A DNA stretch of 47,954 bases from a virus: IMG/VR virus record IMGVR_UViG_3300000956_000007, positions 1-47,954 of that record; one strand, 5' to 3'. A program made the position numbers and the translations under genes. Of this stretch, positions 1-47,954 are shown piece after piece. Position 1 is the stretch's first letter. Each line of letters starts with the position of its first letter. The notes beneath the pieces are model-generated. The model searched no databases, was not told the origin of the DNA, and saw nothing but the letters and a program-made list of their open reading frames with translations.

Positions 1-50
1 TTCAGGTGTACTACCAACAGTTAGATGCTATTAGAAATAAATCGCAGCAA
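1..50. repeat. Terminal direct repeat, copy 1 (circular overlap)
   Basis: These 50 bases are identical to 47905-47954. The repeat sits inside one open reading frame that continues in the same frame across the junction. The simplest reading is a circular or circularly permuted genome whose contig ends overlap, so the unit length would be 47,904 bp. A short true terminal repeat is possible but less likely because the repeat is coding. Confidence 0.95.
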
Positions 51-512
51 CAAATAGGTGCAGAGGCTGCTAGATCGGCTTATAAGAGATTACAACAAGC
101 TAATTCTCTTGTAGATCAGGTAGGTGCTCCTCCTAATACAGGATCTTCAGGAGGTAGAAAAAAGAAAGGGTCCACCGGAGGAAACGTATATGGTAATGCT
201 ATTCCTTCTAACCCTGCTGCAAACTTTAAATTTGCTCAGGAAATTGGTCCTAAGTATGGTTGGACCGCTCAAGAACTGCAAGCCTGGTATACGTTAGGTA
301 TGAAGGAATCAGGATGGAGGAACACAGCACAGAATCCAACTAGTACAGCATATGGTATTGGTCAGTTCCTTAACTCTACGTGGGCTGGCGTAGGAATAGC
401 TAAGACTAGTGATCCAAGACTACAAGTAGAGGCTATGGCTAGATATATCAAAAACCGCTATGGATCACCTTCCCGTGCTCTTGCATTCCACTTAAGTCAT
501 AACTGGTACTAA
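1..512 (+). CDS. Virion-associated lytic transglycosylase, C-terminal part (continues from 47571)
   Basis: This is the 3' part of the gene that starts at 47571; joined across the contig ends it encodes about 281 residues. The C-terminal half looks like a lysozyme-like transglycosylase: a KESGW segment carries the likely catalytic Glu, followed by an AYGIGQF segment typical of the fold, and the protein ends in a short NWY tail. The N-terminal part is Gln-rich and contains an LPVG site that encodes one copy of the CCTGTAGG motif. Its place after three large internal virion genes suggests it is packaged and opens the cell wall during DNA entry. Family assignment is from visible motifs only. Confidence 0.8.
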   Translation, partial: QVYYQQLDAIRNKSQQQIGAEAARSAYKRLQQANSLVDQVGAPPNTGSSGGRKKKGSTGGNVYGNAIPSNPAANFKFAQEIGPKYGWTAQELQAWYTLGMKESGWRNTAQNPTSTAYGIGQFLNSTWAGVGIAKTSDPRLQVEAMARYIKNRYGSPSRALAFHLSHNWY

Positions 513-534
513 GTCGGGAGAGTGGAAATGCTTA

Positions 535-975
535 ATGCTACGGCTCAAACTTGACATGAAAAGAATTATACAGATAGATAGCTGGAATGAATTTCAGACC
601 TATCTATTAATAGCTGCTTTCTTGGCTGGATTCTTTGGCTTATTCTTTCCAGAAGAGACTTCCCGAGCGGCTTCTGTCGGTGTACCATGGTGGGTACTCC
701 TGATTTGGTACATAGGTTTAGTTATTGGTGCGACACTATCCTTAATAGGATCACATCTAAGATTTAATAGTAAGATGCATATTGAAATTATAGGCTTGAG
801 TATTCTATCTTTTGTAACATCCGGATACTCTGCAATTATATCTGTAGTTAGTAATAGGCCTTTTTCATATTCTGTACTCATTATAGTGTTTTTCTGTCTT
901 GCGTGTATAATTCGTATGTTTAGATTATACGGAAAGATAAAAGATCTCAGAAAAACAGGTGAGGTGACTCTGTAA
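535..975 (+). CDS. Membrane protein with about four transmembrane segments
   Basis: Product of about 146 residues with hydrophobic stretches near residues 22-40, 50-70, 82-105 and 112-128 and a basic C-terminus. I do not recognise the family. It starts the lysis cassette just after the transglycosylase gene and ends overlapping the next gene (TAATG), so it may contribute to membrane disruption. The start is uncertain. A good ribosome site (GGGAGAG) precedes an ATG at 529 that opens only an eight-codon frame, while this frame could start at 535 or at the ATG at 556. Confidence 0.65.
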   Translation: MLRLKLDMKRIIQIDSWNEFQTYLLIAAFLAGFFGLFFPEETSRAASVGVPWWVLLIWYIGLVIGATLSLIGSHLRFNSKMHIEIIGLSILSFVTSGYSAIISVVSNRPFSYSVLIIVFFCLACIIRMFRLYGKIKDLRKTGEVTL

Positions 976-1340
976 TGGGTGCCGGGCCTCCGTGGTGGTT
1001 AGTAATCGGTATTTCGTTATTGGGTCTTATCCCAGGTCTCTATGCTTCTGTAGATACATATAAAGCTAGGCAGAAGAGAAAGAGAGAAGACGAAAACATA
1101 GTCTTTAAGAACTCACTAGAACTATTAGAGGAATACAGAAAGGAGAAAACAGAACTAACACAGAATTTAAAAGAAGCTAAGGATATGATTGATGATCTTA
1201 ATAAGAGATTATATCAGGCACATTTGACTATTGATAAATTGAATAGAGATCTATCAAACGCTAATACTGAGCTTGTTACACTACGAGGTCATGTTAGTGA
1301 TATCACAAAACAAGTAGATGGAGATTCTCATGGCAATTGA
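975..1340 (+). CDS. Single-span membrane protein with coiled coil (holin or spanin-like)
   Basis: 121 residues: an N-terminal hydrophobic segment (about residues 6-25) followed by a basic patch (KARQKRKRE) and a long charged heptad-like helix to about residue 110. The arrangement of one membrane anchor plus a coiled coil resembles phage holin-associated or i-spanin-like proteins, but no family motif is decisive. It overlaps the previous gene by the TAATG junction and the holin gene downstream by 11 bases, so translation is probably coupled. Its place between a membrane protein and a holin supports a role in lysis. Confidence 0.65.
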   Translation: MGAGPPWWLVIGISLLGLIPGLYASVDTYKARQKRKREDENIVFKNSLELLEEYRKEKTELTQNLKEAKDMIDDLNKRLYQAHLTIDKLNRDLSNANTELVTLRGHVSDITKQVDGDSHGN

Positions 1341-1560
1341 AGTTAAAGTAGCTGCTTCTACAGGTGCTTCATTTGCAGCTAGTCTTGTATTGGCATTGGC
1401 TAATGCTGTGGTGGCAGATAGTCAGATTATTGAGGGATTGCATCCTGTTCTCCAATTTATTATTCTTGCTGTGTTGCCGCCAGTTATCACCTTCTTGAGT
1501 GGCTATGCTACTCCTTCTAGAACCTCTAAGGTTAGTAGCAACTACGGGAAGATTGACTAA
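1330..1560 (+). CDS. Putative holin
   Basis: 76 residues with two hydrophobic segments (about residues 10-30 and 40-62) and a polar basic tail, typical of small class II holins. I chose the ATG at 1330 because GGAG lies six bases upstream; an earlier in-frame ATG at 1318 has no such site. The gene overlaps the preceding membrane gene and its stop overlaps the amidase start (TAATG). The adjacent amidase makes a holin-endolysin pair the natural reading. Confidence 0.7.
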   Translation: MAIEVKVAASTGASFAASLVLALANAVVADSQIIEGLHPVLQFIILAVLPPVITFLSGYATPSRTSKVSSNYGKID

Positions 1561-2405
1561 TGTGGTTACCTGGTTATGATAGACTTGATTTAGGTCCTGA
1601 TGGTGGTATTTATGATGAGATGAGTCACCCTAAGGGATGTATTCATACCACAGAAGGAAGTACCTTAGGAGGTGCTGAATCGGCCTACAGGCTGTATCCG
1701 CCACATATTGGATATGACCCTAATAGAAGAATTAAGCATCAGTACATTCGATTAGATAGGTGCTCTTACGCGTTTAAGGGTTCTGAAAGTGATGATGAAT
1801 ATGTTATCCAAGTTGAGATTGTAGGATTTGCTGCTCACACCCATGAATGGGGGGCTCAGGCCTACAGGAACATAGCAGAAGATGTTATTAAGCCTCTAGA
1901 ACAAGCTATAGGTATCCCTAGGACGTCGCTGGTTTTTCATGGTGCAGATGAGGGAATCTATCCATACATCAGTACCGCTAGTTCGCCTATTAGAATTTCT
2001 TCTGCTGCATTAAGAAACTATAGTGGGTGGCTAGGACACCAGCATATACCCTCCCCAGATACTCACTGGGACCCAGGCCGGTTCTTAATCCACAAGTGTT
2101 TTGATCATCTTAAGAGTCTTGAACCACAGATTCCTGTGACAAAGAAGGAGCTAGATATGTCAGTTAGACTCCAGCGCGGAGATAGTAGTGCATTAGACCC
2201 TAACGGTGTTCCTTGGGGTTTTCATACATTTATGGTGAAATATGATCCTGAACTTCCTCAGGGAGCTGTTAGAATCTATATGTCTGATAATGCGGTGTAT
2301 AGATCTCTTCTCAAGGCTCAGGGTGGTACTGCCGACGTTTTACCTCAGGCTGATTTAGATGCTATTCCTATGTATGAGCCTCCGGAAGAGCCTCCTGTAG
2401 GCTAG
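1560..2405 (+). CDS. Endolysin, N-acetylmuramoyl-L-alanine amidase
   Basis: 281 residues. The N-terminal two thirds look like an Amidase_2/PGRP zinc amidase: a HTTEG segment with H29, and the C-terminal metal-binding motif around H160-H169 followed by D171-P-G. These enzymes cut the bond between muramic acid and the first alanine of the stem peptide. The last 90 residues may bind the cell wall and end in a Pro-rich EEPPVG tail, where the final PVG codons are one copy of the CCTGTAGG motif just before the stop. Two further motif copies (1684 and 1861) lie in the gene in the opposite orientation. Confidence 0.85.
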   Translation: MWLPGYDRLDLGPDGGIYDEMSHPKGCIHTTEGSTLGGAESAYRLYPPHIGYDPNRRIKHQYIRLDRCSYAFKGSESDDEYVIQVEIVGFAAHTHEWGAQAYRNIAEDVIKPLEQAIGIPRTSLVFHGADEGIYPYISTASSPIRISSAALRNYSGWLGHQHIPSPDTHWDPGRFLIHKCFDHLKSLEPQIPVTKKELDMSVRLQRGDSSALDPNGVPWGFHTFMVKYDPELPQGAVRIYMSDNAVYRSLLKAQGGTADVLPQADLDAIPMYEPPEEPPVG

Positions 2406-2414
2406 AGCTTTAAT

Positions 2415-2443
2415 TTGACAAAGGCTTTCTGATGTGTTAACCT
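2415..2443 (+). promoter_or_regulatory. Promoter of whiB, probably leaderless
   Basis: A perfect -35 (TTGACA, 2415-2420), a 17-base spacer and a -10-like TAACCT (2438-2443). The start codon of whiB is at 2450, exactly where transcription should begin, and no ribosome site precedes it, so the mRNA is probably leaderless, as is common in actinobacteria. Confidence 0.65.
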
Positions 2444-2449
2444 GTCTAT

Positions 2450-2818
2450 ATGCGGAGTATATTTTCTTGGGCTAAAGAAGCCAAATGTAGACAGGAAGAA
2501 ATCCTTCAAGAAAATATCGCAAAAAAGTACTGCACAGACTGTCCAGTTAGAGGTCTGTGCAGTACTTATGCGATTGTACACGAAGAGCTGGGAGTTTGGG
2601 GTGGACTGGGGGACGTAGACCGCAAGAGAATTTATAAATGGTTTCCCGAGTTTGTAGAGTTACTTATTGAGTTGTATCAGAATGAGGGTCTTTTAGAGAA
2701 TCGTCATTCTGACTCTTTAGAAGACTTAATGCATGTGGTGGCACTACAGCAGGAGCATGATGACCCCACCGTTCAGATTGATCCTTATAAGGATCCCACT
2801 TTATTCCAATCTGCTTAA
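2450..2818 (+). CDS. whiB: WhiB-family iron-sulphur transcription regulator
   Basis: 122 residues with the four WhiB cysteines (C13, C28, C31, C37; spacing CxxCxxxxxC for the last three) and the GVWGG turn at 48-52 followed by a basic segment. WhiB proteins hold a 4Fe-4S cluster, bind the housekeeping sigma factor and redirect transcription. The C-terminal 50 residues are acidic and unlike host WhiB. The gene is last in the rightward block but has its own promoter. Its 3' third overlaps the opposing gene 2664-3113 by 155 bases, and a terminator for that opposing transcript lies in its cysteine codons. It probably tunes host or phage promoters. Confidence 0.9.
   Translation: MRSIFSWAKEAKCRQEEILQENIAKKYCTDCPVRGLCSTYAIVHEELGVWGGLGDVDRKRIYKWFPEFVELLIELYQNEGLLENRHSDSLEDLMHVVALQQEHDDPTVQIDPYKDPTLFQSA
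2521..2566 (-). terminator. Intrinsic terminator of the leftward block, inside whiB
   Basis: Perfect 14-bp inverted repeat, AGTACTGCACAGAC at 2526-2539 and its complement at 2553-2566, with a 13-base loop. On the minus strand the hairpin is followed directly by a run of T (2526-2521). That is the classical rho-independent form and it points against the leftward operon that ends at 2664. It sits within the antisense strand of the WhiB cysteine codons. Confidence 0.8.
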
Positions 2819-3113
2819 GTGCCTCAGCTGCACAATGGATAGAACAGTAAGCAATACTGTCTACATTCCATTTGTATGCAAACGTGCCTCCGCAACCTTT
2901 GCATACTTTCTCTTTGAATCCGTAACCTTTAGTAGCGAACCAGAACAAAACGCTTTGAGCTTCTCTAATTTTGTCTAATACAGTCTCAGCCGGTGCTTCT
3001 AGATTAATCTCAGATACTGACTCTTCAGGTACTCCCGAATCCTGAAGCCATTTCATAGCATTCTCAAGAGCCCTTTGTCTCTTGGTTTCCTCGCTCAGTG
3101 GACCTCTCGCCAT
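2664..3113 (-). CDS. Small zinc-finger-like protein, last gene of the leftward block
   Basis: 149 residues; begins MARGPLSEETKRQ. The central part has a zinc-ribbon-like pattern (CKGCGGTFAY, then AYCSIHC) suggesting Zn binding by C/C/C/C or C/C/C/H. The N-terminus is helical and charged. The last 50 residues are antisense to whiB, so only the first 100 or so may be structurally constrained. No function is recognised. It overlaps the 52-residue gene upstream by 50 bases. Confidence 0.7.
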   Translation of the reverse strand: MARGPLSEETKRQRALENAMKWLQDSGVPEESVSEINLEAPAETVLDKIREAQSVLFWFATKGYGFKEKVCKGCGGTFAYKWNVDSIAYCSIHCAAEALKQIGIKWDPYKDQSERWGHHAPAVVPPHALSLLKSQNDDSLKDPHSDTTQ

Positions 3114-3222
3114 TATCTATAATCCTTCTATGTTGGCAGACACAATGAGTCTTACCTAAACAATTAGCGTGTAGTTCCTGTTGTCTTAGATCTGCTGCCT
3201 GTCTACAGGCTTCACAAATCAT
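3064..3222 (-). CDS. 52-residue zinc-binding protein
   Basis: Begins MICEACRQAADLRQQE and contains C3-x2-C6, C21 and an HCVCQH cluster near residues 26-31. This CxxC/HCxCQH layout is a recurrent small-protein type in actinophages; function unknown. The start overlaps the stop of the upstream gene (ATGA), which supports translation. The 3' part is out of frame over the start of the next gene. Confidence 0.65.
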   Translation of the reverse strand: MICEACRQAADLRQQELHANCLGKTHCVCQHRRIIDNGERSTERGNQETKGS

Positions 3223-3428
3223 GGTAGTTGCTCATAGTATTTATTGTGAAACTCTACAATATATTCAGCAACTTCCTTTGTTCTGCATTCAATGTAGTGA
3301 TATTCTCCATTTTTATACCTAAGTTCGCTTAGCGGCTTGTCTACGTTAGCAACAGCATAGCCGCTAATGATATCGTCTTCTACAACATACCACTTCTGTT
3401 TTAGAAAATCATTCTCCGGTGCTTCCAT
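3219..3428 (-). CDS. Hypothetical protein, 69 residues
   Basis: Acidic-neutral protein with alternating aromatic residues (QKWYVVEDD, YHYIECRT) and a C-terminal helix, suggesting a small alpha/beta fold. No family recognised. It overlaps the dUTPase C-terminus by 20 bases and the next gene by ATGA, so it is part of the translationally coupled leftward operon. Confidence 0.65.
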   Translation of the reverse strand: MEAPENDFLKQKWYVVEDDIISGYAVANVDKPLSELRYKNGEYHYIECRTKEVAEYIVEFHNKYYEQLP

Positions 3429-3852
3429 GACCAGATTCTCCTCTGTCTGATTCGGATAGTTCAGTGACCCACTCTAGTTCTGCTTTAAAGTAGGGGAGTA
3501 TAGCTAACTGAGCTACTCTATCCCCAACCTTGAAAGTAAATCCTTTAGGTCCGTGGTTTATTAGATTCACTAAAATTTCCCCACGGTAGCCATTATCAAT
3601 TACTCCACCAAGAATACTGATCTTCTTAGTTTGAGCAAGTCCTGATCTAGGAAGAATTAATCCGAACATTCCTACAGGGAATTCGATCACTATTCCTGTA
3701 GGTATAAGACTCTGTGTAGTTCCGTATGCAGGTACCCAGGTAGTTCTACAACAGACTAGATCAATACATGCATCTGTTTCATGTGCGTACTTAACTAAAG
3801 TAGTAAGATCTAGATTCCAATCCGATACATCTCGCACTACTTTAATTTTCAT
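3409..3852 (-). CDS. dut: dUTP diphosphatase (dUTPase)
   Basis: 147 residues. It splits dUTP to dUMP and pyrophosphate, keeping uracil out of DNA and feeding dTMP synthesis. The trimeric dUTPase motifs are in order: DACIDL (27-32), PRSGLA (69-74), GGVIDNGYRGE (82-92), KVGDRVAQL (108-116) and a C-terminal RGESGHGSTG, in which the usual aromatic residue of motif 5 is His. The start at 3852 has AGGTGG six bases upstream; a longer frame to 3894 lacks one. Two oppositely oriented CCTGTAGG copies lie 16 bases apart (3671, 3695), encoding FPVG and IPTG. Works naturally with the uracil-DNA glycosylase at 10290. Confidence 0.93.
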   Translation of the reverse strand: MKIKVVRDVSDWNLDLTTLVKYAHETDACIDLVCCRTTWVPAYGTTQSLIPTGIVIEFPVGMFGLILPRSGLAQTKKISILGGVIDNGYRGEILVNLINHGPKGFTFKVGDRVAQLAILPYFKAELEWVTELSESDRGESGHGSTGE

Positions 3853-4084
3853 ATACCCACCTAAGTTTTCTTGGTTCATTCTCTGGGTGGTCATCAGTAT
3901 AATCTAATAATTGATCAAGATGTTCAGTACACACAAAGAACTTTCTTATTTCTTTATGAAATTTGTAGGTTAAAGAAAGAGAAGATGATTCTAGTTCTAC
4001 CTCTGCGCAAGCAATTCTAAATGTGAGATCAGTTCGAATGATACTTTTATGTACTTTCCCAGTAAAACATAATTTAATTCCCAT
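3842..4084 (-). CDS. Hypothetical protein, 80 residues
   Basis: Starts MGIKLCFTGK at 4084; contains His/Cys residues (FVCTEHLDQLLDY) near the C-terminus but no clear metal site. The end overlaps the dUTPase start by 11 bases and the start overlaps the upstream stop. No family recognised; expression is supported only by operon context. Confidence 0.6.
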   Translation of the reverse strand: MGIKLCFTGKVHKSIIRTDLTFRIACAEVELESSSLSLTYKFHKEIRKFFVCTEHLDQLLDYTDDHPENEPRKLRWVYEN

Positions 4085-4361
4085 CAACTACCTCTTTAGA
4101 CTCCTGTGGTTCTTCTTGAGGAAATCCCCATGGTTTCGGAGCAGGACTACTACCTTCGTAAGTCATTTCAAGACGGCCTAAAATAATTTCTTCTTCAGGC
4201 CAATTAAACATATTGAAACCGTGAATAGGGAATTGGTCCTGGAATATACAGGTATTTGGCTTATAGGCCTGTAAATCTGAGCAGATGGCTGGGTTTTCAC
4301 AAATAATTCTATAACCCCATCTAAGTGCTCCACCTACTACTGCCTCTAAATAATGCTTCAT
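4074..4361 (-). CDS. Hypothetical protein, 95 residues
   Basis: Begins MKHYLEAVVGGALRWGYR; the middle is rich in aromatic residues and Cys (IICENPAICSD, CIFQDQFP). It resembles no family I can name. The start codon overlaps the stop of the 47-residue Cys-rich gene upstream (ATGA) and its stop overlaps the next start. Confidence 0.6.
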   Translation of the reverse strand: MKHYLEAVVGGALRWGYRIICENPAICSDLQAYKPNTCIFQDQFPIHGFNMFNWPEEEIILGRLEMTYEGSSPAPKPWGFPQEEPQESKEVVDGN

Positions 4362-4501
4362 CGGTTCTGCTGCTCAATCTCATAGTCGGTCAATTGACCA
4401 CAAATACGGGTTACCTTATAGCAATAGTTATCATCATGATTATGGTCTTTATTACAAATCTCTTCTATGCTATCACATTGATCTGTATGTACGTGTCCCA
4501 C
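4358..4501 (-). CDS. 47-residue Cys/His-rich protein
   Basis: Starts with GTG at 4501 directly after two TAA codons in the same frame. Residues include HVHTDQC, EEICNKDHNHDDNCY and RICGQ, four Cys and several His, so metal binding is likely. It ends by ATGA overlap with the next gene. Too short for routine gene finding but its fit between neighbours (no gap) is strong support. Confidence 0.6.
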   Translation of the reverse strand: MGHVHTDQCDSIEEICNKDHNHDDNYCYKVTRICGQLTDYEIEQQNR

Positions 4502-4504
4502 TTA

Positions 4505-4780
4505 TTATTTATCCAATTCTGTGCAGGGAACCCAGTCAGTTACTACAATTTCTCTCTGGAAAAGTTTTACGTTTTTAATGGGTTGTCTTTTAGTCTCTTC
4601 CCATTCTTGTAGTGTTTTGTATTGGTCTTTAATCTGTTCAATATCTTCAGTTTCTTTAACTATTGGATGATTTCTCCAAGGAATATTACTCCAGAGTTCA
4701 GTAAAGTCTTTAATGTGTTCGAATCCCGCCGCCCACATTGGACTAGGCATATCCCACTGGAGTCTATACTGAGTTGTCAT
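4505..4780 (-). CDS. Hypothetical protein, 91 residues
   Basis: Trp-rich N-terminus (QWDMPSPMWAAGF) then a charged helical stretch with a possible short coiled coil (residues 44-68). No recognised domain. Its start overlaps the C-terminal codons of the RuvC-like gene by four bases and it is followed by two stop codons. Confidence 0.6.
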   Translation of the reverse strand: MTTQYRLQWDMPSPMWAAGFEHIKDFTELWSNIPWRNHPIVKETEDIEQIKDQYKTLQEWEETKRQPIKNVKLFQREIVVTDWVPCTELDK

Positions 4781-5232
4781 TTGTCTAGTACCTTAGGTTT
4801 AATAAGTCCTTTATTAAATAAGTAGTAGTAACCGTGAAGATAGGCCGACCAATAATCAGGAATATGCTGCTTCTCACCTTTTCTATTTCGAGGTATTTTG
4901 TATTGAGCCCACATAGCGGCTATAGTAAGAATATCCGATCTTTGTTCTACTATCTCTATCTTGTGTCTACGAGCGTATCCTTTAATATCTCCAATTCTCT
5001 GTGCAGTTGTAAGTTTATTCCCTGTGTGGTTGATATGTCCAAAAGGGACATATTTTTCTAGAATAAATACTTCTACAGTCTCAGGGATACTCTCTATCTG
5101 CTTATCAAACTCTTCTTCATTAAGACTTTTCATATCGATTAGTTCAGCATCCGGATCCCACAGAGCAATACCTGTAGTTCTAGCGGTAGCTGAACCACCA
5201 GGATCCCATGAGATATATTTAACTGCACTCAT
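4777..5232 (-). CDS. RuvC-like Holliday junction resolvase
   Basis: 151 residues. It has the RNase H-fold order of phage RuvC-like proteins: ISWDPGG with the first acidic residue in strand 1, a TGIALW strand, an EKYVPFG segment with the second acidic residue and a late acidic/His segment (PDYWSAYLHG). Such enzymes cut four-way junctions before packaging. I chose the ATG at 5232, where TAATG overlaps the preceding stop; the longer frame (5268) adds residues that overlap another gene. Confidence 0.75.
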   Translation of the reverse strand: MSAVKYISWDPGGSATARTTGIALWDPDAELIDMKSLNEEEFDKQIESIPETVEVFILEKYVPFGHINHTGNKLTTAQRIGDIKGYARRHKIEIVEQRSDILTIAAMWAQYKIPRNRKGEKQHIPDYWSAYLHGYYYLFNKGLIKPKVLDK

Positions 5233-5393
5233 TAGACAATCCATGACTTTCCGCAGTAGGTGCACCACATATATTTCTTCATCCCTATATCAATGAGATG
5301 ACTCTTGATAAAAGAGAATGCACCAATTATCGGAGTAGGAGGGACATGGTGTAAACAGTTACGTCGTTTCTTCCACTTCTTTAGGAGTCCCAT
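5232..5393 (-). CDS. 53-residue zinc-binding protein
   Basis: Basic N-terminus (KKWKKRRNCLHH), then a KKYMWCTYCGKSW zinc-knuckle near the C-terminus. CLHH plus CTYC could form a complete C2H2/C4-type site. This layout is common among small actinophage proteins of unknown role. The start at 5393 overlaps the preceding gene and lacks a clear ribosome site, so the N-terminus is uncertain. Confidence 0.6.
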   Translation of the reverse strand: MGLLKKWKKRRNCLHHVPPTPIIGAFSFIKSHLIDIGMKKYMWCTYCGKSWIV

Positions 5394-5607
5394 AGATTTT
5401 TGGCCAATCAACATCAGTTGGATAGTTATAATGATTCTTATCGTCATGGCTTACAAACAAACTACATTTTAAACGTCCATAGTTAGGGTGGTTAAAGGTA
5501 CTAGGACAGAGAAAGGGGGTAGCATCTGCCTCAAGATCTGTGTATACCTTCTTCTGAAACTCTGCTTGTTCTTCTGTCATAGGACGATGAGGTCTAATTC
5601 CGTACAT
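5359..5607 (-). CDS. Hypothetical protein, 82 residues
   Basis: Begins MYGIRPHRPMTEEQ; contains one CPSTF and one KCSLFVSHDDKNHY segment with Cys and His that might bind metal. Ends in an acidic tail. Overlaps the ribbon-helix-helix gene upstream by 14 bases. No function recognised. Confidence 0.6.
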   Translation of the reverse strand: MYGIRPHRPMTEEQAEFQKKVYTDLEADATPFLCPSTFNHPNYGRLKCSLFVSHDDKNHYNYPTDVDWPKIYGTPKEVEETT

Positions 5608-5746
5608 CTTTCTTCAACCCCAATTCAATTAGTCTCCGTATAGCCTCAGATCTACTGTTACAGTTTGTGTCTTTCCTATACTTTTCAATTAACTTCATCA
5701 TATCTTTAGTAACCATTAGCTTACTGATCTTAATTAGTTCACTCAT
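5594..5746 (-). CDS. Ribbon-helix-helix (CopG/Arc-type) DNA-binding protein
   Basis: 50 residues: a short beta strand (IKISKLMVTK), helix 1 (MKLIEKYRKDTN), then SRSEAIRRLIELGL, the signature second helix of RHH repressors. These bind DNA as dimers through the strand and usually regulate transcription. The start at 5746 has GGAG four bases upstream (TTGGAGTA); upstream codons belong to the overlapping gene. Too small to act alone on many sites, but it is one of few candidate DNA-binding proteins that could recognise the dispersed motif. Confidence 0.7.
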   Translation of the reverse strand: MSELIKISKLMVTKDMMKLIEKYRKDTNCNSRSEAIRRLIELGLKKDVRN

Positions 5747-5921
5747 TACTCCAAGCTCTCTCTTCAAGAATACCCATAGCCTCACCGACGATATCAACAT
5801 CCAGCTGTTCATGTCTCTTGAGAGCAATATAAGCAGCACGAAGAGTCTCTTCTAATTTCTTATTTCTCTCTTGCAACTCTTTAATAATTCTAGCATCTCT
5901 TCGAGCTGCCCATTCTAACAT
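5739..5921 (-). CDS. Hypothetical helical protein, 60 residues
   Basis: Entirely helical in appearance, with a strong heptad pattern at residues 10-45 (IIKELQERNKKLEETLRAAY), so a coiled-coil dimer is likely. It follows DNA polymerase with a TAATG overlap and overlaps the RHH gene by eight bases. No function recognised. Confidence 0.6.
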   Translation of the reverse strand: MLEWAARRDARIIKELQERNKKLEETLRAAYIALKRHEQLDVDIVGEAMGILEERAWSNE

Positions 5922-7630
5922 TATTTACCCCATTCATTAACATCTACCTTAAACTTAACACCAAAATCAGGTTGTACATCTTCCATAGTTCGTTTAATCT
6001 CTGGAAGATATTCTTTCTCTTTACCTTCCTCAATCTCAAAAACTAGGGAATCATGTACTTGGAGATTTGGTATGCACTCATCGGTGACGAGACCGGCACG
6101 TTTAACGGCAAGAGTCTGTCGTTTAACAATCTCGAAAGCCCCACCTTGAATGGCAGCATTATCTGCCTTGTGGTGCTCGCTTGAAAACTGAAAGTGTCTT
6201 CGACGACCGGTCCATAGTCTGATGAATCCATTTTCTTTTGCTCTCATCTCAGCAAGTTTAGTAAATTTGAGGAATCCTGGATATTTGTTGTAGTAATTAT
6301 CCTTGATGGCTTTACCTGCTGGAATACTTACTCCAAAGGTGTTAGCAATCTTCTCATAGCCTGCACCGTATGAAATGGCATAGTTCAATGTCTTGGTAGG
6401 ACCGCGACCCATACCTAATTCTGCCGCCATTTCATCGAAGAGATCTCTAGTAGGATCATTGAAGATCTCAATGAGAGATTTCTCATTGGCATAAGCAGCC
6501 TTCAGTCGAAATTCAAGTTGGGAGAAGTCAAATTCCCAAAGGCGATAACCTTCTCTCGGTATGAAAGCCTGCTTAAGTTTGCCGTTCCAGTCCTTTTGAG
6601 AAGACTTAGGGATCTGATGGAGGATAGAAGCTGAGAGTCTACCTGTCTTTGTACCATGCTGTTTAAAATTTGTTCTAAATCGTCCATCATGACTAATCTT
6701 CTCCAAGTAGGGTCCGTAGTTAGAACCTGTAGCTTTTGACCACCCCCTGTAGGCCATAATTAGTTTAGCCCTGTGGTCATTATTTCGTTCTAGAAGTTCT
6801 TCATAAATCTTCATGTTTTCTTTATTGAATGACCACTTGTCTGTCTTAGAACTTCTCTTGCCTACAGGGGGGAGCTTCAGCTCATTAAGCAGGAAGTTAC
6901 CGAGTTGATCTGGTGACCCTGGATTAAAACCGAGTTCATTTCTGATCTCAGCCATAATCTTGGTACCACGTTCGTATTCTTGTTCGCAAAACTTTGTATC
7001 AATTAGAATTCCATTATCTTCCATCTCCATCAGGAAGTGACAAAATTCTTGTTCTATATCCCACAATTCACCATCAAAGTCTTGCACTTGAAATTCTGGA
7101 AGAAGCTTGGAGAAAAGTTCCTCTGTAATAAATGCATCATTTGCGCCATAAGGTCTAATAATATCTACAGGAATGTAGTCCCAACCAAATGCTTTAACAA
7201 TACCATCTTGAAGTTCTGAGTTACGCTTAGGTTCTCCACCATAATGCCTACTCAGCGGGTCAAGTTCTTTACTGTATAGATTCTCATCAATCATATGAGC
7301 CATGAGCATAGTACAATAGAACTTCTTAACCTTCTCAGGCTGGACGCCGAGATTTCTTAATGCACGAAGGTCATGCTTAGCGTGATGCATTACTAAACAA
7401 GGATGGTTCTGAGTAACATCTACAAGTAACGGCAACCATTCAGAAGGGAGATTATCTCCTAGCCTGTGATTGAAAGCGAAGTAATCCCCCTGTAGGCCGG
7501 TACTAGTAGATACACCCCAAGTTGAGCTAAAAGGATGATTAAGAGTACCCTCAGTGTCTAGAACTAGGTAAGGTGATTCCTGAGCAATCCTCAGGTACTT
7601 ATTAAACTCCTCCCAACTAAGGTAAGTCAT
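5921..7630 (-). CDS. DNA polymerase I-like (family A) replicative polymerase
   Basis: 569 residues with a 3'-5' proofreading domain and polymerase domain, no 5' nuclease. Exo I is D25-T-E27, Exo II is around H86-D87 and Exo III is Y161GAND165. Polymerase motif A is EFDFSQLE (D368), motif B is K413-x7-Y421-G and motif C is VHDSLVFE (H526-D527). Length suits phage family A enzymes. It sits downstream of the primase-helicase in the same operon, and is the likely replicase. Three CCTGTAGG copies lie in it (6746, 6861, 7489), in two orientations and three reading frames (AYRG, PPVG, LQG). Confidence 0.95.
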   Translation of the reverse strand: MTYLSWEEFNKYLRIAQESPYLVLDTEGTLNHPFSSTWGVSTSTGLQGDYFAFNHRLGDNLPSEWLPLLVDVTQNHPCLVMHHAKHDLRALRNLGVQPEKVKKFYCTMLMAHMIDENLYSKELDPLSRHYGGEPKRNSELQDGIVKAFGWDYIPVDIIRPYGANDAFITEELFSKLLPEFQVQDFDGELWDIEQEFCHFLMEMEDNGILIDTKFCEQEYERGTKIMAEIRNELGFNPGSPDQLGNFLLNELKLPPVGKRSSKTDKWSFNKENMKIYEELLERNNDHRAKLIMAYRGWSKATGSNYGPYLEKISHDGRFRTNFKQHGTKTGRLSASILHQIPKSSQKDWNGKLKQAFIPREGYRLWEFDFSQLEFRLKAAYANEKSLIEIFNDPTRDLFDEMAAELGMGRGPTKTLNYAISYGAGYEKIANTFGVSIPAGKAIKDNYYNKYPGFLKFTKLAEMRAKENGFIRLWTGRRRHFQFSSEHHKADNAAIQGGAFEIVKRQTLAVKRAGLVTDECIPNLQVHDSLVFEIEEGKEKEYLPEIKRTMEDVQPDFGVKFKVDVNEWGK

Positions 7631-7775
7631 TGTGCCACCTAATATGGTTCTCTAGATCTTCACTAAGAACTGAACAAAAACATACCTTACAACGATATAG
7701 ATAGTACACACTATACGCATTTTCTACTAATCTAATTGAAATATCTGTATTAAAATAATCGTCCATATCACTCAT
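7617..7775 (-). CDS. 52-residue zinc-finger protein
   Basis: MSDMDDYF start, then RCKVCFCSVLSEDLENHIRWH: a C2H2-type layout (CxxC, 11-12 residues, HxxxH). Such single fingers are common beside actinophage replication genes. Its start overlaps the upstream stop (ATGAGTGA) and its end overlaps the polymerase start by 14 bases. Confidence 0.65.
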   Translation of the reverse strand: MSDMDDYFNTDISIRLVENAYSVYYLYRCKVCFCSVLSEDLENHIRWHNDLP

Positions 7776-8013
7776 CTTCTGACTCCTCAATATGAATCAT
7801 AGGACGACCCTCAGAATCATAATAGCAAGCACCGGGGGATCTACACACAGTACAGGGATTATCTAATCTGAAATTCTCTTTACCAGGTTCCAGCATATCA
7901 ATATCTGGTGGCTCCTCAGGACCTTCCGGACTACCACCAATATCCAACACATAAGTCCAGAATTCCTGGTCTGACAGATTAGCTCTAAATTCACCCTCAG
8001 GACAAATGCTCAT
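7768..8013 (-). CDS. Hypothetical acidic zinc-binding protein, 81 residues
   Basis: Acidic protein rich in Pro/Glu; the C-terminal part has NPCTVCRSPGACYYDSEGRP, giving three Cys in a knuckle-like arrangement. The tail is strongly acidic (EESEDE). Coupled by ATGA overlaps on both sides. No named family. Confidence 0.6.
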   Translation of the reverse strand: MSICPEGEFRANLSDQEFWTYVLDIGGSPEGPEEPPDIDMLEPGKENFRLDNPCTVCRSPGACYYDSEGRPMIHIEESEDE

Positions 8014-8195
8014 AATTTGACCTCGTTCTCAAAGGTCTTATCTACTGCGCCTCTATCTGGAAGAATATGAAATACAGGCCTGAGTCTAAATCTAGCTGTA
8101 TCTGGAATCCTCCATACAATCTGACCATCAGAGAAATATTTGTAGTAATGTCTTCTTGCTTCTCTTTCAGCGAGATCAATCTCAAGTCTATTCAT
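8010..8195 (-). CDS. Hypothetical basic protein, 61 residues
   Basis: Helical N-terminus (EIDLAEREARRHYYKYF) followed by beta-like basic segments (VWRIPDTARFRLRP). Lies between the primase-helicase and an acidic zinc protein, overlapping both by four bases. Function unknown. Confidence 0.6.
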   Translation of the reverse strand: MNRLEIDLAEREARRHYYKYFSDGQIVWRIPDTARFRLRPVFHILPDRGAVDKTFENEVKL

Positions 8196-9955
8196 AATTT
8201 GAACCTATTATCTAGATCGGGAACACCTGATGGAATAGAAATCTTTCCGTTGCTAGTTTTTGGATCTGTGTAAATCTCAAAGTCTAGATTAGTCATTCGC
8301 TTAATCAGAAACTTATCAAACTTCTTAGCCATTCTGAGCTTCATGTTACTTACTTCGATCATACTCTGAACAGGCCACAAATTAACAGCAGTAGTTAAAG
8401 CCGCACCAATATATCGAGAACCAAACAGATCATCTAGTTCGGTTGGTTTCTTATTACCTATCTGAGCCTTACGGTTATGGTGAATAAACCATACGAAACA
8501 GCCGAAACCTGTTCGTAAAGTTTTATGTACATAATCGAGAGCATCAAGAATAACCTTTTCAGAATTAAGATCGTCGCTAACCCCAACCCCGAATGAATCG
8601 AAGATAATACCGTCTGGCCTGAAGTTGTCGATAACAACTGCTAACTCCGATTGTGCGGCTTTATTACCTAATCTGACAGAATAACCAAGAGGGAGAACCA
8701 GAAGATTTTCATTCAACAAATCTGAATTTTCTTCTGTCTCCATTTGCATGTTATCCATAAGATAGTGCAACTCTTCGTGTGGCATCTCCATAGATACCAG
8801 AAGAGTCTTCATAGGCTTGGGAACTTTCCATTTCAGAAAGTCTTGGCCACGAGCTAACTTTTCAGCAAATCTAATAGAGAGCTGAGACTTACCTACGTCT
8901 GGTGGACCTGACAACATAGCCAAACCCTTCTTATGTAACAGCCCTTCAATGACCCATTCTAGATTAATCTCAGTCTCAATGAATTCTTTGAATGTAAATA
9001 CTCTAAGTCTAGGTTGTTCTGTGTTTTCAGAAGGAGGAGCGGAACCATCTTCGTTCTGACCTACAGGGGGGTGTCTGGATCTACAATAGTTAATAATTCC
9101 CAGAAGTCTGTTTTTTTGATCTTTTCGTTTAGAGAATTTTCCCCATCTTGAATCCGCATTAAGGAGGATTGATAAAGTCTCAGCATTCGACATGCCCAAT
9201 TCGATGCAGATGTGTCCAAGTTTAGCGAGGGCGGAGGATCTATGTCCTCGTTCAATCTTTGGTTCTGCAAAGAATTTGAACTCATCAGGACCCCAAGCAT
9301 ATTTAGCAATAGTATCTAGTACTGGAGGTATATAGTTGATATCTTGTTCTTGGAGAATCTTTACTGGAACAGGAGGTAACCCGTTAAAGAGATGTATAGA
9401 GGTAGGCTCAGGTTCCCACCTAAACGTCGTGACCGTCAGCCCTGACTCGTGGTGGGTCGTTGACGGTGGCCTGAGTACCCTGTTCGCGTTCCAACAGCCT
9501 AGATCTGCATTAAGGTGATAGGCTAATCTAGCTGTAATATTTTCAATAATTTCAATGTCTTTTACAAAGTTCTCAAGTTTCCAGTACCAGTGTTCATGTT
9601 GAGAAGTGCTGGATCTAATCTTAATATTTGGTTCTGGTACATCTGAAACTGCCGCAGGACTATTACCGTCGAACTCTACCCAGACTACATTTGTTCCCTT
9701 GAAATTCTCTTTCTCAGCGTCTTTAGCGGTACTATAAAGAGCAGGACCATAATAGACCTCATGTGTAGCAGTCTTAGTTCTAATATGTTCAATTAACTCT
9801 TCTTTTCCTGTAGGCCAGAGAAAAAAGTATTGCTTGAACTCGTCTGTTTCAGGATTCTTAGTAGGGGAGTAAGCATAACCAGTCTCATTCCCATAGATAA
9901 ATTCCAGGAACGTCTGTAGATCCTGTGTAGGATCCAGACTGGTTACTGTTCCCAC
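8192..9955 (-). CDS. Primase-polymerase fused to RecA-fold helicase
   Basis: 587 residues. The first 200 look like an AEP/RepB-type primase: VVWVEFDGN (about 90-98) carries the paired acidic residues, followed by a strand with His (HEHWYWKL) and NRVLRPPST. The second half is a RecA-like ATPase of the RepA/DnaB class with Walker A GPPDVGKS (350-357), VSMEMPHEE and a Walker B GIIFDSFG near 455. Together they would prime and unwind DNA at the fork. GTG start at 9955 with AAGGAG about a dozen bases upstream. Motif copies at 9060 (HPPVGQ, in the interdomain linker) and 9807. Confidence 0.85.
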   Translation of the reverse strand: MGTVTSLDPTQDLQTFLEFIYGNETGYAYSPTKNPETDEFKQYFFLWPTGKEELIEHIRTKTATHEVYYGPALYSTAKDAEKENFKGTNVVWVEFDGNSPAAVSDVPEPNIKIRSSTSQHEHWYWKLENFVKDIEIIENITARLAYHLNADLGCWNANRVLRPPSTTHHESGLTVTTFRWEPEPTSIHLFNGLPPVPVKILQEQDINYIPPVLDTIAKYAWGPDEFKFFAEPKIERGHRSSALAKLGHICIELGMSNAETLSILLNADSRWGKFSKRKDQKNRLLGIINYCRSRHPPVGQNEDGSAPPSENTEQPRLRVFTFKEFIETEINLEWVIEGLLHKKGLAMLSGPPDVGKSQLSIRFAEKLARGQDFLKWKVPKPMKTLLVSMEMPHEELHYLMDNMQMETEENSDLLNENLLVLPLGYSVRLGNKAAQSELAVVIDNFRPDGIIFDSFGVGVSDDLNSEKVILDALDYVHKTLRTGFGCFVWFIHHNRKAQIGNKKPTELDDLFGSRYIGAALTTAVNLWPVQSMIEVSNMKLRMAKKFDKFLIKRMTNLDFEIYTDPKTSNGKISIPSGVPDLDNRFKL

Positions 9956-9958
9956 CTT

Positions 9959-10120
9959 CTAGTTCTCCTTTGGACATACAGGATGCGTAAATGAAGTTAG
10001 TAAAGTATCCAAACTTACAGTTATATAGACCTGGTCACCTTCAAGTATTTCTTTTGTACATCTACCACAAGGATAACTCATAGGCATATTTGAAATAAAT
10101 CTTAATTTATCTTTCTTCAT
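9959..10120 (-). CDS. 53-residue zinc-binding protein next to tRNA-Arg
   Basis: MKKDKLRFISNMPMSYPCGRCTKEILEG..., with C-x2-C near residue 18 and HPVC near the end, a C3H-type site. Start codon at 10120 lies only two bases from the 3' end of the tRNA-Arg gene, so translation must begin on a tRNA-processed or leaderless end, or at one of the internal ATGs at 10087 or 10081. The primase start follows immediately. Confidence 0.55.
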   Translation of the reverse strand: MKKDKLRFISNMPMSYPCGRCTKEILEGDQVYITVSLDTLLTSFTHPVCPKEN

Positions 10121-10121
10121 G

Positions 10122-10194
10122 TGTCCCTGACTGGATTCGAACCAGCAACTAAGAGCTTAGAAGGCTCCTACTCTATCCTTTGAGTTACAGGGAC
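10122..10194 (-). tRNA. tRNA-Arg (anticodon TCT)
   Basis: Full cloverleaf: acceptor GTCCCTG/CAGGGAC, D-arm with AAAGGA loop, anticodon loop CTTCTAA (anticodon TCT), T-arm GCTGG-TTCGAAT-CCAGT and discriminator A. CCA is not encoded. It reads AGA, which is by far the commonest Arg codon in this genome, so it likely compensates for host codon bias. Confidence 0.92.
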
Positions 10195-10202
10195 CAGACG
10201 GT

Positions 10203-10260
10203 GATCAGAGACACCCTACGCAACGTAGCGTCCAACTAGCCCAACGCCCTATCTCTGATT
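10203..10260 (-). ncRNA. Structured RNA element with three-way junction
   Basis: Inverted repeat ATCAGAGA (10204-10211) with TCTCTGAT (10252-10259) encloses a CTACG-CAA-CGTAG hairpin (10216-10228) and a GCGT/ACGC hairpin (10228-10231 with 10244-10247). It lies between tRNA-Arg and the uracil-DNA glycosylase and is co-transcribed with them. It looks like a tRNA-like fold without a T-arm, but no conserved tRNA bases identify it. Confidence 0.4.
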
Positions 10261-10289
10261 CTTACCTGGCTATCCAGACCGATAATAAA

Positions 10290-10865
10290 TTAAGCTGCAC
10301 TCTTAGCTGTAGCGTATGCTGCTAGTTTTATATAGCCTTCAGTAACTAGAGCTTTCCTGTAGGGTTGATACGTAAGTACAGCAGGATGATATAGTGGTAC
10401 AAATTTATCTTTAAGTAATTCTCCATGATTATGAAAAACATTATTCAGTTCTGGAAAAACTGTATGAATAGCAGCTCTACCACACATACCTACAACAAGA
10501 GGACTGACAATTTCAATTTCCTTAAGCAGGTATTCTCTACTAGCTACAATCTCATCTTCAACAGGGGTAAAATTACCATCAGACTGTTGGAGAGGGTAGT
10601 ATTTAACTGTATTCGTATAGAATACGTTCTCATCTTTAATACCTACGTCGTTAAGAAGTAGACTGAGATTCTTCCCTGCCCTACCTACAAAGGGGATTTT
10701 ATAAGCATTCTCCATTTTACCTGGAGCTTCCCCAATAATAAGTACCTTGGGATTAAGAAATCCTACACCGGGAACAAAGTTCCTACCAACCCTTCGTAAA
10801 TGACTAAATCTAGGATCTTCCTGATACTGTTGATATAACTTATCTAATTCTTCCATGGTTCCCAT
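10290..10865 (-). CDS. Uracil-DNA glycosylase, family 4-like
   Basis: 191 residues. It removes uracil from DNA. The family 4/5 motifs are visible: IIGEAPG (43-49) with the water-activating segment, IPFVGRAG (57-64) and the C-terminal PLYHPAV loop. Family 4 enzymes usually hold an iron-sulphur cluster with four Cys; only one Cys is visible here (VVGMCGRAA), so this protein probably lacks the cluster. The ATG at 10865 has GGAG ten bases upstream. It complements the dUTPase of the same operon. Confidence 0.85.
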   Translation of the reverse strand: MGTMEELDKLYQQYQEDPRFSHLRRVGRNFVPGVGFLNPKVLIIGEAPGKMENAYKIPFVGRAGKNLSLLLNDVGIKDENVFYTNTVKYYPLQQSDGNFTPVEDEIVASREYLLKEIEIVSPLVVGMCGRAAIHTVFPELNNVFHNHGELLKDKFVPLYHPAVLTYQPYRKALVTEGYIKLAAYATAKSAA

Positions 10866-10895
10866 TTAGTACTATCTCCTTCATTACAGTTTAGT

Positions 10896-10983
10896 TGGTG
10901 CGGGTACCGGGACTTGAACCCGGATAGTGATAATCACCGGTTGATTTTAAGTCAACTGCGTCTGCCTATTCCGCCATACCCGC
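10896..10983 (-). tRNA. tRNA-Leu (anticodon TAA), CCA encoded
   Basis: Class II tRNA: acceptor GCGGGTA/TACCCGC, D-arm with GGCGGAATAGGC, anticodon stem GTTGA-CTTAAAA-TCAAC (anticodon TAA), a long variable arm (CGGTGATTATCACT) and T-arm CCGGG-TTCAAGT-CCCGG, ending ACCA. It reads TTA, which the phage uses often. Confidence 0.95.
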
Positions 10984-11050
10984 TCACAGGCTGTACCGAT
11001 ACCTTTTACGGCCATTTAACAGACTTAGGAACTGTCTGCACCTTTATTAC

Positions 11051-11245
11051 TTAGTCTACATCAGAAGAAGACTGCTCTACCTTAGCTTCAAACCAGAATC
11101 CATGAGCATAGGCAGCTACATCTTCCTCATTCTCATCCTTGAGGATAAGAGCACCTGACTCATCAATCCACCAGTTAGAGATATCTACATGCCTAGAGAA
11201 CTTGAGTTTTTCTTCAACAGACTTATGAAGAACTCGGAGATTCAT
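11051..11245 (-). CDS. Hypothetical protein, 64 residues
   Basis: MNLRVLHKSVEEKLKF start with AAGAAGGG five bases upstream of ATG, one of the stronger ribosome sites of the operon. A Trp-rich centre (NWWIDESG, HGFWFEAK) and acidic Ser-rich tail. No recognised domain. Stands alone between two RNA-gene regions. Confidence 0.65.
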   Translation of the reverse strand: MNLRVLHKSVEEKLKFSRHVDISNWWIDESGALILKDENEEDVAAYAHGFWFEAKVEQSSSDVD

Positions 11246-11297
11246 AACTACCCTTCTTAATTAATATTTAGTATGTAAGGTGTCCCGACCCTACTCC

Positions 11298-11369
11298 TGT
11301 AGTTCCCGATTTAGAGTTAGCGGCATGGGGTGTCTACTAACTCAAGGCTCGAATCCTCTACAAACTACA
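11298..11369 (+). ncRNA. Possible structured RNA (tRNA-like), strand uncertain
   Basis: TGTAGTT (11298-11304) pairs with AACTACA (11363-11369) around a GAGTTAG/CTAACTC hairpin and an AGG-CTCGAAT-CCT segment that resembles a T-arm. A second hairpin (11383-11394 with 11404-11413, ten pairs and a two-base bulge) follows. No gene is visible in 11246-11491. The leftward transcript would carry the complement. A TTGACA on the minus strand (11457-11462) may be its promoter. Confidence 0.3.
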
Positions 11370-11491
11370 TCCCGCCGGAGATCTAAGTGTTGTCCTAACC
11401 CCTGACAACTTAGCAGCCCTACGGTAACCTCTCGGATATCTCAGAGAACAATCTCATGTCAATATCCTAGCTGCATTCCTCCGTTGACTAA

Positions 11492-12010
11492 TTACAGACC
11501 CAAACTATCCGAGAACTTGTTGCTACTGTTGTTCTCTTCCTCGTATAGACGCTTAGAGACTGCATCTGCGATATTAATGAAGGTACGACCAGCGTTCTTA
11601 GTACCTTCCTTACCCTGAGTGGCCTTAAGAGTAATAAAGGCTTCTCGTCCCTGCAAATCAGACGGATTAACTGAATCCATTTCAGACTCAGACAAATCAA
11701 AACCTCTACGCAGACGACGCTTCAACCACTTGGTAGCAGTCTTCTCTTCTGGAGTATAGTTTTCCCATACACCCTGTCGCTCAGGGAAAAGACTGAAGTA
11801 TTCAATCTGCTTCTTACCATGGAACTCATTGTCAGGCTCGTTGATGTTCCAAGTAATAACGAGCTGAGTTACGTGGTTTCCTTCATTAGAAGAAGGAAGT
11901 TCAGACACCTTAACCTCTGCGTCAGTGCAGACGGCAAAATAAGTATCAGGCTTCACAAAGAATGGGTCGTCATTAACCTGAGTGGTATCAAGATCACCAA
12001 AGATAGACAT
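11492..12010 (-). CDS. Putative ssDNA-binding/recombination accessory protein (MSIFGDL-type)
   Basis: 172 residues starting MSIFGDLD at 12010, just after the Sak4-type ATPase gene. A beta-rich core with paired WLKRRLRRGFDLSES and GREAFITLK segments and an acidic, flexible tail (YEEENNSSNKFSDSLGL) resembles phage ssDNA-binding-like partners found beside Sak4 recombinases. The longer open frame to 12175 overlaps the ATPase and has low-complexity residues typical of a shadow frame, so I rejected that extension. Function is inferred from neighbourhood. Confidence 0.6.
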   Translation of the reverse strand: MSIFGDLDTTQVNDDPFFVKPDTYFAVCTDAEVKVSELPSSNEGNHVTQLVITWNINEPDNEFHGKKQIEYFSLFPERQGVWENYTPEEKTATKWLKRRLRRGFDLSESEMDSVNPSDLQGREAFITLKATQGKEGTKNAGRTFINIADAVSKRLYEEENNSSNKFSDSLGL

Positions 12011-12024
12011 TAGTTTGCTCTCTT

Positions 12025-12795
12025 TCAGCTGTTCACGTACTTCTGAATTAGTTCCGGAATCTGGTTGACTTTGTACGTCTTCTCGTCGATCGTTGGAATC
12101 TGTGTCTTCGCTGTCTCCTGTAGAGTCGGCTCGAACTGGATCAGTCTTCCTTCTGCTTTTTCTTTGAATTGCCATCCTATTAGGTTAGCTTCCTGTGCGA
12201 TTTGTTTATAGCAAGCTTCCGGTCCCGCTGGTCTAATAGCAAACCGTTTGTTAGTCTTATCTTTTTCGGTCGGATCCCTAATATGTGCTAGATAGATAAT
12301 GTGCATTCCTGATTTATTCAGTACTTCAATTGTATCCTTAAGAGCAGATTCTACAATTCTATAGTGAGGCCACGCTTCTACTAGAGGATGCTTTTGTTCT
12401 GGTGGACCAAGTGGGTTAGCAGTTACAACCTCTCGAAGCATTTGATTAATTGCTGTTGAAGCTGTATCCAATACTAAAGTATCGTAATTACAATAAGGCT
12501 CATATCCTTCATCTCTAGCCTGGACAAGCATTCTAATTTGTCCAAAGCTATCGAAAGGAATAGGCTTAGTACGCTTAACTAATTCAGGAAACTTAAAAAG
12601 TGTAGAGATACCTGAATCTGTGTACACCCACATAGGAGAGGCATTAATAGCCTCTAGGATCCGGGCAGTAAGATCTGTCTTACCTACTCCAGGATCTCCA
12701 TAGAAGTAAGCACGGAGAAGCTTTGGGATGTCTGCCATTGATTCAGGTCCGCCCTCAATGGACTTATTCAGTAGCTCTAGCTGTTTAGCATCCAT
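12025..12795 (-). CDS. RecA-like AAA ATPase (Sak4-type recombinase)
   Basis: 256 residues with Walker A GDPGVGKT (33-40) and Walker B DTLVLDT (105-111), then IIYLAHIRD as sensor-like strand and a C-terminal beta region. Length and motif spacing match Sak4/RecA-core single-strand annealing ATPases of phages, which work with a phage SSB and a Cas4-like exonuclease; both are neighbours here (11492 and 13427). Likely drives recombination-dependent replication. Confidence 0.85.
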   Translation of the reverse strand: MDAKQLELLNKSIEGGPESMADIPKLLRAYFYGDPGVGKTDLTARILEAINASPMWVYTDSGISTLFKFPELVKRTKPIPFDSFGQIRMLVQARDEGYEPYCNYDTLVLDTASTAINQMLREVVTANPLGPPEQKHPLVEAWPHYRIVESALKDTIEVLNKSGMHIIYLAHIRDPTEKDKTNKRFAIRPAGPEACYKQIAQEANLIGWQFKEKAEGRLIQFEPTLQETAKTQIPTIDEKTYKVNQIPELIQKYVNS

Positions 12796-13009
12796 GAGGA
12801 CACTTCCCTAGAAATTCATGATTAGCCCTAAGCCAAGCTTCGTAAATTGCTACATATGCAGAAGTACTACAACCTTCTACATAAGTACCATTAGACACGT
12901 ACCTGGCAATCCATGTACCCCGAGAATTGTGGATAGAGAAAGTAATATCACCTTCCTCAGTCAGCTCAAGAACTCTTTCAACTGCTTTAAGTGCTTTCTC
13001 TTTATCCAT
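12785..13009 (-). CDS. Hypothetical small protein, paralog set member 1
   Basis: 74 residues: helix (KALKAVERVLELTEEG), then strands (ITFSIHNSRGTWIARYV), then a second helix (AYVAIYEAWLRANHE). The same helix-strand-strand-helix outline with a W(I/V) strand recurs in the next two genes, suggesting tandem paralogs. No function known. Overlaps the ATPase start by 11 bases. Confidence 0.65.
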   Translation of the reverse strand: MDKEKALKAVERVLELTEEGDITFSIHNSRGTWIARYVSNGTYVEGCSTSAYVAIYEAWLRANHEFLGKCPHGC

Positions 13010-13230
13010 TAGAAGCCCCTACCAAGTTCGCCAAGAAGATTTTCAATAGCTCCCATTGGGTCCTCAGGATCGTAACCAATACAAGGAATACCATTAACAC
13101 CTGAAGACTCAGCAATCCATACACTATTATTTCTAGAAAGATGAAAGGATTGACCCTTGTCTACTGCTCTGAACATGCGAGTAATAGGGTCGACCTTATA
13201 GTGATACTTAGATGGAAGACCTTCACTCAT
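13009..13230 (-). CDS. Hypothetical small protein, paralog set member 2
   Basis: 73 residues: QSFHLSRNNSVWIAES strands followed by DPMGAIENLLGEL helix, matching the outline of its neighbours although sequence identity is low. TAATG overlap with the next gene and ATGA with the previous one. Function unknown. Confidence 0.65.
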   Translation of the reverse strand: MSEGLPSKYHYKVDPITRMFRAVDKGQSFHLSRNNSVWIAESSGVNGIPCIGYDPEDPMGAIENLLGELGRGF

Positions 13231-13427
13231 TTAAACCACACCTTAGAAGCTTCCTTAGTGGACTCAACAGCTAGATCTATTCTGGGATTACTACATTTAA
13301 GCCACAAGTCCTTATCTTTATTTTCAACCTCTACGACATACCTGTTATCCATATATGAAAGTGTTACGGTAAAACCTTCTTCTATAATCTCTGCAATAAA
13401 CTCTAAGGCTTCTCTACTGGACATCAT
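13227..13427 (-). CDS. Hypothetical small protein, paralog set member 3
   Basis: 66 residues: REALEFIAEIIEEGFTVTLSYMDNRYVVEVENK then a helix ending EASKVWFK. Same helix-strand-strand-helix outline as the two genes downstream. Starts MM where the exonuclease stop overlaps (TAATG). Function unknown. Confidence 0.65.
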   Translation of the reverse strand: MMSSREALEFIAEIIEEGFTVTLSYMDNRYVVEVENKDKDLWLKCSNPRIDLAVESTKEASKVWFK

Positions 13428-14308
13428 TACTCTTCACCCAACTCAGTATAACCATAAGTAGACTTCTGATAGTTAGCCTTAAGCATCTGAGTTACGTCGT
13501 CCCCGTTAAGCTCAGCTTTACAAGGCTGCTGAAACATACAGGAACGACAAACCAGAAGAGACATATTTCTTATAGGAGTATTAGAGTAGTCCTGATCTCG
13601 ATGAATCTGATACGCAGCTTCTTTTTGCTCAAACCAGATCTGATTAATCTCAGACTTAGTAGGCTTAATCCATTCTCGTCGGAACAGATCAGCCTGAGTG
13701 GGATTCTTAAGAGAGCGAGTTCTAATCTGGTTAAACATACCCTTAGAGACAGTATAACCATTCTGCTTCAAGACATGGATATACTTAGGAAGCTGAGCGT
13801 CCATCTCAATATCTAAAGGTGTTTTAAAGTTGTAGACAAATTTGTGGTCCACAACTACCAGATCGCCCCTAAATTCCCCGGAGGTCATCTCAACAAGGAG
13901 ATCTAGTTTAAGGGCATACTCGATATTCTCATCTACAGAGGTACGAAAGTCCTTCTCTACTTCAAGGACTTTGAATGTCTCTTCCCTGTAGGCCTGAGCA
14001 TAGAGTTCAACCAGATTTTTTAGTTGGAGAATAAGACCAACAGTCTCAAATTCTCCGGGAGTTTCAGCTGCAAGTCTAGAAATTTCAGTATCTAGAACTT
14101 GTTGAGCAGCAGAACTAGCTACGCCCACTCCAAAACCTTCTTTAAGAGTGAAGTAGTACTGTTCTAGAGCTGAATGTCCTAGAATACCTCTATAAATTGC
14201 AGGGGGGAGTTTCTTGGGTTCATATCCGTGTCCTGCACGCATGAACCGGAAGTCATGTTGTTTATCGCATAATAGTTTCGTACCAACTTGGGTATTCGAA
14301 ATAATCAT
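13427..14308 (-). CDS. Cas4/RecB-like PD-(D/E)XK exonuclease
   Basis: 293 residues. C14 near the N-terminus and a C-terminal VCRSCMFQQPC cluster supply the four Cys of a Cas4-type iron-sulphur site. RGILGHSALEQYY (40-52) carries the conserved His, LDLLVEM (D136) and VVVDHKF (D154, K156) are the nuclease core. It would resect DNA ends for the Sak4 system. Start at 14308 with GAGGG six bases upstream, and a good promoter 42 bases away (14350-14378). Confidence 0.85.
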   Translation of the reverse strand: MIISNTQVGTKLLCDKQHDFRFMRAGHGYEPKKLPPAIYRGILGHSALEQYYFTLKEGFGVGVASSAAQQVLDTEISRLAAETPGEFETVGLILQLKNLVELYAQAYREETFKVLEVEKDFRTSVDENIEYALKLDLLVEMTSGEFRGDLVVVDHKFVYNFKTPLDIEMDAQLPKYIHVLKQNGYTVSKGMFNQIRTRSLKNPTQADLFRREWIKPTKSEINQIWFEQKEAAYQIHRDQDYSNTPIRNMSLLVCRSCMFQQPCKAELNGDDVTQMLKANYQKSTYGYTELGEE

Positions 14309-14349
14309 AATATACCCTCATAATGTTTTACTATTCTCAAGTCCTACGG

Positions 14350-14378
14350 ATGGTACCACAGCCTACAGGGGGTGTCAA
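14350..14378 (-). promoter_or_regulatory. Leftward promoter with CCTGTAGG in its spacer
   Basis: On the minus strand TTGACA (14378-14373), 17-base spacer containing CCTGTAGG, then TACCAT (14355-14350). It would start transcripts for the exonuclease-recombinase genes. The spacer is CCC, motif, CTGTGG. Confidence 0.65.
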
Positions 14379-14390
14379 ATTATCTATCTT

Positions 14391-14633
14391 TTAAAGTTCA
14401 TGAGTATGGGATTTCATTACTTTAGCAAGTTCACCAAAAGCTTCTTTAATCTTCTCATGCCAACGAGCATGTCTTACAGTATGGTCTACATGAACAGTTG
14501 CCCAACACGATTCACATACCGCAAAAGAACTGTATGTATCCTCATCATTTTTAAAATGAAACATAGACAAAGTACCGGTAAAAACCATCATAGGGAAGTA
14601 TTCTTCTTCAAGTGCTTGCTCTTCAGGAGTCAT
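14391..14633 (-). CDS. Zinc-finger-like protein, 80 residues
   Basis: An acidic helical N-terminus, then VCESCWATVHVDHTVRHARWHEKI: CxxC followed by paired His in the HxxxxH style that marks many small actinophage proteins. DNA or RNA binding is possible. Overlaps the upstream gene by four bases; the promoter at 14350 lies just downstream of its stop. Confidence 0.65.
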   Translation of the reverse strand: MTPEEQALEEEYFPMMVFTGTLSMFHFKNDEDTYSSFAVCESCWATVHVDHTVRHARWHEKIKEAFGELAKVMKSHTHEL

Positions 14634-14995
14634 CTTCTACCAGTCCTTCTATTTTCTCGTGTATTATATATATGATAAACAGGATCATGGTGTTTCCTAC
14701 ATAGATATACAGAGATAGGATCTCTAAACTCTCTTGTTAGTTTTTTAGCATCTTCCTTTGCCTGTTCCTCTGTTTCATACCGTATCTTCTTACAACCTAA
14801 GCTCTCATAATAGAGAGTTTTCCAGTAGTCCCTAGAGGCAGCAAGTTCAACAATCCTTTGTTCTTTTTCAATATTATTTTCTTTAATTTTTTGTTTCTTT
14901 ATTGTATTAGAAAGTACTTGTTTATAAAATTCAGCTCTTAATCCTACATAATGTCTCATGTTATCAAAATAAAGATCAAACCAAAGTTGACTCAT
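14630..14995 (-). CDS. Hypothetical protein with coiled-coil segment, 121 residues
   Basis: Residues 20-60 form a basic amphipathic helix (NTIKKQKIKENNIEKEQRI) with coiled-coil character; the C-terminal part ends with VYLCRKHHDPVYHIYNT and an Arg-rich tail. His-Cys residues there may bind metal. No recognised family. ATGA overlaps on both sides. Confidence 0.6.
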   Translation of the reverse strand: MSQLWFDLYFDNMRHYVGLRAEFYKQVLSNTIKKQKIKENNIEKEQRIVELAASRDYWKTLYYESLGCKKIRYETEEQAKEDAKKLTREFRDPISVYLCRKHHDPVYHIYNTRENRRTGRR

Positions 14996-15189
14996 TTCCT
15001 AACCCAGAGATAGTAGGGCCATTTGAGCATAATCTCATAAATAAAAAGAAGCTTCTGTAGATAGGTGATATGCTTACCTCTATCTAACATTTCTTGCTCA
15101 AGTCGAGTAAACATGGGAACTAATCCAAGAATAATGACAAATCCAGTAATTATATGGTACATCATATAATAATAAAGAAAATCAATCAT
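14992..15189 (-). CDS. Small membrane protein, 65 residues
   Basis: Aromatic N-terminal hydrophobic segment (DFLYYYMMYHIITGFVIILG, residues 3-22) and a second amphipathic stretch (LLFIYEIMLKWPYYLW). Probably inner-membrane associated. Early-operon membrane peptides of phages often act in host takeover or exclusion, but nothing in the sequence proves it. Confidence 0.6.
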   Translation of the reverse strand: MIDFLYYYMMYHIITGFVIILGLVPMFTRLEQEMLDRGKHITYLQKLLFIYEIMLKWPYYLWVRK

Positions 15190-15677
15190 ATCTTAACTTG
15201 TCCGGCCTTCCATTTAATTTCGTTCTCTGAACATTCTTCTAGTGAAGCAGGAATAGGGGAGTGGGGGAGTGTCGAATACAACTCTTCATCATAATTCTTA
15301 TCATTAAGAGTATGCCATCTGTTGTGACAGTTAGTACAGATTAGGTGTACATTAGTTGATTCATTACGTGCGGTATTCTTTACAGGACCGTGGTGCCGGT
15401 GCTCCTGTACCCCTGCTATACATCCTATAATTGGGTATTTACCACCTCCACAATTCTTCTTCCACTTCCACTCGCATGCTCTATTAGGATCAATACTATG
15501 TTCTACTGCCGCTCTCTTTCTCCCAGCTGATACAGTAATCTCATCATCAGCTTTATAATTTTTTCTAGGAGAACTAACTACAACAGGAGCCTTTTCGGAA
15601 CAACAGCAGTTCTGACCTACAGGGCGTTCAGATAAACACTCGTCATGTAGTTGCCTGGCACAAGCTATGCAGGCCAT
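15186..15677 (-). CDS. HNH endonuclease with N-terminal zinc motif
   Basis: 163 residues. N-terminal CIACARQLHDEC and CCC residues suggest one zinc site. The centre reads ACEWKWKKNC...GC...QEHRHHGPVKNTARNESTNVHLICTNCHNRWH: an HNH core with His, Asn and the CTNCHNRWH zinc ligands. Phage HNH nucleases either nick for packaging or act as homing enzymes. Not adjacent to terminase, so a free-standing nuclease is likely. One CCTGTAGG copy encodes RPVGQ between the two zinc parts. Confidence 0.75.
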   Translation of the reverse strand: MACIACARQLHDECLSERPVGQNCCCSEKAPVVVSSPRKNYKADDEITVSAGRKRAAVEHSIDPNRACEWKWKKNCGGGKYPIIGCIAGVQEHRHHGPVKNTARNESTNVHLICTNCHNRWHTLNDKNYDEELYSTLPHSPIPASLEECSENEIKWKAGQVKI

Positions 15678-15871
15678 TAGTCTTCCAAAGCCTCGGTAAG
15701 AACTTTTCTGAACATATCTACTATTTCTTCAGTAGATATTTCTTCATCTTTAATAGCTTGTTCAATAGCTCCAATAGGTAGTTCTTCGTCTTCTTTTCTA
15801 TTGAAGAAGAGAAGATCTCTAACACAGTCGTCTATTGTTGCTCGCAGTACGTCATGATATGTCCAACTCAT
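15677..15871 (-). CDS. Hypothetical acidic protein, 64 residues
   Basis: Helical acidic protein (EELPIGAIEQAIKDEEISTEEIVDMF). No family recognised. TAATG overlaps join it to both neighbours. Confidence 0.6.
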   Translation of the reverse strand: MSWTYHDVLRATIDDCVRDLLFFNRKEDEELPIGAIEQAIKDEEISTEEIVDMFRKVLTEALED

Positions 15872-16101
15872 TAGTCTTCCCTAGGATCATCGTCTAACCC
15901 CATGTGAACAAATGCCATATCACGAATCATCTGTTGCCATTCAAAGAACTTACGCATAGTTTCATCATAATTTTTAATCTGTTCATCCGTTAGAGAAACC
16001 TCAACGTCATCTTCAGATTCAAAACCATTCTCATCTCTTAGATAGTCTACTAGATAGAAGAAAGGGTGGTATTCAGTATAATTAGCGTGTCTTTTCTTCA
16101 T
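15871..16101 (-). CDS. Hypothetical acidic protein, 76 residues
   Basis: Starts MKKRHANYTEYHPFFYLVDYL and ends DDDPRED; helical with a central EDDVEVSLTDEQIKNYDETM segment. Function unknown. Coupled to both neighbours by TAATG overlaps. Confidence 0.6.
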   Translation of the reverse strand: MKKRHANYTEYHPFFYLVDYLRDENGFESEDDVEVSLTDEQIKNYDETMRKFFEWQQMIRDMAFVHMGLDDDPRED

Positions 16102-16439
16102 TAGTGAATTCTTCCTTTAAACAGAGTCTTCTCAGGACGTTCTACTTCATCCCAGTTAACAGTACCTAGAAACTGATATCTAGTGTTAGGCTTAACCTTG
16201 AAATGTTCCTTCCTGTAGATTAGTTCGCAAGGTCCTAGGTCAAACCCCCACGCATGAAGTTTCTTCTTATCCCACCAAATTCCGAACGTCCAAGTGGTCC
16301 ACGTCCAAGTAACTCTAAATCTCTTCATCGCACCTACTTTAGATTTGTTAGTTTCACAACTATCATTAGAGCATCTACCAAATATAACTAGATGACCACA
16401 AGAATCACATACTTTGGGATGCTTAACGATGACGGTCAT
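16101..16439 (-). CDS. Zinc-ribbon-like protein, 112 residues
   Basis: N-terminal CDSCGHLVIFGRCSNDSC is a four-Cys knuckle; the rest is Trp-rich and beta-like (VTWTWTTWTFGIWWDKK, LHAWGFDLGPC). An internal ATG at 16328 (MKRFRVTW) could give a second product without the zinc knuckle. Function unknown. Confidence 0.6.
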   Translation of the reverse strand: MTVIVKHPKVCDSCGHLVIFGRCSNDSCETNKSKVGAMKRFRVTWTWTTWTFGIWWDKKKLHAWGFDLGPCELIYRKEHFKVKPNTRYQFLGTVNWDEVERPEKTLFKGRIH

Positions 16440-16662
16440 TGATGTTATACTCCCGAATACAAGTATTAACTACATCCTGTAGACTACCTATAAACTGATT
16501 ACACCACCACAACTCATCCACATCTCTAGGGCACGTCTGAGTTGCGAGTAACCGGGCTACTGCCATAGCTATACTGTGACTAGAGAAATAAAACCATACG
16601 TTATTAGGGCTAACTACCATCCATTTTTTATTATCGTCCCTGGTAACTCGCCATTTATTCAT
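16423..16662 (-). CDS. Hypothetical protein, 79 residues
   Basis: MNKWRVTRDDNKKWMVVSP opening, strands with Trp, then SIAMAVARLLATQ helix: a small strand-strand-helix fold frequent in actinophages. Resembles in outline the frameshifted ORF at 17182. Starts by overlap with the small membrane gene upstream. Confidence 0.6.
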   Translation of the reverse strand: MNKWRVTRDDNKKWMVVSPNNVWFYFSSHSIAMAVARLLATQTCPRDVDELWWCNQFIGSLQDVVNTCIREYNINDRHR

Positions 16663-16771
16663 TATGATTATCCTTATTGGCAGTACTCAACATGTAGGCC
16701 GCCAGACAGGCACCACCTACTGTGACAAGTATGAGTAGTATTGTCTCATCTACGATGGAGAGTGCATGCAT
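16655..16771 (-). CDS. 38-residue single-span membrane protein
   Basis: MHALSIVDETILLILVTVGG... has one hydrophobic span (about residues 9-29) and a polar tail. AAGGA stands eight bases upstream of the ATG at 16771; an in-frame GTG lies one codon further upstream. It is the first gene after the structured RNA at 16787-16890 and the promoter at 16915, so the RNA forms its 5' leader. Confidence 0.55.
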   Translation of the reverse strand: MHALSIVDETILLILVTVGGACLAAYMLSTANKDNHNE

Positions 16772-16786
16772 CACAGGAATCCTTGC

Positions 16787-16890
16787 TCAGCGGGTTAGGA
16801 GAGTCGCTCTGCTCAATCTCGGTTCGACTATCCGTCCACCTAGGATAGGACCCGTAAGACTAGTGGCTCTTACTCTGCCTAACCCGCTGA
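16787..16890 (-). ncRNA. Large cloverleaf-like structured RNA in a 5' leader
   Basis: A 13-bp perfect inverted repeat (16787-16799 with 16878-16890, core CAGCGGGTTAGG) encloses three hairpins. On the minus strand these are GTAAGA/TCTTAC with an 8-base loop, CTATCC/GGATAG with a 9-base loop, and AGAG/CTCT with a 3-base loop. A promoter lies just upstream, so the fold begins about 18 bases into the transcript. It could be a processed RNA, a leader regulator or a degenerate tRNA-like structure; no known family is identified. Confidence 0.55.
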
Positions 16891-16914
16891 ACTCTGCGGC
16901 TTGTGCCTACTATA

Positions 16915-16944
16915 AGTAGACCACAGATACAGGACTCTTGTCAA
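16915..16944 (-). promoter_or_regulatory. Leftward promoter upstream of the structured leader
   Basis: Minus strand TTGACA (16944-16939), 18-base spacer, TCTACT (16920-16915). The spacer holds CCTGTATC followed by TGTGG, a near match to the CCTGTAGG-TGTGG arrangement in other leftward promoters. The -35 overlaps the stop codon of the upstream gene. Confidence 0.55.
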
Positions 16945-17195
16945 ACCGATTTCTCGGGATCATTGAAGTTTCTTGAGATGTTAGAGAGATCATTACCTTT
17001 CCGCATGTAGGGAGATGGTCTGGGATCGTGGTAAGACCAAAGAATTTTTCTACACTTATCACACCAATTGGCAGTAGGAGAGATAACTAGATAACCTACT
17101 CCATTCCAATAATCACACCAAAGATAAGATCTACCTATAGGTCTATGTTCTGCTTTAGCATCTTCTAGTGCTAACCATTCCTTATGGCTTTTCAT
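16941..17195 (-). CDS. Zinc-binding hypothetical protein, 84 residues
   Basis: MKSHKEWLALEDAKAEHRP start; the centre has YLWCDYWNGVGYLVISP and NWCDKCRKILWSYHDPRP, giving C...C-x2-C and His ligands. Possibly nucleic-acid binding. Function unknown. Confidence 0.6.
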   Translation of the reverse strand: MKSHKEWLALEDAKAEHRPIGRSYLWCDYWNGVGYLVISPTANWCDKCRKILWSYHDPRPSPYMRKGNDLSNISRNFNDPEKSV

Positions 17196-17344
17196 GTATG
17201 CAACGTCCTTTAATACACGCTAAAGCATCTTCCTCAGTTCTATGTACACAACAGATCAAATTCAGCGGATTCAGTACCCACCAACGCCCCGGTGTAACCC
17301 AGGATTCTTCTATGTGATATTCACTCTCAAAATGGAGACTTCAT
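17182..17344 (-). CDS. Hypothetical protein needing a +1 shift at UUU-UGA
   Basis: The ATG at 17344 opens M-K-S-P-F and then meets TGA. If the ribosome slips forward one base on TTTT (17332-17329), the frame continues as ESEYHIEESW... through a Trp-rich strand and EEDALACIKGRC to a stop at 17182, about 53 residues. The continuation resembles neighbouring small proteins but has no start codon of its own. UUU-UGA allows tRNA-Phe to re-pair, as in the release factor 2 frameshift. A decayed gene or a one-base sequence error is equally possible. Confidence 0.45.
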
Positions 17345-17349
17345 AATAG

Positions 17350-17541
17350 TCACGGTGCATCATCTTCTTTCTCAAACTCAGCCCCGACTCTTGCTAGTTT
17401 AAGTGCTTCGAAAAGCTCTCTACAAAATGAATCCATCTCTACAGAAAACATCTGTGGTGGATTCTGAACTAGAGTCTTTAGCCAAAAGGCTTCTACCTCT
17501 GTGAGAGAAACTACAATAGTCTTATTCGTTGTAATATTCAT
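17350..17541 (-). CDS. Hypothetical protein, 63 residues
   Basis: MNITTNKTIVVSLTEVEAFWLKTLVQ start chosen at 17541 by ATGA overlap with the upstream stop. Two strands then helices; acidic tail (EFEKEDDAP). Function unknown. The longer frame upstream is antisense-like shadow sequence. Confidence 0.55.
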   Translation of the reverse strand: MNITTNKTIVVSLTEVEAFWLKTLVQNPPQMFSVEMDSFCRELFEALKLARVGAEFEKEDDAP

Positions 17542-17741
17542 CTGAAATCCACTGCCTCCTGAATTCTCAACGCATCTTCTTCTGAACACATGTAGATTAT
17601 ACCATCTATTTCCTTTCTCCACCGCCAAGTATAGTTAGGAGTTCTAGAGGTATTCTTCCATCCAGCATTTTGAAGAATAGTTCTTTCAATCTGATCTAGT
17701 TCCAGAAGTAAATCTTGCCTCTTATCCCAGAGATTATCCAT
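17538..17741 (-). CDS. Hypothetical protein, 67 residues
   Basis: Helical N-terminus (KRQDLLLELDQIERTIL) followed by Trp-rich strands (YTWRWRKEIDGIIYMC) and a final EEDALRIQEAV helix. Same style of small strand-helix protein as 12785-13427. Coupled by TAATG and ATGA overlaps. Confidence 0.6.
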   Translation of the reverse strand: MDNLWDKRQDLLLELDQIERTILQNAGWKNTSRTPNYTWRWRKEIDGIIYMCSEEDALRIQEAVDFR

Positions 17742-18427
17742 TAGTGGGTATCCTTTTCTACTTCTGTCAGGACTTGTTCACTCATAATTCGATACATTTC
17801 TTTCTCTAAGCTATAAAACAAATCACTAAGTTCTACTGCTTTACTACTATTAATATCTTGAGCCCACTCAATGTATCTCTTAATTTCTCCTAATACTCTA
17901 GGGTCAATCTGAGCATGTATATCTCTAATAGATTTCATCCCATTGGTCCATTCTCTAGTGTCGTCATTCTGATAAGCGTAACAGTCTGCACCGTAAGGTA
18001 AGTTTGGAGTTATACCGTGCCAGGTACACAGCTCGCCTGGCTCATGTTCAACTAGATCAGGTCTACAGTCGCTAAGCCAGTGCCTATTACGTCTGTTTAA
18101 TCCAATTTCATAACCATTAACTACGAAGGTCCCACAGAAGTGACAAGTATTCCCTTCATCTGTTGCTTCTGCCTGTAGGCGAACTCCAAATTTCTCTCGT
18201 CTTTCTATGGCTTCCATTAGATTACACATATGTTCACGTGTACCTGTATAGATTACAGTAAATGGACTACCGTTGCCTACAGGGTGAGGATAGAAGATAT
18301 CAATCTTCCATTCCTTCTCTTCCTTTGGCAGACATTCTTTACAGAGAAGTGCTTTACCATCTTCTGTAGGTTCTACAATTGACTTAATCTTTCCGCATCC
18401 ATCGCAAAGCATCTCAGGTTCAGTCAT
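17741..18427 (-). CDS. Zinc-ribbon hypothetical protein, 228 residues
   Basis: N-terminal CDGCGKIKS...LCKEC zinc ribbon (about residues 8-32), a second site CHFCG...HWLSDC in the middle, and a helical C-terminus. Two Cys clusters suggest nucleic-acid or scaffold function. No named family. Two CCTGTAGG copies in opposite orientation (18172, 18276) encode RLQA and HPVGN. Confidence 0.65.
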   Translation of the reverse strand: MTEPEMLCDGCGKIKSIVEPTEDGKALLCKECLPKEEKEWKIDIFYPHPVGNGSPFTVIYTGTREHMCNLMEAIERREKFGVRLQAEATDEGNTCHFCGTFVVNGYEIGLNRRNRHWLSDCRPDLVEHEPGELCTWHGITPNLPYGADCYAYQNDDTREWTNGMKSIRDIHAQIDPRVLGEIKRYIEWAQDINSSKAVELSDLFYSLEKEMYRIMSEQVLTEVEKDTH

Positions 18428-18618
18428 TTCAAGTACTCAATTCTAATCTCAGAAAATTCCTTATTACTGTTACAGACATCAACATTGATAACATCTGCAT
18501 ACGTATTAATAAATTCTAGAAATTTATCTTTCATCAATTCAGGACCAAAGAAGTCTAGTTCAAATTCGAGTCCTGATCCTGTATAGTTATCTCTAATAAT
18601 AATCTCGTAATGTTTCAT
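18424..18618 (-). CDS. Hypothetical protein, 64 residues
   Basis: MKHYEIIIRDNYTGSGLEFELDFFG start at 18618 (TAATG overlap with the upstream gene; the longer frame from 18630 overlaps it). Alternating strand and helix pattern of a small ferredoxin-like or swapped-strand fold. Function unknown. Confidence 0.6.
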   Translation of the reverse strand: MKHYEIIIRDNYTGSGLEFELDFFGPELMKDKFLEFINTYADVINVDVCNSNKEFSEIRIEYLK

Positions 18619-18782
18619 TATGTCCCACAATAGTGTGTAATGTGAATCTGGAGATAGCTTTCTTTACTAACGAAAGATGGAAGTTCGACTTCTACACTTT
18701 CAATAGGTGTGTCATACCAAACTCTTACTTCAAGATTAGGGTCTACATCCATAAGCGCATCAATTAGTTCCTGAACAGTCAT
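18618..18782 (-). CDS. Hypothetical protein, 54 residues
   Basis: MTVQELIDALMDVDPNLEVRVWYDTP...; the opening TVQELIDALMDVDPNLEVRV is a widespread small-protein motif in bacteria and phages (first helix, then strand). Function unknown. TAATG overlaps both sides. Shorter than 60 codons but well supported by fit. Confidence 0.65.
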   Translation of the reverse strand: MTVQELIDALMDVDPNLEVRVWYDTPIESVEVELPSFVSKESYLQIHITHYCGT

Positions 18783-18943
18783 TAGACATCTTCAATCTTA
18801 TGATCTACTACATAGACTTGCTCGTTTACGGCAGGGTGAGGCCAAGTTTGATGTGCCCATTCAATTTTATTACCCTCTAGTTCTTCTTCCAAATCATCTT
18901 CGATCATATACACGTATCGAATAGTTGTAGTAACTTTCTTCAT
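18782..18943 (-). CDS. Hypothetical protein, 53 residues
   Basis: MKKVTTTIRYVYMIEDDLEEELEGNKIEW...: beta strand, acidic helix, then VNEQVYVVDHKIEDV. Follows the helicase with a TGATG overlap. Function unknown. Confidence 0.6.
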   Translation of the reverse strand: MKKVTTTIRYVYMIEDDLEEELEGNKIEWAHQTWPHPAVNEQVYVVDHKIEDV

Positions 18944-20907
18944 CAGATCTCACCTGCTTTAAGTGCCCTGTAGACCTCTTGATAAAGGTCAGCCTGGTCT
19001 TCAAAGTTATCGATAATGTTCTTCTTCTCTTTAACTAGAGTAGCCATCCAAGTATCAATAGTACCTTCAACCATAATTCTGTGAATATAAGTATCCTTAG
19101 TAGTACCGAGCCTATCAATTCTGCCTTCTGCCTGTTCTTCTGTACCAGGATTCCATGCGTTATCTAGCATAATAGCATGGGTTGCCCTGTTAAGATTCAG
19201 ACCTGTGCCCATGGCACCATAAGTACCTACTAGATTATCCCACTTAGGATTAGGCGGTGCAGTCTTAGGGTCAAAGTCTAGCTGTGCCTGATTCTTAGTA
19301 TAGTTATCAGTGTCACCGGTGTATGCAAGAGTTCGTCTACCTAGTCTGCTCTGGAGTTCATACATCGGGTCTTTGAACATAGAGAAACTGAGAGTAGCTT
19401 CTTCTTCCTCGTTAATTTCAGAGATTAGCTCGTAAGCCTTATCAAGCTTGGCAGACTGATAGACTTCTAGTCTACCAACTACATATTCAATCTCTGTCTC
19501 AGGATCTTTTCTCTTAAGAACAATGCCAGCGGGCCATGTCAAACACTGCCTAAGCCTCATAAGCACAACAATCATATAAGGCATAGCCATAGCGATACCT
19601 TGTTCAGGGTCCAGCACAAGCTGAGCGTACTTACGGACTTGCTCGTAAGCCTCCCACTGCTTAGGATAGTTCTCTTTGAACTCTTCCTTAGTAATAAGGT
19701 GCTCAATAGGAGTAGCAGGTGGAATAATAATCCCGGCTGCCTTACGGTCTCTAGCTACATATCTAGGACCAATCTTCTTTACAAGCTGTTCGTCTGCCCC
19801 ATACTGCCATTTCCAACGCCCTGTGTAATCCTTAGTACAGAAATCTCTCAGATAGTTTTTTTCAGAGACAAAGTTTTTAGGGTCAATCAGACGCAAGTGT
19901 GGGAATAGTTCTTGTGGTCTGTTCAAGATAGGCGTGCCTGTCATAGGCAGCACATTAGTTACTGTGGAGAATTCAGTAATAAATCCTGTGTAACCACAAT
20001 CCAGACATTTACCGTCATTTACATCAAGATCAATATGCGCTTGCTCTGGCCTACAGGAAGGACAGGTATTATTAGCAAAGACTAGGTTATGGATACCCTT
20101 AGCTGCAAGTGTACTAAGAGTCTTAGCATTGTGTGCTTCATCATAGATAACTGTATCAGCTTTAAGGGCGTTCAGATCTGTGATCAGCTCAGGATCTTTA
20201 CGCCATGCACCGTAGTTCAACACAACTACACATTGTGGAACTGTTTTCAATGCGGGCAGGGTGAAGTCACGTTCAGTCTTGGACATCTTGCCAATCTTAA
20301 TTACAAGCCTATGTGGCGTCCAAAGCTGAATCTCACGAATGAAGTTGTCCATAGTATCACTAGGACAAATCAGGATTATACGCTGAGCGTCCATCAGGTC
20401 AGCATAAATAAGACTGGTAAGAGACTTACCTAGTCCGCGCTTATCTCCCAAGAGAGCGCGCTTAGCTACTGCCAGATGAATAGCTCCGTCAATTTGATGC
20501 TCTAGTGCGCCCAAACCGTCATCACGGTTCTCTTTGCGCCAATAAGCATTGAGACAGGCTTCTTTAAACTCATCTAGCTTAGACTGATACTCTGCCTGTA
20601 GGCGCTCACTGTCCTGGAGTCTGGACAACTCTCTGCGCAGCTTGGACAAATCATCAGTGTAGTATCTGGACTTTCTATCCAGATCTACAATGAGAGATCT
20701 AGTGCTGTTATACTGATCAGCAGCCTTCTTTACTTGCTCTGCTACCTTCTCTAGCTGCGCTCTAACTTCATCATAGACTTTACGCTGAACTTCTACTGCT
20801 TCTTTCTCAGCATCAGCATTAATCTTCAATTGCTGACTCTGAACTTTAGTCTCACTAAGGTCTTTCTCAAGTTTAATGATCTGATTAAGAATCTCATCCT
20901 TATTCAT
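18943..20907 (-). CDS. SNF2/DEAH-type helicase with N-terminal coiled coil
   Basis: 654 residues from the ATG at 20907 (ATGA overlap with the zinc gene). Residues 1-120 form a coiled coil. The ATPase has GDKRGLGKS (about 154-162), IYDEAH (254-259), MTGTPILNRP and, in the C-terminal lobe, QAEGRIDRLG, the SNF2 motif VI. A zinc ribbon (CPSC...CLDC, about 282-304) is inserted in the first lobe. SNF2-like phage enzymes remodel protein-DNA complexes or aid recombination. Motif copies at 20050, which lies in the zinc insert as CPSCRP, and 20595. Confidence 0.88.
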   Translation of the reverse strand: MNKDEILNQIIKLEKDLSETKVQSQQLKINADAEKEAVEVQRKVYDEVRAQLEKVAEQVKKAADQYNSTRSLIVDLDRKSRYYTDDLSKLRRELSRLQDSERLQAEYQSKLDEFKEACLNAYWRKENRDDGLGALEHQIDGAIHLAVAKRALLGDKRGLGKSLTSLIYADLMDAQRIILICPSDTMDNFIREIQLWTPHRLVIKIGKMSKTERDFTLPALKTVPQCVVVLNYGAWRKDPELITDLNALKADTVIYDEAHNAKTLSTLAAKGIHNLVFANNTCPSCRPEQAHIDLDVNDGKCLDCGYTGFITEFSTVTNVLPMTGTPILNRPQELFPHLRLIDPKNFVSEKNYLRDFCTKDYTGRWKWQYGADEQLVKKIGPRYVARDRKAAGIIIPPATPIEHLITKEEFKENYPKQWEAYEQVRKYAQLVLDPEQGIAMAMPYMIVVLMRLRQCLTWPAGIVLKRKDPETEIEYVVGRLEVYQSAKLDKAYELISEINEEEEATLSFSMFKDPMYELQSRLGRRTLAYTGDTDNYTKNQAQLDFDPKTAPPNPKWDNLVGTYGAMGTGLNLNRATHAIMLDNAWNPGTEEQAEGRIDRLGTTKDTYIHRIMVEGTIDTWMATLVKEKKNIIDNFEDQADLYQEVYRALKAGEI

Positions 20908-21032
20908 TTGGTACACTGCTCCCCGGGATGTACCTTATTAGCTCTAATGTGTTTCTTATACGCATCCACTGTAGTATATGCAGGCCACTCTTCACCACAT
21001 TTAGTACAGCTCCAATGCTCTGTCTCATTCAT
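20904..21032 (-). CDS. 42-residue C2H2-like zinc finger
   Basis: WSCTKCGEEWPAYTTVDAYKKHIRANKVH: CxxC then HxxxxxxH, a classic finger layout, with a final Cys. Probably nucleic-acid or protein binding. Stop overlaps the helicase start (ATGA). Confidence 0.65.
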   Translation of the reverse strand: MNETEHWSCTKCGEEWPAYTTVDAYKKHIRANKVHPGEQCTK

Positions 21033-21045
21033 TATTGTCTCTCAT

Positions 21046-21180
21046 TTATTCGCAAGTATAGATGACAATTTCTCCGTCAACTGTTTTGCTTGCCTGGTGG
21101 GGATCACCATGCTTACTTGCCTTAACTTTATGTCCACAATTACGTGGGCAGTCCACTAGAACATCTGCTGCCTTAACCAT
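21046..21180 (-). CDS. 44-residue zinc-binding protein
   Basis: MVKAADVLVDCPRNCGHKVKASKHGD...IYTCE: CxxxC, His residues and a last Cys suggest one metal site. Start overlaps the stop of the 26-residue ORF upstream. Function unknown. Confidence 0.55.
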   Translation of the reverse strand: MVKAADVLVDCPRNCGHKVKASKHGDPHQASKTVDGEIVIYTCE

Positions 21181-21253
21181 GGCACTTAATCTCCACGTCA
21201 AAGTCATCGTCATCGGTCATGTCTTCCTCGCCACCAAAGAGAAAGTTAATCAT
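21173..21253 (-). CDS. 26-residue acidic ORF
   Basis: MINFLFGGEEDMTDDDDFDVE..., ending overlapping the next start (ATGGTTAA). Very acidic. It fills the gap between two genes without spacing, which is the main support. Could be a translated coupling peptide. Confidence 0.45.
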   Translation of the reverse strand: MINFLFGGEEDMTDDDDFDVEIKCHG

Positions 21254-21254
21254 T

Positions 21255-21599
21255 TTATGCTCCCTTGGTTCCTATATAACGGATAGTGTTCTTACTGATA
21301 TCTCTGCCACTAGGATGATTATCACACCACATCTTGGTATCAGAGTTCTTATCTACAGGACGGAAACAATCCTTGAAGTTGCAGTGCTGGGTTTCAAGCT
21401 CAGTATATACAGCACGCATCTTGATATAGACCAGCTCTCCGCCCAGGGCATAAGCCATTTGTCTTAGGGTGGCTTCATCTAGCCTCAACAAATCAGCGCT
21501 CAGAAGTTCAGTCGCACCTGATTTGGAGATTGCCGGAAGTTGAACTATATTAGAAACTTCTGACATGAGTCTGCCTATCTTGTCATTAACAATAATCAT
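21255..21599 (-). CDS. Hypothetical zinc-binding protein, 114 residues
   Basis: Start MIIVNDKIGRLMSEV at 21599 with AAGGA ten bases upstream. The open frame extends to 21662 but there it would run through the -10 box of the promoter. Helical first half; HCNFKDC...MWCDNH near residues 75-100 gives a C/H metal cluster. No family recognised. First gene after promoter 21651-21680. Confidence 0.6.
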   Translation of the reverse strand: MIIVNDKIGRLMSEVSNIVQLPAISKSGATELLSADLLRLDEATLRQMAYALGGELVYIKMRAVYTELETQHCNFKDCFRPVDKNSDTKMWCDNHPSGRDISKNTIRYIGTKGA

Positions 21600-21650
21600 T
21601 TCTAATGTGTCCTTCAACAGGGAAGTGTTGTGCTCTCTAGCAGCACACAG

Positions 21651-21680
21651 AGTATACCACACCTACAGGAAGGACGTCAA
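21651..21680 (-). promoter_or_regulatory. Leftward promoter with CCTGTAGG in its spacer
   Basis: Minus strand TTGACG (21680-21675), 18-base spacer, TATACT (21656-21651). The spacer is TCCTT, CCTGTAGG, TGTGG. This is the best -10 of the leftward promoters and would drive the helicase group. Confidence 0.7.
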
Positions 21681-21693
21681 ATTTAATGTCTGA

Positions 21694-21762
21694 CTAGTTA
21701 GGGGTGAAGATTACCGAGATAAATATTCCTGCTAAGATGAGTATAGCTATGACCTCTACCAT
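21694..21762 (-). CDS. 22-residue membrane micropeptide
   Basis: MVEVIAILILAGIFISVIFTPN: almost entirely one transmembrane span. AAGGA lies seven bases upstream of the ATG, the strongest reason to believe it is translated. Between a tRNA-like RNA and a promoter. Confidence 0.45.
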   Translation of the reverse strand: MVEVIAILILAGIFISVIFTPN

Positions 21763-21790
21763 AAGATATTCCTTAGTAGACTTCAGTCAG

Positions 21791-21883
21791 GCCCCCGGGG
21801 AGGAATCGAACCTCCCTGTATGCCTATCCTAGAAATTCGATCAAGGCAAGAGAACCAAGAATAGACATGCACCGAGCCGGGGG
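21791..21883 (-). ncRNA. tRNA-like RNA: acceptor and T-arm, long central hairpin, no D-arm
   Basis: On the minus strand CCCCCGG (21883-21877) pairs with CCGGGGG (21798-21792). A perfect T-arm GGAGG-TTCGATT-CCTCC abuts the acceptor. In place of D and anticodon arms there is CTCGGTGC, then a 10-bp stem ATGTCTATTC/GGATAGGCAT with a 29-base loop, then ACAG. This is the topology of the tRNA-like domain of tmRNA, but far too short to carry a tag frame. No CCA is encoded. Alternatives: a tRNA with an insertion, or a pseudo-tRNA. Confidence 0.65.
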
Positions 21884-21893
21884 AGTCTAAAAG

Positions 21894-22286
21894 TTACAGC
21901 TCGGAAGCCTTGAAGAATCTACCCTCTGCATTTTTGAGCATGAGAGAACCATCCTTGAATGTGTCTACATACATATAGAACGGGGAAGTATCGCTCTCTT
22001 CTCCATTCGTAGGATAGGGAACTTGCTCAGGGTCAATAGTTCCCAGAGGTACACTAATCTTAGAACTCTTTCGAGGTTCTGACTGTGCCATAAAAAACTC
22101 TGCTGGATCTACTTGAAGAAATTCAGCTAGAGCTACTACATTGTCATCCTCAGGACGTTGTTTATTAGTCTCCCAAGCGGACACAGTGAACTGAGAGATG
22201 TTCAATTCCTGAGCGATTTGTCTCTGAGTAGTATTACCCCTGATAGTCTTAAGGTTACTGCCATCCCAAACCAAATCATCAAACAC
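21894..22286 (-). CDS. XRE-family helix-turn-helix regulator
   Basis: 130 residues. Residues 15-58 are a Cro/CI-type helix-turn-helix (TQRQIAQELNISQFTVSAWETNKQRP). The C-terminal 60 residues are beta-like and have no peptidase motif, so it is not a LexA/CI autoproteolysing type. GTG start at 22286 with AAGGAAG five bases upstream. A plausible binder of operators, including the dispersed motif, though that is untested. Confidence 0.8.
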   Translation of the reverse strand: MFDDLVWDGSNLKTIRGNTTQRQIAQELNISQFTVSAWETNKQRPEDDNVVALAEFLQVDPAEFFMAQSEPRKSSKISVPLGTIDPEQVPYPTNGEESDTSPFYMYVDTFKDGSLMLKNAEGRFFKASEL

Positions 22287-22296
22287 TATGACTTCC

Positions 22297-22377
22297 TTAG
22301 ATTCTTAAAGAAGAGAACAATTCTGGTGAAAGGATTCCTAAATCCGCAACTCTTCCATGGTTGCATACATACTCCAT
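22297..22377 (-). CDS. Possible 26-residue leader ORF before the XRE gene
   Basis: MEYVCNHGRVADLGILSPEL... ends ten bases before the XRE start. No strong ribosome site. Included because it fits the gap between the structured RNA and the regulator; may be non-coding. Confidence 0.3.
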   Translation of the reverse strand: MEYVCNHGRVADLGILSPELFSSLRI

Positions 22378-22398
22378 CTCTGCTCTAGCCTACAGGAA

Positions 22399-22492
22399 GG
22401 GACGTTGGTAGCTTAGCTCGTACTGCTTAGTGTTCTTATCGTGATTCACCACGTCGCGCCAAAGCTTTTACCTAACACTAGACCAACGTCCC
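22399..22492 (-). ncRNA. Structured RNA with 10-bp and 7-bp nested stems
   Basis: GGGACGTTGG (22399-22408) pairs perfectly with CCAACGTCCC (22483-22492). Inside, TAGTGTT/AACACTA (22428-22434 with 22474-22480) and a small CGTG/CACG hairpin. A CCTACAGG motif (22389) directly abuts the outer stem. No gene in this interval. Could be a processed small RNA; not a recognisable tRNA. Confidence 0.5.
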
Positions 22493-22498
22493 AACCTG

Positions 22499-22533
22499 CT
22501 GACTCAGACTAGCTGGGGACTAGTCTATGTCAG
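22499..22533 (-). ncRNA. Hairpin after the gene at 22537
   Basis: AGACTAG-CTGGGGA-CTAGTCT (22506-22526) flanked by CTGAC/GTCAG (22499-22503 with 22529-22533). A 7-bp stem with 7-base loop, similar in shape and stem sequence (ACTAG) to the hairpin of the element at 22914. No T-run follows, so not a typical terminator. Confidence 0.4.
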
Positions 22534-22536
22534 AGT

Positions 22537-22746
22537 TCAGAGTACATCCTTAACTGGCCAATTATAATATCTAAGACCATTGTAAAGAGCACTAACTAAA
22601 TCAACAAGGATGGTCTTACTGTCGGCATGCTCAGAGATACCATTGTGTACAATCTGATTGAATCCAGCACGTTCCTTATTAGAAGGTGCCACTTCATTTA
22701 TTACAGTGTCAATGAGACCTTCAATAGCACGCTTATAATCAGCCAT
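22537..22746 (-). CDS. Hypothetical protein, 69 residues
   Basis: MADYKRAIEGLIDTVINEVAPSNKERAGFNQIV..., helical throughout. Start overlaps the end of the basic 42-residue gene upstream. Function unknown. Confidence 0.6.
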   Translation of the reverse strand: MADYKRAIEGLIDTVINEVAPSNKERAGFNQIVHNGISEHADSKTILVDLVSALYNGLRYYNWPVKDVL

Positions 22747-22867
22747 GGTTAATAACCTGCTTCTTGGGAGCCTTACGCTTGGCCCACGTATTCCGGCCAG
22801 TCTTAATAGGCCTAGGCTTCCTGTAGGTCCGACGCTGAGTTCTAGATGGAGTGTTCCTCTTAACCAT
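22739..22867 (-). CDS. 42-residue highly basic protein
   Basis: MVKRNTPSRTQRRTYRKPRPIKTGRN...: 16 Lys/Arg in 42 residues, no acidic residues, so nucleic-acid binding is likely. Its stop overlaps the next start (ATGGCTGA). One CCTGTAGG copy is read as TYRK. Confidence 0.55.
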   Translation of the reverse strand: MVKRNTPSRTQRRTYRKPRPIKTGRNTWAKRKAPKKQVINHG

Positions 22868-22913
22868 AATGATTACTCCTAATGTAGAGATTAGGCACTG
22901 GCGGAGACTAACA

Positions 22914-22978
22914 GCGTGTGGGATAGAATCGAACTATCCTGAACTAGATAGCGGCTAGTTCACTCACCAGAGCACACA
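22914..22978 (-). ncRNA. D-armless tRNA-like RNA
   Basis: Minus strand: TGTGTG (22978-22973) pairs with CACACG (22920-22915), 11 bases CTCTGGTGAGT, a 7-bp stem GAACTAG/CTAGTTC with 7-base loop CCGCTAT, and a canonical T-arm GATAG-TTCGATT-CTATC extended by one pair. The loop would place GCT in the anticodon position but position 33 is C, not U. Shares the CTC(T)GGTG linker and TTCGATT loop with the element at 21791. Lies 12 bases after gene 22990-23775. Confidence 0.6.
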
Positions 22979-22989
22979 GTCTAGCAGAG

Positions 22990-23775
22990 TCAGGCAGCGT
23001 TCTCGGATGCCTCTTGCTGAGGCTCAGTTGCCTGCTCAGGGGTGCTGTCACTGGTCCGGGGTCCAGGCTTCTTGCGATCCTTCTGGACCGCACGGAAGTG
23101 ATAGACAGCACCGTTTGAATTAGGCTGGAAATCAAACTCAACGGTACCAGACTTATCGAAAGCAGACTTGATATTCTCGTGAGTAACTCCGGCTGCCTCT
23201 GCAAAAGCAACCTGCATGTCCTTAACATCACAGTTAAGAGTCATAGCGGCCTTAGAGAAAGAGTCATAAACCTGCTCATTCTCAAAGTTACCACCAATCA
23301 TATAAAGCACTGCTGAGACACGGGGGAGTCCAGAACCGGGAGTACCAGGCTTACGACCCCTATTGGACTTAACAGGATTCTCGATAGACTCAAGAGCCTT
23401 GGTTACATTCTCCTTATCAGGGGAGAAGTTCTCAACAATATTATCGAGTACCTGATAGCCAGCCTTAATCTGACTCTTCAATTCGTCAAGCTCAACAGTA
23501 AGCTTGGTCTTGTCATCCTCAGTGAGGGTAACAAGTTCGACATTAGACTCTGCGAGCTCACGCAACTTAGCAAGAGCATTCTGGACAGTAGTACGGAGCT
23601 TGACAGCCTGTGTCATGTCCGTAGTTTCCATCCACGACTTGATAGCAGACTCTTTATCTCCATCAGCAGCCTGCAACTTAAGAGTCAGAGCTGAGTACTG
23701 ACTAGTAGTCTCAGCAAGCTTATCAAGCATAGCCTTAGAGACTGCGTCAGGCCCATCATAACCAATGTAACTCAT
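22990..23775 (-). CDS. Hypothetical DNA-binding-like protein with AT-hook-type segment
   Basis: 261 residues starting MSYIGYDGPDAVSK at 23775 (open frame reaches 23802 with a TTG). The first half is helical and charged. Residues around 140-147 read SNRGRKPGTPG, like an AT-hook; the region after it is globular and the tail is acidic/Gln-rich. GC is visibly higher than in neighbours and residues are cleanly codon-biased, typical of an abundant early protein. Possibly a nucleoid-type or transcription factor; no direct family match. Confidence 0.6.
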   Translation of the reverse strand: MSYIGYDGPDAVSKAMLDKLAETTSQYSALTLKLQAADGDKESAIKSWMETTDMTQAVKLRTTVQNALAKLRELAESNVELVTLTEDDKTKLTVELDELKSQIKAGYQVLDNIVENFSPDKENVTKALESIENPVKSNRGRKPGTPGSGLPRVSAVLYMIGGNFENEQVYDSFSKAAMTLNCDVKDMQVAFAEAAGVTHENIKSAFDKSGTVEFDFQPNSNGAVYHFRAVQKDRKKPGPRTSDSTPEQATEPQQEASENAA

Positions 23776-23831
23776 GATTAATACTTTCTGTTTGTAGTTC
23801 AAGAGTGAGAGCGGAACTCCGGACTACTTAC

Positions 23832-23860
23832 AACCTATCAAACCTACAGGGGGTTGTCTA
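23832..23860 (-). promoter_or_regulatory. Probable leftward promoter with CCTGTAGG in its spacer
   Basis: Minus strand TAGACA (23860-23855), 17-base spacer (ACCC, CCTGTAGG, TTTGA), TAGGTT (23837-23832). Weaker boxes than its relatives, but identical architecture and placed just upstream of the abundant-looking gene 22990-23775. Confidence 0.5.
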
Positions 23861-23870
23861 GTCTAGACGC

Positions 23871-24113
23871 CTAAGAATCTTGGTTATTTTCTGTAGTTGT
23901 GTCGTTGCTCTGAGTAATGTCCGTAGAAGAGTCAGAGACAAGCTCAATCTCATGTGAGTAAAAGAGTATGTTCTCACCAAATGGTAGAGCAACTAGATAG
24001 AGCCATCTATTAGACTTATTATAGATAGCCTTGATCGTACCTTGTTCGTTGTACTCTTGATTCATTGGGTTGGTAATAACAATCCTGTCCCCAATTTTAA
24101 GACTAGTCATCAC
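23871..24113 (-). CDS. Small beta-barrel-like protein, 80 residues
   Basis: MTSLKIGDRIVITNPMNQEYNEQGTIKAIYNKSNRWLYLVALPFG...: SH3-like barrel pattern (GDRIVI, GTIKAI, WLYLV) followed by a disordered Ser/Thr/Asp tail. ATG at 24110 or GTG at 24113. Function unknown. Confidence 0.65.
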   Translation of the reverse strand: MMTSLKIGDRIVITNPMNQEYNEQGTIKAIYNKSNRWLYLVALPFGENILFYSHEIELVSDSSTDITQSNDTTTENNQDS

Positions 24114-24231
24114 TGTCTTCTTTCTTAAAGAAGTAATATATCTTAGCGCCCCAATTGTACTTGATAGCCAAGACTATACATAGTAGTTCGATTCCCAGGA
24201 TGGTTAGGCCTAGCACATCTCCTGTGCTCAT
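24103..24231 (-). CDS. 42-residue single-span membrane protein
   Basis: MSTGDVLGLTILGIELLCIVLAIKYNW... with one span (residues 7-24) and a charged C-terminus. Starts by ATGA overlap with the winged-helix gene and ends over the start of the next, a tight fit that supports it. Confidence 0.6.
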   Translation of the reverse strand: MSTGDVLGLTILGIELLCIVLAIKYNWGAKIYYFFKKEDSDD

Positions 24232-24866
24232 CTTAAAACACTCCCTACTGATTTAGCCTGCTCTAAGTATACAGGCAAAGACTCGTCATCTAAACCGTCC
24301 AGGACAAATGCTGCTGAAAGTCCAGCGTCCCAGAGTTGTTTAGTGTTGAGCAGACTGTCAAAGAACTCTGCAAAGTTAAATGCTGCGTCTCTAGCTTCTT
24401 TGAGTTTAGCTTTGCAGTGATCTAAGTCACTCTGGTCTACTTCTAGACCCCTGTTCAAACTCAGCCAATAGAACTGATGTAGCTGCGAGAGTACTGTTAA
24501 GAGGGTCTGTGCTGAGCTGATACTTCTAGGGCTCCATCCGTTCTTAGACCATTGTATCAGTAGCTCTTTTAGATCGGAAGACTTGATTGGGCCTACAGGG
24601 GGGGAAGAACTACTGTGTGGGTTATAACCCAGTAAAGCTAGTTCCTTCTCTTTCTTAGTTTCCCAAGAGAGAAACTCGTATCTGTAGGAGTGTCCAGGAC
24701 CGGGGCGTCGTTTTACTCTCTTCTCTCTGGTTAGTTTAGACATGGCTCTAGCTACTGCTCCATAAGACAGTTGAGTGGCTTGTTCTATCTCCTTAGTTGC
24801 ATGAATACCGGGGCTTCTCTCTAGAAACTCTAAGATCATACGGTACGAATAGGCATCTCTGGGCAT
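24228..24866 (-). CDS. Winged helix-turn-helix regulator, first gene of the leftward block
   Basis: 212 residues. Residues 8-62 form a MarR/IclR-like winged helix (ILEFLERSPGIHATKEIEQ, YGAVARAMSKLTREKRVKRR, with a GHSYRYEF wing). A SSSSPPVGP linker (motif copy 24592) leads to a helical C-terminal domain. As the promoter-proximal leftward gene it may regulate the divergent control region. Confidence 0.75.
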   Translation of the reverse strand: MPRDAYSYRMILEFLERSPGIHATKEIEQATQLSYGAVARAMSKLTREKRVKRRPGPGHSYRYEFLSWETKKEKELALLGYNPHSSSSPPVGPIKSSDLKELLIQWSKNGWSPRSISSAQTLLTVLSQLHQFYWLSLNRGLEVDQSDLDHCKAKLKEARDAAFNFAEFFDSLLNTKQLWDAGLSAAFVLDGLDDESLPVYLEQAKSVGSVLR

Positions 24867-24909
24867 TTATCTATCCTTACTCTATCTACAGTCCGAACCA
24901 TGATCGTCG

Positions 24910-24971
24910 GTCTGACCTGGGATTTTACCCTACCTCATGGTGGTTTTCGATGCAAATCCGCTGGTCAGGAC
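24910..24971 (-). ncRNA. Compact multi-branched leader structure
   Basis: GTCTGACC (24910-24917) pairs with GGTCAGGAC (24963-24971) with one bulge. Three adjacent hairpins fill the interior (GGG/CCC, ACC/GGT, GGTTTT/AAATCC with a mismatch). It would lie in the 5' leader of the leftward transcript. The inner stems are short, so chance is possible. Confidence 0.3.
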
Positions 24972-25124
24972 GTAGCGTACAGATAGGTTCGATGTAGACA
25001 GAGGGATCTTGAAAACCCGCTGATCAGAAGGGGTGAAATGTGGATTCGACAGATGCTACAACATGCATCTCTTGATCATGGGAGTTTTGCCTGTTCAGAG
25101 TATTGATCTAGTTAGATCTCCGAG

Positions 25125-25159
25125 AAGAGTAGGCAATAGACGTAGTCTTGCCTACTTTC
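25125..25159. terminator. Strong hairpin, possible terminator or attenuator
   Basis: AGTAGGCAA (25128-25136) pairs with TTGCCTACT (25148-25156), extended by three weaker pairs, with inner GAC/GTC. On the plus strand only TTTCT follows; on the minus strand it lies in the leader of the leftward block. Confidence 0.35.
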
Positions 25160-25317
25160 TAAGATCTTGAAAAATAGAAAAAAGATGAGATAATCGAGTC
25201 ATTGTGAAGCTCAGAGTAGGAATCTGAGGTTTTCGGGATTTCAGGAGGTTGGGCACAGGTCGAGCACAGGTCAGAGTTCTACCCGGATCTCAATCTTTCT
25301 TTAAGTTTCCCTTCCTG

Positions 25318-25349
25318 TAGGTCAGTTATTCAATAGGTCAGTTATTCAA
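25318..25349. repeat. 16-base tandem repeat joined to a CCTGTAGG motif
   Basis: TAGGTCAGTTATTCAA occurs twice head to tail (25318-25333, 25334-25349). The first copy begins inside the CCTGTAGG at 25314. Iterons of this kind can bind replication or regulatory proteins. Confidence 0.8.
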
Positions 25350-25384
25350 TTGAACAACCATAGCCAAATCTGAATAAATCAGAT

Positions 25385-25686
25385 ATGACTAAAGCAATTC
25401 AATCCATGTTGACAATGTAATAATCAACGTAGTCAACACACCATTTAAAAGATGGTTTGTTGTTCAGAGAAGTTACGTAATCAACACCATCAAACCTCAA
25501 GTAATCAGAATTGATCAGAGAATGAAGAACTTTAGCAGCTCTCATTCTTCCGTGTTCATTCAAGACAGCTTTTGTAGCAGTCTTGAAATACTCAGGAATA
25601 AGCCTCATTACATGTGTCCTTTCTGAATTAACTGAATGTCCATAGCCACAACTGTCACATTCAGTCATGACTAAAGCAATTCAATC
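25385..25686. repeat. 20-base direct repeats flanking the ORF at 25399
   Basis: ATGACTAAAGCAATTCAATC occurs at 25385-25404 and 25667-25686, identical over 20 bases and 282 bases apart. It marks a tandem duplication of a small gene unit. Confidence 0.85.
25399..25668 (-). CDS. Small hypothetical protein bounded by direct repeats
   Basis: 89 residues; N-terminal ECDSCGYGHS zinc-like knuckle, then EYFKTATKAVLNEHGRMRAAKVL helices and a beta-like C-terminus. No ribosome site. A 20-base direct repeat overlaps both its start codon (25667-25686) and its stop codon (25385-25404). Downstream of the second copy the sequence still resembles the first dozen codons of this gene, with ATG changed to ATA, so a decayed duplicate probably existed. 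Confidence 0.45.
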   Translation of the reverse strand: MTECDSCGYGHSVNSERTHVMRLIPEYFKTATKAVLNEHGRMRAAKVLHSLINSDYLRFDGVDYVTSLNNKPSFKWCVDYVDYYIVNMD

Positions 25687-25719
25687 AGTATGTTTCAAGA
25701 CACAGTATGTTTCAAGACA
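25686..25719. repeat. 17-base tandem repeat at the end of ORF 25712
   Basis: CAGTATGTTTCAAGACA is repeated head to tail (25686-25702, 25703-25719). The second copy contains the last codons and stop of the ORF at 25712-25927. Confidence 0.85.
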
Positions 25720-25927
25720 CAGGCAGAACAGAATCGTAATCATGGAACTTGGTTCGCTTGCAGATGAACTTTGCAAGGAACTCAGGAACTCGACACAAGT
25801 ATCCTGAAGACTTCCTGTAATCAAAGACGTACATCAGTCTCATTGCCTCTGTCCTCTTTCTTTGACTCTCACTCTGTCTATCGTTTGTTAGGACCTCGGT
25901 GTTACAGAGTCTTTCAAGATTCTTCAT
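25712..25927 (-). CDS. Small hypothetical basic protein, 71 residues
   Basis: MKNLERLCNTEVLTNDRQSESQRKRTEAMRLMYVFDYRKSSG...: basic and helical, with three Cys. The RTEAMRL segment echoes RTHVMRL of ORF 25399. No ribosome site, so it may be leaderless or not expressed. Lies alone in the control region. Confidence 0.4.
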   Translation of the reverse strand: MKNLERLCNTEVLTNDRQSESQRKRTEAMRLMYVFDYRKSSGYLCRVPEFLAKFICKRTKFHDYDSVLPVS

Positions 25928-26348
25928 AGAGACTCTGTTCTCTTGCTGTTCTGTTGTGATGTCTAAGCTCCTCTTGTGAATCTAGTTTGTCAAGCATTAG
26001 ATTGCAAATGCTAATTGAACTGGGTTCATGTTCATTAGGCTGGATTGGTCTAGACCTATTGGTTGAACCAGTTAGAAGTAGGACGTCGGTTGTCTAAACC
26101 ATTTAGGTCTAGACCATTAGTGTCCTAAATAGATAGACACAAAGGACTGTCCTAATTGAACGTCCATTTAGGATTAGTTATTTTCAAACTAGTGATGGGC
26201 GTTGGAAATTAACTAACAGCATGAGATGATCATGTTGTCGGGAAATTCCGGCCAATTAGTTTGGGGTATGGTACCTATCTGAAATAATTCAGGTACATTC
26301 GACAATCTAGACTTGACACATGTGATACTCTTAGCCTAGGAGGTCTCA
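25928..26348. promoter_or_regulatory. Control region before the late block, with palindromes
   Basis: No gene visible. GGTCTAGACC occurs twice (about 26047 and 26106), CTAATTGAAC twice, ATTTAGG/CCTAAAT four times in both orientations, and AGGACTGTCCT once. These look like dyad operators for a dimeric regulator. Upstream of the first late gene TTGACA (about 26313) and GATACT are present but poorly spaced; the ribosome site TAGGAGG precedes the ATG at 26349. Confidence 0.5.
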
Positions 26349-27041
26349 ATGACTGAACAAGACACAGAAAACAAAAACCCTGAAAATTCTGAGTCCAAAC
26401 CAGCAAAACTTCCACTCAGGGTTTTAGACCTGAAGGTCCTGAGTTGGATTGAACAGTACTGGTATAAGAAAGACTCTTTCCCCCCTGTAGGCCTATTAAG
26501 AGATAATTGGCCCGATTTTGATCTTAAGGCTGCTCTTAAAAACGAAGTCTTTATGAGATCCCTATACAACAGGGGAATTTCACCGCCTCAACCTGAAGAC
26601 ACAGGCTTGGATGAGGCTCAGATGGCAGCTATCCTCGCTATATCTGACTTTAGGGACAAGCGATCGTTCCAGGCTAAACTGAATAATATGGGGGTTAGTA
26701 TAACTCAGTGGAATGGTTGGATGCGTGAAACTAAGTTCAGGAGCTTCTTTCAGGAACTATGCGGTACTAACTTTCAGGATGCTCTTGACGTAGTCCAGCG
26801 TGGTATCCTGGGAGCAGTAGAGAAAGGCAACGTAGAAGCAAGTAAGTTCTATCTAGAGATTACAGGTAGATATACTCCCCAAACACAAGAACTAGGTAAT
26901 GTCAAACTAGTCCTATCTAAGATTCTTGAGGTAATTAGAATCCATGTTAAAGATGACGACACTCTTAGGAAGATTGCAACAGACTTTGAAGTGGTTCTTC
27001 AAGGAGGAGAACCCACCGTCCCAAAGGAGATTACCATTTAG
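26349..27041 (+). CDS. Probable small terminase subunit
   Basis: 230 residues. Central helix-turn-helix-like part (AAILAISDFRDKRSFQAKLNNMGVS) followed by FRSFFQEL and VEKGNVEASKFYLEITGRY resembles terminase small subunits of the phBC6A51/gp16.7-like kind. First gene of the late block, TAGGAGG eight bases before the ATG, large terminase two genes downstream. One CCTGTAGG copy (26484) gives FPPVGL. Confidence 0.75.
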   Translation: MTEQDTENKNPENSESKPAKLPLRVLDLKVLSWIEQYWYKKDSFPPVGLLRDNWPDFDLKAALKNEVFMRSLYNRGISPPQPEDTGLDEAQMAAILAISDFRDKRSFQAKLNNMGVSITQWNGWMRETKFRSFFQELCGTNFQDALDVVQRGILGAVEKGNVEASKFYLEITGRYTPQTQELGNVKLVLSKILEVIRIHVKDDDTLRKIATDFEVVLQGGEPTVPKEITI

Positions 27042-27219
27042 ATGGGATTATGTTAGGTCTAACTGTTGTAATTATCCTGTAGACTGGTTCAAGAGAGGGA
27101 ATGATATTGAACTTTTACAGCGAGATTATGCTGTACTTAAATGTTTGCAGTGTGGCAAGAGACTTGCTGTATTAGAAAATGAAACTCTTTGGAAAATTGA
27201 ACAGGGGCTAAAGCTATGA
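26944..27219 (+). CDS. Zinc-ribbon protein, start uncertain
   Basis: Only the part from about 27020 looks coding: RLPFRWDYVRSNCCNYPVDW...LKCLQCGKRLAV, with CC and CxxC forming a zinc ribbon. The open frame to 26944 overlaps the small terminase in another frame. In-frame TTG codons at 26974 and 26986 are possible starts; no ATG follows a ribosome site. It ends by overlap with the next gene. Confidence 0.55.
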   Translation: MLKMTTLLGRLQQTLKWFFKEENPPSQRRLPFRWDYVRSNCCNYPVDWFKRGNDIELLQRDYAVLKCLQCGKRLAVLENETLWKIEQGLKL

Positions 27220-27536
27220 CTGAACCAATTATTGAAGGCGACCCTTGGGGTTTAGTTAAACAAGATGCTAAACCTACCACTGCTAGTCCTAGAGAGGTAA
27301 ACCAGTTTCATAGCAGGTCCGATGTAGATTCTGCTAAAATTGCACAGCATCATACTCTTGGAACTAAGAACACCCAGGCTTCAGCAGGGGATCACGTACA
27401 TGACGGTAAGTCTTCTAAGAAGATTGGAGCAGGATTAGGTATAGTTATTACAGGATCTAAAGGAGGCAACGCCGCTCTGGCTAGTTTACTGAGTGCTCTA
27501 GCACAAGTGATTGAATTTACGGACTCTACGACATGA
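27216..27536 (+). CDS. Hypothetical late protein, 106 residues
   Basis: MTEPIIEGDPWGLVK..., then IAQHHTLGTKNTQASAGDHVHDGKSSK. The HHTLG...GDHxHDG pattern is common in small proteins next to terminase or in tail-associated proteins of actinophages. C-terminal hydrophobic helix. Role unknown. Confidence 0.65.
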   Translation: MTEPIIEGDPWGLVKQDAKPTTASPREVNQFHSRSDVDSAKIAQHHTLGTKNTQASAGDHVHDGKSSKKIGAGLGIVITGSKGGNAALASLLSALAQVIEFTDSTT

Positions 27537-29068
27537 GCCCGAGAGCAAAGAAATTTGGCCTAGATGATATAAACGATTTCCTTTCTGTAGGCTTAACAAA
27601 GATTATAGCCCGTCCCTCCATCCACGGCTATAAGCCTCACGATAAGCAGATTGCGTTCCATTCGGCCCGTGAGAAAGGCAGACTCTATATTGGAGGAAAC
27701 AGATCTGGAAAGACAGTAGGTGGGATTGTAGAAGATGTATGGAGGATGAAAGGGACGCATCCTTATCAAGATACTCCTCCTGCACCTACTAGAGGTCGCA
27801 TCTGTACAGTCTCTTATACCGAAGGCATAGAGATGATTATTATTCCAGAGCTGGCTAAATGGCTTCCCCCTAGTGATCTTATTAATGGATCGTGGGAAGA
27901 CTCTTATAATAAGAACAAGAGAATGCTAACTCTGAATAATGGATCTACTTGTGAGCTAATGTCTTATGACCAGGCTGTAGTTAAGTTTGCTGGTACATCT
28001 CGACACTGGATTCATTTTGATGAGGAGCCACCTAAACCAATTTTCGACGAATGCCGAATGAGATTAGTTGATACAGGAGGTAAATGGTATATTACCATGA
28101 CTCCTGTGGATGGTATGACATGGGTATACGATGACATCTATCTACCCGGTCAAGTACCTGGTGGTGGTTACAGGGTAATTGAGATTGATTCATCAGAGAA
28201 TCCTTATATCTCCAACGCCGAACTAGAATTAGTTGTAGCTGGTCTCGACGGCAATGAAAAGAAAGCTCGTAAAGAAGGTAAGTTCGTACAGATTGGTGGA
28301 TTAGTTTACAGTAAGTTTTCTATAGATAATGTTATCCCTTCCCTTTCTGTAGGCCAGCTAGAGAAGATTCGGACCTGGACACACTATGGTAGTCTAGATC
28401 ATGGGCTGAATAACCCGACAGCGTGGTTGTGGCATGCAGCTGGTCCCAATGGATTTATTATCACGTATGATGAAATCTATAAAAATGAGACATTAATTCA
28501 TCAATTCGCTAAGGAAATTCATGAAAGAAACGCGCTTGAAGGACGGCAACCTCCTGCAATCTATGTCGGTGATCCAGCTATTGCCCAAAGAAACGCCCAA
28601 ACAGGAGACTCAGTCAGACTCGCTTATACGCAGGTTGGTATCCCGATTGTTCTGGGTAACAACAACGTCTCGATCAGAGTAGAGAAAATGAATCGCCATC
28701 TTGAAAATAGAAGATGGTTGATTACAGAAGACTGTCCTAATCTAATCAGAGAACTTCAGAGAGTTAGATGGAAGGTCTACGCTAACGCTAAAGAACGACA
28801 CAATAATAATGCTAGAGAAGAGATTCATAAGAAGGACGACCACGCTCCTGATTCAGCAGGTTACTTCTTCTCTCTCATGCCAGACTTACATATTCCTATA
28901 ACTGAGAAGCCTGAGCAACGCCCGGGGGTAGAGATAGTACAGGAGTTACTCGGGGCGGTACGCCCCTCTGTAGGCCCAAATTACTATGACAGAGCTTTGA
29001 CGCAAAGTTTAAATAGACCACACACAGAGTGGACTTATATAGATGAGCACATGGGAGGCGAGTGGTGA
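27533..29068 (+). CDS. Terminase large subunit
   Basis: 511 residues. ATPase with Walker A GGNRSGKT (54-61) and Walker B WIHFDEEPP (159-167), then an RNase H-like nuclease with SLDHGLNNPTAW, VGDPA and DHAPDSAGYF, the last carrying catalytic Asp. It translocates DNA into the prohead and cuts it. Contains no exact CCTGTAGG, but three one-off variants TCTGTAGG (27584, 28346, 28971) at the spacing where copies would be expected, encoding SVG. Confidence 0.95.
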   Translation: MSPRAKKFGLDDINDFLSVGLTKIIARPSIHGYKPHDKQIAFHSAREKGRLYIGGNRSGKTVGGIVEDVWRMKGTHPYQDTPPAPTRGRICTVSYTEGIEMIIIPELAKWLPPSDLINGSWEDSYNKNKRMLTLNNGSTCELMSYDQAVVKFAGTSRHWIHFDEEPPKPIFDECRMRLVDTGGKWYITMTPVDGMTWVYDDIYLPGQVPGGGYRVIEIDSSENPYISNAELELVVAGLDGNEKKARKEGKFVQIGGLVYSKFSIDNVIPSLSVGQLEKIRTWTHYGSLDHGLNNPTAWLWHAAGPNGFIITYDEIYKNETLIHQFAKEIHERNALEGRQPPAIYVGDPAIAQRNAQTGDSVRLAYTQVGIPIVLGNNNVSIRVEKMNRHLENRRWLITEDCPNLIRELQRVRWKVYANAKERHNNNAREEIHKKDDHAPDSAGYFFSLMPDLHIPITEKPEQRPGVEIVQELLGAVRPSVGPNYYDRALTQSLNRPHTEWTYIDEHMGGEW

Positions 29069-29220
29069 AGATTTTAATTCTTGTTCTATTTCTTCTTAGT
29101 TTAATTTCACTAGGAATTGGTGTGCTGGAAGAGACTAAGAGAAGAATTAGTTTCGTTTCTCTTGGACTTTTCCTGGTTGTTCTTGCTTTTACTATTCAAG
29201 CAACTGAAGGGTTACAGTAA
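29065..29220 (+). CDS. 51-residue membrane protein
   Basis: GTG start overlapping the terminase stop; two hydrophobic spans (about residues 2-20 and 29-46) separated by EETKRR. Ends TAATG into the next gene. Small membrane proteins between terminase and portal are unusual; function unknown. Confidence 0.6.
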   Translation: MKILILVLFLLSLISLGIGVLEETKRRISFVSLGLFLVVLAFTIQATEGLQ

Positions 29221-29759
29221 TGGCATCTAGTGCATTAGATAAAGTACAGTTGATTAGAGGGACGCCGCCGTGTCAGCCGGGGAAATGCTTGATTTGTGGG
29301 AACTGTGGAGATAAAGACTCTGAATTTCTGGATACTAGCCTAGAGATTGATTTCTATGGTGTAGTCTATTTCTGCACTACCTGTGTATATGGAGATATTC
29401 TCAAGGCTCTAAGTTTGGTTACCCAGGAGAAATACGACGAGGCTCTAGCTCTCTATACAGACGCCTTGGCTCAGGTTGTAGCTCTACGGATGGAGAAAGA
29501 AGCACTAAAAGATGCTATTAAATCTATGGTTGGTAGTTTCAGTAATAATGATTCTACTAGTGATTCTAATTCTCAGCAATCTGATGTGGTGGCGCCTGTT
29601 GAAGCAACAGAGCCTGTCGCTAACACAAACACCAAACCAACTGGTAGAAAAACTTCAACAGCAAAATCAAGACCTGCTAAACAGGATGATGTCTCAGGAT
29701 CTACCAGCTTACCAGACGATGACGCACTTAAAGAATCTATCGCAAGATTCAAACTCTAA
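29220..29759 (+). CDS. Zinc-binding protein with disordered tail, 179 residues
   Basis: N-terminal C-x4-C-x2-C-x2-C cluster (residues 18-29) and FCTTC give a treble-clef-like site. Middle helix, then a long Ser/Thr/Gln/Pro tail. Lies just before the portal. Role unknown. Confidence 0.65.
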   Translation: MASSALDKVQLIRGTPPCQPGKCLICGNCGDKDSEFLDTSLEIDFYGVVYFCTTCVYGDILKALSLVTQEKYDEALALYTDALAQVVALRMEKEALKDAIKSMVGSFSNNDSTSDSNSQQSDVVAPVEATEPVANTNTKPTGRKTSTAKSRPAKQDDVSGSTSLPDDDALKESIARFKL

Positions 29760-29910
29760 TACACCCTATTATTCTCAGCATGATATGGCTGTAATTAAAA
29801 GATTAAAAGAGAATGGTATGGTTGCCGGGCTAGGGGATGAGATATTCTATAACGATGAAGAGATGGCTGGATTCATGCAAGAGTTTGGCCTGGAGCCTCC
29901 CAAGGGATAA
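29686..29910 (+). CDS. Small acidic late protein, start uncertain
   Basis: About 75 residues if read from MMSQDL at 29686; a shorter form starts at MAVIKRLKENG (29785). The C-terminal MVAGLGDEIFYNDEEMAGFMQEFGLEPPKG is clearly coding and acidic. The longer open frame upstream overlaps the previous gene. Two bases separate it from the portal gene. Confidence 0.55.
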   Translation: MMSQDLPAYQTMTHLKNLSQDSNSNTPYYSQHDMAVIKRLKENGMVAGLGDEIFYNDEEMAGFMQEFGLEPPKG

Positions 29911-29912
29911 AT

Positions 29913-32015
29913 ATGACTACTGATGCTAGTACAGAGACTGAGGCTCTAGACCTGTCAGCTTCCAGGGCTGCTAGAGAGCAGTACGGTCAGATTGTGGCTT
30001 GGACTAAAGAACAGTTCACAGCTATTAAGAACGCTCGTATTCCTACAGAACGCCAGTGGTATCTTAATCTTGCTATGTATGCTGGTAAGCAGAACGTCGT
30101 ACCACTGAATATGAATAATTCAGGTACAGTTGTTACGACTAGATTCTGGGTCCCACCGGCGCCTTACTGGAGAGTACGTCCGGTAATTAATCGTATCAGA
30201 CCTACGATTAGAACTGAACTTGCACAGTTAACTAATGCTAAACCAAATGCCACAATTGTACCAGCGTCTGCTGAAGACCGTGATATGTATGCGGCTATGG
30301 CGGGGGAACAGATTTGGAATAACTTCTATACAGATAAGAAGTTGAAGAAGTCTTTTAGAACTACTATGTGGTGGACGCTTCTTTGCGGTACTGGATTTAT
30401 GAAGGCTTACTGGGATCATACTGCTGGAGATGTTAAACCCATAGAAGTTCCTATAGGGCCGGAGGCCCTTCCTGTAGGTCAAATTGGAAGTATGCCCGAG
30501 GGCGATGTTAATTTTACACATGTAACGCCATTTCATATTTTTTGTCCGGATTTCTTAGAAGAAGAGATCGAGAATCAGCCTTTCTTAATTCATGCTACTA
30601 CTAGATCTCCTGAGTATATTAAGATGCATTTTCAGAATGCAGTTGATGGTACCCTTGTAGATCCGACAGGTACCGGTGATGCTAAAGAGATTATGGAAGA
30701 GAGTTTCTTAAATCTAATCGGTACGCAAAGTTTAGATAAGCAGAACTCTGTAGTAGTTTTAGAGACTTGGATTAAGCCTGGTGCTATTCCAATGTTTCCT
30801 GAAGGTGCTTTCTTGACTATGGTCGGAGACCAGATTGTACAAGGTTTCCAAGGGTGGCCCTATAAACATGGTAAGTTTCCGTTTGCTAAATTTGATCATA
30901 TCCCAGCAGGTAAGTTCTATTCAACTTCTGTTATTGAAGATCTGATTCCTCTACAGAAGGAGTTTAATAGAACTAGAGGACAGATTATTGAAGCAAAGAA
31001 CCGTATGGCTAAGCTTCAGATGATGGCACCCCGGGGTGCGGTAGATGCTAGTAAATGGACTACTGAACCAGGTCAATTAGTAGAATATACGCCGGGGTTT
31101 GACCCCCCGCAACCGATCCCTGTCCAGTCTCTCCCAGCGTATGTTATTCAAGAGTTAGACAGGATCTTATTAGACTGGGAAGATATCTCTGGTCAGCATG
31201 AAGTAACTAAGGGTCAAACACCTCCAGGAGTTACAGCTGCAACAGCTATCTCTTACCTACAGGAAAGAGATGAATCTAAACTTAGTCCTACGTTCGACTC
31301 TATGGAGGAAGGAATTGAAAAGATAGCTCAGATGTCTTTGAGTTATGTTAATCAGTTCTGGACTACTGAACGTATGATTAGAGTTACTGGACCAGAAGGT
31401 TCATTTGACAGCTTAGCTTTGAAGGGTTCAGATCTAGATAATAATTTAGATATTAGAATTGAAGCAGGATCTGCTCTCCCTGTAAGCAAGGCTGCTAAGC
31501 AAGCCCTTATTATGGATCTTATGAAGATGGGCTTTATTGAGCCTAATAAGGGCCTTGAAGTAATGGATATGGGAGGAATTAACAAACTATACGAGCAGGT
31601 TCAGGTCGACCAGAGACAGGCTCAAAGAGAAAATCTCCGTATGAGTAAGGTAGATATGGGGATGTTAGAACAGTATAATCAGCAAAATGCTCAAATGATG
31701 GCAGAAGATCCTGCTGCTTTTGATGGTGCTATGCCACCTTTGATTGTTCCTGTTAATACTTGGGATAATCATCAGTTGCACGTACAGCACCATAATAACT
31801 ATCGTAAGAGTCAAGCATTTGAAGTTTTGTCTCCAGAAGTTAAAGCACTCTTTGAAGCACATGTAACTGCTCATATTATGGCTCTTGGTATTGAATCCGA
31901 AACTATGGAGCCTCGTACAGCTGCCGGTCTTCCCCCTGATCCTATGATGGAGGAGTCAGGAGAAGAGTCTGAGCAGGGACAACCCGGTCCTGAGCCTATG
32001 CCGGAGGGTATGTAA
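29913..32015 (+). CDS. Portal protein
   Basis: 700 residues, size and composition of podovirus-type (P22/T7-like) portals. N-terminal helical clip region, RPVINRIRPTIRTELAQLT, central RNRMAKLQMM-like wing helices and an acidic Met-rich C-terminus. It forms the dodecameric DNA entry channel. Overlaps the next gene (TAATG). Motif copies at 30471 (LPVGQ) and 31256. Confidence 0.85.
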   Translation: MTTDASTETEALDLSASRAAREQYGQIVAWTKEQFTAIKNARIPTERQWYLNLAMYAGKQNVVPLNMNNSGTVVTTRFWVPPAPYWRVRPVINRIRPTIRTELAQLTNAKPNATIVPASAEDRDMYAAMAGEQIWNNFYTDKKLKKSFRTTMWWTLLCGTGFMKAYWDHTAGDVKPIEVPIGPEALPVGQIGSMPEGDVNFTHVTPFHIFCPDFLEEEIENQPFLIHATTRSPEYIKMHFQNAVDGTLVDPTGTGDAKEIMEESFLNLIGTQSLDKQNSVVVLETWIKPGAIPMFPEGAFLTMVGDQIVQGFQGWPYKHGKFPFAKFDHIPAGKFYSTSVIEDLIPLQKEFNRTRGQIIEAKNRMAKLQMMAPRGAVDASKWTTEPGQLVEYTPGFDPPQPIPVQSLPAYVIQELDRILLDWEDISGQHEVTKGQTPPGVTAATAISYLQERDESKLSPTFDSMEEGIEKIAQMSLSYVNQFWTTERMIRVTGPEGSFDSLALKGSDLDNNLDIRIEAGSALPVSKAAKQALIMDLMKMGFIEPNKGLEVMDMGGINKLYEQVQVDQRQAQRENLRMSKVDMGMLEQYNQQNAQMMAEDPAAFDGAMPPLIVPVNTWDNHQLHVQHHNNYRKSQAFEVLSPEVKALFEAHVTAHIMALGIESETMEPRTAAGLPPDPMMEESGEESEQGQPGPEPMPEGM

Positions 32016-32503
32016 TGGCTACTCATCAAATCGGATCTAATATTGAATTAGGTTTTGTTGATAAGCGTAGGTCTTCCCTGACTGCTGATACTAATACTCA
32101 TGTCAGTAGGGGAGTGGCTCTTTTTACCGCTAACGCTACAGGTACAACTACAACTATTGTAGGTGCTAACGCCGCTCCCGGTACTGATGATACTAACGTA
32201 ATTAGACGTGGTGAGAAATTTAGGCTTTTTACATCAGCGGGAGTATTAAAGCAGGAGACAGTATTTACTGCGACAGCTATTGCTGTAGCTGGTTCTACTA
32301 CTGTGACTTTCTCTCCGGCTGCTGCTACTGCCCCTGTCTCTGGTGATGTAGCTAGACAGGTTGGCGTATCTGATTTTGCTTCTCAGGCTACTATGGATAC
32401 TAGACTATTGGCTTTAGGTTATTCTCAGGCTAATATTGATAAAATGACTGAAAATGATAAGATCTACGCTATTAGAACTGCGGATGATCCTGGAAGTATG
32501 TAA
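32015..32503 (+). CDS. Putative head decoration or minor head protein
   Basis: 162 residues, Ala/Thr/Gly-rich beta protein (TGTTTTIVGANAAPG, GSTTVTFSPAAATAPVSGD). The pattern echoes the inserted Thr/Gly-rich segment of the major capsid protein. Position between portal and scaffold suits a head protein. No direct family match. Confidence 0.55.
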   Translation: MATHQIGSNIELGFVDKRRSSLTADTNTHVSRGVALFTANATGTTTTIVGANAAPGTDDTNVIRRGEKFRLFTSAGVLKQETVFTATAIAVAGSTTVTFSPAAATAPVSGDVARQVGVSDFASQATMDTRLLALGYSQANIDKMTENDKIYAIRTADDPGSM

Positions 32504-33087
32504 TGGCAACATTTACACCTAATTACAACCTTCGTAAACCTGCTGATACTGATTTTGTTGATGAAGATACAGATTTAAATGATAACTGGGATATTGTAGA
32601 TACTCAGTTAAAAACTAATGCGGATGCTATTCCGACTGTTCTGAGGAAAATCAAGACTGCTAACACAGACAAAACTGCTGATGTTGCCTTGGCAGCAGAT
32701 CCACATCTATTTGTTCCTGTAGCTGCGAATAGTATCTATTTACTATTTGGGTGGTTTGTTTATTCTGGTGCAGCTGCCCCTGCTGGTGGTATTCAGTTTG
32801 ACTGGACCGGACCAGCTGGCTTCTCCATGCGTTGGTCTAGTAATGGTGTTAATGGACATGGTGGCGTTGGTGCGCTAACAGATAATGATGTTGTAGTTAT
32901 AACTGCTTCAGATATTAGAAATCACGGCACTAATCTCGGCACTAAAATGTCTATGCATCCTATGGGTGTAGTAAGAACTGTAGGTACAGCAGGAACTCTT
33001 GCACTGAGATGGGCACAGGCCACATCTAACGCGACAGCTACATCGCTTGAAATTGATTCTTTTATTCGAGTCGAGAAATACTCCTAG
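32503..33087 (+). CDS. Fibre-like virion protein
   Basis: 194 residues. The first 40 residues (TPNYNLRKPADTDFVDEDTDLNDNWD) are of the kind found at the N-termini of phage tail or head fibres; the remainder is a beta-rich C1q/TNF-like globular domain. Possibly a head fibre or receptor-binding protein. Confidence 0.65.
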   Translation: MATFTPNYNLRKPADTDFVDEDTDLNDNWDIVDTQLKTNADAIPTVLRKIKTANTDKTADVALAADPHLFVPVAANSIYLLFGWFVYSGAAAPAGGIQFDWTGPAGFSMRWSSNGVNGHGGVGALTDNDVVVITASDIRNHGTNLGTKMSMHPMGVVRTVGTAGTLALRWAQATSNATATSLEIDSFIRVEKYS

Positions 33088-33108
33088 ACTAGAAAAACAG
33101 GAGGGGAG

Positions 33109-33498
33109 ATGCCTTTTAGGTCTCAAGAGGAACTTTCTAGTATGATGAAAAAAGATCCTACTCTTGCCAGAAAAAAGATTGCGGAGGCTAGAAAAAATAA
33201 TCTCCCTGTAGTAAGTTCTAGTAATCCTGGTTATAGTGATCCTAGAAGTAGAGCAATTAAAAAGCGTCTTGGTAGTATGAGTGATCCTGATGCAGGTTCT
33301 AGTGAAGGTACAAAAGAACAGAAATCAGCATCGGGAACTACGTACAGACCTATTGGTCCTAGGTCCAGACGACTTTCGGATGCTGCTAAAGCTAGATTAG
33401 CTAAGGTGAATAAGCAGTCAGGTAAATTAGAGGGTAAGATTGTTACGCCCTCACGTAAGGATGAATTAGTTCAAGCCCGCAAGAAGGTTGGTTATTAA
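33109..33498 (+). CDS. Basic Ser-rich virion-associated protein
   Basis: 129 residues, very basic and low complexity. Contains KSASGTTYRPIGPRSRR, related to KSASGQTYSNRQP in the protein at 41885. Likely DNA or capsid interior binding. Own ribosome site (GGAGGGGAG). Confidence 0.6.
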   Translation: MPFRSQEELSSMMKKDPTLARKKIAEARKNNLPVVSSSNPGYSDPRSRAIKKRLGSMSDPDAGSSEGTKEQKSASGTTYRPIGPRSRRLSDAAKARLAKVNKQSGKLEGKIVTPSRKDELVQARKKVGY

Positions 33499-33758
33499 TG
33501 GAAGAAAATCTTTTAGAAGGAAGACATCCTGGGACTGTTCATCTTTTTAGTCAGTTTAGAGCAGACCATCTACCAAAGCATCTACAGGAAGTCTCCCATC
33601 CTTGCGGTGCACTAGCTTTTGCTATGATTAAAGCTTTACCTGACGGACCAGAACTTACTGTAGGGTTAAGAAAGCTTTTAGAGGCTAAAGATTGTTTTGT
33701 TAGGCATGCTGTAAATGTAGAATCTAGCCAGGGCCTTCATGAAGGTACAGCGGAATAG
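33498..33758 (+). CDS. Conserved small actinophage late protein, 86 residues
   Basis: HLFSQFRADHLPKHLQEVSHPCGALA...LPDGPELTVGLRKLLEAKDCFVRHAV: the HLP.HLQ, LPDGPEL and LRKLLEAKDCFVR blocks are widely conserved in actinophages upstream of head genes. Function unknown. Confidence 0.75.
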   Translation: MEENLLEGRHPGTVHLFSQFRADHLPKHLQEVSHPCGALAFAMIKALPDGPELTVGLRKLLEAKDCFVRHAVNVESSQGLHEGTAE

Positions 33759-33766
33759 GATATAAA

Positions 33767-34633
33767 ATGAGAAAAATTAAACTTCCCCCAAAGACTGTTC
33801 TAGGCTTTAAGAAGAATGGTCAACCTATCTACAACATCGCTGGTGGTAGTGATCCCATTGACGGTGGTGGTTATGATGGGGGAGACGGTGGACAACAGGG
33901 AACGGGCGGAGACTCACCAGGAATTAATCCTTCCTGGAATGAGTATCTAGCTAATGTTCCCCAGGAGCACCATCAGTATGTAGTTCCGGCTTTTAAAGCT
34001 TGGGATGAAAGTGTAACTAAAAGGTTCGAAACGGTACACCAAGAGTATGAACCATGGAAGCCTTTAAAAGAGGCTGGTGTAGATGCTGATACTGCTTCCT
34101 TTGCTGTACGTTTGCTGAATCAGATTAATGACAATCCTCAGCAAGTCTGGGAAGCTATCGGACAATACTACAACTTAAATGGTTCACCTACAGGGCAGGG
34201 CCAAGAACCTCAAGAAGGACAGTTAGAACCAGATCCGTACGATAATAGATTCTCTGAACTAGAACGACAGAATCAAATTATGGCTGCTCATTTAGTTAAG
34301 CAGCAGGAAGCTCAGTTAAATGCTCAGGCAGAAGCTGAACTCGATTCTGAGTTGACTAGTATGAGACAAAAGTACAAGGCTCAAGGAGATTTTGACGAGA
34401 ACTTTGTACTCACTCATATTGCATCTGGTATGGATACAGAAGCTGCTGTAAAGAGATTCTATGAGTTCAGAGATCAACAGCTTCAAAGATATGGTCAGAA
34501 GCCGTTAATTATGGGTCCTGGTGGTGGAGTTCCTTCGTTTAATAATACTGATGTTCGTAAAATGAGTGACGGAGAGACCAGAAATCTAGTTGCTCAGATG
34601 TTAAACCAAGCGAATCTTCAGAACAAACAGTGA
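33767..34633 (+). CDS. Scaffolding protein
   Basis: 288 residues: Gly/Asp-rich N-terminus, then an acidic Gln-rich helical body with coiled coil (about residues 160-210) and a Gln/Asn-rich C-terminus, immediately before the major capsid gene. This is the usual composition and place of a head scaffold. Confidence 0.75.
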   Translation: MRKIKLPPKTVLGFKKNGQPIYNIAGGSDPIDGGGYDGGDGGQQGTGGDSPGINPSWNEYLANVPQEHHQYVVPAFKAWDESVTKRFETVHQEYEPWKPLKEAGVDADTASFAVRLLNQINDNPQQVWEAIGQYYNLNGSPTGQGQEPQEGQLEPDPYDNRFSELERQNQIMAAHLVKQQEAQLNAQAEAELDSELTSMRQKYKAQGDFDENFVLTHIASGMDTEAAVKRFYEFRDQQLQRYGQKPLIMGPGGGVPSFNNTDVRKMSDGETRNLVAQMLNQANLQNKQ

Positions 34634-34640
34634 GGTTTAG

Positions 34641-35864
34641 ATGGCTACTACTACCCTGGCGACAGTTGATGCTGTTCTTAAGGAAATTTACGAGAAGAGA
34701 CTTAGGGATCAGCTTCAGTCTGATACTATTGCTCTGAAGAGAATTGAATCTTCTTCTGAGGGTGTTACATCAGAAGTTGGCGGTAAGTACGTCACGTTCC
34801 CAATTAGAACGCGACGTAATCATGGTATTGGTGCGCGTGCAGAGAATACTGTCCTGCCGGTTGCACAGAGCCAGAAGTATGCTGCTGCAAGAATCAGTCT
34901 TGCCTATCTCTATGGTGCAGTAGAGATTACTGGTCAGACTATGGAACTTGCACAGAATAATACTCAGGCATTTACTTCTGTTCTTGATGCAGAGATGTCT
35001 GGTCTTAGACAGACCCTTGCCAAGGATATGAACCGACAGACGTATGGTACTAGTGCCGGTATTCTCGCTACTGCTACTGGTGCAGGCTCCACTACTACGT
35101 TTGTTACTACAGATGCAGATGCTCAGTATCTAGAAGTTGGTATGATTCTGGATATCTGGGACACGTCTGCTGGTGCTTTAATGACCGGTGGTCCGTTTGA
35201 GATTACTACGTTAGTTAGTGCTGGTGGCAACACTACTGTTACTTATACTGGTGCTTCTGGTGCTGCTACTGCCTCAGGCGATACTCTCCATAGAGTGGGT
35301 TCTAGAAACCTTGAGACTATTGGTCTCAGATCTATTGTGAGTGATACGGGTACTCTGTATAACATTGACCCTACAGTAGAGCCTGTTTGGAAGTCTGTTA
35401 ATAACAGTAACAGTGGTACTCTTCGAGCCTTGTCCGAGGGCTTGATGATTAAGACTGCTGATGATGTTCGTAAGAATGGTGGTAAAACCACCGTCATTCT
35501 TACTACCATGGGTGTTCGTAGAGCTTATTTCCAGTTGCTTGTTCAGCAGCGTAGATACACGAATACTAAAGAGTTTGCTGGTGGTTTCTCTGGTCTTGCA
35601 TTTACTACAGACTGGGGAGAGATTCCAGTTGTTTCTGACTGGGATTGTCAGGCTAACCGTCTCTACTTCCTTAATGAAGACGAACTTAAGGTTTATCGTG
35701 AGGGTGAGTGGGCCTTCATGAATAGAGATGGTTCTAACTGGCAACGCAAGATTACTTCTGCGGGTAACTTCGACGCCTATCAAGCAATGATGTATTCATA
35801 CAGGCAGCTTGGTACCCACCGTCGTAACTCTCACGCCCTTCTTGGCGATATTACGGAGGCCTAA
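34641..35864 (+). CDS. Major capsid protein
   Basis: 407 residues, HK97-fold-like: N-terminal helix, IRTRRNHGIGARAE, and C-terminal GEWAFMNRDGSNWQRKITSAGNFDAYQAMMYSYRQLGTHRRNSHAL typical of phage capsid P-domain/A-loop. A Thr/Gly-rich inserted segment at about residues 140-200 may be a surface domain. Follows the scaffold. No CCTGTAGG copy occurs in this gene. Confidence 0.88.
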   Translation: MATTTLATVDAVLKEIYEKRLRDQLQSDTIALKRIESSSEGVTSEVGGKYVTFPIRTRRNHGIGARAENTVLPVAQSQKYAAARISLAYLYGAVEITGQTMELAQNNTQAFTSVLDAEMSGLRQTLAKDMNRQTYGTSAGILATATGAGSTTTFVTTDADAQYLEVGMILDIWDTSAGALMTGGPFEITTLVSAGGNTTVTYTGASGAATASGDTLHRVGSRNLETIGLRSIVSDTGTLYNIDPTVEPVWKSVNNSNSGTLRALSEGLMIKTADDVRKNGGKTTVILTTMGVRRAYFQLLVQQRRYTNTKEFAGGFSGLAFTTDWGEIPVVSDWDCQANRLYFLNEDELKVYREGEWAFMNRDGSNWQRKITSAGNFDAYQAMMYSYRQLGTHRRNSHALLGDITEA

Positions 35865-35868
35865 TACC

Positions 35869-36240
35869 ATGGGTAGTCCAGGTGGATATTCAGTTAATCC
35901 GGGAATGTATCGTGTTCCCGATCTTTTGACCGAGGAACAATTTATTAGATACATGAAGAGTACCTATGGTAGAGACATCGAATTTACAGATGGACTTAGT
36001 TTTAATCCATCTAGAGCATTAGGCCGTTCCCTTCCTGTAGGCCCAGTAGACGAAACTGATGACGAACAATTAGCTCCTTCTTCAATTAGAGATGTCCATC
36101 TTCGTAAGTTAAATGAGATGGATTTTGGGCAAGAACCAGTAGTCGAGGAAGATAAAGAAGACTCAGAAGAAAAAGAGGAGACACAGAAGGATGCTCCTTC
36201 CCTTCCTGTAGGTAAGAGCACCAGTTCTAGTAAGAAGTAG
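35869..36240 (+). CDS. Hypothetical head protein, 123 residues
   Basis: Starts at 35869 with GGAGG nine bases upstream. Acidic C-terminal half (EEDKEDSEEKEE). Contains two LPVG sites (copies 36034 and 36205) in a protein of 123 residues. Role unknown; between capsid and connector genes. Confidence 0.6.
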   Translation: MGSPGGYSVNPGMYRVPDLLTEEQFIRYMKSTYGRDIEFTDGLSFNPSRALGRSLPVGPVDETDDEQLAPSSIRDVHLRKLNEMDFGQEPVVEEDKEDSEEKEETQKDAPSLPVGKSTSSSKK

Positions 36241-36246
36241 GTTCAA

Positions 36247-36603
36247 ATGCCAGGGTTGAGAATTCATCATCCTACAGCCACCAATTGTACTCTATTAGTA
36301 TCTCATCCTGGTGAAATTAAATCCTTTTTACGTAACAAGAACAAGGGTCGGCTACCTAAAGATTATCACATTAGATTAGACAATGATGGTAACTGTATTG
36401 TCTCTGAGACTGTCTGGTTGAGGTTGAAAGAGGCTGGTGCTAATTTTATTATTCTTAATGAGGTAGCCGACCCTCCCGCGCAATTAGTTGGTATGAACGA
36501 TTCTTCTGTATATACGCCTGCTATGAAGCGTGAAATTAATGAAGCTTTAGTGGATATAGCTCCTCCTGGCGTAAAGTCTTATGTATCGGAGTATAATGGC
36601 TAA
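36247..36603 (+). CDS. Hypothetical head or connector protein, 118 residues
   Basis: MPGLRIHHPTATNCTLLVSHPGEIKS...: alpha/beta protein; no motif recognised. Overlaps the next gene by eight bases. Confidence 0.6.
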   Translation: MPGLRIHHPTATNCTLLVSHPGEIKSFLRNKNKGRLPKDYHIRLDNDGNCIVSETVWLRLKEAGANFIILNEVADPPAQLVGMNDSSVYTPAMKREINEALVDIAPPGVKSYVSEYNG

Positions 36604-37033
36604 TTCACTCTTTGCGGCATATAAAGGTGTTCAATTAGGAGATGCTGCAATCTCTGGATTCTCTGTAGTTAACTGGGAGTCAGACGATTGTCGAGTTATC
36701 TTAATTGATACAGCGGATGACGACCCGGTAGTTAATACAGATCAGGATTTAGCTGATATTGCAGGAGCAGCTAGGGTTGCTACCTCTGGTGCCTTAGGGT
36801 CTAAGACTGCTATTTTATCGGGTAATACTCTGACTATGAGTGCTAGCAATGTTACATTGACTGGTGTTACAGGCGATCAATCAGAAGAATTATTAATCTA
36901 CAGACATACAGGTACTGAAGCTACATCTCTGTTGATAGTCAGTTTTGATACCTTTACCTCTGGTATGCCTATTACACCTAATGGTGGAGATATTTCTATT
37001 CAGTGGAATGCAAGTGGTATTTTTAGCTGGTGA
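36596..37033 (+). CDS. Putative virion beta protein, 145 residues
   Basis: MANSLFAAYKGVQLGDAAISG...: Thr/Asp/Gly-rich beta protein of the kind found in decoration or minor tail proteins (SGNTLTMSASNVTLTGVTG). Start at 36596 overlaps the previous gene. Confidence 0.6.
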   Translation: MANSLFAAYKGVQLGDAAISGFSVVNWESDDCRVILIDTADDDPVVNTDQDLADIAGAARVATSGALGSKTAILSGNTLTMSASNVTLTGVTGDQSEELLIYRHTGTEATSLLIVSFDTFTSGMPITPNGGDISIQWNASGIFSW

Positions 37034-37054
37034 AGATTATAGCGAGGAGAAGGA

Positions 37055-37216
37055 ATGACTGGACCTGTTAGACCTCCGTCTGATGTTAGACTACAGTGTA
37101 CAGATCATCCAGAAGAAGAATTTAATAATAACTGGACTGAACCTTGGAATCATCAATTAGATGAACATGCTGGGATTAGTCCAAATTGGCTTCTGCTTGG
37201 TACTGTACCTGAGTAG
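37055..37216 (+). CDS. 53-residue hypothetical protein
   Basis: MTGPVRPPSDVRLQCTDHPEEEFNNNW... with a very good ribosome site (GGAGAAGGA). Acidic and Trp-rich. Function unknown. Confidence 0.6.
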   Translation: MTGPVRPPSDVRLQCTDHPEEEFNNNWTEPWNHQLDEHAGISPNWLLLGTVPE

Positions 37217-37228
37217 ATAGGTATTTAG

Positions 37229-38380
37229 ATGGCGGTTGCATTTGTAGCGTCTTCTCAAACAGGAACAAGCGATGCACTTGTAACCACATTGAATGTACCT
37301 GTTCCTGCTGGAGCAGCTTCCGGACATATTGCTGTAGTAGCTATAGAGCAGTGGGAGGTAGCTAATCCAGCTGTAACACCACCAGCAGGATTTACAGCTT
37401 TAACTACTGTTATTTCGGGAAGTCAAAAGCTTAAAGTATTTTGGAAGAGATTGACAGGAGCTGATTCAGGAAACTATTCCTTTGCTTGGTCAGGGTCACA
37501 GTGGTCTATGGGACACTGTATCTTATTCTCCGGGGGACTAAGTTCTGGAGATCCTGTTGAGGCTACTAATACGGCAACAACAGCTAGCGGGACATCTATT
37601 CCTTCAACGACAGTTTCTACAACAACAGAGCCATTTCTATCTCACTTTGTGGCTAACGAAAATGCCGCTACAGCAACACCCCCAACTAGTTATACAGAAA
37701 CTAGAGATGGGGACTATATACACTCTAACTATAGAATTCCTGCCGCTTCAGGTTCACATACAGCGTCGGGAGGAACGACTAGCGCCTCTACCTTAATGCT
37801 TGTTCATTTGGTTGCATTTAAACCAGATGCAGGTGGTGGAGGTAGTCAAACTATAGTAGCAGATTTACTGGCTACAAGTACGTCTATATTTTCTCCTGTA
37901 GTTGTTCAAATAGTTCAACCTCCTGTACTAAGCACTCCAAGTATTGTATTTAGTCCTACTGTAAGTCCTGGTACTGCAACTGTTCAAGTACCTTTGCTTA
38001 CGGCTCCGGCGAGTGTGTTTAATCCATTAGTAGATATGGGTAGTATTAGGCCTCCTTTACTAACTACTACATCTACAATTTTTGATCCGACAGTTGTTAG
38101 GTTACTTCAAGTTATTTCAGTATTGCTCTTGGCTGCTCCATCCACTATTATGAGTCCAACTATAGTCGGAGGGGAGGCAGGAGACGTGGCAGGTTCAATT
38201 TCAGATATTGCTAGAGTTAATATGTTAGTAGATCGTGGGTTAACAGAACCACAAAGATTGTCTAATATAGATCTAATGAGTCTAGTGTTAGCAGATGGTG
38301 CTCAAACTTTAGTAATTAAGACTGAAGCTACCGCTGCTGTCCACCTGTGGCGGTATCTCAGAACAGTGAGGGATTCATGA
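37229..38380 (+). CDS. Tail-fibre-like protein with tandem repeats
   Basis: 383 residues. The first 200 form a beta domain. Residues about 215-325 hold four to five imperfect repeats of the form LLxTxSxIFxPxV spaced 20-30 residues apart, then a helical end. Repeated beta units suggest a fibrous surface protein. Confidence 0.65.
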   Translation: MAVAFVASSQTGTSDALVTTLNVPVPAGAASGHIAVVAIEQWEVANPAVTPPAGFTALTTVISGSQKLKVFWKRLTGADSGNYSFAWSGSQWSMGHCILFSGGLSSGDPVEATNTATTASGTSIPSTTVSTTTEPFLSHFVANENAATATPPTSYTETRDGDYIHSNYRIPAASGSHTASGGTTSASTLMLVHLVAFKPDAGGGGSQTIVADLLATSTSIFSPVVVQIVQPPVLSTPSIVFSPTVSPGTATVQVPLLTAPASVFNPLVDMGSIRPPLLTTTSTIFDPTVVRLLQVISVLLLAAPSTIMSPTIVGGEAGDVAGSISDIARVNMLVDRGLTEPQRLSNIDLMSLVLADGAQTLVIKTEATAAVHLWRYLRTVRDS

Positions 38381-38838
38381 GTAATATATTTATTCCTAAT
38401 ACTAATGATGTTAACAGTTGGGTCTCTAGTAAATTTGAGCTGTTGGCAGAGATTGTTCAGGATTATGACAGATGGCTGGAATTAAGATGGATTCCTCCTG
38501 AGAACAGAACTAGAGATGATAAGAAGCCTTATGTGGTAGTAGATACTAGAACTAATTATCCTGTTATCTATGCTAGTGAGCTGGATGTACCAGAACAGAT
38601 TCTAGCTCAGATTATTGGTGGTGACAATAAGAATGGTACTGTTCTCTCTAAGCTAGAAGCTTTCGAAGCTGCACAAAAACTGTTTCAGATGAGAGAATTC
38701 TTAGATAAAATGGAACAGGCAGCAGATGAGGCTAAGTTTATGATTGACTCACCACTAAATACGGTTAGATTTAACGGTAAGAAGTTTGATGACCAGCGAC
38801 GCCCTGTAGGTCCGGCAATAGATAGGAAACATCTATGA
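38377..38838 (+). CDS. Hypothetical structural protein, 153 residues
   Basis: MSNIFIPNTNDVNSWVSSKFELLAEIVQDYDRWLELRW...: helical; starts over the fibre stop (ATGA). C-terminal RRPVGPA carries motif copy 38803. Precedes the adaptor. Role unknown. Confidence 0.6.
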   Translation: MSNIFIPNTNDVNSWVSSKFELLAEIVQDYDRWLELRWIPPENRTRDDKKPYVVVDTRTNYPVIYASELDVPEQILAQIIGGDNKNGTVLSKLEAFEAAQKLFQMREFLDKMEQAADEAKFMIDSPLNTVRFNGKKFDDQRRPVGPAIDRKHL

Positions 38839-39488
38839 ATGTCGGAGAGATTCAAACATATGTAAAGAGACAGTTTGGTGATGAGTCAGGTGTTCAAGTA
38901 ACCGATGCTGATATTATCAGATGGATTAACTCGGCTCAGAAACAAATTGTTCTACAGAATGAATCCCTATTAGATAAGTCAGCCACGACAGATACAGTAA
39001 TTGGTCAGCAGTCATATGACCTCCCTGTAGATCTGTTAAAACTGAACGGTATCAAATATAGAAGTTCTACTACTTCAGCTTATTACAGGATTATGGGGTA
39101 TTCTCTGGCTGATTTTAATGAAAAAGTAGACGGTTGGGATGGATCTACAGAACCAGGAGATCCGTTCTGTTATACTATTAGTGAAGATAAAATTAAAGTC
39201 TTTCCTATTCCGAATACGGCTATTACAGCCGGACTTAAGATTTACTATAACCGTAAGCCTGTAGCTGTTACTACAGCGGCTGACACTCCCGAATTACCTG
39301 AGCTATATCATGACACAATTGTAAAGTTCTGTCTTAAAGAAGCGTATGAAATTGATGAAGATTGGGATGCAGTAGGTAGTAAAGCTTCAGAGTTCGATAG
39401 GGAAGTAAATCTTCTTAGAGGAAAGGATGACTGGAAAGTACAAGAGACTTATCCCGTAATTACAGTACTACCTGAGGATTCTTGGTAA
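38835..39488 (+). CDS. Head-to-tail adaptor (tail tubular protein A / gp4-like)
   Basis: 217 residues: N-terminal helix (VGEIQTYVKRQFGDESGVQVTD), ADIIRWINSAQKQI and a long C-terminal helix (ELYHDTIVKFCLKEAYEIDEDW). This resembles phage adaptor proteins that attach below the portal. Followed by a nozzle-like protein, the podovirus order. Confidence 0.75.
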   Translation: MNVGEIQTYVKRQFGDESGVQVTDADIIRWINSAQKQIVLQNESLLDKSATTDTVIGQQSYDLPVDLLKLNGIKYRSSTTSAYYRIMGYSLADFNEKVDGWDGSTEPGDPFCYTISEDKIKVFPIPNTAITAGLKIYYNRKPVAVTTAADTPELPELYHDTIVKFCLKEAYEIDEDWDAVGSKASEFDREVNLLRGKDDWKVQETYPVITVLPEDSW

Positions 39489-41659
39489 TGGCTGGCGGAC
39501 AACCACTAAGAATGGGGCCTTTTACGGGGGGTCTCAATACTGCTAGTGATCCTACTGCTATTGCGGATGTAGAACTAGCAGAACTTACTAATTTTGAGTC
39601 TGATATTGATGGTTCGCTGTTGTCCAGAGTTCCTGCTCAAGAGCAGCAAGGGCATCTAGATTGGGCAGAACGTATTGTTTGTATTGGTACAGGTATTTTC
39701 AATGATGTTCATTACCTGATCGGCTCAAATATTAGTGGTGTTTATTACTATTTGAGTGGTACATGGACTTTAATCACTAATACTTTCCAAGCTTCTGTGG
39801 CGATACAGTACGCCAATAAAGTATACTTAGTACCTAAGCCTGGATCAGGTAATGGTGGTAAGTGGGACCCTTCTGGTGGTTTTACTGCGGTAGCTGCTAT
39901 CCCAAAGGGTCAGGCTGCGGTTGTCTATAAAGAACGCTTATTTGTTTGTCCTGGTATTGACTCTACTACTAATACTAGTAGACTAATTTTCTCCAATGCT
40001 AATAACTTTGATACTTGGACAGGTACAGATTTTATTGATATCGGGCAAGGGGATGGTACAAAGTTAATTGATCTCACTGTTTTTCAGGATAACTTGTTAC
40101 TATTTAAGGACCAATCTACTTATCTCCTGAGCTATGATATCAGACCTGCTGATGCAACCCTAAGGCAGATCTCCAATACTATTGGTGTTACCAAACAACA
40201 CTGTCTTGTAAATTATGAGAATCAGGTTTATGTATTTCATGGTGGGTGGGTCTATGAAATTATTAATCTTGATTTTAATAGATTAAATACTAAGGTTCCG
40301 TTTATCCGAGATGAAACAGTACCTTCTGCCTTCTCTTCTGAGAATATATTTATCTCTATTATTGAAGATAAGCTTTTCTGTAGATACTATCGTAAAGTAT
40401 ATGTGTACGGATTAAGAACGAGAACATGGTCAGAGTGGGAATCTAACTCTGAAAATATTCAATTCTTTGGTCCTGTTACTACTATCAGGCCGTCTACAGG
40501 TAATGAATACTATGCAGGATCGTGTATCACAGATAAACGAAGTGTCATCAAACTGATTAGAATTCATACATCTACAGATACAGAACATGCATATAATACT
40601 GTAGTTACATCTAGTGATGATTTTAATGAGACTGTAGTAGATGGATGGGGAAATACAGACCAAGGTATAGCATGGACTAATAGTGGGGGAGCAGCAGGAG
40701 ATTACGATAAAACAGGGACAGAAGGAACACATACGCATACATCTAGAAACGTATTTCGTGGTTCTTTCTTGACTCTAGGTTTAACTGATGTAGATGAAAA
40801 AGTTTTTGTTAAAATTCCTGTTTTACCTACAGGGGCTAACTTCATATTTGACTTAGTAGCTAGACGTGATGGTGGTACAGATACTATGTATCTGGCTAGA
40901 ATTACCTTTCAAGTAGCAGGAACTATCAGTATAGCTATTCTTAAGCGTATTGCAGGAGTACAGACTCTTTTGGGTTTTGTTGATACGGGTATTACGACCG
41001 CTATCAATACTTACTACGGTTTTAGGTTTAACATACAAGGGACACAACTTAAAACAAGAACTTGGTTAGCTTCTGGTTCTGAACCTATTACTTGGAACCA
41101 AGCCTATACAGATACAAGTATTACAGTCTCTGGGGATATTGGACTTCGATCTATCCTAGAAACTGCTACTACAAATGTTCTGCCTGTTGCTTTTACTATG
41201 GATAACTGGCAGGCTATTAGTCTTGCAAGTACTGAGTATGATATTGAGTGCTCTATAAAGACTAAGAATTTCGATATGGCAGTTTCTCACCAATTTAAGA
41301 GATTGTGGTGGTGGGGTGCTGATTTATCTACACCTAATGATATTGTTGGTATGGCTACACCTGTAATTCTATCTTTCGGTGTTACATGGAGTCAATTACA
41401 TGCATTTACATGGGGACAGTTGCATAGTAATACATGGGGCCAGCCGCTCTCTGAGCCCTTGACTGTGACTACTACAATTACAGGACAAGGTGGTTTGTCT
41501 AGACGTTTTGCTAAATTTATGAAATCTCTTAGATACAGACAGATTAATTTTAAGATTATACTAGTAACGAATGGTTCAACATCAGATGGTCCAGCGAGAA
41601 TATTTACAGTAACAGCTGTAACAGAAACTAAGGCTGTGGTTCCTAAGGCGGTGAATTAA
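39488..41659 (+). CDS. Tail nozzle-like beta-propeller protein
   Basis: 723 residues from the ATG at 39488 (TAATG). N-terminus GPFTGGLNTASDPTAIADVELAEL..NFESDIDGSLLSR is typical of podovirus stabilisation/nozzle proteins; many WxxG/YxxG beta repeats in the first 350 residues, then a lectin-like domain with LPTGANFIFDLVARRDGG. Closes or extends the short tail. Confidence 0.75.
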   Translation: MAGGQPLRMGPFTGGLNTASDPTAIADVELAELTNFESDIDGSLLSRVPAQEQQGHLDWAERIVCIGTGIFNDVHYLIGSNISGVYYYLSGTWTLITNTFQASVAIQYANKVYLVPKPGSGNGGKWDPSGGFTAVAAIPKGQAAVVYKERLFVCPGIDSTTNTSRLIFSNANNFDTWTGTDFIDIGQGDGTKLIDLTVFQDNLLLFKDQSTYLLSYDIRPADATLRQISNTIGVTKQHCLVNYENQVYVFHGGWVYEIINLDFNRLNTKVPFIRDETVPSAFSSENIFISIIEDKLFCRYYRKVYVYGLRTRTWSEWESNSENIQFFGPVTTIRPSTGNEYYAGSCITDKRSVIKLIRIHTSTDTEHAYNTVVTSSDDFNETVVDGWGNTDQGIAWTNSGGAAGDYDKTGTEGTHTHTSRNVFRGSFLTLGLTDVDEKVFVKIPVLPTGANFIFDLVARRDGGTDTMYLARITFQVAGTISIAILKRIAGVQTLLGFVDTGITTAINTYYGFRFNIQGTQLKTRTWLASGSEPITWNQAYTDTSITVSGDIGLRSILETATTNVLPVAFTMDNWQAISLASTEYDIECSIKTKNFDMAVSHQFKRLWWWGADLSTPNDIVGMATPVILSFGVTWSQLHAFTWGQLHSNTWGQPLSEPLTVTTTITGQGGLSRRFAKFMKSLRYRQINFKIILVTNGSTSDGPARIFTVTAVTETKAVVPKAVN

Positions 41660-41883
41660 TGGCTGCATATTCACCTAGATCTTCTAGTGGGATTAATCCG
41701 TATGCAGTAGGAAATAAGATTTATGGGGGAGGTAGATCTTTCCCTAATATGGGCCCAGTAGACAAATTAGGGTATAGGGAAAGAGATGCTAAATCTAAGG
41801 CTAGAAGGAATGCAGTTCTTAGAAGACTAAAGGCAACTTCTAGTGCTAAGTATGCATCTCCAGATGCTATGAGGAAGGTGTAA
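41659..41883 (+). CDS. Small basic virion protein, 74 residues
   Basis: MAAYSPRSSSGINPYAVGNKIYGGG...KARRNAVLRRLKAT: basic, low complexity, likely packaged. Overlaps the nozzle stop. Confidence 0.6.
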   Translation: MAAYSPRSSSGINPYAVGNKIYGGGRSFPNMGPVDKLGYRERDAKSKARRNAVLRRLKATSSAKYASPDAMRKV

Positions 41884-41884
41884 T

Positions 41885-42547
41885 ATGGCTAATTTGCCTG
41901 GAGCCGCTGGTGGTGGAGGTAGTAGTACTAAAAGAAAAAGTGCTAGTGGTCAAACTTATTCAAATAGACAGCCTTACGTAGATCGTAATCCTCCTAGATC
42001 AGCAGCTGCAACTAGAAAATTAAGTAAATCTTCAGCTACAGCTGCACCAAGATACAAGAGTTCTTCTGTTAAAGCTACCTCGACAGGACAATATGGTGCG
42101 GTTCCGTCAGTTCCCCAGGAGGCTCCTGGTAATATTAATGATATTAATGCTTACTTGGGTGGTGATAGTGCGTATCAAGATGGGCTAAGGCAACTTGCTA
42201 AGGCACTAAGCGATTTTGGTGCGGATGTAGGTAGACGTAGAGGAGATTTAGAGAGTGAATTCGGTACTTCTAAGAGAGCACTAGGAGACCAGAGAACTCT
42301 AGACTTAAAGGGTCTGGAAGAAGATTTTGCCGCTAGAGGTATAGGTAGATCAGGACTGTATGCTGGTGCTGTTGGAGACTACGAAAAAGAATACGGGGAA
42401 AGAGTTTCTGACTTAGATAGAAGACAGCAACAGGCTTTGCAGCAACTACTGCAAGAAGAATCTCAATATGGTCAACAGAATGAATTAGAGAAGCAAGCAC
42501 TGAGAGAAGCTGCTATTAAACGTAGAGCTGAGACATACGGAGTCTAA
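41885..42547 (+). CDS. Internal virion protein, 220 residues
   Basis: Basic disordered N-terminus with KSASGQTYSNRQP (shared with 33109) and a Gln/Glu-rich coiled-coil C-terminus (REAAIKRRAETYG). Typical of small ejection proteins of podoviruses. Confidence 0.6.
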   Translation: MANLPGAAGGGGSSTKRKSASGQTYSNRQPYVDRNPPRSAAATRKLSKSSATAAPRYKSSSVKATSTGQYGAVPSVPQEAPGNINDINAYLGGDSAYQDGLRQLAKALSDFGADVGRRRGDLESEFGTSKRALGDQRTLDLKGLEEDFAARGIGRSGLYAGAVGDYEKEYGERVSDLDRRQQQALQQLLQEESQYGQQNELEKQALREAAIKRRAETYGV

Positions 42548-42548
42548 C

Positions 42549-43868
42549 ATGCCATTCTGGGATTTTGATGAGGACCCTTTCGAATGGTTAAAAGGTAGGG
42601 TTACAAAGAGAAGAATTCCAGGAGAACCTACAGTACCTGGTAGAGAACCAAAGAGTAAAAACAAGAATCCGTGGGATATTTTATCTAGAACTACGGATAC
42701 TTCTTTTAACTCTTCTGGTACTCATATGAAAGGTAAACTAGGAAATCCTAGTGGTCTTAGTTTTCTTAATCGTGCGAGAAAACGTGCCCTACAGGAAGGG
42801 ATTGCTAGAGATCTAGAAATTCTTAATGCTCCCCCTTCTATTGAAGATATTCTAGGAGAACTTAGTTCTTTACAAGATCCCAGTAGATATATGCAGGACC
42901 AAGGATCTCTTGCTCAACAAGCCATGGAGATGGCTTCTGCTCAATATGACCCTCTTATTGCTCAATTAGAGGGTCAGATGAGTTCTGCTACAGGTAGAGC
43001 TAATAGAGGAAAAGAAGAAGTGGGCAAGATGTTTAATGCTCTTTCTTCTAACCTACAGGGGGAAGTCCCTGGTATCCAACAGATGTATGCTGAAGATAAA
43101 TCTGAGTCTCAAGCACTTTTCGATCAACTACAACAGCAGACTCAACAGCAGTACAATCAAACTCAGGCTGACCAACAGAATATGATGAATCAGCTTAATA
43201 TCCAAGCTGCTGCTCCAGAGGCTTTAGCAGGGCAGCAGAGAGATAGAGATTACTTTACACAGTTAGCTGCTAGAGATGCAGCGGTTGAACAGACTGCTTT
43301 AGGTAAAGAAGAAAGAGGAGCAGTTAATTATACCCAGCAAGGTTCTCAGATTGCCAGGGCAGAAGGTACTCAGAGGCAGGCTGATATTGCTGCTCAGTTG
43401 CGTGATTTATTGTCTCAATACGAAGGTCAGATTGGTGCACAGAGAGCAGCTAAGAATAGTACTTATCTAGCTAATTTGAGTCAGCTTCGTGGAGATATGC
43501 AGGAGTCTGCACAAACTCAGTCTCAGAGAGATTTTGAGAACTATATCTCTATGGTTAATCTAGGTAGAGGATTAAAGAAGGACGCTGGTGGAGATAAGTT
43601 AAGTGCTGTTAAATCCCCAGCTGATGTAGCTAGTAGAGCTTTAGGTATGGGGTTAAATCAGCCTAGTGCTCAAGCTGTTCAAGATGCTTTTATGTCTGCT
43701 ATTAGTTCAGACCCACAGATTTTGTCGGGTCTCGGGGTTTTTGGACAGTCTGTCCCTAAAGAAGCATTAGCACAGAGGGTTGTGGAGGCTGGTAGAAATG
43801 CTGGTCTCAACTCGCAACAATTGAATGCTCTCCAGACTGTTGCATTAGAATACTTTGGGAGGAGATAA
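42549..43868 (+). CDS. Internal virion (ejection) protein, 439 residues
   Basis: Gln-rich helical protein with long coiled-coil segments (about residues 120-340, such as QLQQQTQQQYNQTQADQQN). Overlaps the large internal protein by one base. Motif copies at 42788 and 43052, both read as LQ(E/G). Confidence 0.65.
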   Translation: MPFWDFDEDPFEWLKGRVTKRRIPGEPTVPGREPKSKNKNPWDILSRTTDTSFNSSGTHMKGKLGNPSGLSFLNRARKRALQEGIARDLEILNAPPSIEDILGELSSLQDPSRYMQDQGSLAQQAMEMASAQYDPLIAQLEGQMSSATGRANRGKEEVGKMFNALSSNLQGEVPGIQQMYAEDKSESQALFDQLQQQTQQQYNQTQADQQNMMNQLNIQAAAPEALAGQQRDRDYFTQLAARDAAVEQTALGKEERGAVNYTQQGSQIARAEGTQRQADIAAQLRDLLSQYEGQIGAQRAAKNSTYLANLSQLRGDMQESAQTQSQRDFENYISMVNLGRGLKKDAGGDKLSAVKSPADVASRALGMGLNQPSAQAVQDAFMSAISSDPQILSGLGVFGQSVPKEALAQRVVEAGRNAGLNSQQLNALQTVALEYFGRR

Positions 43869-46800
43869 TGCCACAACCCACCGATCCTACAGAAGTTCTA
43901 CTTAAGTATTTCAGAGGACCTTTGCAGCGTCCAGGAGCTAGTTCTGTTGATGTTGCAAAGTTTATCCTTCTGAATGCCGATACTAGTAGGGCTAAGGCTG
44001 GTGGGTTAGATAACGGTGGCAATGAACCGTCTTTGATGGGTCGTATCTTTGATATTCTTTCTAGACCTAATTATGCTGTAGCAGAAGCAGTAAGAAACCC
44101 GTTAGATAAGACTGCCTTCTTAGAAGGATTATCAGGTAAAAAGAAGACTACCTTCTCTGATGTACTGCAAGATTATGGTGTTGAAGATCCTAGAATTAGA
44201 GCTTCTGTAGGATTAGCTCTAGACATAGGACTAGATCCTACTACCTACATACCTGGTGGGATAATTGCCAAGGGAGCTACCAAAGCTGGAAAAGCTATTG
44301 GTATAGGTGGGAGAGTTAAGACTCTTGGTGGCAATACTAATCTTGCTCAAAAACTTCTTAATAAAGGCGAACCTGCTTTTCCAGAAAGTTTTGGTTTACC
44401 TAAAGCTGAAGCCACTATTCCTGATGTTCTCCGACGCCCTCAGGAAGGTGTTGATTTTAGTTTTGGTAGAAATGCTTTACCTCCGCCGTCTCCTCCTGTA
44501 GGCCAGATAAACCTTAATAAACTTCCCGGTCAATTAGAGATGCCTTTAGAGGGCGTACCTAAAAATCTTCCACGGATTAAGATTGCTGACTATGACTTGA
44601 ACCCCCCTGTAGGTCAGATGGGGGATGTGCCTGTTAAAGGTCAAGGTGTATTTAGGTTTCCAGATTTTAATGTAAACAAAATTAGAGAAGCTTCTAAGGA
44701 TTCAGCAGAAGATATCGTACAAAAAGTTGCTGATGGAGAGTCTGAAGCTGCTCTAAGGGTTATGCCTAGACCTGATGATGTAAAGGTAGGGACTAGGGAA
44801 CAAAAAGCTGCGGAAGAAGTTCTTAAGAATTGGGATAATTCCAGGGCTACTGCACAGATTAATAAGCAGTATCCTGATACTCTAAATGCTAAGCAGCAGG
44901 TTAAGTTATTCTATCAGTCTTTAGATAAAGCCAAGAGAAGATTTAAGAACCCTAACTCGTCTAAGATTAAGAATGCTGTCTTATCTGACGCATACAATAT
45001 CTATAGGACGGTAGAGAGGGGCCTGGAAGCCAAGGGCCTCGTTCCTCGCCTAGGTACGGGTGAGAATGTACGTCTCTCAGAGGTCATCCAACAGGCAGGT
45101 GGAGCTAAGAACGCTCAACAAGTTCTAAATGAATTTGCTACAGAGATTCAAGAAGGTAGCTCTACCTGGCAAGCTGTGCAGGCTCTTAGAGCTAGTGGAG
45201 CTATTAAAGAATCTAGTACCGTCAAGAATATTGTTGAGAAAATTGCAGAATCTCATGCAACTACTAAATCTAGCGGTGTTGTATCAGATGGTTTTATGGA
45301 GCAGTTTAATCGAATCCTCAAGAAAATGGGGAAAGCTTCTGCTCAGGCTCAAGGTGTAAGTCCTGCTGGAATTAATGCTACAGGTCAAATTATTAATCAA
45401 GTTATGCGTCTAGGGCAGACTCCTGCTCAACTAGCTATTAACCAGAATAGACATGCGATTAACCAGATTGTCGCACGTGGTGTAGCTAATCCAGCAGTAA
45501 ATCATGCTGTTACTAATGCCCTGCAACAGAATTTAGGTAAACTTCCAGCATGGGCTGTTACAGATAATAAAGCTGTTGATTTTCTTATGGGCCGTGTAGC
45601 TACGTGGTGGGGGCAGAGTGACTTAAGACCAATGTCTCTTAACTCTATTGGCGCTAGTATGGCTACTGCTAGTGCTCGTGGACATGCACTAGATAATTTA
45701 TTTAAGCCTTTCAATCAGTCGCAAAGATTTGAAGCTTTAAGACTTGCTCAGGGTATGGGTACTGCCAGTACTCCAGAAACCCAACAGTTAGCTCTACAGG
45801 TTACCAAGATGATGGATAATCTTGTCGGTCAAGTAACCGGACAAAGCGTGGTACTCCGCTCTGGTGTACATATGGATATGCTTAATAAATGGATTGACAA
45901 ATATAATGTAGGATTTAAGTTTACGAATGGCAAGGTTACTAACTCTTTAGGGCAGCAAATAGATTACTCTAATGGTGTGGACTGGCTACAGTCTTGGAAA
46001 TCAGCAGACATTAAAGATGACCCTAAGATTTTCTTATTCAAGCTGCAACAAGCTATGGAACAAGCTACTAGAGAGAAGGCTCTATTTGATGAGATAGGGG
46101 AGAGGTTCGGACAAAGAGTAGCTGGTGGTGTATACAAACATACTATTACTGGATACCCGTACATTCAAGGTTACTATTTTACAGAAGATATTGCTAAGCA
46201 AATTCCACGAGTTATTAAGGACTGGTCCACGCCTACAGGGCAGTTTAATAGTCCTGTACTGAAGCTATATGACCGTGTTCTTTCTATGTGGAAAACTGGT
46301 GTGACTATCTATAGACCAGCACACCATATTAGAAATATGATTGGTGATGTCTATCTGGGTTGGATGGACGGTGTTAACTCTGTTAAGCCCTACAGGCTGG
46401 CAGCTAGAGTTCAGAAATCTATGCGTGGTGCTTATGATACTCTAGAAGACGTTGACGATTTAGTACGCTTGGGGGTTATGCAGAAAGGCTATGGTACCCC
46501 TAATTCTAATGAAGTTCTGTTTAGAAATAGGAGTGGTGTAGAGTTTACTGCGGAACAAATTGGAGCAGTAGCACACCAAAAAGGTTTGCTTGAACACGCT
46601 AGAACTCTAGAAGATATTATTGATTTAGGTGAACAGTCTAAGTTTAAGCCTTTTGGCGGTAAAGTACAACACGCTGCTAGAAGTGCATCTGAATTACAGA
46701 ATCACAATGCTAGATTAGCTCATTTTATTGATAAAATTATGAAGAGTAAGGGCAGTAATCTAGAAGAAATTTTTGAGGCTGCATCTCGTAGGGCTAGAAA

Positions 46801-47569
46801 GTGGCATCCTTCAGGTCTTGACTTAACTCAATTTGAGAGAAATGTTCTCAGAAGAATTATTCCTTTCTATTCCTGGATGAGAAAGAGTTTGCCACTACTC
46901 TTAGAGGGTATGGTGATGAATCCAGGAAAAACAGTTATTCCTGCTAAAATTTATGACGCTATTCAAGAAGCTCAAGGAATTGAGACTCCGGGTAGAGCTG
47001 ATCCATTTCCTGTGGATCAGATGTTTCCCGAATGGATTAGAGCTCAAGGTGTAGGACCAATTGCTCAGGGACCTACAGGATTATTAGGTGGAATCAGCGA
47101 CCAGGTACCTCCGGGTTATGTAATGGGCGGTGTTGGTCTTAATCCTTTAACTGAACTAGTTACACAGATTGAATCTCCAGGAAGAACACTTACTAGCTCG
47201 TTGACACCAGCAGCTAAAGTTCCTATGGAACTAATGACTGGACAAAAACTCTTTACAGGCGAACCTATTTCTGGACCAGATGCTAGACCCGGTGCAATGG
47301 AACAATATGTCGGGGAACAGATTCCTATCTATAGTGCGTTCCAAGGTATTGCAGGGGTTACGCCTTTTGGTACAGAAACAAAAAGAGCTAATAGAAGTAA
47401 TGAAGCTGGTACAGAGGCGTTCTTTAACTGGTTAACTGGTTTAGGTGTTAAAGGTACAGGCCCTTACATCAGGCAGGGTCAGTATGAGAGAATGGCTCCG
47501 CTGAAGGCAGAACGTAAGAGTAAAAAGGATGCTTTTATTAAGTACCTTAATGAGCAGCTAGGGAGTTAA
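43868..47569 (+). CDS. Large internal virion protein, 1233 residues
   Basis: The largest gene. N-terminal membrane-like Ala/Gly helix region, Pro-rich stretch (about 200-250) with two PPVGQ sites, a long helical middle and C-terminal segments like WMRKSLPLLLEGMVMNPGKT. Size and place match podovirus ejection proteins; no enzyme motif is clear. Contains five motif copies (44495, 44606, 46232, 46389, 47072). Confidence 0.7.
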   Translation: MPQPTDPTEVLLKYFRGPLQRPGASSVDVAKFILLNADTSRAKAGGLDNGGNEPSLMGRIFDILSRPNYAVAEAVRNPLDKTAFLEGLSGKKKTTFSDVLQDYGVEDPRIRASVGLALDIGLDPTTYIPGGIIAKGATKAGKAIGIGGRVKTLGGNTNLAQKLLNKGEPAFPESFGLPKAEATIPDVLRRPQEGVDFSFGRNALPPPSPPVGQINLNKLPGQLEMPLEGVPKNLPRIKIADYDLNPPVGQMGDVPVKGQGVFRFPDFNVNKIREASKDSAEDIVQKVADGESEAALRVMPRPDDVKVGTREQKAAEEVLKNWDNSRATAQINKQYPDTLNAKQQVKLFYQSLDKAKRRFKNPNSSKIKNAVLSDAYNIYRTVERGLEAKGLVPRLGTGENVRLSEVIQQAGGAKNAQQVLNEFATEIQEGSSTWQAVQALRASGAIKESSTVKNIVEKIAESHATTKSSGVVSDGFMEQFNRILKKMGKASAQAQGVSPAGINATGQIINQVMRLGQTPAQLAINQNRHAINQIVARGVANPAVNHAVTNALQQNLGKLPAWAVTDNKAVDFLMGRVATWWGQSDLRPMSLNSIGASMATASARGHALDNLFKPFNQSQRFEALRLAQGMGTASTPETQQLALQVTKMMDNLVGQVTGQSVVLRSGVHMDMLNKWIDKYNVGFKFTNGKVTNSLGQQIDYSNGVDWLQSWKSADIKDDPKIFLFKLQQAMEQATREKALFDEIGERFGQRVAGGVYKHTITGYPYIQGYYFTEDIAKQIPRVIKDWSTPTGQFNSPVLKLYDRVLSMWKTGVTIYRPAHHIRNMIGDVYLGWMDGVNSVKPYRLAARVQKSMRGAYDTLEDVDDLVRLGVMQKGYGTPNSNEVLFRNRSGVEFTAEQIGAVAHQKGLLEHARTLEDIIDLGEQSKFKPFGGKVQHAARSASELQNHNARLAHFIDKIMKSKGSNLEEIFEAASRRARKWHPSGLDLTQFERNVLRRIIPFYSWMRKSLPLLLEGMVMNPGKTVIPAKIYDAIQEAQGIETPGRADPFPVDQMFPEWIRAQGVGPIAQGPTGLLGGISDQVPPGYVMGGVGLNPLTELVTQIESPGRTLTSSLTPAAKVPMELMTGQKLFTGEPISGPDARPGAMEQYVGEQIPIYSAFQGIAGVTPFGTETKRANRSNEAGTEAFFNWLTGLGVKGTGPYIRQGQYERMAPLKAERKSKKDAFIKYLNEQLGS

Positions 47570-47570
47570 C

Positions 47571-47954
47571 ATGGCTGTTTTAAGACCAATGATTCTACCT
47601 ACTGTGGGAATTCCTCAGGCAGTCGTAGCATCCCGACGCCCTCGGAATATGAATCAGAAGGATTTCTACACTCAGAATTTAAGGCAACAGGATCAATCTC
47701 TTCCTGTAGGCCTGTATCAACAGCAGCAAAATTCAGTTTCGCAAAATCAAAATAGAAATCCAGAGCAGTTTGAAGCAGAACCTTTAACTGGAGATTATAT
47801 CCAAGCTCAGTTAGATAGAATTAATCAGAGGGCTGCTCCTCCAGCACTAGAGCCGGGAGCAAGAGTTAGATCTGCCACAGCTGAATTAGTACAACCGTCT
47901 AACTTTCAGGTGTACTACCAACAGTTAGATGCTATTAGAAATAAATCGCAGCAA
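47571..47954 (+). CDS. Virion-associated lytic transglycosylase, N-terminal part (continues at 1)
   Basis: Starts ATG at 47571, one base after the stop of the large internal protein, and stays open to the end of the window, continuing in frame at position 1. This part is Gln/Pro-rich and probably disordered. Carries motif copy 47703 as SLPVGL. Confidence 0.8.
   Translation, partial: MAVLRPMILPTVGIPQAVVASRRPRNMNQKDFYTQNLRQQDQSLPVGLYQQQQNSVSQNQNRNPEQFEAEPLTGDYIQAQLDRINQRAAPPALEPGARVRSATAELVQPSNFQVYYQQLDAIRNKSQQ
47905..47954. repeat. Terminal direct repeat, copy 2 (circular overlap)
   Basis: Identical to bases 1-50; see the first copy. Confidence 0.95.

Follow-up and report, generated by a model that had tools for sequence, protein, structure and literature searches.

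A 93-nt tRNA-like element without a D-arm, designated E1, lies on the minus strand of the window (the whole 47,954-nt stretch of IMG/VR record IMGVR_UViG_3300000956_000007, a tailed phage of 48 kb), from 21883 at the start of its acceptor to 21791 at N73, and belongs together with a second element, E2, to a family of tRNA-like elements of actinophages. What the analysis shows for this family is a conserved fold with covarying pairs, the number of copies, their strand, and a location between the stop codon of one gene and the start codon of the next. We give slightly better than an even chance to the reading that E1 mimics a tRNA in cis, as a leader of, or a punctuation mark within, an early polycistronic transcript of the phage, where RNase P, alone or together with RNase Z, would probably cut it.

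The structure of E1 was confirmed. Its acceptor consists of the strands CCCCCGG (21877..21883, minus) and CCGGGGG (21792..21798, minus), which form Watson-Crick pairs at 7/7 positions, and is stacked on the T-arm GGAGG-TTCGATT-CCTCC (21799..21815, minus), whose stem forms 5/5 pairs. This coaxial stack of 7+5 bp has the approximately 12 bp expected of an RNase P substrate. The D-loop-like linker CTCGGTGC (21869..21876, minus) contains GG, and no D-stem of tRNA size forms; the counterparts of this linker in relatives are CATGCGGT, CCTCGGTGG, and TCTTGGTGG. The place of the anticodon arm is occupied by an inner helix (P2) between ATGTCTATTCT (21858..21868, minus) and AGGATAGGCAT (21820..21830, minus), which is connected to the T-arm by a short joint. 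N73 is the C residue at 21791, and CCA is not encoded. The 7-bp acceptor, the perfect T-arm stacked on it, and the missing D-stem of the original prediction, in which the strand was absent, were all found again. The hairpin that it had placed at the anticodon-arm position was also found, with 11 bp, three of them G-U, rather than 10 bp. The combination of a 7-bp acceptor and a consensus T-arm occurred by chance at 0.013 per dinucleotide-shuffled window, and the fold energy of E1 by itself was modestly unusual (z −2.2).

The stop codon of a gene encoding a helix-turn-helix (HTH) regulator (21894..22286, minus) is located 10 nt before E1, and the ATG of a 22-aa ORF (MVEVIAILILAGIFISVIFTPN; 21694..21762, minus; Shine-Dalgarno-like sequence TAAGGA) 28 nt after it. 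E2 (22978-22914, minus), which is positioned approximately 1.1 kb upstream of E1 in the transcript, also has no D-stem and consists of a 6-bp acceptor (TGTGTG/CACACG), the linker TCTGGTGAG, an 8-bp arm, and the T-arm GATAG-TTCGATT-CTATC, followed by C73-U74. The upstream gene (22990..23802, minus) ends with a stop codon 11 nt before E2, and a small basic ORF of 42 aa (MVKRNTPSRTQRRTYRKPRP...; 22739..22867, minus; Shine-Dalgarno sequence TAGGAG) begins with an ATG 46 nt after it. Two further structured intergenic stretches were seen in the window: a 17-nt inverted repeat (88%) around 72 nt at 22393-22498, and a hairpin at 21610-21683 whose 3′ strand carries the likely Shine-Dalgarno sequence of the gene at 21255-21662.

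The distant relatives of this phage include Arthrobacter phage Jasmine, Cellulosimicrobium phage DS1, and Microbacterium phage Shocker (portal 38-42% and terminase 36-41% identity); in IMG/VR, 52 relatives were found by the portal protein and more by helicase alignment. As a separate feature of the window, the 7-mer CCTGTAG occurs in 63 copies (32 on the plus and 31 on the minus strand) against approximately 6 expected, with the consensus (T/C)CCTGTAGGYC. The copies are found within genes, where they often encode PPVGQ-like peptides, and between genes. The 7-mer is also enriched in the relatives L075, L104, L106, and L115, and not in L134, Jasmine, DS1, or Shocker.

A search requiring an acceptor, a linker with GG, an inner helix, and a T-arm, as in the long form, gave nine matches, including E1 and E2, across 2.6 Mb of loci that are mostly related; 7.7 Mb of shuffled sequence yielded no match. 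In a looser architecture search, E1 and E2 scored 48 and 41, respectively, and the top score in 6.1 Mb of shuffled sequence was 38. One broad pattern scan mostly yielded chance matches, and only those with a 7-bp acceptor were retained. No fewer than six related genomes carry the long form, both helices showing compensatory changes. Its members lie approximately 1-3.5 kb upstream of the helicase gene, and L106, L115, and L185 each carry two elements, as does the window. Two subclasses, GGYCCCG-CATGCGGT... and GGNCCCG-YCTYGGTGG..., were distinguished. In the original prediction, homologues with broken acceptor and T-arm pairs had been named as the finding that would speak against the structure; at the family level, these pairs are kept, the acceptor and T-stem of 12 long-form members being preserved by compensatory change with many pair types in register, while the acceptor sequence itself varies freely. 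In L099, L137, L122, and L150, the D-arm is kept and the anticodon arm is replaced by a long hairpin, and these members therefore point to a continuum between tRNAs and E1-like forms. No orthologue of E1 was found at the syntenic gap of the nearest relatives G007, G002, G004, and G003 (portal 58-75% identical), suggesting rapid turnover of the elements. A candidate in L004 was rejected because it resembles coding sequence.

The T-arm of E1 also matched unannotated intergenic sites of isolated actinophages, and folding of these sites revealed a mini form of 41-43 nt, which is composed of a 5-6 bp stem, a GG linker of 10-11 nt (for example, ACTGGCAGACA, AGAGGCACACA, ATGGTCGAAG...), a 5-6 bp T-stem, and a TTCRANT loop. 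Its acceptor/T-arm stack amounts to 11-12 bp, and an anticodon-side arm is absent. In an alignment of 17 distinct sequences, 11/11 pairs were always formed and 9/11 had changed on both sides; the covariation score of 0.779 exceeded both the 0.172 obtained after shuffling and the maximum of 0.194 reached when pairings were slid. The 3′ end of the mini form carries A73 in 21/25 and C74 in 24/25 sequences, whereas E1 has C73-C74. N73 is A in nearly all elements other than E1 and E2, and an A at N-1 is conserved beside the A-C of N73/N74. By covariance model, 8 copies were found in Streptomyces phage Joe, 8 and 15 in mycobacteriophages Oaker and Send513, 9 in Endor1, 10 in Gordonia phage VanLee, 3 in Octobien14, and 1 each in George and SWU2. 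A blastn search with one Oaker copy matched 253 places in 134 phage records, all of Streptomyces, Mycobacterium, Gordonia, or Microbacterium phages and almost always unannotated. Rfam contains no family for the mini form.

Covariance model R1, which was built without E1, detected E1 with 31.8 bits (E=4.4e-5) in a match that covers 21797-21828 and model positions 5-36 only; E2 was not picked up by R1. The other R1 matches at E<1 in 1.7 Mb of mostly related loci were four, namely two overlapping loci of G017, one in G019, and one weak match. The match in E1 spans the T-arm and ATAGGCATACA (21817..21827, minus), a stretch immediately 5′ of the T-stem that resembles the mini-form linker NNNGGCANACA; the corresponding sequence in G017, which comes from the same family as the window, is AAAGGCATACA. 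Since this mini-like linker shares bases with the 3′ strand of P2, two folds could compete in E1. The class marks, namely the GG linker and a TTCRANY T-loop closed by G53-C61, are shared by E1 and E2. Two further observations concern other loci. In L095 of G019 (13453-13900, minus), a tRNA cluster contains an HNH-like ORF flanked by tRNA-Lys and a mini element (30.4 bits), and the more distant contig L162 carries three copies (9687, 12047, and 12340) of another acceptor/T-arm element (TGCCTAT...ATAGGCA) with a GG linker of 13-14 nt.

E1 was rejected as a tRNA: it does not form a cloverleaf with a D-arm and a 7-nt anticodon loop, the P2 hairpin stands in place of an anticodon arm, ARAGORN, which called only tRNA-Arg and tRNA-Leu in the window, was negative, and no match to RF00005 was obtained at E<5. 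The original prediction was correct in ascribing to E1 a tmRNA-like shape of acceptor and T-arm without room for a tag frame. The tRNA-like domain of tmRNA (SsrA) likewise has an acceptor on a T-arm, a stemless D-loop, and a long helix for the anticodon arm. However, identification as a tmRNA was rejected as well. In E1, C3-G70 replaces G3-U70, which is found in 0/12 long forms, tag frame and pseudoknots are lacking, and ARAGORN was again negative. The elements described here are 41-112 nt long, compared with 300-400 nt for tmRNA, and occur in many copies placed in cis between genes; Mycobacterium phage Kumao, by contrast, has an annotated tmRNA. In Rfam, E1 gave only a T-arm fragment and chance-level matches, the best tmRNA match being a 17-nt T-arm piece with 9.3 bits against a cut-off of 84. 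An integration site (attP) copied from the 3′ end of a host tRNA was rejected because E1 also has the 5′ acceptor strand and the sole genome match to its 3′ half is a Patescibacteria tRNA-Lys. The E1 region showed no DNA similarity to other phages or to the nearest relatives, and searches of IMG/VR with the T-arm/acceptor patterns of E1 and E2 gave no matches.

The mini elements have a preferred position relative to genes. In five annotated genomes, the end of 40/46 is followed by an annotated start after 28-55 nt; all are on the coding strand, and they begin a median of 11 nt after the preceding stop codon (binomial P per genome, 2e-8 to 9e-14). E1 (10 nt after a stop and 28 nt before a start) and E2 (11 and 46 nt) follow the same rule on the same strand, and 20/28 other odd tRNA-like members have a start codon at most 60 nt downstream. 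Canonical tRNAs of this phage family occupy the same niche in 33/61 cases, compared with 11% of random positions. Spacing to the start codon was therefore rejected as a mark separating mimics from true tRNAs; rather, the spacing rule marks a niche filled by both alike, as expected if tRNAs and tRNA-like elements punctuate the same transcripts. A second short hairpin of at least 6 bp follows 80% of the elements on the 3′ side, compared with 38% of random sites, a modest enrichment, and E1 has no such hairpin.

A long-form element was also found at the right end of D29: GGGTAG-CTCTGGCG...-CCAGG-TTCGATT-CCTGG-CTACCC-A, ending approximately 48 nt before gene 89. In D29 and its relatives, the early promoter Pleft is upstream of this element, and the first gene begins 38-60 nt beyond it. 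In six related phages, the T-stem changes in a compensatory manner (CCAGG/CCTGG, TCGGG/CCCGA, CGCGG/CCGCG, and TGCGG/CCGCA), as do the acceptor (GGGTGG/CCACCC in Mulciber) and the first inner hairpin, and A73-C74 is always present. According to Dedrick et al. (PMC5712189), Pleft of L5, D29, and StarStuff produces an extremely abundant, stable non-coding RNA, seen on Northern blots as a species of approximately 500 nt and as processed species of 100-400 nt that share their 5′ end. The authors found the region to be toxic, were unable to delete part of it, and placed the 3′ end of the L5 RNA at 51,140-51,190. The passages of that report considered here describe no tRNA-like portion in the RNA of approximately 500 nt, the D29 region of which includes the long-form member. 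Our comparison used D29 and SWU1, the two standing in for L5; judged from the SWU1 position and the difference in genome length, the 3′ end of the L5 RNA would lie close to the end of the element.

E1 has kept the part of a tRNA that is read by processing enzymes, namely the 12-bp acceptor/T-arm stack, the T-loop, and the GG, but no longer the part used in decoding. Known targets of RNase P cleavage include model hairpins of acceptor and T-arm as well as phage M3, C4, and mRNA substrates (PMC11143913). Because the part read by RNase P and RNase Z is kept, such hairpins are cut by RNase P, and the acceptor varies, punctuation in cis with cleavage at one or both ends is favoured. The GG of the linker could dock into the T-loop, as G18-G19 do. 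Host RNase P would cut on the 5′ side of the acceptor, and a second cut, by RNase Z or a different nuclease, would follow N73. Such cuts would separate the cistrons, fix the 5′ end of the downstream messenger, and release a tRNA-like piece that may persist as a stable small RNA. Recruitment of tRNA-processing enzymes, which the original prediction had suggested, remains the best guess at function. The C73 of E1 and E2, the lack of CCA, the empty syntenic gap in four relatives, and the lack of a following hairpin count against this reading, as does the attribution of the L5 3′ end to termination by Dedrick et al.

The strongest alternative is a cis-acting leader that is bound without being cleaved. 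In this case, RNA polymerase or a protein of phage or host origin would read the fold and thereby control downstream translation, antitermination, or stability, as RNA polymerase reads the put RNA of HK022. The same placement data are compatible with this, and the conserved linker GGCANACA and T-loop suggest that the fold is recognized. However, the preserved shape is that of a substrate of tRNA enzymes, and an uncut leader has no need for the conserved A-C at N73/N74 or the A at N-1; we therefore regard it as unlikely. Less likely still is the idea, put forward in the original prediction, of an independent, stable small RNA that would serve in trans as a decoy of anticodon nucleases, tRNA enzymes, or EF-Tu. 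The variable hairpin of the long forms could serve as its payload, and the right-end RNA of D29/L5 is described as abundant, stable, and toxic (PMC5712189). Yet up to 15 copies occur per genome, each before a different gene, and the mini forms have neither payload nor anticodon. In addition, the acceptor varies freely, unlike that of a tRNA charged by one synthetase, making such charging unlikely.

Intergenic terminators lacking a poly-U tail have been described in actinophage phiC31, and the elements stand directly after stop codons; termination of this kind would nevertheless leave the conserved T-loop, GG linker, and unpaired A73-C74 unnecessary, and a scan that is blind to tail-less terminators found none with a T-run at E1. 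Approximately 90% of L5 transcripts end near the inferred position of the element, for which Dedrick et al. invoke termination rather than cleavage (PMC5712189). Taken together, we see only a slim chance that the elements are terminators. Decay of a former phage tRNA gene by deletion of the D-arm and insertion into the anticodon arm is very improbable: relatives contain intermediates with a D-arm and odd anticodon arms, but at the family level (E1 having no orthologue), compensatory change keeps the acceptor and T-arm across many phages, contrary to decay, and the tRNA with an inserted segment proposed in the original prediction gives way to numerous cis-placed elements that include a 41-nt mini form without any anticodon-side arm. 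Overall, the original interpretation of E1 was partly supported.

Folds resembling tRNA, cleavage of phage RNAs by RNase P, and punctuation by tRNAs all have precedents. T4, a different phage, also has stable non-tRNA RNAs in its tRNA region, namely RNA C and RNA D (species 1 and 2), which have no known cis placement. In mitochondria and in bacterial tRNA-mRNA operons, tRNA structures between cistrons are excised to make mRNA ends, whereas most punctuators here would be reduced mimics and not tRNAs. The M3 RNA of phi80, the C4 antisense RNA of P1/P7, and polycistronic mRNA cut by RNase P likewise contain tRNA-like folds in phage or mRNA transcripts (PMC11143913), but these are single loci, in contrast to the 8-15 related copies per genome of a minimal, putatively cleaved acceptor/T-arm form. 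Repeated intergenic motifs just before starts are also known from actinophages, including the SAS/ESAS of cluster K mycobacteriophages; SAS is a 13-bp asymmetric sequence beside the start codon with 17-bp inverted repeats upstream (ESAS), and such motifs are described as short asymmetric or inverted DNA sequences rather than tRNA-like RNAs (PMC7302621). A multi-copy reduced tRNA-like element before phage starts was not found in Rfam 15 or by full-text searches of open PMC articles; the subscription literature is largely outside this search, and priority is therefore uncertain.

More tentatively, and at somewhat less than an even chance, actinophages may use a dedicated punctuation system, in which many minimal acceptor/T-arm mimics between genes allow host tRNA enzymes to cut messages into separately stable units, and the L5/D29 Pleft RNA would be an instance whose product has already been observed. 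If so, a common RNA class, absent from Rfam and unannotated in more than 100 records, has been overlooked in some of the most thoroughly studied phages (cluster A, H, and R mycobacteriophages and Streptomyces Camvirus). Such a class would represent the minimal model substrate of RNase P as it occurs in nature, and it could account for the abundant RNA at the right end of L5/D29. It would also carry tRNA punctuation beyond organelles into phages.

Unusual tRNA genes were also observed in relatives of the window phage. ARAGORN named those at L085 718-787, L088 10296-10364 (minus), L077 9774-9847, and L090 3453-3523 as Ser/Phe?, Ser-gga, Pyl-cta, and Pro-agg, respectively, and the first three have a 6-nt anticodon loop or lack U33. 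In L104 (IMGVR_UViG_3300005981_000001), the region 14480-15060 contains four tRNA 3′ halves, each followed after 0-6 nt by a complementary 5′ half, with the junctions CAGTCTT|AGGACTG, CCAACAG|CTGTTAG, CGCCAGC|GCTGATG, and ATGGGCC|GGCCCAT. The inserts between the halves have conserved ends (CATTTATCC...GGGTCGGATTG-ATCGGTTA), and the locus is a candidate for a phage-borne array of circularly permuted tRNA genes.
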